55,379 bases of DNA from Chitinophagaceae bacterium. Its GTDB lineage: Bacteria > Bacteroidota > Bacteroidia > Chitinophagales > Chitinophagaceae. This document shows positions 1-55,379 of this stretch, one piece after another. Position numbers and translations under genes: made by a program. The DNA is taken from assembly GCA_903642275.1 (NCBI GenBank), contig CAHJWK010000016.1, positions 1-55,379 of the forward strand, read 5' to 3'. Below the pieces are notes generated by a model. It was not told the origin of the DNA. It saw nothing but the letters and a program-made list of their open reading frames with translations, and ran no database searches. How positions within the stretch are numbered: the first letter of the stretch is position 1; each line of letters starts with the position of its first letter.

Positions 1-762
1 GAATACGATAATTTTATAACCACTGCAGATGCAGGAACAGGTGACAACACTATCTTATATTCATCAATATATAACAATACAATTTTTGCTGAAGGAACAA
101 TTCCAAAAGGTGTTAACCGGTTTATTGTTTCAGGCTCTGTGCCTTATGCTGCTGACCAATTGAAGATAGAACTTGATTCAGCATTCAAGCAAAATAATAT
201 TGAAGTTGAAAAAACAATAATTGCCGGCGCATCATTTCAAAAACAAAGAAAAGAAATTCAACAAGCACAAAACAAAATTGCAACTTATACATCACCATCG
301 CTTGATAGCATTGTGTATTGGTTCCTTCAAAAAAGTATAAATCTTTATGGCGAATGTTTAGCAAAAACAATTGCGTTTAAACAAAGTGGTTTTGGTTCAA
401 CAATTAATGGTGTGAATGATATAAAAAAATTTTGGCAACAGCAAGGCATTGATTCTTCTTCAATAAATATTTCAGATGGATGCGGGCTTTCACCGCAAAA
501 CAGGGTTACAACTTATGCCATGGTAAATGCCATGTTGTATGCACGAAAGCAAAAATGGTTCAACAGTTTTTATAACGCTTTACCAATTGCTGATGGAATG
601 CATCTTAAAAGCGGATTAATTAATGGTGTAAGAAGTTTTACCGGTTACTATACTGCATCAAATGGTAAGAAATATGTGTTGGCAATAATTGTAAATAATT
701 ATGATGTTAGCAAAGGCAGCATTACGCAAAAGATGTTTAATGTGCTTGATGCGTTGAAGTAA
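1..762 (+). CDS. dacB: D-alanyl-D-alanine carboxypeptidase/endopeptidase (PBP4 type), C-terminal part
   Basis: The reading frame is open from base 1, so the 5' part, including the catalytic SxxK and SxN motifs, lies outside the window. Visible are the DGCGLSPQNRVT segment and, near the end, HLKSGLINGVRSFTGY, where KSG stands for the usual KTG of penicillin-binding enzymes. The final stretch is the typical beta strand with a conserved NN. PBP4-type enzymes trim or cleave peptide cross-links of peptidoglycan in the periplasm. Family S13 is assigned from these motifs and the order of the segments; the product is partial and the signal peptide cannot be seen. It converges on ridA with 25 bp between the stops. 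Confidence 0.82.
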   Translation, partial: EYDNFITTADAGTGDNTILYSSIYNNTIFAEGTIPKGVNRFIVSGSVPYAADQLKIELDSAFKQNNIEVEKTIIAGASFQKQRKEIQQAQNKIATYTSPSLDSIVYWFLQKSINLYGECLAKTIAFKQSGFGSTINGVNDIKKFWQQQGIDSSSINISDGCGLSPQNRVTTYAMVNAMLYARKQKWFNSFYNALPIADGMHLKSGLINGVRSFTGYYTASNGKKYVLAIIVNNYDVSKGSITQKMFNVLDALK

Positions 763-787
763 GAATCTCAAACTAACAGTAAGAGGT

Positions 788-1171
788 TTAATCAATAATT
801 GCGGTTACTTCTATCTCAATTAAATATTCCGCACCAATCAAACTTTTTACTTCAATCATGGAAGTGCATGGTTTTATATCCTTAAAAAATTCTCCATGTG
901 CTTTACCGTATTCTTTCCATCTTGAAATATCAGTAACAAACATTCTTGTACGTGCAACATTATTTAACGTTGCACCTCCCTCTTCTAAAACCTTTTGTAT
1001 TTTTTGTATAATGAATTTGGTTTGAAGATAAGCATCGTTAATACCAACCGTGTTGCCTTCCTCATCTGATGCAACAGTGCCTGAAACCTCAATTACATTA
1101 CCAATTTTTACTGCGCGGCTATAACCAACTATATCTTCCCATTTAGCACCTGATGAATAATTTTTACGCAA
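788..1171 (-). CDS. RidA/YjgF/UK114 family protein
   Basis: A 127-residue protein of the usual RidA length. The family core is clear: a GNVIEVSGTVA strand, the RTRMFVTDISRW segment and the C-terminal EYLIEIEVTAI strand. RidA proteins are cytosolic trimers; RidA itself hydrolyses reactive enamines and imines. At the place of the substrate-binding arginine of E. coli RidA (the PARS segment) this protein reads PCTS, so it probably belongs to another Rid subgroup and its substrate is open. The start is a TTG nine bases after the lpdA stop; an in-frame stop lies just upstream and the next Met is deep inside the domain. It is likely cotranscribed with lpdA. Confidence 0.85.
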   Translation of the reverse strand: MRKNYSSGAKWEDIVGYSRAVKIGNVIEVSGTVASDEEGNTVGINDAYLQTKFIIQKIQKVLEEGGATLNNVARTRMFVTDISRWKEYGKAHGEFFKDIKPCTSMIEVKSLIGAEYLIEIEVTAIID

Positions 1172-1180
1172 GCTTATAAT

Positions 1181-2590
1181 TTAAATATCTGTGGCTTCGC
1201 CATAAGCAACCGCTGTTGCTTCTTTTACAGCTTCGCTCATAGTTGGATGCGGATGCACAGCCTGTAAAATTTCATGACCGGTTGTTTCAAGCTTACGTGC
1301 TGTAACAATTTCAGCAATCATTTCTGTAACATTAAAACCAATCATGTGTGCACCTAAAAGCTCACCATACTTTGCATCATAAATAACTTTTACGAAACCT
1401 TCTGTTGCACCTGCTGCTGTTGCTTTCCCGCTTGCCATAAAAGGAAATTTTCCAATTTTAATGTCCAGGCCTGCGTCTTTAGCTGCCTTCTCCGTCATGC
1501 CAACACTTGAAACTTCAGGAACACAATACGTGCAACCGGGAATGTTTCCATAATCAAGCGGCTCTGGCTGATGAGGAGTTTTCTTTTCAATATATGCTAT
1601 ATGTTCTGCTGCTACAATCCCCTCCCGGCTTGCTTTGTGTGCTAACGCCTGGTTAGGTGTGCAATCTCCAATAGCATAAAAGCCGGATACATTGGTTTGT
1701 AAAAATTTATTGACTATAATCTTTCCTTTGTCAGTTTTAATGCCCGCAGATTCAAGGCCTAAATTTTCAACATTTGAAACTACTCCAACAGCACTTAATA
1801 AAACATCTGCTTCTAACGTTACAGTGCTGCCATCCTGTTTCTTTACAGTTGCTCTTACACCATTGCCGGATGTATCAGCATCCTCAACAGTTGCATTTAC
1901 CATTATATCAATACCCTGTTTCTTATATTGTTTTTCAAGCTCCTTTGAAATTTCTTCGTCTTCAACCGGAACAATTCTCGGCATGAATTCAACGATGGTA
2001 ACCTTTGTGCCCATGCTGTTATAAAAATATGCAAACTCTGAACCTATGGCTCCGCTGCCAACCACGATCATACTTTTAGGTTGCTGCGGCAACACCATCG
2101 CTTCGCGATAGCCAACAATTTTTTTGCCATCCTGTTTTAAATTCGGCAACTCACGGCTTCTGCCACCAGTTGCAATAATTATATATTTTGTTTCTACTGG
2201 TTGCTTATTATTATCATTTGCAGTTACTTCTATTTTTCCTTTTGATATAATCTTTGCATTGCCCATTATCACATCAATCTTATTCTTGCGCATAAGAAAT
2301 GCAACACCCTTGCTCATTTTATCAGCAACACCGCGACTGCGTTTTATTACTGCACCAAAATTTTGTTTTGCATCTGAAGCCGATAGCCCGTAACTATCAG
2401 CATGCTTCATATAATCAAACACCTGCGCACTTTTTAATAATGCTTTGGTAGGAATACAACCCCAGTTCAAACAAATTCCGCCAAGGCTTTCTCTTTCAAT
2501 AATTGCTGTTTTAAAACCAAATTGTGAAGCACGTATAGCAGCAGGATAACCGCCAGGTCCGCTGCCAATAATAACTACATCGTATGCCAT
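1181..2590 (-). CDS. lpdA: Dihydrolipoyl dehydrogenase (E3)
   Basis: 469 residues, full length for the E3 component of pyruvate and 2-oxoglutarate dehydrogenase complexes. It reoxidises dihydrolipoamide and passes electrons through FAD to NAD+. The FAD-binding GSGPGG motif is near residue 10, the redox-active disulfide sits in GGICLNWGCIPTK near residues 38-50, a second nucleotide-binding GSGAIGSEFA lies around residue 180, and the dimer-interface catalytic pair is HPHPTMSE near the C-terminus. No other E1/E2 gene is adjacent, as is common for a shared E3. ridA follows nine bases downstream, which suggests one transcript. Confidence 0.96.
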   Translation of the reverse strand: MAYDVVIIGSGPGGYPAAIRASQFGFKTAIIERESLGGICLNWGCIPTKALLKSAQVFDYMKHADSYGLSASDAKQNFGAVIKRSRGVADKMSKGVAFLMRKNKIDVIMGNAKIISKGKIEVTANDNNKQPVETKYIIIATGGRSRELPNLKQDGKKIVGYREAMVLPQQPKSMIVVGSGAIGSEFAYFYNSMGTKVTIVEFMPRIVPVEDEEISKELEKQYKKQGIDIMVNATVEDADTSGNGVRATVKKQDGSTVTLEADVLLSAVGVVSNVENLGLESAGIKTDKGKIIVNKFLQTNVSGFYAIGDCTPNQALAHKASREGIVAAEHIAYIEKKTPHQPEPLDYGNIPGCTYCVPEVSSVGMTEKAAKDAGLDIKIGKFPFMASGKATAAGATEGFVKVIYDAKYGELLGAHMIGFNVTEMIAEIVTARKLETTGHEILQAVHPHPTMSEAVKEATAVAYGEATDI

Positions 2591-2705
2591 ATTTATTTAA
2601 GATTGTATTGTAAATATTAATTGTTACGAATAATAATAAACGAAGGTACTTTGTAAAAAGCAATTGAGAAATGAACGATCATTGACAGGCAATCATGTGG
2701 TGTGC

Positions 2706-4253
2706 TTAAAACTTTATCTCTTCATCATGTGCATCAAAAAAATGAAACTCGGTGAAATAATAATCTGAATTTGATTTAACCTTAATCTTCGTTTTGTATT
2801 TGCGGTTCCATTTCCAGGCGAGAGAAAATATTCCTTTTGTCAGATGCGAGTAAACAATCGGATGAATGAAAATGGTTAGATTTTTATGCTGATGTGTAAT
2901 AAGGTAATTTAAGCGGTTCTCAATTTCATCAATTAATAATAAAGTTGAAGTAACCTTGCCTGAACCATTGCAGGATGGACAGGTTTCAGCCGTATTAATA
3001 TTAACTTCAGGCCGCATTCGCTGTCGCGTAATCTGCATCAATCCAAACTTTGATATTGGCAATACTGCATGTTTGGCTCTGTCTGCACGCATAAAATTAT
3101 CCATCGCTTCCTGCAGTTTGCGCTTGTTATCAGGCAGCTTCATATCAATAAAATCAACCACTATAATTCCACCAATATCACGTAATCTTAACTGCCTTGC
3201 TATTTCTTCTCCGGCTTCAAGATTAGTTGACAATGCATTTTCTTCCTGGTTATTGCTTACACTTTTATAACCGCTGTTCACATCAATTACATGCAAAGCT
3301 TCTGTATGTTCTATAATAAGATAAGCGCCACTTGGCAGGTTAACCGTTTTGCCAAACGTTGCTTTAACCTGTTTGTTTATACCAAACTGGTCAAAGATGG
3401 GAACGCCGTTTACATGATAGGAAACGATTTCTGCTTTCTCAGGTGCAATCTTTTGAATGTAGGTGCGCGTATCATTATACATGTTGCGGTCATTGATCAC
3501 AACACGATTAAAATCTTCATTTAACAAATCGCGCAGAATGCTTGTTGTTTTATCCTGCTCGCTTAAAATTTTTGCAGGTGCTTTGGCATTTTTTAAATTA
3601 GTTTGAATTGTATGCCATGTTACAATAAGCTGCGCTAAATCATCATGCAGTTCTGCTGAATTTTTACCTTCAGCAGCAGTGCGCACAATTACGCCAAAGT
3701 TTTTTGGTTTTATTGATTCAACAATTTTATGTAACCGCTTTCTTTCTTCAGCACTATGAATTTTTTTTGACACAGCAATCACATCATTAAATGGTGTAAT
3801 AACAATAAACCTTCCTGGCAGTGAAAGTTCGCAGCTTAAGCGTGGCCCTTTGGCTGCAATTGGTTCTTTTAAAATCTGAACCAGTAATTCAGGTTTGCTT
3901 TTTATTACTTCATTTATTTTACCTGTTTTTACAATTTCCGGCTCGGGTTCAAACTTTGAAAAATCAGCAATATTATCTGATTTATTATTTACTGATTCGT
4001 GTGTAAATTTTAAAATGGAACGAATGTAGGGGCTTAAATCAGTGTAATGCAAAAAAGCATCTTTTTCAAATCCAACATCAATAAATGCAGCATTTAAACC
4101 GGGAATCAATTTTTTTACCTTTCCGAGATATAAATCTCCTACTGCAAAAGCAGCATCCGCTCTTTCATGATGTAGTTCAACCAGTTTTTTATTTTCAAGC
4201 AACGCAATTTCAACGCCGTTCAAATTTGCGTTAATAATCATCTCTTTGTTCAA
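2706..4253 (-). CDS. rng: Ribonuclease G/E family endoribonuclease
   Basis: The catalytic core of the RNase E/G family: an N-terminal S1-like domain (VGDLYLGKVKKLIPGLNAAF, DAFLHYTDLSPY), the metal-binding aspartates in HVIDVNSG and VVDFID, and the Zn-link region CPSCNGSGK. There is no RNase E-type C-terminal scaffold, so RNase G is the better name. It acts in rRNA maturation and mRNA decay. The frame is open up to an ATG at 4304, but homology-like sequence begins at LNKEMIINANLNG; I chose the TTG at 4253 (515 aa), and an ATG four codons later (4241) is an alternative. Downstream on the strand of the TPR and bS22-like genes, but separated from them by a terminator-like hairpin. Confidence 0.92.
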   Translation of the reverse strand: MNKEMIINANLNGVEIALLENKKLVELHHERADAAFAVGDLYLGKVKKLIPGLNAAFIDVGFEKDAFLHYTDLSPYIRSILKFTHESVNNKSDNIADFSKFEPEPEIVKTGKINEVIKSKPELLVQILKEPIAAKGPRLSCELSLPGRFIVITPFNDVIAVSKKIHSAEERKRLHKIVESIKPKNFGVIVRTAAEGKNSAELHDDLAQLIVTWHTIQTNLKNAKAPAKILSEQDKTTSILRDLLNEDFNRVVINDRNMYNDTRTYIQKIAPEKAEIVSYHVNGVPIFDQFGINKQVKATFGKTVNLPSGAYLIIEHTEALHVIDVNSGYKSVSNNQEENALSTNLEAGEEIARQLRLRDIGGIIVVDFIDMKLPDNKRKLQEAMDNFMRADRAKHAVLPISKFGLMQITRQRMRPEVNINTAETCPSCNGSGKVTSTLLLIDEIENRLNYLITHQHKNLTIFIHPIVYSHLTKGIFSLAWKWNRKYKTKIKVKSNSDYYFTEFHFFDAHDEEIKF

Positions 4254-4351
4254 ATCATTTTTTATTAAGCATACCAAATAATATATATGCACTAAACAGC
4301 GCAATGATTACAGAAAGGAAGGAAAGGAAGGTTGGAGTGGTAAAAAATAAA

Positions 4352-4375
4352 TACAGTGTAATCAATTACACCGTA
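4352..4375 (-). terminator. Terminator-like hairpin after the bS22-like gene
   Basis: A stem of seven perfect pairs (GTGTAAT / ATTACAC, loop CA) extended by three more pairs after one mismatch. On the minus strand it is followed by TTATTTTTTA. It lies eight bases beyond the stop of the 31-codon gene and would separate that gene from the RNase G gene. The stem is AU-rich, so efficiency is uncertain. Confidence 0.55.
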
Positions 4376-4383
4376 CATGCAAT

Positions 4384-4479
4384 TTATCTGATTTTCTTCT
4401 TATGTCGGTTTTTTCTTAATCTTTTTTTTCTTTTATGAGTAGCTATTTTATGACGTTTTCTTTTTTTACCACAAGGCAT
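4384..4479 (-). CDS. bS22/mS38-like small ribosomal protein (AURKAIP1/COX24 domain)
   Basis: A 31-codon open frame that begins MPCGKKRKRHKIATHKRKKR and continues with a basic tail ending KKKIR. About two thirds of the residues are Lys, Arg or His and there is no acidic residue. This matches the very short basic proteins of Bacteroidota carrying the AURKAIP1/COX24 (mS38) domain, related to mycobacterial bS22, which sit in the small ribosomal subunit near the decoding region. It lies 29 bp behind the TPR gene on the same strand and is followed by a hairpin. Family assignment is from pattern and length; the ribosomal role is from established knowledge of the family. Confidence 0.82.
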   Translation of the reverse strand: MPCGKKRKRHKIATHKRKKRLRKNRHKKKIR

Positions 4480-4508
4480 ACTTGTTTAATTTTTTATATG
4501 AATAATAT

Positions 4509-5351
4509 TTATTGTAAAGATTTTATTCTTGTTTTTATTTCATTTCTTGCTTCAGGCAACTGTATATATTTTAGTGCTTCATTATACCATTTTACAGCAT
4601 TTGTTTTATCATCCTTTCTGTCATAAACCTGGGCAAGATCAAGTATTGCCTCAATGTTATAAGGTTGTTTATTTATTACATTTTGAAACCGTTCCATTGC
4701 CTTATCAAACTGACCGCTTTGAATACCACCCAAACCCAGCATCATTTGCGCATAAATATTATCCGGATTTTTATCTGCAATTTTTTTTACTGCAAGTATT
4801 CCCTGCATTGGGTTTTCAGAAATATTGCCAAACATATAACATGCACCCAACCCGATTTTTGATGAATCATTATCCGGATTTAATTTTATAGCACTTTCAA
4901 ATAACTCTTTTGCCTGTGTTGCCAGCCAGTGTTGCATGGCAGCATCATTTGTTGCCAGCATATTGCTTAAAAGCAAATGGGCAGCAAAGGTGAGGTTTTT
5001 TTCAGAATTTTCCAACTTAGCAGCCTCGCCTATATAATAAGCGCTTAATTGTTCATTGTGTAAACTATCCATCCAATATGTTGCAAGCTGATGATCAATT
5101 TTTAGTTGCTGATTGTGAACATCCCCACGCACCACACTGTTTTCCAATTGCGTTAGTGTTTGAACCTGGGATGTGTTTAAATTCTGTTTGAATTTGGCAA
5201 GCACATCTTCTGTAGAAAGATTGGAAGCCGGTGCTGAAGCATTTGACGTTATTGCAGTAAATTTTTTGGGGTTAATTGTTTTGCCAAAAAAATACAAGCC
5301 AAATAAAAGCAGCGTACCTGCTGAAATCAATAACCATTGTTGTTTTATCAC
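4509..5351 (-). CDS. TPR-repeat membrane-anchored protein
   Basis: 280 residues starting with GTG. One hydrophobic segment (about residues 6-25) is a membrane anchor or uncleaved signal, followed by a Ser/Ala-rich linker and then tetratricopeptide repeats from about residue 110 to 275, with typical patterns such as AKELFESAIKLNPDN, AMERFQNVINKQPYN and AVKWYNEALKYI. The repeats should face the periplasm and bind protein partners; no enzyme domain is seen. It lies 20 bp after the HU-family gene on the same strand, a pairing I recall from related Chitinophagaceae. Specific partner unknown. Confidence 0.8.
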   Translation of the reverse strand: MIKQQWLLISAGTLLLFGLYFFGKTINPKKFTAITSNASAPASNLSTEDVLAKFKQNLNTSQVQTLTQLENSVVRGDVHNQQLKIDHQLATYWMDSLHNEQLSAYYIGEAAKLENSEKNLTFAAHLLLSNMLATNDAAMQHWLATQAKELFESAIKLNPDNDSSKIGLGACYMFGNISENPMQGILAVKKIADKNPDNIYAQMMLGLGGIQSGQFDKAMERFQNVINKQPYNIEAILDLAQVYDRKDDKTNAVKWYNEALKYIQLPEARNEIKTRIKSLQ

Positions 5352-5371
5352 TTAAAAAAATTGAAGCAAAT

Positions 5372-5662
5372 TTACTGCACCGCCTGCATTTGCTTTACTT
5401 CACTTACAAACTCTTTGGATGGCTTGAATGCAGGAATAAAATGTTCTGGTATATGCACGGCAACATTTTTTTTAATATTCCTTCCGATTTTTGCAGCGCG
5501 TTTTTTTGTTATAAAACTGCCGAAGCCGCGTATATAAATATTTTCGCCTTTAGCAATGTTAGTTTTGATTTCTTTAATCAAAGATTCAACAGTAACCAGC
5601 ACATCAACTTTAGGGATACCCGTTTTATCAGAAATGTTATTGATAAGATCAGATTTGCGCAT
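5372..5662 (-). CDS. HU/IHF family DNA-binding protein
   Basis: 96 residues from the ATG at 5662 (MRKSDLINNISDKTG); the frame is open 13 codons further up, but homology begins here. The fold is that of the HU/IHF histone-like family: N-terminal helices, GENIYIRGFGSF and the DNA-contacting arm KKRAAKIGRNIKK, followed by the IPAFKPSKEF end strand. Such proteins bend and compact DNA as dimers. The C-terminus carries a short extension of unclear role. The next gene on this strand is the TPR protein, 20 bp away. Chromosomes of this group usually have several HU paralogues, so this need not be the main nucleoid protein. Confidence 0.9.
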   Translation of the reverse strand: MRKSDLINNISDKTGIPKVDVLVTVESLIKEIKTNIAKGENIYIRGFGSFITKKRAAKIGRNIKKNVAVHIPEHFIPAFKPSKEFVSEVKQMQAVQ

Positions 5663-5768
5663 GGGTAATGTTTTAATTAGATAACCTAAATATAAGTTCA
5701 TTTAAAAACAAAATAATTTTTTTCAATATAAAATTCGAAAAAATTATTATGTAAACTTATAGCTATTA

Positions 5769-8363
5769 TTATTTCAACAGGTTTTTTATTTCACTCAACT
5801 TCATTAATGCTTCAACAGGTGTTAAGCGGTTGATATCTATACTTTCAAGCATCATTCTTATTGTTTCAAATGTTTGCGAATGTGCATCAAAAATTGAAAG
5901 CTGCAACTGCGGTGCAGCAATTTTTTTTATGTTATGCTGATGTCTTCCATCATTTTTTTCTTCCAGCTGTTTTAATACTTCATTGGCGCGTTTAATTAAT
6001 TGCTGGGGCATGCCTGCTATTTTTGCTACATGAATACCAAAGCTATGCGTACTGCCTCCAGGCGCAAGTTTTCTTAAAAAAATAATTTTATTATTAATCT
6101 CTTTATTAGTGATGTGGAAATTTATTATGCGCGGAAATTTATTTTCTAACTCATTCAGCTCATGGTAATGCGTGGCAAATAAAGTTTTTGGTGCAGCCGT
6201 ATTGTTATGTAAAAACTCTGCAATGCTCCAGGCAATTGAAATGCCATCATACGTAGATGTGCCTCGGCCAATTTCATCTAATAATATTAAACTGCGTGAT
6301 GATATATTATTAATGATGCTCGCCGTTTCATTCATTTCTACCATGAATGTGCTTTCGCCGCCACTGAGATTATCGCTTGCACCTACACGTGTAAAAATTT
6401 TATCTGTTAAAGGAACATGCGCTTCGTCTGCTGGCACAAAGCTGCCCATGTGTGCCAGCAAAGTAATTAACGCGGTTTGACGAAGCAGCGCACTTTTACC
6501 GCTCATGTTTGGTCCGGTTAAAATAATTATCTGTTGCGACGAAGCGTCTAAAAAAATATCGTTCGTAACATATACTTCGCCTGCTGTAAGATTACGTTCA
6601 ATAACAGGATGGCGGCTCTCTTTTAAATGCAACTCAAAGCCATCATGCAAGTGAGGTTTTTTATAATTGTATTGCAAAGCGTTTTGTGCAAAGCAGCACA
6701 AGCAATCTATAATGGCAAGTAGATTCCCGTTATGTTGAATAGGTGCAATGAAATCCTGCAGCTCGGTCAGCAGCTTATCATAAATTTCCGCTTCAAGCTG
6801 TAATATTTTTTCTTCTGCGCCGGTAATTTTTTCTTCATACTCTTTTAATTCAGGCGTAACAAAACGTTCTGCATTTGAAAGTGTTTGCTTGCGCAACCAC
6901 ATTGCCGGAACCTTTGCTTTGTGTGAATTTGTTACTTCAAGATAATAGCCAAACACATTGTTGAAACCGATTTTTAAAGTAGTAATGCCTGTTTGTTCCG
7001 CTTCTCTTTGCTGAATGTTAACCAGGTATTGTTTGCCACCGCTTGCAATAATTCTTAATTCATCCAACGTTGCATTAACTCCTGTTTTAATAGCAGCACC
7101 TTTACTTATAGCAACCGGCGGTGCATCAATAATTTCATCCAGGATTTTTTTAGCGATATAATCACATTCATTTATTGCAGCGGACAATCTTTTTAAATAA
7201 TCGTTTGATGAAGCAGCGCAAATATTTTTTATTGTACATGCATATTGCAATCCTTTTGCAATAGCAATAACATCTCTTGGTGTAATTTTTTTTGTTGGAA
7301 TTTTACTCACCAGCCTTTCAACATCGCCACATTGCTTTATTAACTGTTGCAATTGTTTGCGCAGGTCAGTTTGCAGAATCAAATATTCAACAGCGTTTAA
7401 TCTTTCGTTTATTTTATTGATATCTTTTAAAGGCAACAGCAACCAACGCTTCAATAATCTTGCGCCCATCGGGCTTACTGTGTTATCTAAAATTTTTAAT
7501 AATGAATTTGTCTGATCAAAACCATTATTTAATAATTCAAGGTTGCGGATGGTAAATTTATCCATCCATAAATAATCGTCTTTTTCTAATCTCTGGATAG
7601 TAGCGATGTGTTGTAAATTGGGATGCTCTGTTTCTTTTAAATAATGCAACACAGCGCCTGCCGCAATTATACCGCAATGCAGGTTTTCAATACCAAAGCC
7701 TTTTAATGAATGTGTTTGAAAATGCTTCAACAAATTTTCCGTTGCAAATGCTTCATCAAAAATCCATTGCTCTAAAGTGTAGGTATAAAATTTTGTTCCG
7801 AAGTATTCTTTAAAACTTTTTTGATTGCTGCGCTGATAAATAACTTCAGCAGGCTTTAAAGTTTGTAATAATTTATCAGCGTATTCACGGTTGCCTTCAG
7901 CCACAAAAAATTCACCTGTTGAAATATCAAGAAATGCCAAACCAAAAACATCATTATTAAAATGCAAGGCAGCCAAAAAATTATTGCTGTTGAGTTCCAG
8001 CAGTTTATCGTTTGTAGCAATGCCCGGCGTAACCATTTCTGTAACGCCGCGCTTAACAATTCCCTTTGCAAGTTTAGGGTCTTCAAGCTGGTCGCAAATA
8101 GCTACGCGGTAACCCGCTTTTACAAGCTTATGTAAATAAGTATCTAATGCATGATGCGGAAAACCTGCTAGCTCGTTGCTTGCAACACCGCCATTATTTC
8201 TTTTGGTTAAAGTAATGCCCAAAACCTGCGAAGCGGTGATAGCATCAGCACCGAAAGTTTCATAAAAATCGCCCACGCGAAACAGCAAAATGGCATCAGG
8301 ATATTTTTGTTTGATAGCCTTATGCTGTTGCATTAATGGTGTATCCTCAAGCGCTTTTGCCAT
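5769..8363 (-). CDS. mutS: DNA mismatch repair protein MutS
   Basis: 864 residues, normal length. The mismatch-reading F-x-E motif is F33-Y34-E35. The ATPase domain has Walker A GPNMSGKS (about residues 616-623), the signature NLSGGESTFMVEMNE, Walker B SLILLDEIGRG and the THYHEL loop. The C-terminal TPVEALMKLSEIK is the conserved MutS end. It recognises mismatches and small loops in DNA and recruits MutL. All domains are intact, so no repair defect can be read from this gene. A TATATTTG box lies on the coding strand at 8376-8369, but it is so close to the start that its meaning is unclear. Confidence 0.98.
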   Translation of the reverse strand: MAKALEDTPLMQQHKAIKQKYPDAILLFRVGDFYETFGADAITASQVLGITLTKRNNGGVASNELAGFPHHALDTYLHKLVKAGYRVAICDQLEDPKLAKGIVKRGVTEMVTPGIATNDKLLELNSNNFLAALHFNNDVFGLAFLDISTGEFFVAEGNREYADKLLQTLKPAEVIYQRSNQKSFKEYFGTKFYTYTLEQWIFDEAFATENLLKHFQTHSLKGFGIENLHCGIIAAGAVLHYLKETEHPNLQHIATIQRLEKDDYLWMDKFTIRNLELLNNGFDQTNSLLKILDNTVSPMGARLLKRWLLLPLKDINKINERLNAVEYLILQTDLRKQLQQLIKQCGDVERLVSKIPTKKITPRDVIAIAKGLQYACTIKNICAASSNDYLKRLSAAINECDYIAKKILDEIIDAPPVAISKGAAIKTGVNATLDELRIIASGGKQYLVNIQQREAEQTGITTLKIGFNNVFGYYLEVTNSHKAKVPAMWLRKQTLSNAERFVTPELKEYEEKITGAEEKILQLEAEIYDKLLTELQDFIAPIQHNGNLLAIIDCLCCFAQNALQYNYKKPHLHDGFELHLKESRHPVIERNLTAGEVYVTNDIFLDASSQQIIILTGPNMSGKSALLRQTALITLLAHMGSFVPADEAHVPLTDKIFTRVGASDNLSGGESTFMVEMNETASIINNISSRSLILLDEIGRGTSTYDGISIAWSIAEFLHNNTAAPKTLFATHYHELNELENKFPRIINFHITNKEINNKIIFLRKLAPGGSTHSFGIHVAKIAGMPQQLIKRANEVLKQLEEKNDGRHQHNIKKIAAPQLQLSIFDAHSQTFETIRMMLESIDINRLTPVEALMKLSEIKNLLK

Positions 8364-8426
8364 TGCGGCAAATATAGTTTCGACACATCAAACGTTACCG
8401 TTGAATAGTTAACTATGGCTTCAAAC

Positions 8427-8801
8427 TTATTTCATTGCAATGCTTTTATAAATATCCCGCTCTTTGGTAATATCGGCAAGCTGCTGTTGCAATGTTGCTA
8501 CCTGTGCTTCAAGGTCTTTTTCATGTTGTGTTATAGCTGTTGTGCGCAATGCATCGCTCAGGAGGTTTATGTATGGCCCGAATAAATTAGTTTGCAAATG
8601 TTCGCTCAACGTAAGAATAATGGAAGCTGACTGGTTGCTATGGCTTAATTGCTGGTATAAATAGTTGCGGTTCTGGCCAATATCTTTACTCAATTGCATT
8701 GGTGATGTATTATGTTCTGCCATTTTCCTGGCAACAATGCCCGGAAAGTTTATGGATTTAATTAAATCCTGTGCTTTTTTATGTTGTAAATCGCTCATCA
8801 T
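8427..8801 (-). CDS. Small helix-turn-helix-like protein with C-terminal coiled coil
   Basis: 124 residues, not assigned to a named family. Residues 20-75 (VARKMAEHNTSPMQLSKDIG, NRNYLYQQLSHS) look like a helix-turn-helix in which a first helix leads into a recognition helix. Residues 95-120 are a short coiled coil (EKDLEAQVATLQQQLADITK). Two ATG codons open the frame. It could be a small dimeric DNA-binding regulator; that is inference. The AT-rich region upstream contains large inverted repeats that could be its operator. Confidence 0.6.
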   Translation of the reverse strand: MMSDLQHKKAQDLIKSINFPGIVARKMAEHNTSPMQLSKDIGQNRNYLYQQLSHSNQSASIILTLSEHLQTNLFGPYINLLSDALRTTAITQHEKDLEAQVATLQQQLADITKERDIYKSIAMK

Positions 8802-8843
8802 AATAAAACTAACTTGTTTTTCATTCTAATTAAATGCAGATTC

Positions 8844-8872
8844 ATTTTATTTAAATGAAAATTAAATAAAAT
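8844..8872. repeat. Perfect inverted repeat, 11-bp arms
   Basis: ATTTTATTTAA and its exact complement flank the loop ATGAAAA. It lies about 45-70 bp upstream of the HTH-like gene start. Composition is almost pure A/T, so chance is a real possibility. Confidence 0.5.
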
Positions 8873-8888
8873 ATACTGAATATCCATT

Positions 8889-8940
8889 ATTTTAAAATGT
8901 AATTCAAAGATAAATAGTTTGAATTACCATATTTTAAAAT
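8889..8940. repeat. Nested dyad with 10-bp arms flanked by two copies of ATTTTAAAAT
   Basis: GTAATTCAAA (8899-8908) and TTTGAATTAC (8918-8927) are exact complements around a 9-nt loop. The self-complementary decamer ATTTTAAAAT stands on both sides (8889-8898 and 8931-8940). The whole block is symmetric over about 52 bp, like an operator or a mobile-element remnant. Confidence 0.55.
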
Positions 8941-9084
8941 TAAAATACTATATAACTGGGTTTATTCGCCATATAATTATATGTAATTACCACCTAAAAT
9001 AATGTAAATGCCAGTAAAATAAATGTATGCTGATGTATATTTTACTTCCTTCAAATCAACAAACAAAACAAGCAGTAGTTTAAA

Positions 9085-9135
9085 TTGCTGCTATTGTAAA
9101 CATTTAAGTTTTTGGATTATTTTTGAGTTAACTCA
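9085..9135 (+). promoter_or_regulatory. Possible promoter and palindrome before the small membrane protein gene
   Basis: TTG at 9085 and TAAGTTTTTG at 9105-9114 loosely resemble the Bacteroidota -33 TTTG / -7 TAnnTTTG pattern, although the -7 box has two extra T. Just downstream, at 9124-9135, is the perfect 12-bp palindrome TGAGTTAACTCA, where a regulator could sit near the transcript start. Confidence 0.3.
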
Positions 9136-9156
9136 TCAATTAAAATTAAATTTTTT

Positions 9157-9495
9157 ATGAAAAAGAACATTAAACAACTAATGCTAAGTTGCATTATCGC
9201 AGTTTTTACAATGGGTTCACTTGCAGCTAATGCCGCAACAAATTCAGGTGATGTAAACATTGCAGTTTCAAAAATGACGGAAGCGCAAAAGGAAGCCCGC
9301 TTTGAAGAAATTAAAGCAAGGGTTGAGGTAATTAAAGAGATGGATAAATCAACGCTTACAAAAGCTGAGCGCAAAGATTTAAAGAATGAATTACGCGGTA
9401 TGAATAAAGAATCAAAAGCATTAGGCCGTGGAGGAATTTATATTTCATTCGCAGGTTTAATTATTATCATTTTACTTCTTATTATCATTTTATAA
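9157..9495 (+). CDS. Small secreted or inner-membrane protein of unknown function
   Basis: 112 residues. Residues 1-27 are a signal peptide (LSCIIAVFTMGSLAANAA). The middle, about 35-90, is strongly charged and helical (TEAQKEARFEEIKARVEVIK, LTKAERKDLKNELR). The C-terminus is a single membrane helix rich in Ile/Leu (YISFAGLIIIILLLIIIL). So a charged helix would be exposed outside the cytoplasmic membrane and held by the C-terminal anchor. I recall similar short proteins in Bacteroidota without known function. It is a single-gene unit with its own terminator. Confidence 0.75.
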   Translation: MKKNIKQLMLSCIIAVFTMGSLAANAATNSGDVNIAVSKMTEAQKEARFEEIKARVEVIKEMDKSTLTKAERKDLKNELRGMNKESKALGRGGIYISFAGLIIIILLLIIIL

Positions 9496-9516
9496 TTTTT
9501 TTTTAAATTAATGAAG

Positions 9517-9545
9517 AGCTGGCTTTTAAAAGTCAGCTTTTTTTG
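9517..9545. terminator. Hairpin terminator serving two convergent genes
   Basis: AGCTGGCTTTT pairs with AAAAGTCAGCT (one G-U pair), followed on the plus strand by a T run. It ends the small membrane protein gene. On the minus strand the last codons and the TAA of the L,D-transpeptidase gene (9526-9528) lie inside the same hairpin, so it may work in both directions. Confidence 0.7.
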
Positions 9546-10239
9546 TTTGTACAACCTGCAGCATTACAGGGTTTTTCTTTTGGTTAAGCCAGTAAATAAG
9601 TTTCAAAATATTTTCTTTCGTCATTGCTGTGCAACCGGATGTCCCAGAATTTTCATTACGCCACACATGTATAAATATACAGGAACCATTGCCTGCTTTT
9701 ATATCAGTGCTGTTGTATTTTACCCAAATGCCATACTCATATAAACTGTCTTTACGGTGCATGTATTCAAAGCTTTTATAATTATGCTTTGCAGTGTCTG
9801 CTTTGATAAGCGTATTATAATAAAGTGAGTTTACATCATCAACACAATAAAAATTTGTATCAACCTGTACAAAAGGCATGTGCAGATTTTTCAATTCATG
9901 ATAGCTAAATACAGGGCCTAATGAGAATATGCCTGATGGAGATTTACCATCACCTTCATGCTTTGTTTGTATTGTTTTATTAAAGCTGATTAATGAGGTT
10001 TCGTCTTTTCCCAATCCATTATTGCCAACTACAATATTGAATGAATCTGCAAGCCGCCAGTGTTTATGCTTATTCTTTCTTTCATACAAAAACATATTGC
10101 CATGAATAGATGAATCAGTATATGTTTTTACAAATAAGACCTGATTGTTATGTTGTAAAAAATTATTGTATTGTTTGATGGATTGGGCTTCTGATAAAAG
10201 CATTATAAAACTAAAAAATATCGTAATAATAATCTTCAT
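9526..10239 (-). CDS. L,D-transpeptidase (YkuD) domain protein
   Basis: 237 residues with a signal peptide (residues 1-18, IFFSFIMLLSEAQ). The C-terminal half has the YkuD arrangement: GDGKSPSGIFSLG, and the active site CIFIHVWRNENSGTSGCTAM, with the catalytic cysteine in SGTSGC and the partner histidine in FIHV. Such enzymes make 3-3 cross-links in peptidoglycan or attach proteins to it. Its ATG overlaps the tdk stop in TAATG, which implies translational coupling. The stop codon is inside a terminator hairpin. Actual activity, cross-linking versus hydrolysis, cannot be told from sequence. Confidence 0.8.
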   Translation of the reverse strand: MKIIITIFFSFIMLLSEAQSIKQYNNFLQHNNQVLFVKTYTDSSIHGNMFLYERKNKHKHWRLADSFNIVVGNNGLGKDETSLISFNKTIQTKHEGDGKSPSGIFSLGPVFSYHELKNLHMPFVQVDTNFYCVDDVNSLYYNTLIKADTAKHNYKSFEYMHRKDSLYEYGIWVKYNSTDIKAGNGSCIFIHVWRNENSGTSGCTAMTKENILKLIYWLNQKKNPVMLQVVQTKKADF

Positions 10240-10814
10240 TAAATATTATCTCCTTTCTCATAACAAACCCTGCAACGTGGTTCATAGATATCCGTTTCGC
10301 CTAAAACCACCTGTGCATTTTGTTTTGTTTTACGATATGAAAAATTTGCAATGTTGCCGCAATGCACACAAATAGCATGCAGCTTTGTAATATAATCAGC
10401 AATGGCAAGCAGTTGCGGCATTGAGCCAAAAGGTTTACCGGTATAATCCATATCAAGACCGGCAACAATTACACGAATGCCGTTTAATGCAAGCGTTTCG
10501 CAAACACCACAAATGCCATCATCAAAAAACTGCGCTTCGTCTATGCCGACAACATTTACATCCTGCGATAACAATAAAATATTTTGAGTATGCTCGACCG
10601 GTTGAGATATAATTGAATTATCATCATGGCTTACTACATTCAGTATATGATAACGGTTATCAAGCGCGGGCTTAAATATTTCAACCTTTAAGTTGGCTAT
10701 GCGTGCTCTTTTTAATCTGCGTATCAGCTCTTCTGTTTTGCCGCTGAACATAGAGCCGCAGATAACTTCAATCCATCCGCGCTTAACACCATAAACAGAG
10801 GGTTCAATAAACAT
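10239..10814 (-). CDS. tdk: Thymidine kinase
   Basis: 191 residues from the ATG at 10814 ([20 protein letters not shown]). ATP-binding P-loop [14 protein letters not shown], the DEAQFF motif ([13 protein letters not shown]), the thymidine-site segment and two zinc-binding pairs (CVHCG and CRVCYE) define the type II thymidine kinase. It phosphorylates thymidine in the salvage pathway. The frame is open one codon further (TTG), but the ATG fits the family start. The downstream L,D-transpeptidase gene overlaps by one base. Confidence 0.96.
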
Positions 10815-10847
10815 CAAATAAAATTATAGTTGTAACGTTGTAACTTA

Positions 10848-10867
10848 CATTGCCTGTTATGGCAATG
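10848..10867. repeat. Short inverted repeat between divergent genes
   Basis: CATTGCC and GGCAATG are separated by TGTTAT in the 78-bp space between tdk (minus) and the unknown gene at 10893 (plus). A direct repeat GTTGTAAC lies just before it. It could be an operator acting on either gene; weak evidence. Confidence 0.35.
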
Positions 10868-10892
10868 CATTTTATCAAAAATAAAATATCTA

Positions 10893-11579
10893 ATGGAAAG
10901 AACGGGAATGCTGATAGAACGTTTGCTTGCTCAATATCACAATAATGATGGTAAAGCAAGTTTAGTGGCTACAGCGCAATTGCTGTTAGCTGAACTGCAA
11001 AAAAATGAGGAAGAAAACAGTAACCAGTCTTCTTCGGTTATATCAGTTTTTTATCCTGCGTTTTATGCTCCTGGTATTGAAGTGAAAGAAACAATTGCTG
11101 AATTGCCTGAGGTGCAACAGGTAACAATTGCTAACAATGAAGAAATAAAAGAAGAAGCGTCTCATACAAATGGAGCAAGTCAAAATAATAATCAGTTGCA
11201 GTATGATCCTATAATGGATATACCAACGCTGGCGTTAAAGCAGCAGGAAGTAAATGATACTATTGCTGCAAACGGAGAAAGCATTAATGATAAATTAAAA
11301 TCATCTCCGCATAAGGAAATCGGGCATTCAATTAAAGACACGCCGATAAAAGATTTGCGTAAGGCAATTAATATAAATGATCGTTATGTTTTTATAAATG
11401 AACTTTTTCGCGGTGATGAAACCATGTATGAGCGCAGTATAAAAACAATTAATAGTTACAGCAATTATGCTGAAGCAGAATTCTGGATTAAGCGCGAACT
11501 AAAATTAAAGCTTGGCTGGAATGATGAAACCGAGACCGTTCAATTATTTGATAAACTTGTAAGAAGGCGGTTTTCCTGA
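10893..11579 (+). CDS. Conserved protein of unknown function (228 aa)
   Basis: Three parts are visible. Residues 1-50 look helical (ERTGMLIERLLAQYHNNDGK). Residues 50-145 form a low-complexity, Glu/Asn/Gln-rich linker. Residues 150-228 are compact and well conserved in style (KDLRKAININDRYVFINELF, RGDETMYERSIKTINSY, AEFWIKRELKLKLGW). I recall this C-terminal part from proteins next to kdtA in related genomes, but know no function. No signal peptide or membrane helix. The last 40 bases overlap the end of waaA on the other strand. Confidence 0.7.
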   Translation: MERTGMLIERLLAQYHNNDGKASLVATAQLLLAELQKNEEENSNQSSSVISVFYPAFYAPGIEVKETIAELPEVQQVTIANNEEIKEEASHTNGASQNNNQLQYDPIMDIPTLALKQQEVNDTIAANGESINDKLKSSPHKEIGHSIKDTPIKDLRKAININDRYVFINELFRGDETMYERSIKTINSYSNYAEAEFWIKRELKLKLGWNDETETVQLFDKLVRRRFS

Positions 11580-12820
11580 ATATAATTTACAATAGTGCTG
11601 GTAGCGCCTGCATTTTGCTTAACGTACTCACCCGAAACTGTGCACGTATCATTATAGAAATTTTTATCTTCTAATAATTCGCATAACTGTTTTTCAAGTT
11701 CAAGTGCATCATTCACATCAAATGCGCCACCTTTCTCAATAAGCTCAATTGCTTCTGAAAATTTATCATACTTTGGTCCAAAAACTACAGGCTTGTAATA
11801 CACGGCTGCTTCTAAAATGTTATGAATACCGTCGTTACCAAAACCGCCACCAACGTAACATATAGTTGCGTAGCGGTATAAAAATTTCAGCATCCCGATG
11901 TTATCAATAATTAATGTATTAATATGTTGAGGAAGTTGCTTTTGATCTTCTTTTAATTTTTTATAAGCAGAATGGGTGATTGAAAAATGATACAGGCCGC
12001 TGCATTCTTTTATTCTTGATGCCTCTATGCTGTGAGGTGCAATAATAAATCTAAGTTCGGGATGTGTGTTCGTAAAATGATCAAGTGCTTCATCGTCATC
12101 AGGCCAGGTGCTGCCGGCAACAATTGTTTTTTTATTGCTGATGAATTGAATAATATCATTAAAGTTTTTTTGCTCAGATGCAACCCGCAATACCCTGTCA
12201 AATCTTGTATCGCCTGAAACAGTTACATTGTTAATATTGATTTGTTGCAGTAGTTGTTTTGAATTTTCTGTTTGTACAAACAGATGCGTAAAAAATTGCA
12301 GCATTTCACGCTGCAGCTTTCCATACCATTTAAAAAAGGCATAACCAGGCAAAAAAATTCCTGAAGCCAATAGTAGTGTTATTTTTTTTAAATATGCCTC
12401 ACTTAGATAGTAATACCAGTAATCATACTTTATAAAAAGTATCAGCGAAGGCTTAACTATTTTAAGAAAAGCAGTTGCATTTTTTTTTGAATCCATGGGC
12501 AGGTAAAAAATATAATCTGCTTCATTTGAATTTTTCTTTACTTCATAACCTGATGATGAAAAAAATGTTAATACAGATTTGTATTGGGGAAAGTGTTCTT
12601 TTAATTTTTCAATAACGGGTCTGCCCTGCTCGTATTCTCCGAGCGATGAACAATGTATCCAAATTTTTTTTGAATCATCTTGTGATAATGCGCTACTTAT
12701 ATTTTGTATAATATTTTTTCTTCCCTTTACCCATAATGCCGTTTTATTATTAAAACGTGCAATTATTGATGCTATAAACGGGTAAAGCCTTATAAAAATG
12801 TTGTATATAAACTTATACAT
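11540..12820 (-). CDS. waaA: 3-deoxy-D-manno-octulosonic acid (Kdo) transferase
   Basis: 426 residues from the ATG at 12820 (MYKFIYNIFIRLYPFI). A longer open frame up to 12931 would cross a terminator hairpin and overlap the preceding gene, so the short start is better. N-terminal membrane anchor, then a GT-B fold: WIHCSSLGEYEQGRPVIE, VLTFFSSSGYE, YDYWYYY, AGSTWPDDDEAL and the nucleotide-site segment VGGGFGNDGIHNILEAA. It adds Kdo from CMP-Kdo to lipid A precursors at the inner membrane, so the organism makes LPS or LOS. Its 3' end overlaps the convergent unknown gene by 40 bp. Confidence 0.93.
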   Translation of the reverse strand: MYKFIYNIFIRLYPFIASIIARFNNKTALWVKGRKNIIQNISSALSQDDSKKIWIHCSSLGEYEQGRPVIEKLKEHFPQYKSVLTFFSSSGYEVKKNSNEADYIFYLPMDSKKNATAFLKIVKPSLILFIKYDYWYYYLSEAYLKKITLLLASGIFLPGYAFFKWYGKLQREMLQFFTHLFVQTENSKQLLQQININNVTVSGDTRFDRVLRVASEQKNFNDIIQFISNKKTIVAGSTWPDDDEALDHFTNTHPELRFIIAPHSIEASRIKECSGLYHFSITHSAYKKLKEDQKQLPQHINTLIIDNIGMLKFLYRYATICYVGGGFGNDGIHNILEAAVYYKPVVFGPKYDKFSEAIELIEKGGAFDVNDALELEKQLCELLEDKNFYNDTCTVSGEYVKQNAGATSTIVNYIQENRLLTSLSNN

Positions 12821-12864
12821 GCCTTTGCAAAGAAATACATTTATAAATAGTAAACAATGTGCAT

Positions 12865-12896
12865 AAAAAAGGATGCCTTTTGAGGCATCCTTTTTT
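12865..12896 (-). terminator. Rho-independent terminator after the DUF4142 gene
   Basis: AAAAAAGGATGCCT pairs with AGGCATCCTTTTTT around a four-base loop. The stem is long, GC-containing and flanked by A and T runs, a textbook intrinsic terminator. It lies 19 bases past the stop of the DUF4142 gene and upstream of waaA, so waaA needs its own promoter in the short remaining space. Confidence 0.85.
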
Positions 12897-12914
12897 GCAT
12901 ATAAATAAAAATTT

Positions 12915-13526
12915 TTATTTTTTGCCTGCAATTACTTTAATAGAATCCTGGTGCATTTGTAATGTTGGTAAAGTCTGAGTTGCAAAATTTTTCAGATCAG
13001 CATCATTTAAATTTTTGCTGCCATCCTTAAATTTATCAACTGCTTTTCTGTGACCTTCAAGCATATCATCAGTATATTCTTTATCAAAATCTTTTCCTGT
13101 TTTTTTGCTTAATGCATCTAATTTCTTTTGAGAATCATCACTAAGATTTGCAGGTAAAGTAATACTTTTCGTAGCTGCTATTTGCTTTAATTGATCGCCA
13201 GCTTTAGTATGGTCAGTAACCATCATATCAGCAAAACTTTTAAGTCTTGGATTTGTTGCTTTATCTTTTGCAACTTTACTTAATTCAACTTCAGTCATTC
13301 CTGCGTTAGCTACTTCAACAGCCCAACTGGCATCACTCTTAGAAAGTGTATCAATTGTTTTTGAAATTTTAGATGAATCTTTTGTTGAATCAAAAGTACT
13401 GTTAGACATAGCGCTGTCGTTCATACTTTTTGCACTATCAACACTATCCTGCGATGAATTACCACTGTTGCAGGCAACAAGTGAAAATATACTTCCAATA
13501 AATAAAAAACCTAATACTTTTTTCAT
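12915..13526 (-). CDS. DUF4142 domain lipoprotein
   Basis: 203 residues. The N-terminus is a lipoprotein signal (GFLFIGSIFSLVAC, acylated Cys19). A Ser/Asp/Lys-rich linker follows to about residue 60. The rest is a helical bundle of the DUF4142 type (WAVEVANAGMTEVELSKVA, LKSFADMMVTDHTKAGDQL, DMLEGHRKAVDKF). The domain resembles ferritin-like and PA14-unrelated stress proteins of unknown biochemical role; in other bacteria DUF4142 genes often respond to envelope or general stress. Single-gene unit, ended by a strong terminator. Confidence 0.88.
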   Translation of the reverse strand: MKKVLGFLFIGSIFSLVACNSGNSSQDSVDSAKSMNDSAMSNSTFDSTKDSSKISKTIDTLSKSDASWAVEVANAGMTEVELSKVAKDKATNPRLKSFADMMVTDHTKAGDQLKQIAATKSITLPANLSDDSQKKLDALSKKTGKDFDKEYTDDMLEGHRKAVDKFKDGSKNLNDADLKNFATQTLPTLQMHQDSIKVIAGKK

Positions 13527-13741
13527 AATTGTGTATTTGTAAATTTAAAATTATCATATATCTAACAAAGTTTAAGCCACAGCCATCTGTAGTGATTAAA
13601 AATTTTTTTGATTAATCTCTTTTGCCAATGTGGATTATTTTCCATTAAAAGCTTTTAAATAATTAAAGTTCAGATACTGTACGACCATAAAAAATTAAAC
13701 GATTATGGTGGCACTGTTTTAGAATATTATAATAAAAAATT

Positions 13742-14359
13742 ATGGCTTCCAAAAAAAATGTTTCAGACATTAGAGATTCAAACAAAGACATTGAGAAATT
13801 ACAACAGGAACAAGCAACATTAGATTTACCTGATGTAAAAGATATACCCGGACAGGAAAATATTAAAGTTCCTTATTTTAAAGAGATGGCTGATACAACC
13901 ATATCTGCAGATGATGAAGAAGGTGTTGGTTTGTTTAATGATGATGATAATAACGCCACAAACGATAGGATTGGTTCAGCGCAAACTTTAAATGAAGATG
14001 ATTTAATAATTGATGGAGATGATGATGCAGCTGAAAAATCTTTGGATGAAGAAGATGACATAGATAATGAAGAAGATGGGTTAAACATTACAGATGATAC
14101 TGATGGTGAAGACGCAGATGTTTCTGAGGACGAGAAAATTGCTTTGGAAAGAAGTGAGGATACAGACACTTATGATAATGAAGATGCGTTTAGTTCAGAG
14201 CTTGATGATACTGATTTTGATGGTGAAAAATTAAATGAGGATATAGATTTATCAGGTGATGATTTAGATGTGCCGGGTGCAGAAGATGATGACAGTGATG
14301 AAGAATTAGGTGAGGAAGATGAAGAAAATAATAGTTACAGTTTAGGTGATAATAAATAA
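13742..14359 (+). CDS. Highly acidic low-complexity protein
   Basis: 205 residues, function unknown. From about residue 55 to the end it is dominated by Asp and Glu (for example DLIIDGDDDAAEKSLDEEDD and LSGDDLDVPGAEDDDSDEEL) with Asn, Ser, Leu and Gly between. The first 50 residues are less biased (DVKDIPGQENIKVPYFKEMA). No signal peptide, no membrane segment, no known domain. It is likely unfolded or folded only with cations or a basic partner. An A-rich leader precedes the ATG. The DegT aminotransferase gene starts 37 bp downstream, but a functional link is not evident. The Ser-rich open frame on the opposite strand is only its mirror image. Confidence 0.72.
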   Translation: MASKKNVSDIRDSNKDIEKLQQEQATLDLPDVKDIPGQENIKVPYFKEMADTTISADDEEGVGLFNDDDNNATNDRIGSAQTLNEDDLIIDGDDDAAEKSLDEEDDIDNEEDGLNITDDTDGEDADVSEDEKIALERSEDTDTYDNEDAFSSELDDTDFDGEKLNEDIDLSGDDLDVPGAEDDDSDEELGEEDEENNSYSLGDNK

Positions 14360-14396
14360 ACCCTTAAAGTTTATATAGTTTTGACTGCAAAATTTT

Positions 14397-15548
14397 ATGC
14401 GGCCAATTCAGATGGTTGACCTTAAAAGCGAATATCAACGCTTAAAAAAAGATATTGATGCTGCGGTTATTGATGTATTCGAGACCGCAGCTTTTATTAA
14501 TGGTAACCCAGTTCAGCAATTTGCAGATGCGTTAAAAATTTACCTTGACGTTAAGCACGTAATCCCCTGTGCTAATGGAACAGATGCTTTACAAATTGCC
14601 ATGATGGCTTTGGATTTGCAACCCGGCGATGAAATTATTACTCCATCATTTACTTATATAGCCACAACCGAAGTAGTTGCTCTGCTTCGTCTGAAGCCTG
14701 TTTTTGTAGAAGTTGACAGACAAACATTTAATATAGATGCAGATAGTTTAAGAAAAGCAATTACGCAAAAAACAAAAGCTATTGTACCGGTGCATTTATA
14801 TGGTCTGTCGTGTGATATGCAAACCATTATGCAAATTGCTAACGAGCATAATCTTTTTGTTATAGAAGATAACGCGCAATCTATTGGTGGTGATTTTTAT
14901 TTTAAAGATGGAACGGTAAAAAAAACCGGGACAATAGGGAACATCGGAACTACATCATTTTATCCGGCAAAAAATCTCGGCGCATATGGTGACGGCGGCG
15001 CCATTTTTACAAATGATGATTCCCTAGCTCAAAAACTTACTATGATTGCCAATCATGGGCAAAGTAAACGATATTATCATGATGTGGTTGGCTGTAATTC
15101 AAGGCTTGATACAGTGCAGGCAGCTATATTAAATATCAGGCTGAAATATCTTGATAAAAATATTGAAGCACGCAGAAAGGCAGCTGCTTTTTATGATAAC
15201 GCTTTTAAAAATCATCCGGTTATTAAAACACCTTTTCAGGCTGATTACAGCATGCATGTTTTCCATCAATACACATTGGTATTAGATAGTGATGAAAGAA
15301 GTGTTTTACGGAATGCTTTAAGCAATTATCTTACAGCAAAGAAAATTCCAAGCATGATCTATTATCCTGTGCCAGGTCATCGCCAGAAAATGTTTGATTC
15401 TTTCGACAGTTTGCAATATGATTTACCTGTTACTGACTGGCTTACAGAAAGAGTTATATCGTTGCCCATGCATCCTGAACTGAATGAAGAACAATTAAGT
15501 TACATAACGACAAATGTGCTCGAGTTTATAAGTAATCACTTATCATAA
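14397..15548 (+). CDS. DegT/DnrJ/EryC1/StrS family PLP aminotransferase
   Basis: 383 residues, full length. Typical marks are CANGTDALQIAMMAL, DEIITPSFTYIATTE, VPVHLYGLSCDM, the PLP-aspartate region VIEDNAQSIGG and the catalytic lysine in TSFYPAKNLGAYGDGGA. Members transfer an amino group to keto-sugars bound to nucleotides, making amino sugars for LPS, capsule or glycoproteins. Which sugar is not visible, since no other nucleotide-sugar gene is adjacent. A strong hairpin follows the stop. Confidence 0.93.
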   Translation: MRPIQMVDLKSEYQRLKKDIDAAVIDVFETAAFINGNPVQQFADALKIYLDVKHVIPCANGTDALQIAMMALDLQPGDEIITPSFTYIATTEVVALLRLKPVFVEVDRQTFNIDADSLRKAITQKTKAIVPVHLYGLSCDMQTIMQIANEHNLFVIEDNAQSIGGDFYFKDGTVKKTGTIGNIGTTSFYPAKNLGAYGDGGAIFTNDDSLAQKLTMIANHGQSKRYYHDVVGCNSRLDTVQAAILNIRLKYLDKNIEARRKAAAFYDNAFKNHPVIKTPFQADYSMHVFHQYTLVLDSDERSVLRNALSNYLTAKKIPSMIYYPVPGHRQKMFDSFDSLQYDLPVTDWLTERVISLPMHPELNEEQLSYITTNVLEFISNHLS

Positions 15549-15552
15549 AAAC

Positions 15553-15581
15553 AAAAGCTGCCTTATAATAAGGCAGCTTTT
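15553..15581. terminator. Bidirectional terminator between aminotransferase and hppA
   Basis: AAAAGCTGCCTTA pairs perfectly with TAAGGCAGCTTTT around a short AT loop. Both flanks are A/T runs, so it can terminate the aminotransferase transcript on the plus strand and hppA, whose stop is at 15598, on the minus strand. Confidence 0.85.
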
Positions 15582-15597
15582 CTATTATAAACCTGAT

Positions 15598-17847
15598 TTA
15601 TTTTTTTGTTTGAACAGAAGCGGTAATGTGCATCTCTGTATTATTTTTTGAGACTGATACAGGTTTCTTGTTATAAAGCTGTGCAAGTGTTGGTGCAATA
15701 ACCAACGAAACAATACTCATCAATTTAATAAGAATATTCATTGAAGGACCAGACGTGTCTTTAAACGGATCACCAACGGTATCTCCTGTTACAGAAGCTT
15801 TATGCGGCTCACTCTTTTTGTAATACATCTGACCGTTTATTTCAACACCTTTTTCAAAACTTTTCTTTGCATTATCCCAGGCGCCACCGGCATTATTTTG
15901 AAAGATGCCCATTAAAACCCCGCTCACTGTTGCACCGGCTAAAAAGCCACCCAAAGCTTCAGGTCCTACAAGAAAACCAATAATTAAAGGGGAAAGAATT
16001 GCAATGGCACCAGGCAACATCATCTTTTTAATAGACGCTTCTGTTGAAATAGCAACGCATTTTTCGTATTCAGGTTTGCCTGTGCCTTCCATAATTCCTG
16101 GAATAGTTCTAAACTGGCGGCGCACTTCTTCAACCATTGCCATAGCTGCTTCGCCAACAGCACGGATTGCCAGTGAAGAAAATATAAATGGAATTACTGC
16201 GCCTACAAATAATGATGCTAACACTTTCGCCTTATAAATATCAATGCCGGCCATTTCATATCCGTTATGATTTATTACACCCACATAAGCTGCAAACAAC
16301 GCTAATGCTGTAAGCGCCGCAGATGCAATGGCAAATCCTTTACCAGTTGCAGCAGTTGTATTTCCAACAGCATCCAGCACATCTGTTTTCTCACGCACAT
16401 CTTTTGGCAACTCGCTCATTTCTGCAATACCACCTGCATTATCTGCAATCGGTCCAAATGCATCAATAGCTAATTGCATTGCAGTTGTTGCCATCATACC
16501 TGCGGCTGCTATTGCAACACCATACAAGCCTGCGCATGTATAAGAACCCCAGATACCTGCCGCCAAAACCAATATAGGCAGTAGTGTTGATTCCATACCT
16601 ACAGCCAAACCACCAATAACATTTGTTGCATGGCCTGTTGCTGATTGCCGTATGATTGATTTTACAGGGCCTTTATGCATAGCCGTGTAATGTTCAGTGA
16701 TTATGCTCATTAAGGTTCCAACAGCAAGGCCAACCAATATAGCACCTAACACACCACCACGTGTTATGGCAACTGCACCTTTTACAATCTGATCAGGATT
16801 ATTAAGAATAAAATCTCTTCTTAAATAAATGGGTGTATCGGGCAAAATGTAATAAACCAATGCAGCACTGGCAATTGCTGTAAGTATAATTGAACCCCAA
16901 TTACCCATATTTAAAGCCTTCTGTACATTAGCTGTATTTACACCTGCACTATCACTCACTTTTACAAAGAAGGTTCCTACAATTGAAAATAAAATTCCAA
17001 CACCTGCTATAAGCATTGGTAAAAGAATAGGAGCATAGCCTCCAAAATTATCTGTAGAAACTGCTTCCTGGCCAAGCACCATCGTTGCCAAAACGGTTGC
17101 TACATAAGAGCCAAACAAATCGGCGCCCATACCTGCAACGTCGCCTACATTATCGCCTACATTATCTGCAATGGTTGCAGGGTTACGCGGATCGTCTTCA
17201 GGAATACCTGCTTCAACTTTACCAACCAAATCAGCGCCTACATCTGCAGCTTTAGTATAAATGCCACCACCCACACGGGCAAACAATGCTATTGATTCTG
17301 CGCCCAGAGAGAAGCCTGTAAGTATTTCAATGGTCTTCACCATTTCTTCAGAGTTAGGGTTAGCGCCTGGTGCAAAAATGTGTTTCAATACAATAAATAC
17401 GGCACTTAAACCCAGCACCGCCAAACCTGCCACGCCTAAGCCCATAACTGAGCCGCCGGTGAAAGAAACCTGTAAAGCTTTTGATAAGCTTGTTCTTGCA
17501 GCCTGCGCCGTACGTACATTGGCTTTGGTTGCTACCTTCATGCCTATAAAACCCGCGGTTGCACTGCACACGGCACCGATTATAAAAGCAATGGAAATTG
17601 ACCAATGAGAGTTTGGATTGCTATGTGCCATTATACCTAATAAAAGTGCAACAATCACTACAAAATAACCGAGTATTTTCCATTCAGCTTTTAAAAAAGC
17701 CATTGCACCTTCAGCAATATATTTACTGATGGTTTTCATGTGATCAGTGCCGGCATCCTGTTTATTAACCCAACTAAATTTTATTAATGTGTAAAGCAAT
17801 CCGATAATGCCGGTAACCGGAACGAGCAGAAATAAAGTTCTAAGCAT
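15598..17847 (-). CDS. hppA: Membrane-bound ion-pumping pyrophosphatase, K+-dependent type
   Basis: 749 residues with about 16 membrane segments. The substrate-binding signature is complete: [40 protein letters not shown] and the second Asp-rich site near [16 protein letters not shown]. The segment [10 protein letters not shown] has Ala where K+-independent enzymes carry Lys (GNTTKA), which marks the K+-dependent class; many of these pump Na+, some H+ or both. It couples pyrophosphate hydrolysis to ion export, useful under low energy. The pumped ion is inference. A good promoter candidate lies 29 bp upstream, and beyond it the phased palindrome array. Confidence 0.94.
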
Positions 17848-17875
17848 AATTTTATAGCTGATTTTTTATGGCTGG

Positions 17876-17907
17876 CAAAAATAGGGGAATTGCTTAATGT
17901 AGAGAAA
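17876..17907 (-). promoter_or_regulatory. Likely hppA promoter
   Basis: On the minus strand TATTTTTG (17883-17876) fits the Bacteroidota -7 box TAnnTTTG exactly. Twenty bases upstream is TTTC (17907-17904), one mismatch from the -33 TTTG. The start of transcription would be about 17870, giving a leader of roughly 23 bases before the hppA ATG. Confidence 0.45.
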
Positions 17908-17944
17908 ATGAATTGATACTCAGAATAACAGGTTGGTTCACATA

Positions 17945-18230
17945 GAAATCCAGATAAGATATTTGAATTATGTCGAATTGGCGAACTAAGCCGATATAAA
18001 GTGAAATCAATTTATAGAAAGTGAGCTCATCCGGCGCGAAAAGAACTCACTTTGCAAAAAAGTGAGTTCATCCAAAATAAAGTGAGTTCATTTTACAAAA
18101 AGTGAGCTCGTCCAGCATAGAATGAATTCAGTTTGAAAAAAAGTTGGTTCGTCCAGCATAAAATGAACTCAGTTTGAAAAAAAGGTGAGTTCATTCATAG
18201 AAAGTGAGCTCAGAAAGAATGAAACGGTTC
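17945..18230. repeat. Phased array of about 15 short palindromes, 20-bp period
   Basis: Units start at 17945, 17965, 17983, 18003, 18023, 18043, 18064, 18084, 18104, 18124, 18145, 18165, 18187, 18206 and 18225: steps of 18-22, mean 20.0. Nine units carry the self-complementary hexamer GARYTC exactly (GAGCTC, GAACTC, GAGTTC or GAATTC), most within TGARYTCA; the outer units and 18145 are degenerate. The spacers are AT-rich and differ, except that 18101-18141 and 18142-18182 are a 41-bp tandem duplication (about 36 of 41 identical). Two helical turns per step puts all dyads on one face of the DNA. Confidence 0.85.
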
Positions 18231-18262
18231 GAGAATCTTTCATAATTATATTTACTTATTTT

Positions 18263-19086
18263 ATGCAAAACGATTTAACCGAACAGCTACGTGAAACAAC
18301 GGCTTATATCAAAACAAAATATAAAAACAAACCCACTGTTGCTGTTATATTAGGAAGTGGGCTTGGAAATTTTACCCTTGAGCTTGAAACTGAATTAGAA
18401 ATTAATTACAGTGAATTACCTCACTTTCCGGTTAGTACGGTTGTTGGCCATAGCGGTAAAATGATTTTTGGAAAAATGCATGGAAAAGAAGTGGTTGTTA
18501 TGGCAGGCAGGTTTCATTTTTATGAAGGTTATTCTGTGCAACAGGTTGTTTATCCAATCCGTGTTTTGAAATGCTTGGTGTGCAAACATTATTAATATCA
18601 AATGCCGCCGGCGGTGTGAATGCAAATTTTAAAGTTGGCGACCTGATGATAATTACAGACCATATCAGCATGTTTATCATCAATCCTTTGCTTGGTAAAA
18701 ATGAAGATTCGCTGGGAACCAGGTTTCCTGATATGAGTGAACCTTATAGCAAAAAACTCATCAGCAAAGCAAAAAAAATTGCCCAACAATCCGGGTATGA
18801 TTTAAAGGAAGGTATTTATTGTGGTGTAACAGGGCCAACATTTGAAACGCATGCTGAATATAAATTAATAAAAATTATTGGCGCAGATGCTGTTGGCATG
18901 AGCACGGTGCAGGAAGTTATTACAGCCGTTCATGCCGGTATGCGCGTTTTTGCAATGAGTATAATTACTGACGTGGGCATACGTGAAGAAGATAATAAAA
19001 TTACGCATGAAGAAGTATTGGCTGCTGCTGCAGAAGCAGAACCAAAAATGACCGCGCTGTTTAAAGAATTGATTGCTCAACTTTAA
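18263..19086 (+). pseudogene. Purine nucleoside phosphorylase with a one-base frameshift
   Basis: Two overlapping frames together give a whole PNP of about 274 residues. The first (ATG at 18263, MQNDLTEQLRETTAY) has the phosphate-site VILGSGLGNF, VVGHSGKM and AGRFHFYEGYS, and runs out of frame after VYPIRVLK at 18571, stopping at 18595. The second resumes exactly with MLGVQTLLISNAAGGVN and contains GPTFETHAEY and AVGMSTVQEV. One missing A in the AAA at 18569-18571 explains everything (RVLK-MLGVQ). PNP cleaves purine nucleosides with phosphate in salvage. All else is conserved, so this is a recent mutation or a sequencing error. Family type I (trimeric PNP) by motif. Confidence 0.88.
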
Positions 19087-19089
19087 GAG

Positions 19090-20211
19090 TTATTTCGGAA
19101 AGGTTTTTAAAGGAACACTAAAATAGAAATTACTGCCTTCACCGGGCTTGCTTTTAATATCCATTTTTCCACCGTTCTGCTCTATATATTCTTTCGCCAT
19201 GATTAACCCGAGCCCTGTACCTTTTTCTCCGCTCGTCCCAAAAGTTGATTCGTGGTTTATTTTATTTAATAATTTCTGAACCAGCTTTTCGCTCATGCCG
19301 GTTCCTGAATCTTTTACAGATATCCTTACTTCATTATTATATAATTCTGTATCAATTATTAACTGGCCTCCGGGGTATGAAAATTTAATGGCATTTGTAA
19401 TAAGGTTGCGCAGTACAACGGCAAACATATCAATGTCAACACAGATATCTTTATAATAATTGAAATTGGTTTTTAGCTGGATATTTTTTTGACGGACAAG
19501 ATCCCACAAACTACCCGTAACCTTTAAAATTTCTGTTTGAATATTTACTGATTTAGGGTTGTAGGAAATTCCACCTAACTGGCTTTTTGCCCATCTTAAA
19601 AGATCATCAATCAGTTCAAAACAATTATAAGAACTTCTTGTGAGCATTTTAAGCGATTCTAATAATTCTTCTTTTGAATAAGAACTATAATTATCAATGA
19701 TTGTTTTAAGAAATGTTACGTTAATACCAATCGGGCCGCGCAAATCATGTGCTATTACAGATACTAATTTGTTCTTATGTTCATTTAATATAGAGAGATT
19801 TTCAAACGTTTCCATTTGGGCAGTAATATCAATTGCCCACGCAGCAACCATTTTAATTCCTTTATATAAAACCGGAAACTTAATTACTTTAAAGCTGTTG
19901 ATCTTATTTACAGCCTTACTTTTTTCAATTGTTTCAATAGCATTTTCTGTTTCAATTACTATTTTATTGTTTTGAAAATATTCTTCTGCAAGATCATGAT
20001 CATACAATTCAAAAATGTTTTTACCAATCACTTCCGTTAATGGTTCAAATGTTTTCAAGAATGATGGATTTGCATATTGAATGAAGCCTTCTGCATCTAC
20101 AACCCATGCAATCATCGGGCTGTTGTGCATGAATTCTCTGAACAATGTGTTGCTTTTGGTAAAGCTTTTATATGTTAAAAGATCTGTGATTTTTAAGTCG
20201 AGTGTTGTCAT
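19090..20211 (-). CDS. PAS-domain sensor histidine kinase
   Basis: 373 residues. A PAS domain (about 25-145; MIAWVVDAEGFIQYANPSFL) is followed by an H box with the phosphorylated histidine in SVIAHDLRGPIG, the N box NLITNAIKFSYPGG, and the ATP-lid motifs KDSGTGMSEK and GEKGTGLGLIMAKEY. No membrane helix or signal peptide, so it is a soluble cytoplasmic kinase. No response regulator is adjacent; it is an orphan whose partner and signal are unknown. Its stop lies four bases from the phosphorylase stop, tail to tail, with no room for a separate terminator. Confidence 0.93.
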   Translation of the reverse strand: MTTLDLKITDLLTYKSFTKSNTLFREFMHNSPMIAWVVDAEGFIQYANPSFLKTFEPLTEVIGKNIFELYDHDLAEEYFQNNKIVIETENAIETIEKSKAVNKINSFKVIKFPVLYKGIKMVAAWAIDITAQMETFENLSILNEHKNKLVSVIAHDLRGPIGINVTFLKTIIDNYSSYSKEELLESLKMLTRSSYNCFELIDDLLRWAKSQLGGISYNPKSVNIQTEILKVTGSLWDLVRQKNIQLKTNFNYYKDICVDIDMFAVVLRNLITNAIKFSYPGGQLIIDTELYNNEVRISVKDSGTGMSEKLVQKLLNKINHESTFGTSGEKGTGLGLIMAKEYIEQNGGKMDIKSKPGEGSNFYFSVPLKTFPK

Positions 20212-20347
20212 AAGAAATAAAAATTAAAAGTAAAGGCATTTGAATAATCTGTTGTTATGCAAGAGAGTTATCTATATCCAATAAAGGTTTTTTAATTACC
20301 TGTAACAAAAATGAATAAATGTTTAAGTTCGCCGGAAGATTACTACT

Positions 20348-22249
20348 ATGAAAAGATTGTGCCTGTTATTTTTAATAATATTTCCTTTATATCTGTTTGC
20401 ACAAACAACAATTACTCCTGAGCTTTTATGGAAGATTGGCAGAGTTAATGGCATCGGCATATCAAAAGATAAACAATACATTATATACTCTGTAGCTATG
20501 CCGGACGTGGAGCAGAATAAATCAACCAGCAAAACATATCGCATACCTGTTAATGGTAGTGTAGCAGAAATAATCATTAATGCTGATACGTTGCTTGCAA
20601 ACAATCATATTTCTGCGGATGGCAAATGGAAGATTAGCGACAGTGATGTAAAGATTATGAATGTGTATGGAAGTGATTTTCATCCTGAATTAACCAAAAG
20701 CAATGTGCAAATTTATAACGGGCTTGATTACAGGCATTGGGATACATGGGAAGATGGAAAATTCAGCCATATATTTTTAAGCGAAATGAATGATACCACG
20801 AAGAAAGATTTAATGGCTGGCCAACCTTATGATTGCCCGCAAAAACCTTTCGGTGGTGATGAAGATTATACATTTAACCCTGATGGAAAACATGTTGTTT
20901 ATGTTACCAAACAAAAACAAGGAACGGATTATGCCATAAGCACCAATACAGATTTGTTTGAATATAATATTGAAACAGGCGAAACAAAAAATCTTACAGA
21001 AGATAATAAAGGTTATGACCTGAATCCATCATACAATAAAAAAGGAGAGCTTGCGTGGCTTAGCCAAAAGCGTGATGGATATGAAGCAGACAAGCAGGAT
21101 TTGATTGTATCAAACGGAAAAAGAAAAATGAACCTAACTGCAAGCCATGATGAAATAAACGTTGAAAGTTTTAAGTGGAGTGATGATGACAGAAGCATAT
21201 TTTTTGTTGCGCCGAAAGATGGAACGCTGCAGTTGTTTGAAGTGAATTACCCTGGCTTAACAAAGATGGCTGTTGCTGTGAAACAAATTACCAATGGTGA
21301 TTTTGATGTAAGCGGAATTGTTGGCCAAAAAAATAATATGCTGTTTGTAACAAGAACAGATTTTAATCATGCGCAGGAAATTTATGCGGTTAATATAATT
21401 GATGGAAGCATGAAGCAATTCACGCATGTAAACGACAGCACTTATAGTCATCTTGTAATGATTAGCTGGCAAAAGAAATATGTAACTACAACTGACAATA
21501 AGCAGATGGTTGTTTGGGTTGTGTATCCACCAAACTTTGATTCAACAAAAAAATACCCAACTCTTTTATATTGCCAGGGCGGGCCACAAGCTGCGCTTAC
21601 ACAATTTTATTCTTTCCGCTGGAATTTTCAACTGATTGCATCAAACGGTTATGTTGTTGTCGCGCCATGCCGCAGAGGTATGCCTGGTTTTGGCACACAA
21701 TGGAACGAAGCAGTTAGTAAAGATTGGGGTGGGCAGGTTTTAAAGGATTATTTATCTGCAATTGATGCTGTTTCAAAAGAGCCGTATGTTGATACAAGTA
21801 AACGTGGTTGCGTGGGTGCAAGCTTTGGTGGCTTTAGCGTGTTTGCGTTGGCAGGCATGCACAACCATCGCTTCAAAACATTTTTATCGCATGATGGTGT
21901 TTTTGATTTCAGAAGCATGTACAGCACAACAGATGAACTGTGGTTTGAGAACTGGGAAAAAGGCGGTGCTTACTGGGAATTAAATAATACTGTTGCACAA
22001 CGTTCATTGAGTCAAAGCCCGAGCAATTTTGTACAAAACTGGGATACACCAATCATGATTGTACAAGGCGGCAAAGATTATCGTGTACCGATTGAACAGG
22101 GTCAGGGTGCGTTCCAGGCAGCGCAGTTAAGAGGTATTAAAAGCCGTTTTTTGTTTTTGCCTGATGAGAACCATTGGGTGCTTAAACCGCAGGATGCATT
22201 GGTTTGGCAACATGAGTTTTTTAAGTGGCTTGATGAAACGCTGAAATAA
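20348..22249 (+). CDS. S9 family (prolyl oligopeptidase-like) serine peptidase
   Basis: 633 residues with signal peptide (residues 1-19, LLFLIIFPLYLFAQ). Residues 30-360 form a WD40/TolB-like beta-propeller. The C-terminal alpha/beta hydrolase has the nucleophile in GASFGGFSVFALAG (about residue 490), the aspartate in MIVQGGKDYRVP and the histidine in PDENHWVLKP, the usual Ser-Asp-His order. Such enzymes are exported dipeptidyl or acylaminoacyl peptidases that degrade oligopeptides in the periplasm. Single gene; no T9SS tail is present, so it is probably periplasmic. Confidence 0.93.
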   Translation: MKRLCLLFLIIFPLYLFAQTTITPELLWKIGRVNGIGISKDKQYIIYSVAMPDVEQNKSTSKTYRIPVNGSVAEIIINADTLLANNHISADGKWKISDSDVKIMNVYGSDFHPELTKSNVQIYNGLDYRHWDTWEDGKFSHIFLSEMNDTTKKDLMAGQPYDCPQKPFGGDEDYTFNPDGKHVVYVTKQKQGTDYAISTNTDLFEYNIETGETKNLTEDNKGYDLNPSYNKKGELAWLSQKRDGYEADKQDLIVSNGKRKMNLTASHDEINVESFKWSDDDRSIFFVAPKDGTLQLFEVNYPGLTKMAVAVKQITNGDFDVSGIVGQKNNMLFVTRTDFNHAQEIYAVNIIDGSMKQFTHVNDSTYSHLVMISWQKKYVTTTDNKQMVVWVVYPPNFDSTKKYPTLLYCQGGPQAALTQFYSFRWNFQLIASNGYVVVAPCRRGMPGFGTQWNEAVSKDWGGQVLKDYLSAIDAVSKEPYVDTSKRGCVGASFGGFSVFALAGMHNHRFKTFLSHDGVFDFRSMYSTTDELWFENWEKGGAYWELNNTVAQRSLSQSPSNFVQNWDTPIMIVQGGKDYRVPIEQGQGAFQAAQLRGIKSRFLFLPDENHWVLKPQDALVWQHEFFKWLDETLK

Positions 22250-22311
22250 CCTTATATACATTCCTTTTTTCATGACTATGGGCTTATACCTTTTCGCTGC
22301 CGGCAGCCCAA

Positions 22312-22427
22312 TGTCACTAAGTTAAGGAATCGTCATGTCGAGGTATTGAGACATCTCTCGAGACCCAACCAGTTAAAAATTTTAGGGATCTCTCCTAACG
22401 TCGAGATAATGGCTTAACTTAATGACA
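22312..22427. repeat. 116-bp element bounded by 15-bp inverted repeats
   Basis: TGTCACTAAGTTAAG (22312-22326) and CTTAACTTAATGACA (22413-22427) are complementary at 14 of 15 positions. Inside are further short dyads around GTCGAG, GAGACATCTCTCGAGAC and GGGATCTCTCC. The base composition is more GC-rich than its surroundings. This resembles the small non-coding interspersed repeats (REP/MITE-like) of Bacteroidota; no coding potential. Confidence 0.6.
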
Positions 22428-22512
22428 GTATCCCGCAGCCTTTGATAAGATGAATCAACAATTTAAACTCATAAGCAATTAAAACTCTTCTCTAAAAACT
22501 CAATTTTATAAA

Positions 22513-22541
22513 TTTGTTTAAGTTGTTACATATACCTTTTG
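22513..22541 (+). promoter_or_regulatory. Possible promoter of the hyp cluster
   Basis: TTTG (22513-22516) and TACCTTTTG (22533-22541) resemble the Bacteroidota -33 and -7 boxes, with one extra T in the second and about 16-17 bases between. Transcription would start near 22549, some 30 bases before the hypA ATG. Confidence 0.4.
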
Positions 22542-22577
22542 AACAATTTATTTTTGCTTGTTTAAATATCAGCTTGC

Positions 22578-22937
22578 ATGCACGAAATTTCTTTGGTAAG
22601 AAATATTTTCCATACACTCGAAGATGAATTTCCCGGCGAGATAAATAAGATTCGCAGCATTCATTTAAAGGTTGGCTTGCTCAGCAATGTGCAACCCATC
22701 TTAATGCAAAATGCATTTGAAGCTGTGTTGCTCGACGAATCCAAATATAATAAAACGTCGCTGCATGTTGAAGTGTTGCCGATAATCATTCAATGTGAAA
22801 TATGCAACACAAAAACTGAAGTAAACAATTATAAATTTGTGTGTAGCAATTGCGGCAAGCCGGGTAAAAATATTATTCAGGGTGAAGAATTATTAATAAG
22901 CAAAGTTGAATTTGAAGAAGAAACTATTAACGCATAA
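22578..22937 (+). CDS. hypA: Hydrogenase nickel incorporation protein HypA
   Basis: 119 residues, normal length. It begins with MHEISL, whose His2 and neighbouring Glu bind nickel. The zinc site is formed by CEIC and CSNC (about residues 74-95). HypA passes nickel with HypB to the large subunit of [NiFe] hydrogenase. It is the first gene of the cluster and probably follows its own promoter. The 67-bp gap to hypB contains repeated ATTCATAA-like words. Confidence 0.95.
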   Translation: MHEISLVRNIFHTLEDEFPGEINKIRSIHLKVGLLSNVQPILMQNAFEAVLLDESKYNKTSLHVEVLPIIIQCEICNTKTEVNNYKFVCSNCGKPGKNIIQGEELLISKVEFEEETINA

Positions 22938-22967
22938 AAATTGGATTATAATGTATGTTATTCTAGC

Positions 22968-23000
22968 AATTCATAATTTATAATTCATAACTCATAATTA
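22968..23000. repeat. Direct repeats of an ATTCATAA-like word before hypB
   Basis: AATTCATAATTTATAATTCA followed by TAACTCATAATT: three imperfect copies of one AT-rich word immediately before the hypB start. Related words occur before hypC (26050-26068) and before the nickel permease (29122-29144). Confidence 0.45.
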
Positions 23001-23004
23001 AAAA

Positions 23005-23721
23005 ATGAATACTCCAAAAAGTAACCGTGCTCCGGTTGGCAGCGTGCAATGCGAAAACACCACATTGAATTTGCTAAAGGCAAATGACTTTGTTGCAAAG
23101 GTTATCCGTGAACGTTTACAGGACATGCTGGTTATTAATATATGTTCAGCGCCGGGCAGTGGTAAAACAACATTGATGCAGGAAACAGGAAAGCTGTTAA
23201 AAAATAAACTTAACATGGCTGTGCTTGTCGGCGACCCGGAAACAGAACGGGATGCTATCCGCATGAAAGAAGTTGGTATTAATGCATTGCAGATTGTAAC
23301 CGGCGGCATGTGCCACATAGAAGCGCAGATGATTTTGCAGGCACTCGACCATATTAATCTTGAGGATGTGGATGTATTATTTATTGAAAATGTAGGCAAT
23401 CTTGTTTGCCCTGCCGCTTTTGATTTGGGTGAAGATTTTCGTGTAACCGTTATCTCTGTTACAGAAGGTGATGATAAACCAAAAAAATATCCTCGCATGT
23501 TTTTAACAAGTGAATTAATGCTTGTTTCAAAATCTGATTTGTTGCCTTATCTCCCATTTTCCGTTGAAGCAGTTACGCAGGATGCAAGAGATATAAACGC
23601 CGGTTTAGAAGTAATAACTATTTCCAGTTTAAAAGGCGAAGGGTTAGAACAATGGTGCGACTGGCTAATGAAAAAAGTAAAAGAGAAGAAAGAAAAATCT
23701 TTAGTGCATGCTGAAGTTTGA
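23005..23721 (+). CDS. hypB: Hydrogenase nickel incorporation GTPase HypB
   Basis: 238 residues. P-loop NICSAPGSGKTTLMQE (about residues 47-62), the metal-site GGMCHIEAQM and LFIENVGNLVCPAAFDLG are all present. The guanine-specificity motif reads SKSD instead of NKxD, a change seen in part of this family. There is no His-rich N-terminal nickel-storage stretch. HypB hydrolyses GTP to drive nickel insertion with HypA. The hypF start is seven bases after the stop, so the two are cotranslated. Confidence 0.95.
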   Translation: MNTPKSNRAPVGSVQCENTTLNLLKANDFVAKVIRERLQDMLVINICSAPGSGKTTLMQETGKLLKNKLNMAVLVGDPETERDAIRMKEVGINALQIVTGGMCHIEAQMILQALDHINLEDVDVLFIENVGNLVCPAAFDLGEDFRVTVISVTEGDDKPKKYPRMFLTSELMLVSKSDLLPYLPFSVEAVTQDARDINAGLEVITISSLKGEGLEQWCDWLMKKVKEKKEKSLVHAEV

Positions 23722-23728
23722 TTAAAAA

Positions 23729-26068
23729 GTGAACACGTACCATATACATATCAATGGAATTGTACAGGGCGTTGGTTTTCGCCCGTTTGTGTATCAATTA
23801 GCAAAAGCAATGCAATTGAATGGCTATATAAAAAATGGAAATGATGGCGTGCATGTTTTTTTTAATGCAGATGAAGAAGCAGCCAATGTGTTTTTCAAAA
23901 AAATAAAACAAAAAGCACCGCAAAAATCAAAAATTATTTCGTCACATTTATATAAAGTAGAAAGTAAAAGTTTTGATGATTTTTCTATTATAATTGAAGA
24001 AGATAATCACCAAGATAAAAGAGTTTTGCTTTCGCCTGATGTTGCTTTATGTGATAATTGCAGAAATGAATTGCATGAGGTAAACAATCGAAGATTTCGT
24101 TATCCGTTTATTACCTGTACACAGTGCGGACCTCGATATTCTATTATAAAAGATATTCCATATGACAGAGATAATACATCTTATGAAAATCATCCAATGT
24201 GTGATGTTTGTTTTAATGAATATGAGAATGTGACAGATAAACGATTTTTTTCTCAAACAAATTCATGTTGCAATTGTGGGTTAGAATTAACCTTACTAAA
24301 TAGCAACCATTCCATTGTCTCAGACAAATCAAACGAAGTTTCATCCTTGATAAAAATTTATTTAGAACAAGGTAAAATACTTGCTGTAAAAGGCATCGGC
24401 GGGTATTTGTTTTTATGCAATGCGAATGATGAAAAAGCCATTCAAACTTTAAGAAAAAGAAAACATCGTCGTTCAAAACCGTTGGCTGTTTTATATCCTG
24501 ATATAAAAAATATAGAAGAAAATTTTGAACTGAATGATAAAGAGAAGATTTTATTGCAAAGCGCAGAAGCACCAATCGTATTACTATATCCAAAGCAAAA
24601 AGCGTTTGAAAATATTTCAATAAATAACATTGCGCCTCAATTAAAACGCGTTGGTGTAATGTTGCCTTATAGTCCTTTGCTTGATTTAATTGCTAATGAT
24701 TTCGGCAAACCACTCATTGCAACAAGCGCAAACATTTCCGGCTCGCCAATTATTTATAAAGATGATGATGAGCTTAAATATTTTTTTGATATTGCAGATT
24801 TTGTTATCACTTATAATCGTGATATAATAATTCCGGAAGATGACAGCGTGGTGCAGGTTTCGAAGTATAGCCAACAACAAATTATATTACGAAGGTCGAG
24901 AGGTTATGCGCCATCTTTTTTGCATTATAAACCAAACAATCAGGATTGTATTTTATCAACCGGCGCACATTTAAAAAGCAGTTTTACTTTATCAGTTAAT
25001 GGAAATGTTTTTATCAGCCAGTTTTTAGGAAGTGGCGAAAGCTATGAATCACAACAGATTTATAAAACCACATTAAAACACTGGTTGAAACTTTATAATG
25101 CAAAGCCAACAGTTATTCTTACAGACAAACACCCTAACTATTTTTCACATCAATATGCGAATGAATTAACAGAACAATTTAATGTTGAAGTAAAATATGT
25201 TCAGCATCATGAAGCGCATTTCGCAGCAGTGCTTGCAGAGAATAATTTAATGCAAAATGAAGATGCAATACTTGGAATAATCTGGGATGGAACAGGTTTA
25301 GGAAATGATGGCAACATTTGGGGCGGTGAATTTTTTAAGTATGAAAATAATGAAATGCTGCGCTGTTATCATTTTGATTATTTCCCTTCTATCGCAGGTG
25401 ATAAAATTGCATTGGAACCACGCATTGCGGCATTATGTACAACAAGCGATGTTTGGCATTCAGGAAACATTGTCAAAGAAAAATTTACAATAGTGGAATG
25501 GAATACATATCAATCATTAATTGAACAAACAAACATCTTCTCTTCTTCTGTCGGAAGAATTTTTGATGCTGTTGCATCATTATTAAATATTTGCGATAAG
25601 CAAACTTATGAAGGCGAAGCTGCGATGTATTTGCAATCATTAGCGGAAGAATATGTTGATGAAAATGGTTTCGAAATGAATGAAAGTTATTTTAAAGAAG
25701 GCTCACATTATTACCGTATTCCAACAGCGACTTTAATGCAATCTATAATTATAGATATGGAAAAAGGCAAAGACAAAAATTATATCGCTGCAAAATTTCA
25801 TTATTCGTTGGTTTGTTTAATTGACATTGTAGCAAAGCATTTGCAAATCGAAAAAATTTGCTTTAGCGGTGGTGTATTTCAGAATGCTTTATTAATTGAT
25901 TGGATACAACATAAACTAAGTAACAAGTATCATTTATATTTTCATCAACACTTATCTCCAAACGATGAAAATATTTCGTTTGGGCAATTAGTATATTATG
26001 ATAACGATATAAGAACAGCAGAAACAAAAACATATAAAGAACAAGAACTTATAACTCATCATTCATAA
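23729..26068 (+). CDS. hypF: Carbamoyltransferase HypF
   Basis: 779 residues, full length, GTG start seven bases after hypB. Domains in order: acylphosphatase (1-90; IVQGVGFRPFVYQLAK), two zinc fingers (about 105-190; CDNC, CTQCGPRYS, CDVC, CCNCG), a YrdC-like domain (205-385; KRKHRRSKPLAVL, ATSANISGSP) and a Kae1-like carbamoyl transferase domain (400-770; VQHHEAHFAA, WDGTGLGNDGNIWGGE, CFSGGVFQNALL). It turns carbamoyl phosphate and ATP into the carbamoyl group that HypE converts to cyanide for the Fe site. Confidence 0.97.
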   Translation: MNTYHIHINGIVQGVGFRPFVYQLAKAMQLNGYIKNGNDGVHVFFNADEEAANVFFKKIKQKAPQKSKIISSHLYKVESKSFDDFSIIIEEDNHQDKRVLLSPDVALCDNCRNELHEVNNRRFRYPFITCTQCGPRYSIIKDIPYDRDNTSYENHPMCDVCFNEYENVTDKRFFSQTNSCCNCGLELTLLNSNHSIVSDKSNEVSSLIKIYLEQGKILAVKGIGGYLFLCNANDEKAIQTLRKRKHRRSKPLAVLYPDIKNIEENFELNDKEKILLQSAEAPIVLLYPKQKAFENISINNIAPQLKRVGVMLPYSPLLDLIANDFGKPLIATSANISGSPIIYKDDDELKYFFDIADFVITYNRDIIIPEDDSVVQVSKYSQQQIILRRSRGYAPSFLHYKPNNQDCILSTGAHLKSSFTLSVNGNVFISQFLGSGESYESQQIYKTTLKHWLKLYNAKPTVILTDKHPNYFSHQYANELTEQFNVEVKYVQHHEAHFAAVLAENNLMQNEDAILGIIWDGTGLGNDGNIWGGEFFKYENNEMLRCYHFDYFPSIAGDKIALEPRIAALCTTSDVWHSGNIVKEKFTIVEWNTYQSLIEQTNIFSSSVGRIFDAVASLLNICDKQTYEGEAAMYLQSLAEEYVDENGFEMNESYFKEGSHYYRIPTATLMQSIIIDMEKGKDKNYIAAKFHYSLVCLIDIVAKHLQIEKICFSGGVFQNALLIDWIQHKLSNKYHLYFHQHLSPNDENISFGQLVYYDNDIRTAETKTYKEQELITHHS

Positions 26069-26077
26069 ATCAAAAAC

Positions 26078-26368
26078 ATGTGTCTCGCGATTCCAGGTAA
26101 GATTCAATCTATACAAACTTTATATAATGGTACTGTGAAAATGGCAAAAGTTTCATTCGGCGGCATTATAAAAGAAGCATCACTGGAAATGGTTCCTGCT
26201 GCTGCTGTTGGTGATTATGTGCTGGTACATGTTGGTGTTGCCATCAGCAAAGTAAATGAAGAAGAAGCAGCAAAAGTGTTTAGTTATTTAAAAGAAGCAG
26301 GTGAGTTGGATGAATTGTATGATACAGAAATGAACATCGAAGTTTTAAATTACAAAGACACAAATTAA
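26078..26368 (+). CDS. hypC: Hydrogenase maturation chaperone HypC
   Basis: 96 residues, the normal size. It begins MCLAIPGKIQSI; the cysteine after Met1 is the one that holds the Fe(CN)2CO unit together with HypD. The beta-barrel pattern AKVSFGGIIKEASLEMV and VGDYVLVHVGVAISKV is typical. It starts ten bases after hypF and is followed 13 bases later by the VOC gene. Confidence 0.96.
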   Translation: MCLAIPGKIQSIQTLYNGTVKMAKVSFGGIIKEASLEMVPAAAVGDYVLVHVGVAISKVNEEEAAKVFSYLKEAGELDELYDTEMNIEVLNYKDTN

Positions 26369-26380
26369 CAGGAAGAGTAC

Positions 26381-26788
26381 ATGAAAACGAAACAAATCTG
26401 GGCTAATGTAGCGGTAAAAGATGTTAACCGCACCGATGAATTTTACACAACTTTAGGTATTAAACCAAATAAGCCACCACACATTACAGCAGAACTTACA
26501 AGCTTTGTTTTTGGCGAAGATGATTTTGTGATTCATTTTTTTAAAGAGGAAAAATTACAAGCTTCAATGAATGGTAAAATAGCTGATTTGAATAATGGCA
26601 ATGAAGTGATTTTCTCACTTTCTGCACAGAGTGAGGATGATGTAACCAAGTGGGCGAAGAAAGCGAAAGAAGCCGGTGGCACTATTATTAAAGAAGCGGC
26701 CAGGCAGGAAGATGGCTATTATTATTGCGTTTTTGCTGACCCTGATGGTCATAAGTTTAATGTGCTGTTGATAGAAAAAGGAATGTAA
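26381..26788 (+). CDS. VOC (glyoxalase/bleomycin-resistance fold) family protein
   Basis: 135 residues with one vicinal-oxygen-chelate module pair: WANVAVKDVNRTDEFYTTLG at the N-terminus and YYYCVFADPDGHKFNVLLIE at the C-terminus. Such proteins bind divalent metal and act on small organic molecules; substrate cannot be predicted. It sits between hypC and hypD with only 13 bp before it and 75 bp after it, so it is very likely cotranscribed with the hyp genes although it is not a known maturation factor. Confidence 0.85.
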   Translation: MKTKQIWANVAVKDVNRTDEFYTTLGIKPNKPPHITAELTSFVFGEDDFVIHFFKEEKLQASMNGKIADLNNGNEVIFSLSAQSEDDVTKWAKKAKEAGGTIIKEAARQEDGYYYCVFADPDGHKFNVLLIEKGM

Positions 26789-26862
26789 CCTTTAAATAAA
26801 GATGCACTCAGGTTCAAAATAATTCTAAATGCTTTTTTAGGGAATAAGCAGAACTAATATTT

Positions 26863-27963
26863 ATGAAGTATTTATCAGAATATCGTTCGCCAGAGATTGT
26901 TGATGCGTTACTGAAGCAAATAAATACAACAGTAAAAGGTAACTGGAATATTATGGAAGTATGCGGCGGACAAACGCATTCGCTTGTGAAAAATGGTCTG
27001 CTAAATATGTTGCCGCACAACATTCAAATGATTCACGGACCGGGTTGCCCCGTGTGCGTTACGCCGGTAAATTTAATTGATAAAGCAGTTTATCTCGCCA
27101 TGAATCACAACGTAATTCTTTGCTCATTTGGTGATATGATTCGTGTGCCCGGCAGTGAGATGAGTTTGCTGGAAGCGAAAGCAAAAGGCGCTGATATTCG
27201 CATCCTATATTCTCCGTTGGAAGCTGTAAAAATTGCAAAAGAAAATCCGCAACGGGAAGTTGTTTTTTTCGCTGTTGGCTTTGAAACAACGGCACCTGCC
27301 AATGCATTGTCAGTTATTCATGCGCATCGTGAAGGTGTGAAAAATTATTCAATACTAACGTCTCATGTATTGGTGCCGCCGGCAATGGAAGCTATTATGA
27401 ACGATGAGGAATGCAATGTGCATGGATTTTTGGGCGCCGGTCATGTGTGCACCATCATGGGTATGAATGAATATTATCCTATAGTTGAAAAACATAAAGT
27501 GCCTATCGTTATCACGGGCTTTGAACCGGTTGATTTGCTTGAAGGAATTTTGATGGTGGTAAAGCAACTCGAACAAAAAGAATACAAACTCGAAAATCAG
27601 TACACCCGTGTTGTTGAGCATGATGGAAACAAAAATGCTATCAATGTTATTGATACAATTTTTGAAGTAACGAACCGTGAGTGGCGTGGCATTGGTGAAA
27701 TTCCGTTCAGCGGTTACCAGGTGAAAAATGATTACAGTACTTATGATGCAAACAAAAAATTCAATATCAACATTGCTGAAGTACATGAAGACCCCACATG
27801 CTTAAGCGGTGATGTAATGAAGGGAAAAATTAAACCATATCAATGCCCAAACTTTGTCAGCAAATGCACGCCTGTAAAGCCTTTGGGTGCACCGATGGTT
27901 AGCAGCGAAGGCGCTTGTGCGGCGTATTATCATTACAATATGGCGACAGCAGTTAATGAATAA
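26863..27963 (+). CDS. hypD: Hydrogenase maturation protein HypD
   Basis: 366 residues, full length. Conserved blocks MEVCGGQTHSLVKNG, HGPGCPVCVTP, GFETTAPA, GAGHVCTIMG, GFEPVDLLEG, and the C-terminal cysteine region with TCLSGDVMKGK, CPNFVSKCTPVKPLGAPMV and EGACAAYY that holds the [4Fe-4S] cluster. HypD and HypC form the scaffold on which the Fe(CN)2CO group is built. Its stop codon lies inside the left arm of a perfect inverted repeat (27955-28010). Confidence 0.97.
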   Translation: MKYLSEYRSPEIVDALLKQINTTVKGNWNIMEVCGGQTHSLVKNGLLNMLPHNIQMIHGPGCPVCVTPVNLIDKAVYLAMNHNVILCSFGDMIRVPGSEMSLLEAKAKGADIRILYSPLEAVKIAKENPQREVVFFAVGFETTAPANALSVIHAHREGVKNYSILTSHVLVPPAMEAIMNDEECNVHGFLGAGHVCTIMGMNEYYPIVEKHKVPIVITGFEPVDLLEGILMVVKQLEQKEYKLENQYTRVVEHDGNKNAINVIDTIFEVTNREWRGIGEIPFSGYQVKNDYSTYDANKKFNINIAEVHEDPTCLSGDVMKGKIKPYQCPNFVSKCTPVKPLGAPMVSSEGACAAYYHYNMATAVNE

Positions 27964-28010
27964 TGAACAGTTAATAATAATCTCGAAATATGAACCTATC
28001 ATTATTCATT
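27955..28010 (+). repeat. Inverted repeat at the hypD-hypE junction
   Basis: AATGAATAATGA (27955-27966) covers the hypD stop codon, and its exact 12-bp complement TCATTATTCATT is at 27999-28010, 17 bases before the hypE ATG. The transcript can form a hairpin in the junction. There is no U run, so it is not a normal terminator. Confidence 0.55.
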
Positions 28011-28027
28011 TCATTCAAAATAATTAA

Positions 28028-29065
28028 ATGAACCTTTCCTGCCCAATTCCCAAGCTTGATTTTGATACCATCAATTTAGGTCATGGCAGTGGCGGCACAT
28101 TAACAAGCCAGTTGTTGGATAAAGGTGTATTCAAATTATTTGAAAATGATTTGCTCAACAAAAAACATGATGGTGCTATTTTTAATTTGAACGGAAAAGT
28201 TGCCATGAGCACGGATAGTTATGTGGTCTCTCCTATTTTTTTTGAAGGTGGAAACATTGGTGATTTGGCAGTGAATGGAACTGTGAATGATTTAGCGATG
28301 TGTGGTGCTAAAGCAAAATATTTATCGCTTGCATTTGTGCTGGAAGAAGGTTTACAAATGACAGAATTTTGGGAAATTCTATTGAGTATTAAAGCTGCTT
28401 CTGAAATTGCTGATGTGCTAATTATAACAGGCGATACAAAAGTTGTTGAGCGTGGTAAAGGCGATAAAATTTTTATCAATACAACAGGCATCGGTGAAGT
28501 ACATGCAAAAGCAAACATTGATATAATTAATATAAAAGCCGGTGATAAAATTATTTTAAGCGGACCATTAGCTGCACATGGCATCACCATTATGAGCCAC
28601 CGGCAAGGTTTGCAATTTGAAACAACTATTAAAAGCGATACAAGAGCTTTGAATAATATCATCTTGCAATTATTAGATGAATTTGGTGAAGACGTTCATT
28701 TATTACGTGACCCAACCCGTGGTGGCCTTGCAACTGTATTAAATGAGATTGCACAAGACGCAAAGGTTGGTATTAACATCGCACAAAAAAATATTACTGT
28801 TGAAGACGAAGTTGCAGGTGCATGTGAAATGCTTGGTCTTGACCCCTTATATGTTGCCAATGAAGGTTTATTTGTTGCAGTTGTTGACGCAAATATTGCT
28901 GATAAATTATTGCAACAATTAAAACAATGGGAACATGGAACAATGGCAAATATTATTGGCGAAGTAAGTGCTGAACATGTTAAGCAGGTTTTAATGAAAA
29001 GTAATATCGGCGGAAGAAGAGTGGTAAATATGCTTGCCGGCGAACAGTTACCGAGAATATGCTAA
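28028..29065 (+). CDS. hypE: Hydrogenase maturation protein HypE
   Basis: 345 residues, PurM/AIR-synthase-like ATPase. Conserved are GHGSGGTLTSQLL, STDSYVVSPIFFEGGNIGDL, NGTVNDLAMCGAK, DPTRGGLATVLNEIA and the C-terminal tail ending PRIC. The last cysteine accepts the carbamoyl group from HypF and is dehydrated to the thiocyanate that supplies cyanide ligands. It is the last maturation gene; the nickel permease follows after 77 bp. Confidence 0.97.
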   Translation: MNLSCPIPKLDFDTINLGHGSGGTLTSQLLDKGVFKLFENDLLNKKHDGAIFNLNGKVAMSTDSYVVSPIFFEGGNIGDLAVNGTVNDLAMCGAKAKYLSLAFVLEEGLQMTEFWEILLSIKAASEIADVLIITGDTKVVERGKGDKIFINTTGIGEVHAKANIDIINIKAGDKIILSGPLAAHGITIMSHRQGLQFETTIKSDTRALNNIILQLLDEFGEDVHLLRDPTRGGLATVLNEIAQDAKVGINIAQKNITVEDEVAGACEMLGLDPLYVANEGLFVAVVDANIADKLLQQLKQWEHGTMANIIGEVSAEHVKQVLMKSNIGGRRVVNMLAGEQLPRIC

Positions 29066-29068
29066 ATA

Positions 29069-29144
29069 ATTATGAATTATGAATTAAAAATCCAGTTTCA
29101 TGGTTGTATTTATATCTCAACATTCATAACTTATAATTCATAAT
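29069..29144 (+). repeat. Imperfect inverted repeat reaching the nickel permease start codon
   Basis: The 17-mer at 29069-29085 (ATTATGAATTATGAATT) is complementary at 15 of 17 positions to 29128-29144. The right arm ends with the first two bases of the permease ATG (29143). A hairpin here would cover the ribosome-binding region and start codon of the permease. Confidence 0.5.
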
Positions 29145-29844
29145 GAAATTTATGTGGACAGAAATCTTACCATTTTTATTAGCAGGGTTGGTTGGGTTTC
29201 GCCATGCATTTGAAACCGACCATTTGGTTGCGGTAAGTAATATTGTTACCAAACGTAATTCTATTGTATTAGCAATGAAAGATGGAACGTTCTGGGGGCT
29301 TGGTCATAGCACCTCTATCTTAATTGTTGGTATAATAATGTTGTTGCTGCGTTATGAAATTCCTGAAACTTATTTTCAAACAATGGAAGGTGCCGTTGGT
29401 GTAATGATAATTATTTTGGGCATTTTCAGGCTATGGCAATACTTCAAACAAAATCCAATCAGCATACATGCACACACACATTCGCATGATGCTACAACGC
29501 ATACACATTTGCACATTCATGCCGGCGCACCTGGGAAACATACGCACAAACATTTGCATAAAGTATCTTTTGGTGTTGGCATTATTCATGGACTTGCAGG
29601 CAGTGGTGTTTTAATTGCGGCGGCAATGGCAGCAATGAAAACAATCGGCACAAGTATTTTATTTCTTATTGTGTTTAGCATTGGTTGTATTGCTGGTATG
29701 ATGACAGCTGCAGGTTTATTCGGCATGCCATTCTCAAAGAAATTGCAATCATTTGCAAGAGTGCAACAGGTGCTGGTTATTGTTTCATGTTTGATATGTA
29801 TAATACTTGGTTATAAAATAATAGTGAAGAATTGGTTTAATTAG
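29143..29844 (+). CDS. NicO/UreH-type nickel permease
   Basis: 233 residues, about six membrane helices. The first helix carries the metal-recognition signature FRHAFETDHLVAV, equivalent to HX4DH of nickel/cobalt transporters, and GLGHSTSILIVG follows. Between helices 3 and 4 is a cytosolic-or-external loop (about 107-145) with some fifteen histidines (for example THSHDATTHTHLHIHAG), a likely metal buffer. It is next to the hyp genes, so nickel supply for hydrogenase is the best inference; cobalt is an alternative. Its start may be masked by an RNA hairpin. Confidence 0.85.
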   Translation: MKFMWTEILPFLLAGLVGFRHAFETDHLVAVSNIVTKRNSIVLAMKDGTFWGLGHSTSILIVGIIMLLLRYEIPETYFQTMEGAVGVMIIILGIFRLWQYFKQNPISIHAHTHSHDATTHTHLHIHAGAPGKHTHKHLHKVSFGVGIIHGLAGSGVLIAAAMAAMKTIGTSILFLIVFSIGCIAGMMTAAGLFGMPFSKKLQSFARVQQVLVIVSCLICIILGYKIIVKNWFN

Positions 29845-29848
29845 AACA

Positions 29849-30961
29849 ATGACCGAAGTAATCAATATAAAAGATAAAAATCAGGATGCTCAACCAATAC
29901 ATAAAACTTCTCTGTTTTTTTACGGTGATGAAGGCAATCCTTTCTTAGCACCGCGTGGTTTGTATGTAGTAAATAATAAATTTATTGTTGCAGATACAGC
30001 GCAAAACCGTGTCTTCATCTTTAATAAAATCCCAACTGCGAAATATGCGAAGCCTGATGTAATGTTAGGGCAAATCAATAAAACAAATACACAACGCAAT
30101 GGCGGCGGCGAAACAAATGCATCATCTTTGTTATATCCATCCGGTATTTGGGGTGATGGCAGCAAATTAATTGTTGCGGATGCATGGAATCATCGCATAT
30201 TAATCTGGAATGAATTTCCAACACATAATGCTCAGCCTGCAGACGTTGTAGTTGGTCAACCTACAATGCAAAATAATTTACCAAATGTTGAAGGTGTTGG
30301 CAGCAAACCATCAGCAAAAAACTTATACTGGCCTTATGGTGTTTGGAGTGATGGTAAACATTTATGGATTGCTGATACAGGAAACCGGAGGGTTTTATTT
30401 TATTCAGCTATTCCAACAGAAAATTATAAAGCAGCAGATAAAGTAATTGGTAAAAATAATTTTGAAGAAAAGGATTACGAAAGTGAAAATGCTGTTTGGC
30501 CTTACTCAGTAAAAGTTTCAGCAGATGGAATGCTTGCTATAACAGATACACAATATTATCGTGTATTAATCTGGAGAAATTATAAAGATGCCTTTACTAA
30601 AACTGCAGATGTAATAATTGGTCAGCCTGATTTAAATAGTTGTGGCCAAAATCAATATCAGCTAAAACCATCTGCCAATGTATTAAACTGGTGTTATGAT
30701 GTATGTTTTAAAAACAGCGCAATGTTTGTAGTTGATACAGGTAACAGCCGCATCCTTCAATTCAATAAAATTCCATCTGTAAATAACCAATATGCAAACG
30801 ATTTATTTGGCAACATAAATTTTGAAACCACCGGTGAACATCTTGAAGTGGGCAATGAAAACAGTGAAAAATTATACTGGCCTTTTGCAGCTATCTCATA
30901 TCAAAACAAATTAATAGTTGCGGATACAGGCAATCACAGAATTGCTTTTTATGAAATCTGA
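29849..30961 (+). CDS. NHL-repeat beta-propeller protein
   Basis: 370 residues with six NHL blades, each with a pattern like LYWPYGVWSDGKHLWIADTG and NRRVLFY; blades centre near residues 45, 105, 165, 215, 295 and 355. No signal peptide or membrane helix is visible, so it seems cytosolic. It begins five bases after the permease stop and is thus part of the hyp transcript. I recall NHL proteins beside uptake-hydrogenase genes in other phyla, which supports a link to hydrogenase, but the molecular role is unknown. A six-blade propeller suggests protein binding rather than catalysis. Confidence 0.85.
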   Translation: MTEVINIKDKNQDAQPIHKTSLFFYGDEGNPFLAPRGLYVVNNKFIVADTAQNRVFIFNKIPTAKYAKPDVMLGQINKTNTQRNGGGETNASSLLYPSGIWGDGSKLIVADAWNHRILIWNEFPTHNAQPADVVVGQPTMQNNLPNVEGVGSKPSAKNLYWPYGVWSDGKHLWIADTGNRRVLFYSAIPTENYKAADKVIGKNNFEEKDYESENAVWPYSVKVSADGMLAITDTQYYRVLIWRNYKDAFTKTADVIIGQPDLNSCGQNQYQLKPSANVLNWCYDVCFKNSAMFVVDTGNSRILQFNKIPSVNNQYANDLFGNINFETTGEHLEVGNENSEKLYWPFAAISYQNKLIVADTGNHRIAFYEI

Positions 30962-31022
30962 TTTTATTATCTCTTGTGAAATTTACTAAATACTATATTG
31001 CAAGTGATACAATTTAACTGTA

Positions 31023-32414
31023 ATGAGTAAAACGCAACTAAGTAAATCACTTGGTTTAAGATTAGTAGTTGTTTTGGTAATCGGTAATATCATTGGTTCT
31101 GGTGTATATAAAAAAGTTGCACCGATGATAGCAGAATTACATTCATCGGGCTGGGTTTTAATTTGCTGGATATTGGCAGGCATTATTAGTTTGTTTGGCG
31201 CTTTATGTAATGCTGAAGTTGCCGGCTTACTTGCAGATACAGGTGGCGAGTATGTGTATTATCAGAAAATTTATAACCGCTTCTTTGCATTTTTATTCGG
31301 ATGGTCTTTATTCACGGTAATACAAACTGCCGCGATTTCTGCGCTGGCTTATGTGTTTGCAGAATCGCTTAATAGTGTTGTTCATTTACCGCAATTAATT
31401 CCAGCGTGGAGTAACATTAGTATTGCCGGTTTATTTTATCCGTTTGCAGATCTTAATACGAAGCTCATAGCCATAATACTTATCATTATTCTTACATGGA
31501 TAAATACTAAAGGAGTTAAAGCCGGAGCAAGTGTAAGCACGGCAATTTTATTATTGGTATTTGGCAGCATATTTATCATTATTGCTTTCGGGTTATCAGC
31601 CAAAACAGCGGATATACACCGCATTCAAATAGCAACAACAGATAATTCATCCATTACCTTAAGTGCAGTATTTACAGCAATGCTTGCAGCGTTTTGGGGT
31701 TACCAGGGCTGGGCATCTGCCGGCTTTATTGGTGGGGAAATAAAAGATGCAAAACGTAACCTGCCCAAAGGAATTGTTATTGGTACAATAACCATCATCA
31801 TTTTATATCTTCTTTCAAACACAACTTATTTAAGCCTGTTATCAGTTCCTCAAATGCAGGAAGTTTATAGTGCAGGAAATAAGATTGCAGCAATAGAAGC
31901 AGTAAGAAGTTTTTGGGGAAACAACGGCGCTTTGTTTATATCAGTGCTGATTTTTATAACTACGCTTGGTTGTTGCAATGCCACAATTCTTTCAAGCTGC
32001 AGAACTTATTTTGCTATGGCAACGGAAGGATTATTTTTCAAGAAAGCTGCGTTGCTTAATAACAATAAAGCACCTGCCAACTCTTTAATTTATCAATGTG
32101 TATGGGCTTGCATACTTGTACTATCAGGCACCTTCGACCAATTAACAGACATGATAATTTTCGCCGTATTTATATATTATGGAGCTACCACTTTAGGTGT
32201 ATTTATTCTTCGTAAGAAAATGCCTGATACTCCACGCCCATACAAAGTTTGGGGTTATCCGGTAGTTCCTGCTATTGTAATAATTTTTTGTATCCTGCTT
32301 TTAATAAATACTGTTTTCAGCCGCCCAAGAGAAGCTGCAATTGGCGTTGCACTCATGTTAACAGGTGTACCAATGTATTGGCTGTTTAAAAAAAGAATGA
32401 AAGTTGTACAATAA
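31023..32414 (+). CDS. APC superfamily amino acid permease
   Basis: 463 residues and about 12 membrane helices. The first helix has the amino acid/cation binding break VVLVIGNIIGSGVYKK, typical of the APC family, and the segment FWGYQGWASAGFIGGEIKDA is that of the LAT/AdiC-like branch. The end FKKRMKV is a short basic tail. It imports or exchanges amino acids; which one is not clear. It lies 61 bp behind the NHL gene on the same strand, possibly on its own promoter, and converges on the T9SS cargo gene. Confidence 0.92.
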   Translation: MSKTQLSKSLGLRLVVVLVIGNIIGSGVYKKVAPMIAELHSSGWVLICWILAGIISLFGALCNAEVAGLLADTGGEYVYYQKIYNRFFAFLFGWSLFTVIQTAAISALAYVFAESLNSVVHLPQLIPAWSNISIAGLFYPFADLNTKLIAIILIIILTWINTKGVKAGASVSTAILLLVFGSIFIIIAFGLSAKTADIHRIQIATTDNSSITLSAVFTAMLAAFWGYQGWASAGFIGGEIKDAKRNLPKGIVIGTITIIILYLLSNTTYLSLLSVPQMQEVYSAGNKIAAIEAVRSFWGNNGALFISVLIFITTLGCCNATILSSCRTYFAMATEGLFFKKAALLNNNKAPANSLIYQCVWACILVLSGTFDQLTDMIIFAVFIYYGATTLGVFILRKKMPDTPRPYKVWGYPVVPAIVIIFCILLLINTVFSRPREAAIGVALMLTGVPMYWLFKKRMKVVQ

Positions 32415-32433
32415 TGAGCTGCTATAATTATGA

Positions 32434-33774
32434 TTATTGCTTGATTATACTTTGTGTGTAAGCATCGTCACCTGCTTTTATTCTTACATAATAAGAACCT
32501 GGTGCAAAATTTTTTATATTGAAATAAAGTTGTTGCTGGCCTTGCTTTAATGTGCCTTCATCTTCATTCATCAATAACTTTCCATCTTTTGAAATTACCT
32601 GTATAGTAACTTTTTTATCTGCTGTTAAACTAAGATTTACGTTGATTTTATCTTTAACGGGATTAGGATAAATCTTCCAGCCAGCAATACTTTTTAAACT
32701 TAAAAGAATAACCTTTGAATAGTTAGTTTTTCCATCAATATCAATCTGCTTTAAGCGATAATAAAATGTGTTATTTAAATCATTTAATGTAGCATCAACA
32801 TAAGAATATTTTTTTAACGATGATGTGGTGCCTGCACCCTTTACAAAGCCAACATCGGTAAACAGTTTTCCATCATTACTTCTTTCTACGTCAAACCCTT
32901 TGTTATTAAATTCTGTTGCGGTGTTCCAGGTTAATTCAGCCTGTTTATTTATTAAGCTGCCTTTAAAATTGAGCAAGCTAACAGGTAACGTTTCGCAGCC
33001 ATCCGCTGTATTACTTACATAAGGGAAAATATAAAGATTTACATCTAATGGGTCATTATTCGCATCTGACACATAATAATCACTTACACGAATCCATGTG
33101 GATCCTACCTGGTCAACATTCCATAATTGATACGCAGCAGCAGGTGCTTCATCAGAAGAATCAGCAACGATAGCTAATGAATCTCTTGTAGAATTATCCC
33201 ATGAGAAATTGCTATGATCAATTGAAATATAAAAGATTTTATTTACAGGAATGGCTATAGGTGTAGCAAATTTAATTGCAGTAAATGCACTATCAGTTAC
33301 GCTTGTTTTTATGTCACTGTATTTTAATGTAGTTGAACCAATAATAGCACCTGGGAAACCGCTTGAATCAGCATGAACATTAAAAGTAACCGTTTTATTC
33401 AAATCATCTACTACATTAGTATTACCACGAGCAAAATCAATTAAAGCTCCGGTTATGTAATTATAATCAGAACTGCTAACATCATAATAATTAGCATCCT
33501 GCTGTATTGAAATACCATCCGCATCTCTGCTTACTCCAAATGAATAACCATCGTCTTCACTGCCGTCAGTTGCGGAAACATAAATAAAAGAATGCCATAA
33601 ATTTCTTGCACTGTCAATTTTCAAAGTATCGCAGGCTGCCTGTATACCTTGCGTACTAAAATTTTTGCTGAAGCCTGTAATCTTTTTTGCGGGTATTGCA
33701 GTAGCAATATGCTTTTGAGCATTAAGAACATTTATAAACAATAACACAAAAAGGAGTAGTAAACAATTTTTCAT
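32434..33774 (-). CDS. Secreted protein with T9SS type A sorting domain
   Basis: 446 residues. Signal peptide at 1-19 (LLLLFVLLFINVLNAQ). The middle (25-260) holds beta-rich sequence of unknown family. A fibronectin-like or linker segment (about 265-355; LTWNTATEFNNKGFDVERSN) is common in T9SS cargo. The last 80 residues are the type A sorting domain (WKIYPNPVKDKINVNL, PGSYYVRIKAGDDAYTQSII). It would be exported by the type IX system to the cell surface or medium. Passenger function unknown. Confidence 0.9.
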   Translation of the reverse strand: MKNCLLLLFVLLFINVLNAQKHIATAIPAKKITGFSKNFSTQGIQAACDTLKIDSARNLWHSFIYVSATDGSEDDGYSFGVSRDADGISIQQDANYYDVSSSDYNYITGALIDFARGNTNVVDDLNKTVTFNVHADSSGFPGAIIGSTTLKYSDIKTSVTDSAFTAIKFATPIAIPVNKIFYISIDHSNFSWDNSTRDSLAIVADSSDEAPAAAYQLWNVDQVGSTWIRVSDYYVSDANNDPLDVNLYIFPYVSNTADGCETLPVSLLNFKGSLINKQAELTWNTATEFNNKGFDVERSNDGKLFTDVGFVKGAGTTSSLKKYSYVDATLNDLNNTFYYRLKQIDIDGKTNYSKVILLSLKSIAGWKIYPNPVKDKINVNLSLTADKKVTIQVISKDGKLLMNEDEGTLKQGQQQLYFNIKNFAPGSYYVRIKAGDDAYTQSIIKQ

Positions 33775-33899
33775 AATGATATTAATTATCAGGTGAAATT
33801 ACTATCGTTGCTTTAAATTTTGTTTTTTCGGGCTGACAATTTTTCTTCTCTTTGCTACTGGCAAAAATTTTGACTACATTAACCTTATTCAAAATATTT

Positions 33900-34451
33900 A
33901 TGGAAGAAAAAGATTTAGAGCAACAACCAAGAGATTTTGGGATTAATGCTGACGAAAATGCAGCAGGCACAACGCATTTAAATGATTTGCTTGAAGAAGA
34001 TTCAATTACCGATAAACTGGAAGCAGAGTTAAAAGAACAAAAGGATAAATATTTAAGACTCTTCGCTGAGTTTGATAATTATCGCCGCAGAACAGCTAAA
34101 GAAAACATGGAAATACGTCAAACAGCAGGTAAAGAAATAATTGTTTCTTTACTGGATGTGTTGGACGATTGCGACCGTGCAGAAAAGCAAATGGAAAATG
34201 ACACAGATATTGAGCATGTGAAAGAAGGTGCAATGCTTATCTTTAATAAGCTGCGCAAAACTTTACAAAGCAAAGGGTTAAAAGAAATGAACAGTGCAAA
34301 TACTAAGTTTGAGGTGGAAAAGCATGAAGCTATAACTGAAATTCCGGTTCAAAAGGAAAAACAAAAAGGCACTGTTATAGATGAAGTTGAGAAAGGTTAT
34401 TACTTAAATGACAAGCTGATACGCTTTGCAAAAGTGGTGGTAGGAAAATAA
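33900..34451 (+). CDS. grpE: Nucleotide exchange factor GrpE
   Basis: 183 residues from the ATG at 33900 ([14 protein letters not shown]); a longer frame upstream has no family-like sequence. Coiled-coil N-terminus, then [20 protein letters not shown] and the beta domain [14 protein letters not shown] and [17 protein letters not shown]. It releases ADP from DnaK. dnaJ starts four bases after the stop, the common grpE-dnaJ operon; dnaK is elsewhere. Confidence 0.95.
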
Positions 34452-34455
34452 TATT

Positions 34456-35619
34456 ATGACAAAAAGAGATTATTACGAAATACTAAGTGTTACCAAAACT
34501 GCAACCGGTGAAGAAATAAAAAAATCTTACCGCAAAGTGGCCATGCAATATCACCCTGACAGAAATCCTGGTGATAAATCAGCAGAAGATAAGTTTAAAG
34601 AAGCCGCGGAAGCTTACGAGGTTTTAAGCAATACAGATAAACGTGCCAAGTATGACAGGTACGGTCATTCTGCATTTGCACCAGGCACTGGTGGTTTTAG
34701 CGGCAGTACTAACGGTAATATGGAAGATATTTTCAGCCAGTTTGGAGATATTTTCGGTGATGATATTTTCGGCAGTTTTTTCGGTGGCGGTGGCAGAAGA
34801 TCGGGCGGTAGCGGACGAAGTACCGGAAGCCGGGGCAGCAATCTTCGTGTTAAAATTAAATTGAATTTTGAGGAAATGGCCAATGGTGTTACTAAGAACA
34901 TCAAAGTAAAAAAGTATGTGTCTTGTGCTACCTGTAATGGCAGTGGCGCAAAAGATAAAGGTGGTGTTCAAACCTGTTCAACCTGTGGCGGCAGCGGGCA
35001 GGTAAGAAAAGTTACCAGTACATTTTTAGGCCAGATGCAAACTGTAACAACTTGTCCAACCTGTAATGGTGAAGGCTCAATTGTTACTAATAAATGTGCT
35101 GTTTGTAAAGGTGAGGGAAGAGTGTTTGGTGAAGAAACTGTAAGCATAAATATTCCTGCCGGAGTACAGGAAGGTATGCAGTTAAGTTTAAGTGCGAAAG
35201 GCAATGCCGGCGAACGGGGTGGCATGCCCGGTGATTTAATTGTATTGATTGAAGAAGAAGCGCATAAAGAATTACAGCGTGATGGATTAAATGTTGCTTA
35301 CGAACTGCATATTTCATTTCCTGATGCTGCCTTTGGTATTAACGCAGAAGTACCGACTATAGACGGCAGGGCAAAAATTAAAATTCCGCCCGGCACGCAA
35401 AGCGGGAGAATCTTCAGATTAAAAGGCAAAGGTTTTCCTGAAGTAAATGGTTATGGTCGTGGTGATCAACTAATACATGTCAATATATGGACGCCGCAAA
35501 ACCTTACGCAAGATGAAAAAGATATGTTGAATCAAATGAATAACAGTCCCAACTTTAAACCACAACCGGGCAAAACAGAGAAAAGCTTTTTTGATAAAGT
35601 GAAAGAAGTGTTTAGTTGA
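34456..35619 (+). CDS. dnaJ: Chaperone protein DnaJ
   Basis: 387 residues. J domain with the HPD motif ([10 protein letters not shown], near residue 33), a Gly/Phe-rich segment rich in [11 protein letters not shown] (about 75-130), four zinc-binding CxxCxGxG repeats ([32 protein letters not shown]), and two substrate-binding domains. It delivers unfolded proteins to DnaK. The gene is intact and ends before a strong terminator. Confidence 0.97.
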
Positions 35620-35639
35620 TACATGTGAACTTACTTACC

Positions 35640-35670
35640 AATCCGCTTAAATTATTAAGCGGATTTTTTA
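35640..35670 (+). terminator. Terminator of the grpE-dnaJ operon
   Basis: AATCCGCTTAA pairs with TTAAGCGGATT around a four-base loop, followed by a T run (TTTTTTA). Position 20 bases after the dnaJ stop. A clear intrinsic terminator. Confidence 0.88.
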
Positions 35671-35762
35671 TTTAATTAATTGCTTTAAAAATTATTCCAG
35701 TTAAGAGTTACTGCTTGCATGAAAAAAATTATAAAATTATATTGCATTCATGATTTATTTTT

Positions 35763-36899
35763 TCAACTTTTTATTAATAAATTTCTCTTCAATAAATACT
35801 TTTTCTTTAGCCATTTTCTTACAGGTTTATCATACCATTTAAGACAAACATAAGCAATTAAAAAGCTGAATATAAATGTAAGTAATGCAAAAGGCAAAGC
35901 TTGTAGTGGTGAGGGCTTATGATTATTTACCCATCCTGTATATATATAAATCAAAGGATAATGGGTTATATAAATAGGATAAGAAATATTTCCCAAAAAT
36001 TTACATACACTTTCGGCGCGCTTTTCTTTTATTTCCCCGCTGGCACCTAAAAATATAATTATAGGAAAAATAAAAATAATACTTAAAGATTCATACAAAC
36101 CGTTCATCCATTTATGTTCGCCACCACCAACCCTTGGCATAGCTAAAACAATAAACAGTAAAAAGCTACACCATAAAAAAGCATTTTTAATGTGTGTAAG
36201 TTTTACCGTACGTGAAAGTAATAATCCTGCAAAAAAAGGATACATAACACGAGTAAAGCCTATTTGTAACTGATCGGTTGTTATTGACCAGCCACCAATT
36301 AAATCGCCGTCAGCACTTGTTACAGCTATATAAACCAAAGCGCATGCAGCAATAACCACCAATATAAAAAGCGCTGTTTTTGAAAATTTTCTTATACCTA
36401 TGGCATACAAGATATTTGCAACATATTCAAAGAATAAAGACCAGCCGGGACCATTAAGCGGATGCATTTCCTGCCAACCCCGAATATCCATTGAAGGAGG
36501 AACCGGAATTAATGTAAAGCCGATTAACATTATTAATAACATTTGCCAAACAGGAACTGAATGTATAGCTGGCCATATAGCAGAATCCTGAAAGTAAAAA
36601 CATATTGCGCCGATAACCATACCCATTACTACCATTGGCTGAAGACGTATAAGACGAATTTTAAAAAAGTCTTTGATGCGCATACTGCTCCACCTATTAT
36701 CATAAGCATAACCGATTACAAAACCTGAAAGCAAAAAGAAAAAATCCACGGCGAGGTAACCGTGATTAATAATCTGGTTAAGCGGACTTGTTGCATGTAC
36801 TTCAAAAATGTGAAAAGCAACTACTAATACTGATGCTACACCGCGAAGTCCATCCAGTATTTGATAATGCGGTTTGGTAGTTAGCGCATTTGATTTCAT
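35763..36899 (-). CDS. Acyltransferase family 3 (OafA-like) membrane protein
   Basis: 378 residues, ten or so membrane helices. The N-terminus has ILDGLRGVASVLVVAFHIFE with the catalytic His, and FFFLLSGFVIGYAYDNRW, typical of acyltransferase family 3; a further signature is PMNGPGWSLFFEY-like (here MHPLNGPGWSLFFEY). Such enzymes O-acetylate or acylate surface polysaccharides, LPS or glycopeptides. The target is unknown. It stands alone between dnaJ (convergent) and lepA (same strand, 141 bp gap). Confidence 0.9.
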   Translation of the reverse strand: MKSNALTTKPHYQILDGLRGVASVLVVAFHIFEVHATSPLNQIINHGYLAVDFFFLLSGFVIGYAYDNRWSSMRIKDFFKIRLIRLQPMVVMGMVIGAICFYFQDSAIWPAIHSVPVWQMLLIMLIGFTLIPVPPSMDIRGWQEMHPLNGPGWSLFFEYVANILYAIGIRKFSKTALFILVVIAACALVYIAVTSADGDLIGGWSITTDQLQIGFTRVMYPFFAGLLLSRTVKLTHIKNAFLWCSFLLFIVLAMPRVGGGEHKWMNGLYESLSIIFIFPIIIFLGASGEIKEKRAESVCKFLGNISYPIYITHYPLIYIYTGWVNNHKPSPLQALPFALLTFIFSFLIAYVCLKWYDKPVRKWLKKKYLLKRNLLIKS

Positions 36900-37040
36900 T
36901 ATTGAAGATCCTCAACAGTTCTTATGTTGAATAGAATTTTTGTGGTATTACAATTCAAAAAATAAAAATTGATTTAAAAAAATGTGAGGATAATGTCATT
37001 TAGTAACTTTATTTTATTTTTTTCTTTAAAGACAATTAAT

Positions 37041-38825
37041 TTAATCCAACTTCAGCACTGCTAAAAAAGCTTCCTGCGGAACTTCAACGTTACCGATTTG
37101 CCGCATACGCTTCTTTCCTTCTTTTTGTTTTTCAAGCAGCTTGCGTTTACGGCTTATATCACCGCCATAACATTTTGCAGTAACATCTTTTCTGAAAGCG
37201 CTGATAGTTTCTCTTGCGATAATTTTTGCACCGATAGCAGCCTGTATAGCAATGGCAAATTGCTGACGTGGTAAAAGCTCTTTCAATTTTTCACAAAGCT
37301 TTCTTCCAAAATCCTGCGATCTGCTGCGATGAATTAATGCACTCAATGGATCAACTTTTTCTGCATTCAACAGAATATCCATCTTTACAATATCTGCTTC
37401 ACGATAACCGATAGGAGAATAATCAAAGGAAGCATAACCACGGGTCTGACTTTTCAGTTTATCATAAAAATCAAATACAATTTCCGTTAAAGGCATTTCG
37501 AAAACCAGTTCAACACGTGTAGTAGTTAAATAAGATTGATTGATAAGAATGCCGCGCTTGCCTAAACATAAAGTCATGATGTTGCCGATATATTCAGGCA
37601 GCGAAATAACCTGCGCACGAATGTAAGGTTCATCTATATGATCAATTTTAGTTGCATCAGGCATCTCTGCCGGATTATTTACAATTAACTTTTCTTCCCG
37701 TGTGGTAAATGCATGAAAGCTAACGTTTGGCACTGTTGTAATTACCGTTTGATTAAACTCACGCTCCAAACGCTCCTGAATAATTTCCATGTGCAGCAAT
37801 CCAAGAAAGCCACAACGGAAACCAAAACCTAAAGCCTGCGATGTTTCCAGTTCATAAGTAAGTGATGCATCATTCAACTGCAGTTTATCCATGCATTCAC
37901 GCAGTTCCGCAAAATCATCCGTTGATATAGGATAAATACCTGCAAACACCATTGGCTTTACCTCTTCAAAACCCCTGATTGCTTCGCCGGGATTTGATGC
38001 AACCGTTATTGTATCACCAACCTTAAGTTCTTTTGCATTTTTTATACCTGTGATGATGTAACCCACGTCACCAGTTTTTATCACATTCTTGGGTGCTAAT
38101 CCTAATTTTAAAGTACCTACTTCCGCAGCCTGGTATTCTTCGCCGGTTGAAATAATTTTTATGACCTCATCTTTTTTTATAGAACCATTAAACACGCGGA
38201 AGTATGCAATAATTCCGCGAAAACTATTGAACACACTATCAAATATTAAAGCCTGCAAAGGCGCATCTGGCTTACCCGTTGGTGCAGGAATTCGTGCAAT
38301 AATCGCGTTTAGAATTTCTTCTATACCAATTCCATTCTTTGCACTTGCCAGCAAAATCTCTTCTTCCTTGCAACCGATTAGTTCCATCACCTGGTCTTTT
38401 ACCTCAGCAATCATAGCACCATCCATATCAATCTTATTAATGATAGGAATTATCTCAAGATCATTATCAATTGCTAAATATAAATTGCTGATGGTTTGAG
38501 CCTGTATGCCTTGTGTGGCATCAACCAATAGCAGTGCACCTTCACATGCAGCCAATGCGCGGCTAACTTCATAACTAAAATCAACGTGACCGGGCGTATC
38601 AATTAAATTAAAAATATACTTTTCGCCATTTTGTGTATAGTCCATTTGAATGGCGTGACTTTTAATGGTAATACCTTTCTCACGTTCCAGATCCATATCA
38701 TCCAAAACCTGGCTCATCATATCTCTTTCACTAATGGTTTTTGTAAACTCCAATAAACGATCTGCCAGCGTGCTTTTTCCATGATCAATATGTGCGATGA
38801 TACAGAAATTCCGAATCTCCTTCAT
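37041..38825 (-). CDS. lepA: Elongation factor 4 (LepA)
   Basis: 594 residues from the ATG at 38825 ([19 protein letters not shown]). GTPase motifs [16 protein letters not shown] and NKIDM, translation-factor domains II-III-V, and the LepA-specific C-terminus ([38 protein letters not shown]). It back-translocates or rescues stalled ribosomes. The frame has three extra upstream codons that are not needed. The glycosyltransferase gene ends 44 bp upstream on the same strand. Confidence 0.97.
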
Positions 38826-38868
38826 AGGAAGCAAAGATACGTTGGGTTGATTAACTGTTTGAACTGGT

Positions 38869-40029
38869 TTAAGTGTTTAATACATCATGATAAGTTGAGA
38901 TGAATTGAGTTGCAATTTGCTGGTAGTTAAATTTTGCAATAGCATCTTCAGAAATTTTGCCGTGGTTATACTGCATTGGATTATTCATAATTGATATAAC
39001 TAAATTCTTTAAATCATCTGAATTGTTTGCTTCAACCAAAATACCGTTTGTATGATTCACTGCTTCAGCAATGCCACCAACATTTGAAGCAACAACAGGC
39101 AAGCCACAACATAAGGCTTCAATAATAACACAAGGAAAGTTTTCATGTTTGCTGAACATAATAAAAGCATCTGCGAGTTGCATTAAATGAGCAACCTCTT
39201 CATAACTAACTTCACCGGTAAACTTAATTTTTGTTTGAAGATTTAACTGTTCAACAGTTTTTTGATATTTCTCGTTAATTGACCCACAGATAATCAACTC
39301 CCAATCATTTATTATAGATGAAATGTTACTAAATGTTTGAATGATCTTATCAACGTTTTTTAATGGTGACATCGAAGAAACATGCAGCCATCTGAAAATT
39401 TTATTTTTTTCTTTTGGCTTATAATAAAAAAGGGTTGCATCAACTACATTTGGAATAATCTTTACCTCATCCAGACTAAACATAGACTTTAAAACTTTGG
39501 CAATAGCCGCCGAAACATTAGTTACTGCAGCAGCTTGTTTAAATATTTTTTTTGTGTGATACCTGAAATAAAAACTGCGTGTATAAAAATTATTTTCTGC
39601 AACTTTTAAATACAGCGAAGAATGTTCTGAAACTATATAAGGAATTTTTAATTGCTTAAATATTGTCAAAGCAATAATACCTGCCTTTATAGGAACATGC
39701 ACATGAATTAAATCAGGTTTTCCTTTTTCTTTTATGTATTGATATATAATTTTTTTATAGTAACGTAAATAGGTTTTATTATATCGTATTTTATCAAGCC
39801 AGCTTATACCCAATTTTTTAAAAGGAAAATAGTGAATGGCTTCATGCAGGTTACTATTTTCATTCAACACAACTTTGTTTAAATAACCAAAATCTTTACC
39901 TGATTGTGTAATATGAATTACGTTGAGCGGTAATGATGCTGATACTGCTTTTGCATGACGCTGAACAAAGTCACCATTCATTGGTTCGTATTCATCAGGA
40001 TACCAGCTTGCAAGCCAAAGCACATGCAT
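38869..40029 (-). CDS. Glycosyltransferase family 4 protein
   Basis: 386 residues, GT-B fold. It starts [20 protein letters not shown], has an ADP-sugar/UDP-sugar domain with a retaining EX7E motif in [15 protein letters not shown], and [11 protein letters not shown]. Members transfer hexoses from nucleotide sugars onto polysaccharides or lipids. It begins one base after the stop of the flippase gene (TGATATG), so both are translationally coupled and probably build one surface glycan. Sugar and acceptor unknown. Confidence 0.9.
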
Positions 40030-40030
40030 A

Positions 40031-41344
40031 TCAGGCAGTCTTCTTTTTTAACATTGAAAAAAGGAATTGATAATCATCTTTTCGCCAGCCTACAAACTGC
40101 ATCCAGCTTATAGAATAATCTTTATAAAAATGAAAGAGCGAATAAGCAAGGTTTGCAGCATAGCTTAATGTACTGATTAAAGCAGCAGCAACAATACCAT
40201 ACTGTGGTACAAAAATAAAATCGCCAATAATCATTACCGATAGTGCAATGATAGCACCATGCAGGTTTATTTTTACTTTTCCTTTTCCGGAGAAGTAAGC
40301 GGATAATAATGCAAGCACGCTCAGAGAAAAAATACCAGGAATTAATAATAACATCGGGGCTTGCATTTTATTAAAACTTTCACCAAATACTTTTACAAAT
40401 AACCAATTGCCTGTAACAGCTACAATAATTAATGCAACAAAAAATAGCTGTGAAAAAATTCTCGCCATAACCAATATCGCATTATTAATACGCATACGAT
40501 CAATGCCGGTTGCGGTTCTTGGAAACACAACGCTGGCAATGATTTGCGGAATTACAAGCAACATCTGCCCAAGCTTTGCAACCTGTATATAATTGCCTAA
40601 ATCTGCAGCGGTACAAATCGGACTATATTTTACAAAAGCATAATCAATTTTATAAACAAGAAAAAAAATAACGTTGGCAGCAAGCGCAGTAATAGAATAC
40701 CTGAGGAACAGATTAAAATTTTTTCTATCAGGAAAACTAAATGCTCCTTCGCTCCTGTTGCGAATAATATATGAAATATAGACCAGCACGCCACCAACAA
40801 AAAATGTGGCAAAGAATAAATACATAATTAACTGCTGCTTTGCAACATCTGCCACGCTGCTTTTAGATGGAATGATTAACACATAAATTATGTTCACTAT
40901 ACCTAATAAAAAGTTAGGTATAAAATAATCTTCTTTACTATAATAAACCGAAAGCGAATAATTAGCAAACAACTGGCCGGTTACATATAAAAACCCATAT
41001 ACACAATATGGCAGCACTAATGTTTTATCAAGTGATGCATCAAACAAAAAAAAGAGGTATATACATGCAATCATTACAATACCGGCTATGACGCTCCACC
41101 ACCCTGCCAGGCTGATTAATTTATTTCGCTGAATAATATTACCTGATGCGAAATAAATAATTCCTGATTCAGCGCTTAAGCTTAACAGCACCTGCATAAA
41201 AGAAAATACCAGCGTAATAAAATATATGTTGCCTGTAATTGCAGCCTGCAGATAACGGGATAAAAAAACATTCACCAGCAGTATGGAAAAAAAGTAAAAG
41301 CCACGCCAGATAATACTTTGAGCAAGTAATTTTTTTAAGCTCAT
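40031..41344 (-). CDS. Polysaccharide/oligosaccharide flippase (Wzx/MATE-like)
   Basis: 437 residues from the ATG at 41344 (a TTG four codons earlier is an alternative). About 12-14 membrane helices (FYFFSILLVNVFLSRYLQAA, ITGNIYFITLVFSFMQVLLS). The pattern is that of the polysaccharide biosynthesis/export superfamily that flips lipid-linked sugars across the inner membrane. It overlaps in operon style with tpiA (14 bp) and the GT4 gene (one base), which supports a glycan export role. Confidence 0.85.
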   Translation of the reverse strand: MSLKKLLAQSIIWRGFYFFSILLVNVFLSRYLQAAITGNIYFITLVFSFMQVLLSLSAESGIIYFASGNIIQRNKLISLAGWWSVIAGIVMIACIYLFFLFDASLDKTLVLPYCVYGFLYVTGQLFANYSLSVYYSKEDYFIPNFLLGIVNIIYVLIIPSKSSVADVAKQQLIMYLFFATFFVGGVLVYISYIIRNRSEGAFSFPDRKNFNLFLRYSITALAANVIFFLVYKIDYAFVKYSPICTAADLGNYIQVAKLGQMLLVIPQIIASVVFPRTATGIDRMRINNAILVMARIFSQLFFVALIIVAVTGNWLFVKVFGESFNKMQAPMLLLIPGIFSLSVLALLSAYFSGKGKVKINLHGAIIALSVMIIGDFIFVPQYGIVAAALISTLSYAANLAYSLFHFYKDYSISWMQFVGWRKDDYQFLFSMLKKKTA

Positions 41345-41357
41345 TAATGCATGCAAA

Positions 41358-42116
41358 TTATTTCAAGCTGTTAATAATTGTAATAAACTCAGAAGCAATC
41401 AAAGAGGCGCCACCTACCAGTCCGCCGTCAACATCAGGCTGATTAAAAATTTCTTTTGCATTAGAAGCTTTTACGCTGCCGCCATATAAAATGCTTATGT
41501 TACCAGCAACTGTTTTTCCAAACTTATCAGCAAGCACTTTACGTATGTATGCATGCATTTCCTGCGCCTGCAAACTGCTTGCTGTTTTACCTGTACCAAT
41601 AGCCCAGATTGGCTCGTAAGCGATAACAATTTTCTGCATGTCATCGGCAGAAAAATGAAACAAAGATTCCTGCAGTTGCTTTGCTACAAATTCGTTTTGT
41701 ATTTGCGCATCACGAATACTTAAAGGTTCACCGCAACAAAAGATAGGCATGATGTTATATTCAAGTGCGATATTTAGTTTTTCTGCGAGTAGCTGGTTGC
41801 TTTCATCAAAATATTCACGGCGCTCAGAATGGCCAAGCACTACATATTTTATATTTAGCGACTGCAACATTTCTGCAGAAACTTCGCCGGTATATGCACC
41901 TGATTTTTTACTATAACAATTTTGCGCTGCTGCATAAAAATTTTGGGTGCTTAACTTTTGTTCTGCCAGTTGCAGGTAAGGAAAAGGCACAGCAAAAACA
42001 GCTAACTGGTTTTCTTTAAGCGTGATGTTTACGTTCACAATTTCTTCTAATAGTACTTCCGCTTTGTCAACAGTTAAATTCATTTTCCAATTGGCCGCTG
42101 CTATTTGTTTTCTCAT
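41358..42116 (-). CDS. tpiA: Triosephosphate isomerase
   Basis: 252 residues, full length. AANWKMNL, the catalytic histidine LGHSERREYFDES, the catalytic glutamate in AYEPIWAIGTGKTASS and the phosphate-binding YGGSVKASNA and GGLVGGASL are all present. It interconverts dihydroxyacetone phosphate and glyceraldehyde 3-phosphate in glycolysis. It sits between a GlmU-like gene and a flippase on one strand, with gaps of 25 and 13 bp. Confidence 0.98.
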   Translation of the reverse strand: MRKQIAAANWKMNLTVDKAEVLLEEIVNVNITLKENQLAVFAVPFPYLQLAEQKLSTQNFYAAAQNCYSKKSGAYTGEVSAEMLQSLNIKYVVLGHSERREYFDESNQLLAEKLNIALEYNIMPIFCCGEPLSIRDAQIQNEFVAKQLQESLFHFSADDMQKIVIAYEPIWAIGTGKTASSLQAQEMHAYIRKVLADKFGKTVAGNISILYGGSVKASNAKEIFNQPDVDGGLVGGASLIASEFITIINSLK

Positions 42117-42141
42117 GTTTTATTAATACTTGATTTTTTAT

Positions 42142-43329
42142 CTAATCTTTTCTGCGAGTATCAAAAATATATTTTAATACAGATATTTCTGCTGATGATA
42201 ATTGCTGTGCTTTCATTGCTTTCCAGTTATTGATATGTTCAACTATTTTCTCAAATACATAAACAGACTTATTATTCGTTCCCCACGTAAAATCATCTAT
42301 AACTTTTGGCGTTAATCCTTCACCAAAAATATTACAACAAATGCCAATTATACTGCCGGTATTTATTGAAGTATTTATTGCTGTGCGGGAATAATCGCCC
42401 ATTACAACACCTGACTTTTTACCTGCGTTTATATATGTTTTTGTTGTTGGATGATATATGCTTATATCACCCGCAGAATTTTTTACATTGCTGTTACTGG
42501 TACCCGCGCCAAGATTACACCATGAGCCAATTATTGCATCGCCCAGGTAACCGTCATGTGCTTTATTACTGTTAGATTGCAGTACGCTGTTTTTTATTTC
42601 GCCTCCTGCAACACAATAAGAAGAAATAGTTGTAGCGTCGTAAATTTTCGTGCCCATTTTTACAACTGCACCTTCACCAATTGAGATTGGTCCGCGCAAC
42701 ATGCAACCTTCCATAACCAATGCATTCTTTGCAATATAAACCGGGCCTGTTGCCGCATTAATAAAACAATGTTCCGCAATTGCGCCCTGTTCAATAATTA
42801 TATTTTCAGGTTGTACAATTTTATTTGTGCCTGATAAAGGTTGGGTTGCAATGCTCGAAAACGTCAGCAAAAAATCTTTCCTTAACTGCTCATTATTCCA
42901 CTGTACAATTTGCCAGGGATAATTTAATCTCTGCACTGTATCAATAATGGAAATATTTTTAAAAAAACTTTCTGTGTTGTTAATGCTGAAATCGTTTATA
43001 AAACCTGAACTTCTGCCTGCAATCAAACCTGCATCATCATACAAACCATCACCTGTTTGCAAAGAAAGAATTTGCGAACGCAATGCAACTTCATCCTTCA
43101 ACGCAGCATCAATAAATAAAAAATCATTTTCAACTGTTGCATCCTGAGCGACGCTTTTATATAAACCGGCGAGATAACCTGCAGTCTTAATATACACAGA
43201 TAAACCGCTTATTTTTTCCCATCTTTCTTTAGCTGTAAAAATGCCGTACCGTAAATCTGCCACTGCTCTTGTTTGCGTAAAAGGATACAAACTTTCTCTC
43301 GCACTATTATCAAATAATATAATCAACAT
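42142..43329 (-). CDS. GlmU-like sugar nucleotidyltransferase/hexapeptide protein
   Basis: 395 residues from the ATG at 43329 (MLIILFDNSARESLYPFTQT). The frame is open 26 codons further but family-like sequence starts here. The N-terminal half resembles a reduced nucleotidyltransferase (RYGIFTAKERWEKI), the C-terminal half is a left-handed beta-helix of hexapeptide repeats (VYIAKNALVMEGCMLRGPIS, GEGAVVKMGTKIYD). The classical GlmU pyrophosphorylase motif LAAGxGTR is not seen, so true UTP-sugar transfer is uncertain; an acyl or nucleotidyl transferase of a surface-sugar pathway is likely. Followed by tpiA. Confidence 0.8.
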   Translation of the reverse strand: MLIILFDNSARESLYPFTQTRAVADLRYGIFTAKERWEKISGLSVYIKTAGYLAGLYKSVAQDATVENDFLFIDAALKDEVALRSQILSLQTGDGLYDDAGLIAGRSSGFINDFSINNTESFFKNISIIDTVQRLNYPWQIVQWNNEQLRKDFLLTFSSIATQPLSGTNKIVQPENIIIEQGAIAEHCFINAATGPVYIAKNALVMEGCMLRGPISIGEGAVVKMGTKIYDATTISSYCVAGGEIKNSVLQSNSNKAHDGYLGDAIIGSWCNLGAGTSNSNVKNSAGDISIYHPTTKTYINAGKKSGVVMGDYSRTAINTSINTGSIIGICCNIFGEGLTPKVIDDFTWGTNNKSVYVFEKIVEHINNWKAMKAQQLSSAEISVLKYIFDTRRKD

Positions 43330-43424
43330 AATTGTAAAAGTATTGTTGTAAGTATTCGTAACCGAAAATATTATGTTGTGTTTTCTATTACATTTACCGC
43401 TTAACAACGTTAAAGCAGCTGTTC

Positions 43425-44588
43425 ATGCATAGAAGATATTTTTTATCGTTTCTTTTGATTTTTTCTTTATGTTTATTACTAATAAATTGTTCTTCCAAAG
43501 ACCCAAAAAAATCTGATACCTCTTCAAAACCGCATTTGCATACTGTTGACCTTGCGTTTGATTCTTTACCGCCGGAAGTTGCTGCTGCTTATACTTCAGC
43601 AATAAAAGAATTTTATAATAAGAATTTTGAAAGAAACTTTAACGGTGCCATATTGGTTGCCAAAAACGGACAAATTCTTTTTGAGCGATACAAAGGAATA
43701 AGCAATTTTAAAACGAAAGATTCTATCAATGCACATACGCCTTTTCATCTTGCATCTATATCAAAAACATTTACGGGCATGGCGGTGTTGCGGTTGTGGG
43801 AGGAAGGCAAGCTTTTTTTAGATGATACACTTCAAAAATATTTTCCTCAATTTCCTTATCAGAACATTACGATACGCATGTTATTAAGCCATCGCAGCGG
43901 GTTGCCAAATTACTTGTATTTTATGGACAGTCTTTTTGATAAACATAAAGAAATGACGAATCAGGATGTCTTAAATGCAATGATTCAACATCATCCAAGA
44001 ATGAACAGCCTGCCCAATACACATTTTGAATATTGTAACACCAACTTTATGTTGCTGGCATTGATAGTTGAAAAAATTACCGGTAAATATTTTCCTGACT
44101 ATATGAAGCAAAATGTATTTACACCATTAGGCATGAATGATACTTACATTTTTTCAATCAGGGATACAGCGAATTACATTCCTACATATTCTGTGTCAAG
44201 ACCTTTCCCGATGGATCAATATGATTGTACTTATGGCGATAAAAATGTTTATAGTACTGTACGTGATTTATTTGCTTACGATAAAGCTTTATATCAACAT
44301 ACATTCTTAAAAAAAGCAACACTTGATATGGCATTTAAGCCAACCAGTTTTGAACATCGCTCGATGCATAATTATGGCTTAGCATGGCGCCTGTTTATCA
44401 GTAACAGCGATACCGTTGTATATCATAATGGCAAATGGCACGGGACAAATACTTCTTTTATAAGACTTGTACAGGATACAGCGACAATAATTGTTTTAGG
44501 CAATAAAGAAAATCCTATGATTTATCATGCAAAAGATATGGAAGGCATTTTTACAGGTAAATCTGAAATGGATAAGTTAGATGAATAA
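43425..44588 (+). CDS. Class C beta-lactamase-like serine hydrolase lipoprotein
   Basis: 387 residues. Lipoprotein signal with LLLINCSSKD, acylated Cys22. Active site SxxK in LASISKTFTGM, the YxN-type FEYCNTNFML and a terminal HxG-like KWHGT (about residue 344). Members include D-Ala-D-Ala peptidases, esterases and beta-lactamases; which one is not clear, and no resistance is implied. Exposed on the membrane. Its stop is six bases from the stop of tamL on the other strand. Confidence 0.9.
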   Translation: MHRRYFLSFLLIFSLCLLLINCSSKDPKKSDTSSKPHLHTVDLAFDSLPPEVAAAYTSAIKEFYNKNFERNFNGAILVAKNGQILFERYKGISNFKTKDSINAHTPFHLASISKTFTGMAVLRLWEEGKLFLDDTLQKYFPQFPYQNITIRMLLSHRSGLPNYLYFMDSLFDKHKEMTNQDVLNAMIQHHPRMNSLPNTHFEYCNTNFMLLALIVEKITGKYFPDYMKQNVFTPLGMNDTYIFSIRDTANYIPTYSVSRPFPMDQYDCTYGDKNVYSTVRDLFAYDKALYQHTFLKKATLDMAFKPTSFEHRSMHNYGLAWRLFISNSDTVVYHNGKWHGTNTSFIRLVQDTATIIVLGNKENPMIYHAKDMEGIFTGKSEMDKLDE

Positions 44589-44594
44589 GCTTCA

Positions 44595-46886
44595 TTAAAA
44601 TGGATAACCAATTGCAAGATTAAATATCAGGTTATCACTCCGCCACTGGCTGCTTCCAAAATCAATTTTATAAGGTTTGCCACCAGGCAGTTTATAAGGC
44701 ACACTTACAGGAAAAGCAATATCAAGCCTTAACACAAGTATGCTTATATCAAAGCGCAAGCCTACACCTGCATCAACCGCAACCTGACTTAAAAAATTGC
44801 TTGAAAATTTAGAACCAGGCCTACTTGCATCAGTCCTTCTTGACCATACGTTTCCTGCATCAGCAAATAAAGCATATCTGACAATAGAAAATAGTTTAGC
44901 GCGATATTCAACAGTACCAAGCAGCTTTATATCGCCCGGCTGGTCAATGGCAAAAGAATCTCTTTTCCTGGTGGAATCATAATAAGAACCCGGACCTAAA
45001 GTTCTTGCTCTAAAACCGCGCAGATCACTTACACCACCTGCAAAAAATGCTTTAATAAATGGCATGCTCAAACTATTGCCGTAAGCATAACCAATACCTG
45101 CATCTAATCTTGTATTTAGAGAACGCGTAGGTGTTCCCAGGTTAAGATAATGCCTGAAATCTGCTTCAAGTCTTATATATTGAGTAAAAGGTTTACCGAA
45201 AATCTTTTTCTCTTTTCCTTTGCTTACATCAGCACCGGAAAGCAAGCCATATAAATTGCCTGATACATCAACATTACCATTAAAATAAAAATTGTTCCTA
45301 TTGTTATTTGGTTTGGCAAGTGAACTATAATTATAATTATAGATTGAGCCGATGATAAACTGTTTTTCTATACTTCTGGCAAGTGTAACATCACCAATTA
45401 AAGAATCTGCAAACGCAGGTGTAATGTTAGCCGGCTTTACATAATTAATATTAATTGGTGTTAAAGTTTGTTGTGTTTGAATACTGTTCTTCCACACATA
45501 ACCATAACTGCCGCTTATAGATGTAAGCGTATATTCAGAAGAGCGGTTATACAACTGGTAACCTAAACTAAACTTTGTTTGCGGCACATAAGCACTGCTG
45601 GTATTAATTTCAAAAGGTGCAATAATACGCGGCACATATAAGTCAGCTTCAATACCGGCAGTGAGTATGTTATCACTTATGCCTGAAGATATCTGCCGTT
45701 CAATGCCACCGGTTGCTGATATAGTAAGCAGTTCTGCGCCACGTAATAAATTCCTGTTACGCCAGTTAATGGTTAGTTCAGTGCCGGTTGCATTATTTGA
45801 TTTTTGCAAAGCGGAAATCTGGAAGCGGATTGATTTTTTATTAGTTGGAGTAAGATAATAGTAAGCATCTAAAGTTTGTGTAGAATCGCCGGGTTCAAAA
45901 CGCACTTTTACAAACTTATAAACGCCTAATGTAATTAAACGGTTAAGTGACAAGTTATGATCTGTGCGATTATACACATCTCCTGATTGAAATACCAGTG
46001 TTCTGCTAAAAATGATTGGCTTGAATTTTTTATTCGGATCAATGATGGTATAGCCATCATATTTCTGCGCGCCAATTAAACTGGTATCACCATTTATATC
46101 AAAGTCAGTAAACACATACACATCTTTAATATAATAAGGCAAACGTGCTATGGTTGGTGTTTGCGGCTTAATGCGCATATTAATATCAACTGTATGATGA
46201 CCTGCTGTAGAATCAACATCTGCAATAACATAATCAGGCGAAAAATAATAATACCCATTCTCTTTTAAGTTCGCATCCAGTCTTGTGTCTTCCGCTTTTA
46301 TTACATCCAGGTCATATGGATCTTTCGGCTTAAGAAATACTTCTTTTTTATTGATGGCCGTTGCCTGAATTTGTTTCGCTAATACACTTGAATCGTTGGG
46401 ATAAGCAACCTGTTGAATATGGTATTGCGAATCAACTAATGCCGTATAAGTAACACTTAATTTTTTATGTTTTATAGTTGTATCTATGGTTACTGAATCT
46501 CTGAAGTAACCTTTATTATCTAAATGATTTTGCATTATCTGCCTGTTCTTTTCCAATGAAGTGTATGATGCAAAAATCGGCGGCTCTCCTATTTTATATT
46601 TCCACCAATACTTTAAACCTTTCTTCTTTTTTGGTTCTTTAACTGAATTAAAAATGGCAAGCTTTAAGCGTGCACCAAGTATAGTACTGTTTGGCTTCGG
46701 GCGCACCAATGCCTGCATTTGCGAGGTTAAACTGCTGCGTTCACTCTTGGAAATTTTCCCTGTTGATTTTACTTTTGATGTTGAGCCAATAAACAAATTC
46801 TGATTCGCTGCAAGATGCTTCGTGTTATCGCATGATGCAACTGATATAACAACCAGTACAAATAATATCAGTTTACTAAATTTCAT
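44595..46886 (-). CDS. tamL: Translocation and assembly module lipoprotein TamL (Omp85/BamA family)
   Basis: 763 residues. Lipoprotein signal (LFVLVVISVASC, Cys19), POTRA-like domains (about 100-400), and a C-terminal Omp85 beta-barrel (about 440-763) with the typical RGFRARTLGPGSYY lid motif (VSDLRGFRA) and a final aromatic strand (NLAIGYPF). In Bacteroidota the lipidated TamA homologue works with TamB, whose gene lies directly upstream on the same strand. Together they insert outer membrane proteins or carry phospholipids to the outer membrane. 162 bp separate them. Confidence 0.92.
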   Translation of the reverse strand: MKFSKLILFVLVVISVASCDNTKHLAANQNLFIGSTSKVKSTGKISKSERSSLTSQMQALVRPKPNSTILGARLKLAIFNSVKEPKKKKGLKYWWKYKIGEPPIFASYTSLEKNRQIMQNHLDNKGYFRDSVTIDTTIKHKKLSVTYTALVDSQYHIQQVAYPNDSSVLAKQIQATAINKKEVFLKPKDPYDLDVIKAEDTRLDANLKENGYYYFSPDYVIADVDSTAGHHTVDINMRIKPQTPTIARLPYYIKDVYVFTDFDINGDTSLIGAQKYDGYTIIDPNKKFKPIIFSRTLVFQSGDVYNRTDHNLSLNRLITLGVYKFVKVRFEPGDSTQTLDAYYYLTPTNKKSIRFQISALQKSNNATGTELTINWRNRNLLRGAELLTISATGGIERQISSGISDNILTAGIEADLYVPRIIAPFEINTSSAYVPQTKFSLGYQLYNRSSEYTLTSISGSYGYVWKNSIQTQQTLTPININYVKPANITPAFADSLIGDVTLARSIEKQFIIGSIYNYNYSSLAKPNNNRNNFYFNGNVDVSGNLYGLLSGADVSKGKEKKIFGKPFTQYIRLEADFRHYLNLGTPTRSLNTRLDAGIGYAYGNSLSMPFIKAFFAGGVSDLRGFRARTLGPGSYYDSTRKRDSFAIDQPGDIKLLGTVEYRAKLFSIVRYALFADAGNVWSRRTDASRPGSKFSSNFLSQVAVDAGVGLRFDISILVLRLDIAFPVSVPYKLPGGKPYKIDFGSSQWRSDNLIFNLAIGYPF

Positions 46887-47048
46887 TTTTAATTTTTTGG
46901 GCTCTTAACCTCCATCTTTCTATCAACTTCTGTTCGTGCTATTCGCTGCAAGTCCGCCACAAAGCTCTGAACAAATCTTCAGCGGGCTTTACGCTGCTAT
47001 CCCGCAGCCACTCATCTTCTTACTATTATCAAAACATATCATAAACAT
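46887..47048. other. Intergenic stretch between tamB and tamL with a shared 12-mer
   Basis: 162 bp, more GC-rich than most gaps here. It contains GCGGG and CCCGC separated by 16 bases and the word TATCCCGCAGCC (46998-47009), which also ends the inverted-repeat element region at 22429-22440. No open frame of interest. Possibly a remnant of an interspersed repeat. Confidence 0.4.
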
Positions 47049-50000
47049 TTACTGCTGCGGTTGTGGCTGCTGTTGCTGAGAACCTTGTGTTGCCTGTTGC
47101 TGTTCTTTAATAGCATCATCTTTTTTCTTTTCTGCTTTATTATATTTTCTTATTCGTTTTCCTTCTTTCATGCCTTGAAATATTTGGCTAAACTTATCAT
47201 AATCAAACGTAAGAATAAAGCTCATACCTGTTTCTATAACCTGTCCATCAATAACACCTTCATAATCGTTCATTCTGTAAACGCGTAAAAGATAACGGCC
47301 ATCTTTTGTTACCTGGTAATCAACAGAAATATCACCTGCCGGGTTTGATGAACTTTGCCCCGCATTACTTGGTCCTTCTACCTGGAAATTGCTTCCCACA
47401 TTTACACGCAGCCTGTCATTGAGTAATTTCTTTGAAACAGTCACATTCAAATCAGTTCTGTTAGCAGCAGTACCTGTTGAATAGTCTGTGCCTGATGTCA
47501 ACCCAACATTTATATCAACGCCTTTAATTAAGCTGCCTGCAAGCTGGTTTATCTGGTCAGTCAAAATACGGCTGGCACTTTCTCTAACAGAATTTTCAAT
47601 ACCGCCCCCGCCACCAGAACTTGCAAAGGGATTCTCCTGAACAAATCTTCCTAACAGTAACAAGGCAAACACCTGCTTATTTAGTTCATTTTCGTCGGCA
47701 CGCACCTGGTCAAGTTTTGTAGCCACATCCTGCCATTGCGCTGCCTGCCTGTCTGGCAAAACGATATCAAATGTTATTATAGGTTTAAGCAATTCGCCAC
47801 GCATGTGCAGTAATACCTGGAAAGGTAATTTTTGCTTATACGTTGTAAGTTCTTCCGTTGACCTGCCCGCAAGTGAAGACTGCATTAAATCAATTGGCGC
47901 TGTATTGGCAACGTATACAGCCGTAACATCAATATCTGCAAGTGTTGGGTCTCCAGTCCATGTTATGGTGCTGCCTTGTTGGATAAGAAATTGTCTTTTT
48001 AAAACACTCAGCGTAAGATTATATGAACCGCTTTGCAAAAGATAGCTTCCGGTTAATGTTACTTTACCACTTTTATCAATACCGCCATTTAAGTTGGCAG
48101 CACCCTTTAACGTAAGTTCATCACCATTACGCTGATCAACAACAATCGTAAATTTTGCAGCGCTGTCTGTTATAACATTCGCATCAATATCAACACCGGT
48201 AACTTTTGACAAAGCAACAGAATCAAGCCCGTTGCTTGTGCTTACGGTGTCTTCAGGGTGGTCTTTATCAACAAAATTCACAACACCATTTCTTGTTACT
48301 ACTTCAGGGTCTGTTTGGGGAAGTACCAGCGTAAAATCTGTTACTTTATTTACCTTCAAAGTGCCGGTAACTTTAGGTGAAGTCATGTCACCGGTTACGG
48401 CTGCATCTGCATCAATGTTCAGGACGCCATAAACAATTCTATCTGTTGCCAGCGGCGCATCCACAACAGTAAAATCGTGCGCTTTTAAAGTAAGGTTGAA
48501 TGTATAAGATTTAAAATCCGTTGTGCCGACATCACCGTTTAATATTGCCGTATGTCCAACTGAATCAAGCAAAGTAAACTGATTAAAATGTATGCCTGTT
48601 GAATTAACACTGATAGCATCTGAAGGCAGCCTGAACCGTTCGCCTGATATAGTTGGAATAAGCGAAGCATTTACAAAATTAAAGTTACCATCAACAGAAG
48701 GATTGCTTGTAGTACCCTGAATTTTTACATTGCCTTTTAAGATGCCGGTTATATCATCCAGCTGTCCAACAGCAAATGGTTTTACTATTCCAAGATTTAA
48801 ACTGTTCATTAATAAGTTTAAATCCATTTTGCCTTCACCGGTATAATAAGTGCCTGTTATATGCACATCATTTCCATTACCGGTTAATGCAACATCTGCA
48901 TTGTACGCATTGGCTGTTTGATTATTTACTTTAACCTGCAGGTTGCCAATAGTATCTAACTTATAAGTAAGATTAGTTACGTTTATATCTGAAGTAAACA
49001 CAGGATTTTTTGTTGGATTGGTTATTTGTGCTGTTCCATTTATAACACCCGATGCCAACAGCGAATCCTGGTGCGCAAGCTTTGTAATGGTTGCTATTTC
49101 AAAGTTCTTTAAATCAACCTGTATTGGCGCTGAAACATTTTGTGCTGTACTGTTTATATTGATTGATTGATTGCCCTGGCTGATACCAAAATTATTTACA
49201 ATTACACCTGTTGAATCATATTGAATTGAATTACCTGCACCAACATTCCATTTACTATAATCCAACATTAAATCAGGTTTCAAACTAACTTTAAAACCAC
49301 TGCCCGTCTGATTAAGTAAAGCACCTAATGTGTATTGCGAATTATCTTTTTTATCTTTTGCATCAAGGTCAACACTTACCTGGTTGTTAGCAACAGCAGC
49401 ATTAATTGCTGTTTTATAAAATTGATTGGAACCAAACTTTGCACCTTGAATAGATACATCAGCGTTTAACGCACTGGCTGTTGTTTGAATATTTGCATTT
49501 AAGCTGTCAATTTTATTACTGCTGAAAATTAGCTCTTTGCTTTTTGCGGTTAAGCCCAAATCATTTTGTGCTGTATTTAAATGCGCCTGCACTGTTAATG
49601 AATCACTGCCTTTCAATGAAGGCATAACCTGCAACACCAAACCTTGTGGCTGAACCGTTGCATTGAATTGCCAGTTTTCAGGCGTAAAATTTTTGCGCTG
49701 AAAGCCTGGTACATTATAATATTGATTAATGGTTTGCTGCAATGCCTGCGCTATCTCCGTTAATTTATATTGACCAATCAATGACGCATTAATTGCATCA
49801 GCAGCTATAACAATACTCTTCTTTGTTGAATCGCCTGAAGCAACCATTGCAATACTATCTGCGTAATATGTCTGACTGCCTTGCGTTAAATGCAAACTAT
49901 CTATGTTAAGCGTTCCGACAAGGTTATCAGGATTGGTAGAAGAAAAATCTGCAAGCACATGGCCGCTAACGCTTAATGTATCGGTCATTAAATTCAAAGC

Positions 50001-52160
50001 CTTTACATTTAATGTATCAAGATGCAGATCTAATTTAACTGGTGTGTAAGGCAGTGTATGCAAATCAGCTGTTGCGTCAAGATTTAAAGAAATGTTCTGG
50101 TCATGTATAGATGCTGTTGTATGATTAACGCCATTATCAATTGTACCATCCAGTTTTAAATCTTTATACGTATAACCTTTCACCTGCGCAGATATGACAT
50201 CAGCACTATATTTTGCATTTGCTTTTTTAATATCAAAGCCAGAACCACTTGCTGTAAGATTTGCAGTTATCAATCCAACATTCTGAGGTTGCTTGGTTAA
50301 ATATCCAACATCAATATTTTGCAGGTTTGCTTTAATTGCATAAGCGTTACCTGGCTTCATGCTCCCATCAACCGTTGCATTGCCTTTGTTTGTTTTTAAT
50401 GCAAGCTTTGTGGCGAAGGCTTTTATTCCACCTTTAAAAAAACCGCTCAAAGTAAACCTGTCCGGGAGGTTAATATTATCAGGCAAAGTCTTTGGTGGCA
50501 CAAGGCCTAATATATCTTTTTTGGTTGATGTAAATTGATTAATATTCACATCATAATAGGCATTTTTTGCATCAGGCAAGCCTTTCAAGTGGCCAGATAA
50601 TTTTACGTATGTATCACCAAAACCACTTACTTCAAAAATCGGTATGGTTATATCTTTTACATAGCCTTTTGCCTGAGCATTAATTTTTATAACTGATATT
50701 TTATAAGCCTGCAATTGTCTTTTATAAGAAGGCAAAAAAGCAAGTACATCCTTCATGCCGATGTGCGAATTATTTAAGTTCGCATCTATATAAACGTTGC
50801 CCGGATTTTTTGCAGCCGCAGCAATTGATGGATACTTGACAATAACCTGGTTCTGTATAACCGTTGCATCAGTCTGTAACAAAAGATTTCTTAAAGTAGC
50901 ACCGGTATCGCTGTAATAAAACTGTGTGTGAAATTTCTGGACATCAAATCCACTTTTTTCATTAAATGCAAGCTGGTCAATGTTACCCCTGTAAACGCTT
51001 GGCGTGAATGTTAAGCTGTCGCCATTCAACGTAAACTTTGTTATGTGCAGATGGCTTGCATCAAAACCTTCGGGTATATGCGGTGCATTGTTATCATCAT
51101 ATTGCAACTCGTTGTTATTAAAATTTATTTTAGCCAGTTGAAACTTCCATGGATTACTTAACTGGCTATCCGTTTTTGCAGCAACTACATCTTTGGTTGC
51201 TTTTGCTTCTGCAGATTTACCAAGCGTAACTTTTGAAACGGTGTTATTAAGCGTTATATCTTTTAAACTGACAGCAAGATTTTTCAAATCAATATTTTCA
51301 GGATGCGTAGCCAATTCTCCAATATTTAAGTTAGCCGCCAATAACGAAATATCATTTTTATAATCAAATGCAATGCGCTTAAAATCTATGCTGCCTAATG
51401 TAAGCTGTGGCGTTGAAGTAGATGTTGCCGGTGAAGCAACAGGTGATGTACTGTCTTTATTTTGAATTAAAGGTTTATACTGATAGATGCGTGTGTTGAT
51501 ATCTGTGATCTCTATGTTTGGAATGTTATAAACAAGATGCGTTGGGTCAAAAGTTTTTATATTAGTTTGAAAACTGCCGAGATAGAAATAAGCATCGTTG
51601 CCCGTTTCATCATCTTTGAACTTTGCAGTAATCCTGTTGAGTACAATTTTACCGATGTTGAATTTCATCGGGTTGGTTGTATCGGCTGGTTGTTCAGGTT
51701 TTGAATTATCACCTGCAAACGCCTTTACTATGTAATCATAGTTAAAACTGGTGTCTGGATTTATACGATAGATATTCGCTTTTATATCGTCCAATTCAAG
51801 ATATGAAAGATCAACCTCGTGGCTTAAAAGTTTGAATAAAGAAATATCAACCCTTAATTTTCCCCCGTACAGTAAAGTATCTTTTTTCTGATCTTCGAAA
51901 TAAACATTTTCAAGAACGAGCCGCTTGGGAAAATCAAGACTTAACTTACCTATGGCAACCTTTGTTTTGATTTTACCTTGTAAGTAAGCAACAACTGTAT
52001 TTTTTGCATAATTCTGAACGGCAGGCACCTGGATTAGAACATATACAAGCAGTATCAAAAAAATAATTATACCTATAATCCAGGCAAAAATTTTAAATAT
52101 CTTTCGCGCAATAATTTTAGCTTCCAAATAAATATTAATTTTTTTAAGTTGATGCAGCAA
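47049..52160 (-). CDS. tamB: TamB-domain translocation/assembly protein
   Basis: 1703 residues. One N-terminal membrane helix (about 20-45; FAWIIGIIIFLILLVYVLI), a long stretch of beta-strand repeats (AsmA/TamB-like, about 60-1350), and the conserved TamB domain at the C-terminus (about 1400-1640; LSGRSTEE-like LAGRSTEELTTY, GRFVQENPF). The tail is Lys- then Gln/Pro-rich (QQQQPQPQQ). The protein forms a hydrophobic groove across the periplasm and pairs with TamL. No ATG precedes the membrane helix in this frame; TTG at 52160 is the best start, since an in-frame TGA lies three codons upstream. Confidence 0.92.
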   Translation of the reverse strand: MLHQLKKINIYLEAKIIARKIFKIFAWIIGIIIFLILLVYVLIQVPAVQNYAKNTVVAYLQGKIKTKVAIGKLSLDFPKRLVLENVYFEDQKKDTLLYGGKLRVDISLFKLLSHEVDLSYLELDDIKANIYRINPDTSFNYDYIVKAFAGDNSKPEQPADTTNPMKFNIGKIVLNRITAKFKDDETGNDAYFYLGSFQTNIKTFDPTHLVYNIPNIEITDINTRIYQYKPLIQNKDSTSPVASPATSTSTPQLTLGSIDFKRIAFDYKNDISLLAANLNIGELATHPENIDLKNLAVSLKDITLNNTVSKVTLGKSAEAKATKDVVAAKTDSQLSNPWKFQLAKINFNNNELQYDDNNAPHIPEGFDASHLHITKFTLNGDSLTFTPSVYRGNIDQLAFNEKSGFDVQKFHTQFYYSDTGATLRNLLLQTDATVIQNQVIVKYPSIAAAAKNPGNVYIDANLNNSHIGMKDVLAFLPSYKRQLQAYKISVIKINAQAKGYVKDITIPIFEVSGFGDTYVKLSGHLKGLPDAKNAYYDVNINQFTSTKKDILGLVPPKTLPDNINLPDRFTLSGFFKGGIKAFATKLALKTNKGNATVDGSMKPGNAYAIKANLQNIDVGYLTKQPQNVGLITANLTASGSGFDIKKANAKYSADVISAQVKGYTYKDLKLDGTIDNGVNHTTASIHDQNISLNLDATADLHTLPYTPVKLDLHLDTLNVKALNLMTDTLSVSGHVLADFSSTNPDNLVGTLNIDSLHLTQGSQTYYADSIAMVASGDSTKKSIVIAADAINASLIGQYKLTEIAQALQQTINQYYNVPGFQRKNFTPENWQFNATVQPQGLVLQVMPSLKGSDSLTVQAHLNTAQNDLGLTAKSKELIFSSNKIDSLNANIQTTASALNADVSIQGAKFGSNQFYKTAINAAVANNQVSVDLDAKDKKDNSQYTLGALLNQTGSGFKVSLKPDLMLDYSKWNVGAGNSIQYDSTGVIVNNFGISQGNQSININSTAQNVSAPIQVDLKNFEIATITKLAHQDSLLASGVINGTAQITNPTKNPVFTSDINVTNLTYKLDTIGNLQVKVNNQTANAYNADVALTGNGNDVHITGTYYTGEGKMDLNLLMNSLNLGIVKPFAVGQLDDITGILKGNVKIQGTTSNPSVDGNFNFVNASLIPTISGERFRLPSDAISVNSTGIHFNQFTLLDSVGHTAILNGDVGTTDFKSYTFNLTLKAHDFTVVDAPLATDRIVYGVLNIDADAAVTGDMTSPKVTGTLKVNKVTDFTLVLPQTDPEVVTRNGVVNFVDKDHPEDTVSTSNGLDSVALSKVTGVDIDANVITDSAAKFTIVVDQRNGDELTLKGAANLNGGIDKSGKVTLTGSYLLQSGSYNLTLSVLKRQFLIQQGSTITWTGDPTLADIDVTAVYVANTAPIDLMQSSLAGRSTEELTTYKQKLPFQVLLHMRGELLKPIITFDIVLPDRQAAQWQDVATKLDQVRADENELNKQVFALLLLGRFVQENPFASSGGGGGIENSVRESASRILTDQINQLAGSLIKGVDINVGLTSGTDYSTGTAANRTDLNVTVSKKLLNDRLRVNVGSNFQVEGPSNAGQSSSNPAGDISVDYQVTKDGRYLLRVYRMNDYEGVIDGQVIETGMSFILTFDYDKFSQIFQGMKEGKRIRKYNKAEKKKDDAIKEQQQATQGSQQQQPQPQQ

Positions 52161-52197
52161 CTTTCTTCAGCCACATAAGGCAGATACAGTGCCAAAA

Positions 52198-53094
52198 TTA
52201 CTTTATAACAATGTAAATTATGGAACTGGTTTTTTGTTTGTTTTTTATGGCGTGCAGGTTAGAAATAAACCCGCTTATAAAAGCTTTTACTGGATTATTT
52301 TTTCCGGTTATATATTGTTCACTTAACAGACTTACATAATAACTGTCAAACCACATAGGCTTAACTTTTTTTAGTTTGAAATTATGTTGCTGCAAAAGTG
52401 TTTTCATGCTTTGCGGCGAGAAGTGATACAGGTGGCGCGGCACATCATACGCCGCCCAAAACTCTGCATACTCATTTGCATCATAACTTGTATAATTAGG
52501 CACAGCGATTAACAACATGCCATCATCTTTTAATAAAGAAAAAAATGTTTGTATGTAATTGTGCAGGTCATGCACATGTTCCAGCACATGCCAAAGTGTT
52601 ATCACATCAAATGAATTTTTATTAAGCGTGAATAAATTTTCTGAAGGTTGCAGTTCTATACCAAAATCTTTTTTTGCGTTTGTCCTTGCAGTTGCATCAG
52701 GCTCTAACGCTGTAACATTCCAGTTTGCTTTCTGCATTGTTAATGCAAATGCACCAGTGCCGGCACCAATGTCAAGCAGGTTACCATTTTGGCTGCCTGT
52801 ATATTTTTCTATAAGCTTTCTTTTAGATTGTAAGGTGAATGACCTTACTGCATGATATAATTTATTAATTAAACCTTTGCTTGTATTTGAATGCGAAATG
52901 TATTCTGCTGACTGGTAATAAGCTCCAATGTTTTTTTTAGAAGGAACGTCTTGTGTAAAGCGCAACATGCATTCAGCACATTGCCATACCTGAAACTTTT
53001 CTTTACTAACAGTATAATCTTTTGCGGCAAGCACAAACGAAATGTTTAAGCTATTGCAAACCGGACAACTTGTGTAATGAATCAATTGTGCCAT
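52198..53094 (-). CDS. Class I SAM-dependent methyltransferase
   Basis: 298 residues from the ATG at 53094 (MAQLIHYTSCPVC); a longer frame upstream is hydrophobic and unlike the family. A zinc-ribbon like pair CPVCNS and CAEC opens the protein, followed by the Rossmann fold with the SAM-binding LLDIGAGTGAFALTMQKAN and the aspartate-containing LEPDATA, then DVITLWHVLEHVHD. It is of the Methyltransf_23 type that methylates sugars, quinone precursors or small molecules. Two CxxC pairs in front are typical of sugar C-methyltransferase relatives. Target unknown; TamB follows 37 bp later. Confidence 0.88.
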   Translation of the reverse strand: MAQLIHYTSCPVCNSLNISFVLAAKDYTVSKEKFQVWQCAECMLRFTQDVPSKKNIGAYYQSAEYISHSNTSKGLINKLYHAVRSFTLQSKRKLIEKYTGSQNGNLLDIGAGTGAFALTMQKANWNVTALEPDATARTNAKKDFGIELQPSENLFTLNKNSFDVITLWHVLEHVHDLHNYIQTFFSLLKDDGMLLIAVPNYTSYDANEYAEFWAAYDVPRHLYHFSPQSMKTLLQQHNFKLKKVKPMWFDSYYVSLLSEQYITGKNNPVKAFISGFISNLHAIKNKQKTSSIIYIVIK

Positions 53095-53366
53095 GCAGCA
53101 AAGAAACATACAAAATAACAACAGCATAATGCGTACTAACAAAAAGCATTAATCACCTGATATCAGTTTGCTATTTATTTTTTATAAAAATTGTTATCCT
53201 CACATACATTGCCAACGACAAATAAATTCAATAATATTTTTTATGAAAAAGTATATTATTAAAATGCTTTTTATTTTAAATACGGAAAATATTTTACACG
53301 CATTCCTTTTTACATTTTTTGCTCTCACTGGAAACAAAACTATTTATTCATTTTAAAACATTTTGT
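53095..53366. other. Divergent intergenic region before the repeat protein
   Basis: 272 bp, very AT-rich, between the methyltransferase (minus) and the repeat protein (plus). No gene, clear hairpin or exact -33/-7 pair was recognised. A 62-codon frame at 53168 lacks any gene-like features. Confidence 0.5.
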
Positions 53367-55379
53367 ATGAAATCAAAAATTTACACGGTGCTTTGCGCAG
53401 CACTTTTTTTATGCGCAAACTTTAAAAGCTTTAGCCAGGCTAATACCAGCCTTTCTAACCTTGCTGCTAATACAGCAGTTAATCACAGCCTTGTTCCCGG
53501 CACATCTAATTTTGTTAGCCTGGGTTCAAGTTCCATCACATGGAAAAGTCTTTACCTCGGTGGCATCATTTACATCAATGGTGCACCATCACTTTACTCA
53601 CCTTTAAACTCCAATAGTTTTGGTGGTTATAATGCAGGCAGTTCAAGTGTTACCGGCATTTTTAATACGGCCTTTGGTTCGCAGGCTTTAAGAAGTATTA
53701 CTGCAGGTGGTGCCAATACTGCTTTAGGTTATAATGCTTTGTATAATAACACTGCCGGTTATTCTAACGTGGGCATTGGTGTGGCTGCTTTATATAAAAC
53801 CACCACTAACAATCATCTTGTTGCTATAGGCGATTCTGCGCTTTATTTTAATACTGATGGTGCACGAAACACTGCTATAGGTTCACTTGCTTTGTATAAA
53901 AACACAATAGGTGATAACAATACCGCTGAAGGCTATGAAGCACTGTACGCAAACACTACAGGCGCAAGTAATATCGCCGCAGGCTTCCAGGCATTATATA
54001 CTAACACAACAGGAAATAATAATGTTGCTAATGGTACAAAGGCATTGTACCTGAATACATCCGGTTATTCAAACATAGCATTTGGTATAAAAGCATTATA
54101 CAGCAACACAACCGGTAACCAATCTATCGGCATTGGTGATTCTGCTTTATATTTTAGTACAACGGGTAATAACCTTGCCATTGGCAGCAAAGCTTTGTAT
54201 AAAAACGTAACCGGCAATTATAATGTCGCGATTGGTTATCAAACCTTATATAACAATACAGCCGGCTTAAATACGGGTGTTGGTTATCAGGCATTACTTT
54301 CTAATACTACAGGTTATTATAATGCTGGTTTAGGTTACCAGGCATTGTATGCTAACACTACGGGCGGTTATAATACCGGTACAGGATTGTATGCTTTACG
54401 CAACAATACCACAGGAGGTGATAACACTGCTAACGGAACATTTGCACTGGAATCAAATACCACAGGCAGCAGCAATACTGCTTATGGAACGCTTACAATG
54501 GAGAATAATACAACAGGTAACGATAATACTACTATTGGTTACGCAGCAGCCATTTATAACAACATTGGTTATAGTAATGTTGCCATTGGTACGCATGCTT
54601 TATATTTAAACACTGTAGGCAGCAACCTGGTTGCTATTGGCGATTCTGCTTTATATAATCAAGCTGCCGGAACCTTCTATGTTAATACAGCAGTTGGCAG
54701 CAAGGCGTTATATACAAACACTACAGGTTATTCCAATACGGCTACAGGTTACCTTGCTTTAACAAACAATTCTACAGGCGCTTATAATACAGGGTTAGGC
54801 GGCTTTGCGCTTACGTCTAATTCTACCGGTTCTAATAATACAGCGGTGGGATTATCTGCACTTTATGCAAATACTACAGGTTATGGTAATACGGCGATAG
54901 GTGATCAGGCACTCCGTAACTATGCTACCGGTACTGATAATACAGCACTTGGACAAAGTGCTGATGTTAACCAGGAAGGATTAACCAATGCTACTGCAGT
55001 TGGATATGATGCAATTGCTACAGCCAGCAACCAGGTTATGTTAGGTAACACTTCTGTAACAGCTGTTGTTGCAGCAGGAAGCACTTATCTTTATTCTGAT
55101 GGCCGTTATAAGAAAAATATAAAAGAAAATGTGCCAGGCCTTGAATTTATTAAACAATTACGCCCTGTTACTTATAATTATGATATACACGGAATGAATG
55201 ATAAAATGGGCATAACAAATCTGCAAAATAAAGAAGTAAAAGCTGGTGCTCAATCTTCTGCAAAAGTCTCAGCATCTGATAAAGCAAATCAAGATGCCAT
55301 CACTACAAAAGAAAAAAAGATATATACAGGTTTTGTAGCACAGGAAGTGGAAGCAACTGCTAAAAAATTAAATTATGAT
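53367..55379 (+). CDS. Secreted repeat protein with S74 intramolecular-chaperone domain, 3' end missing
   Basis: The frame is open from the ATG at 53367 (MKSKIYTVLCAALFLCANF) to the window end, 671 codons and no stop. Signal peptide 1-23. Residues 24-106 are a leader (NTSLSNLAANTAVNHSLVPG). Residues 107-531 (53685-54959) are 25 tandem units averaging 17 residues, pattern ALYxNTTGxxNTAxGxx, like YadA/Hep_Hag head repeats. From about residue 576 the peptidase S74 chaperone begins (SDGRYKKNIKENVPGLEFIK, YTGFVAQEVEATAKKLNYD). Such proteins trimerise and cut off their C-terminal chaperone. Probably a surface adhesin or fibre; phage origin is less likely because it has a signal peptide and no phage genes nearby. 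Confidence 0.88.
   Translation, partial: MKSKIYTVLCAALFLCANFKSFSQANTSLSNLAANTAVNHSLVPGTSNFVSLGSSSITWKSLYLGGIIYINGAPSLYSPLNSNSFGGYNAGSSSVTGIFNTAFGSQALRSITAGGANTALGYNALYNNTAGYSNVGIGVAALYKTTTNNHLVAIGDSALYFNTDGARNTAIGSLALYKNTIGDNNTAEGYEALYANTTGASNIAAGFQALYTNTTGNNNVANGTKALYLNTSGYSNIAFGIKALYSNTTGNQSIGIGDSALYFSTTGNNLAIGSKALYKNVTGNYNVAIGYQTLYNNTAGLNTGVGYQALLSNTTGYYNAGLGYQALYANTTGGYNTGTGLYALRNNTTGGDNTANGTFALESNTTGSSNTAYGTLTMENNTTGNDNTTIGYAAAIYNNIGYSNVAIGTHALYLNTVGSNLVAIGDSALYNQAAGTFYVNTAVGSKALYTNTTGYSNTATGYLALTNNSTGAYNTGLGGFALTSNSTGSNNTAVGLSALYANTTGYGNTAIGDQALRNYATGTDNTALGQSADVNQEGLTNATAVGYDAIATASNQVMLGNTSVTAVVAAGSTYLYSDGRYKKNIKENVPGLEFIKQLRPVTYNYDIHGMNDKMGITNLQNKEVKAGAQSSAKVSASDKANQDAITTKEKKIYTGFVAQEVEATAKKLNYD
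53685..54959 (+). repeat. 25 tandem 51-bp coding repeats
   Basis: 1275 bases equal exactly 25 units of 51 bp (17 codons), although units 10 and 12 are one codon short and unit 20 is two codons long. Protein consensus ALYxNTTGxxNTAxGxx. The variant GDSALY recurs at units 3-4, 9-10 and 19-20, hinting at duplication of larger blocks. Confidence 0.85.

Follow-up and report, generated by a model that had tools for sequence, protein, structure and literature searches.

An array of short dyads stepped by about two helical turns lies between a hppA-like gene and a purine nucleoside phosphorylase gene (PNP), divergently transcribed in a 55,379-nucleotide stretch of a Chitinophagaceae genome (hereafter, the window; gene names are those of the original prediction). 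On balance, we favor the view that this array belongs, as a decayed example, to a class of intergenic minisatellites specific to this species and grown by local copying, both direct and inverted, with a step set by the DNA helix. The feature to be explained is the step of ~21 bp and not the letters GARYTC.

The periodic array spans positions 17996–18225 (no strand assigned) and comprises ~11 units of ~20 bp with a higher-order period of 41 bp, as judged by TRF, a scan for self-matches (lag 41), and an alignment of oriented units. Unit positions and array ends were fixed by eye; the 11 hand-placed units have their centers at 18005–18208 and a mean spacing of 20.3 bp (range 19–22). TRF returned periods of 41 and 81 over 17996–18194 with 71–75% matches, so the internal duplication of ~41 bp that had been proposed is real. 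The oriented alignment resolves the unit as AAAGTGAGYTCATCC, present eight times in + orientation and three times inverted; apart from these 3 of 11 half-units, the array consists of head-to-tail copies of one unit. Units in + orientation are seen at 18018–18032 (AAAGTGAGCTCATCC) and 18059–18073 (AAAGTGAGTTCATCC). An inverted unit, the reverse complement of AAAGTGAGTTC, occupies 18043–18053 on the − strand, and a predicted fold places it in an 11-bp pairing with the next unit. Two consecutive composite units of ~41 bp, each a unit plus an inverted unit, were recognized at 18099–18180 (+ strand) from the sequence and the TRF period of 41. The left flank of AAAGTGAGYTCATCC is better preserved than the right; the unit is therefore not a bare palindrome. 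Pairwise identity is 0.78 in the core TGARYTCA versus 0.55 in the flanks. Because units are inverted, the predicted RNA fold of the + strand is strong (z = −7.1; − strand, z = −3.8). A search of Rfam with the array gave no match at the gathering score (three matches of 27.7, 20.1, and 18.2 bits against 80, 56, and 62).

The original prediction covered a longer interval of 286 bp and counted fifteen dyads 18–22 bp apart, which does not hold for its left portion (17945–17995). There, one-mismatch hexamers are scattered without periodicity (those at 17945, 17965, 17975, and 17983 are spaced 20, 10, and 8 bp), and the periodic portion begins near 17996. The excess of exact hexamers, on the other hand, was confirmed. 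Nine copies of GARYTC occur in the 286 bp (18023, 18043, 18064, 18084, 18104, 18124, 18165, 18187, and 18206), far above the 0.087 expected at the rate seen in noncoding DNA of this genome, as sampled over 400 kb (17 per 56,162 bases; Poisson P ∼7e-16). No similar density was found in other intergenic DNA: no 286-bp segment of that sample has more than three copies. Elsewhere in the window the hexamer is scarcer than expected (10 on the two strands combined, versus 55 predicted from dinucleotides and 40 from a higher-order model), which makes the genome's own rate the better yardstick. Against this GARYTC-poor background an array with nine copies is odd. GGRYCC is also scarce in the window outside the array (2 seen versus 21 expected from dinucleotides and 6.5 from the higher-order model), and words containing CTAG are likewise under-represented there. 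Judged from such word counts, restriction avoidance is a possible cause of all three scarcities.

The hexamer had been described as self-complementary and as present in all four forms. The four forms that GARYTC covers map onto one another under reverse complementation, but only GAGCTC (three copies) and GAATTC (one) are self-complementary; the remaining five of nine cores are GAACTC (two) and GAGTTC (three), the first being the second flipped. All four forms do occur when orientation is ignored. Fewer remain once the 11 units are oriented by their flanks, with AAAG to the left: GAGTTC (five), GAGCTC (three), GAATTC, GAAATC, and TGGTTC (one each). Covariation of the half-sites was not observed at the central pair (four Watson–Crick pairs versus 3.7 expected, P = 0.51). 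A search of the genome for the pair pattern GTGARYTC-N10-16-GTGARYTC returned three occurrences, every one inside the window array.

The array sits, as predicted, between the divergent hppA and PNP. The hppA-like gene (15598–17847, − strand) has congener matches 80–91% identical over the first 299 amino acids or part of them. Bacteroidota-type −7 boxes have the consensus TAnnTTTG; that of hppA (TATTTTTG, 17876–17883, − strand) is in the same place in all five congeners read. PNP (18263–19086, + strand) is split into two frames, 18263–18595 and 18571–19086, and is preceded, just downstream of the array, by an altered −7 box, AATCTTTC (18234–18241, + strand). Six congeners have TATCTTTG before PNP (three, and then three more by eye), and in the six matching congeners PNP is an open frame of 276–303 amino acids. 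A second PNP match on another contig of this genome is weak (46% identity). PNP may be decaying in this genome as a pseudogene, or the frame split may be an assembly error.

The expectation that the array would be kept in close relatives was not borne out, since none of the hppA or PNP regions that were read, from six congeners, contains it. The order hppA–PNP is present without the array in G006, G002, and G004. In G007 the two genes are on separate contigs, in G005 they are ~2.5 kb apart, and in G001 PNP was found alone; the array was not found in the upstream pieces of hppA or PNP read from these three. Whole fetched congener pieces contain one GARYTC (L007), none (L008, L009, and L010), or two (L012). 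The hppA–PNP gap of G002 (L009) carries another short repeat, with direct copies of CTTCGATATAA followed by inverse ones.

Many further arrays of this genome keep the step and differ in sequence. We scanned the window and 60 further stretches from 20 contigs (1,249,460 bases of a 4.29-Mb genome, drawn from long contigs) for self-matches at every lag from 10 to 70 in 126-bp windows, using a threshold of 0.58 that was set after a first pass at 0.60; ORFs of at least 150 amino acids were marked as a crude mask. The scan gave 31 periodic loci, including 21 noncoding rows. Nineteen of these 21 have a period of 21 (five rows), 41 (one), 42 (ten), 43 (one), or 63 (two); the other two have periods of 11 and 14. 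As L340 contributes two rows for a single array, the arrays number 18; that of period 41 is the window array, and the weak ones, winB, L343, and L350 (0.59), are close to the threshold. Extrapolated from 18 in 1.25 Mb, the whole genome would hold ~60 if the sample is fair. Comparisons among 19 arrays reported below include L285, which an ORF had masked in the scan and which was added by hand; L284 and L234, within long ORFs, were left out. The window also contains a weak, very A+T-rich stretch with a 42-bp period at 8823–8948, near two genes that are ~1.2 kb apart here and whose orthologs in G004 are ~0.1 kb apart. Three further stretches at 53888–54834 have a 51-bp period and are absent from the noncoding list; loci with a 51-bp lag in this genome and in G007 fall within long ORFs.

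The same lag scan of three congeners, G007 (478,989 bases), G004 (262,659), and G006 (102,078), gave no rows at these periods in 843,726 bases, a sample of arbitrary contigs that amounts to ∼2–10% of each genome, with one genome per species, and comes from short-read assemblies, which can lose repeats. The only noncoding periodic row in these samples has a period of 14. If rates were equal, the probability of finding all 18 arrays in one genome would be 9e-5, or 2e-4 without the two arrays of the window. No periodic array was found before the G007 ortholog of the gene to the right of array L290.

Similar arrays occur in a second genus of the family, g47. Four arbitrary stretches (37.7 kb) of G250, a genome chosen since a pattern search had shown array L046 in it, contain noncoding arrays of period 21 (three) and 37 (one), together with a 21-bp array that overlaps a long ORF and a 54-bp repeat in coding sequence; two arrays, of 22 and 21 bp, lie in L046. 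In G203 (40 kb, with stretches placed at matches to the transposase and SbcD searches) we found noncoding rows of 42, 43, 43, and 21 and one ORF-overlapping row of 21, and in 39 kb of G053 no such arrays. Two of the three genomes sampled in this genus therefore have 21–22-bp arrays. Dyads were detected in 0/8 rows of G250 and 3/5 of G203 (3/13 together), and the two-turn step is thus more widespread than the dyad. Mixed GTDB contigs (861,702 bases, with 300 bp around the search pattern excluded) gave eight noncoding rows with periods of 10, 18, 20, 21, 24, 27, 42, and 65, and those of 21 and 42 both came from one Bacillus contig. The breadth of this lag spectrum indicates that the sharp peak at 21/42 is not general. 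Outside Bacteroidota, noncoding 21/42-bp repeats of TTTACTCGTGAATTTGCACTA are seen in Bacillus sp. ISL-34 (L169), and four Peribacillus loci (L117, L141, L143, and L184) have GARYTC, mostly GAATTC, spaced by 19–21 bp and multiples.

Most arrays share no unit. An all-against-all comparison of the 19 revealed just three related pairs, L224/L271, L280/L285, and L290/L340. Their matches lie inside the arrays, with none in ~1 kb on either side except one of 16 bp; homology stops near the array edges, and no common leader or tail was seen. The pairs L224/L271 and L280/L285 are in opposite orientation. Whole-genome searches were made with three arrays. At E ≤ 0.001, the L224 array matched four loci and the L280 array two, and the window array gave one genome match, being a single copy. 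The pattern AAAGTGARYTCATCC with up to three mismatches has 376 matches in the whole genome versus 189 for the reversed pattern; we do not treat these as sites. Among 394 genomes of the family, a two-copy GTGARYTC pattern is present in 64, and overlapping consecutive pairs among the matches listed occur in G000 (the genome of the window), G250, and G341 only. Four two-copy places were viewed: two are gene-like sequence (L043 and L044), one is a single pair (L045), and one is a 22-bp array (L046 of G250). The window array itself had short, weak matches in 14 other family genomes (best E = 4e-4) in a search that scored two candidates per genome. A three-copy pattern was found in at least 118 stretches of GTDB contigs and in 34 viral stretches, and in none of the richest 70 of these at least 152 loci do the four GARYTC forms all occur within a single cluster.

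Dyad symmetry was probed by matching every array to its reverse complement, with controls in which columns were permuted alike in all units. It was detected in 14 of the 19 arrays (P ≤ 0.05), including the window array (P = 0.002, the floor of the test); L224, L236, L271, L290, and L332 were no better than permuted controls. Covariation of dyad pairs, measured in 17 arrays (the window array and L332 were left out), did not exceed slid controls, with a paired-cell excess of 144 versus 106–145. Further pair types numbered 91 versus 53–80 in the slid controls, yet these came from 391 pairs versus 203–277. Because covariation is no better than in slid controls, the dyads appear to be inherited from the founding sequences rather than maintained by compensatory change.

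Gaps are few within the 19 arrays (30 versus 690 mismatches, a ratio that lacks a local control). The arrays lie in 11 tandem, 7 divergent, and 1 convergent intergenic gaps, such that 18 of 19 are upstream of at least one gene start; intergenic gaps of at least 150 bp in the sample are tandem in 168 cases, divergent in 84, and convergent in 51. This placement leans mildly toward a promoter role. Six of the 19 arrays show AA/TT phasing at ~10.5 bp (combined P = 8e-6), and the window array shows none that is significant (P = 0.25). Central units are more alike than edge units in 12 of 19 arrays, with a mean difference of 0.03 that is not clear. Upstream position, few gaps, and AA/TT phasing would together lean toward a structural role, none of them being decisive.

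Several other origins were considered. A protein-coding origin of the window array was rejected, as each of the six frames contains 4–11 stops. Mismatches at lag 41/42 are spread evenly over codon positions in most arrays and unevenly in L227, winB, L236, L237a, and L284; some arrays have stop-free frames or overlapping short ORFs, and for these individually coding may still apply. A REP/RAYT system does not account for the window array, which is a single copy in a genome (96% complete) with no match to PF01797 (Y1_Tnp). That transposase is present in six of seven congeners (2–6 each) and in all three g47 genomes. Loss of the hairpin nuclease SbcD does not track the arrays; among 11 genomes, a match to this nuclease scored above the cut-off in G250 only. 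Neither the phage nor the plasmid collection gave a match. Covariation as proof of selection on the dyads was negative in the window array and in 17 others.

Taken together, the data support the first proposal in that the array is phased and non-random, carries dyads at intervals of about two helical turns, and grew by copying. They speak against selection for one protein that reads GARYTC dyads, given that covariation is lacking, congeners lack the array, and the other arrays mostly have unrelated units. An operator array in which a putative dimeric regulator binds GARYTC or TGARYTCA cooperatively and controls both hppA and PNP was the original interpretation, and we regard it as improbable. 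Nine sites where 0.087 are expected, a core more alike than its flanks, and the position between two promoters are what such a regulator would leave. Its dyads, however, would be asymmetric in five of nine cores and without covariation at the central pair, and its pair pattern would be confined to one locus. The array is missing at this locus from three congeners that retain the gene order and the hppA −7 box, and PNP, one of the two supposed targets, is split in frame and preceded by an altered −7 box; nor would such a regulator explain a class of arrays with an equal step and other sequences. We would give as little weight to the arrays being bodies of small non-autonomous, MITE-like mobile elements comparable to BrickBuilt of Porphyromonas gingivalis. 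Units common to different loci without common flanks, an intergenic location, and absence from the congener samples fit this idea, whereas the scarcity of shared units (three related pairs among 19), homology that ends close to the edges of the related arrays without a visible common leader or tail, and the lack of a Y1 transposase (PF01797) in this genome do not.

An architectural or dimeric DNA-binding system on one helix face, which reads phase and dyad shape rather than sequence and bends or bridges promoter regions, would account for a period of 21/42 across mostly unrelated sequences, for dyads in 14 of 19 arrays, and for few gaps, AA/TT phasing in 6 of 19, and location upstream of a gene start in 18 of 19. 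We nevertheless think it rather unlikely. Its dyad pairs do not covary beyond slid controls, AA/TT phasing is not significant in the window array, the arrays of another genus represented by G250 show no dyad in eight rows, one array lies in a convergent gap, and absence from the congener samples makes the system probably dispensable for the genus. Growth by copying with a helix-set step, which we judge somewhat probable, agrees with 18 arrays of period 21, 41, 42, 43, or 63 in this genome and none in the three congener samples, with related pairs that match inside the arrays and hardly in the flanks (two of the three oppositely oriented), and with dyads that do not covary. It agrees as well with the window array being interrupted by stops in every one of its six frames and with an hppA–PNP order that persists without the array in three congeners. 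Four observations sit less well with copying: edge decay, its usual mark, is weak; few gaps may mean that phase is under selection; 18 of 19 arrays are upstream of a gene start; and the window core is more alike than the flanks. A broader proposition, which we hold as a tentative minority view, is that this species, and a second genus of the family, have a dedicated process that makes or keeps intergenic arrays with a 21-bp step, often with a dyad per step and with little common sequence. It would involve either an enzyme that duplicates DNA with a stagger set by the helix or an architectural protein that reads phase.

According to the copying model, an array would be founded by a short local sequence, often one able to fold back, and would lengthen through tandem copying, two helical turns (21 bp) or, often, twice that (42 bp) at a time. 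Some copies would be inverted through template switching at the dyad, and an array or unit would occasionally be copied to another locus. Our best guess is that the 21-bp step comes from break-and-fill-in or from slippage, with a stagger set by the helix. No protein would then be dedicated to binding GARYTC in the window array, and hppA or PNP would be affected, if at all, probably incidentally, through the distance and structure between two promoters. If the wider interpretation is true, these arrays constitute a sequence-free class of regulatory or structural DNA. The arrays pose the testable question of whether the unit length of bacterial minisatellites is set by how they are copied or by proteins that sense helical phase, and the presence of the class in one species, against its absence from the samples of three congeners, provides a way to map the cause.

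The repeat classes with which we compared these arrays are defined by sequence; here, the constant is the length of two helical turns. In the open-access literature we recognized no description of a class of sequence-free arrays with a 21-bp step. Plasmid iterons are direct repeats of ~20–22 bp on one helix face that are bound by an initiator; unlike these, the arrays are on chromosomal contigs and have many different sequences. REP elements are extragenic palindromes of 20–40 bp whose neighbors are often oppositely oriented (PMC3733652), and the arrays resemble them in being extragenic and palindromic with often inverted neighbors. They differ in that the REP elements described there form dispersed one-sequence families, part of them tied to RAYT, whereas this genome has no Y1 transposase and its units are mostly locus-specific. 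The TAACTGA heptamer repeats of Beggiatoaceae, Cyanobacteria, and five Bacteroidetes are likewise intergenic, present at many loci, and patchy between species, and in one genome lie mostly just upstream of start codons; they consist of one fixed heptamer, and our arrays have little common sequence and a two-turn step (PMC4679880). The closest described thing is BrickBuilt of P. gingivalis, a minisatellite within a MITE that consists of 23-nt intergenic tandem units without spacers (PMC4596501). It is species-limited, with 19 copies in ATCC 33277, a repeat number that varies between strains, and reported promoter activity (PMC4596501). Both systems belong to Bacteroidota, are intergenic, and have a unit of about two helical turns; BrickBuilt has one unit sequence with a leader and a tail, whereas the arrays described here have locus-specific units, no common ends that we could see, and a period of 21/42 (PMC4596501).
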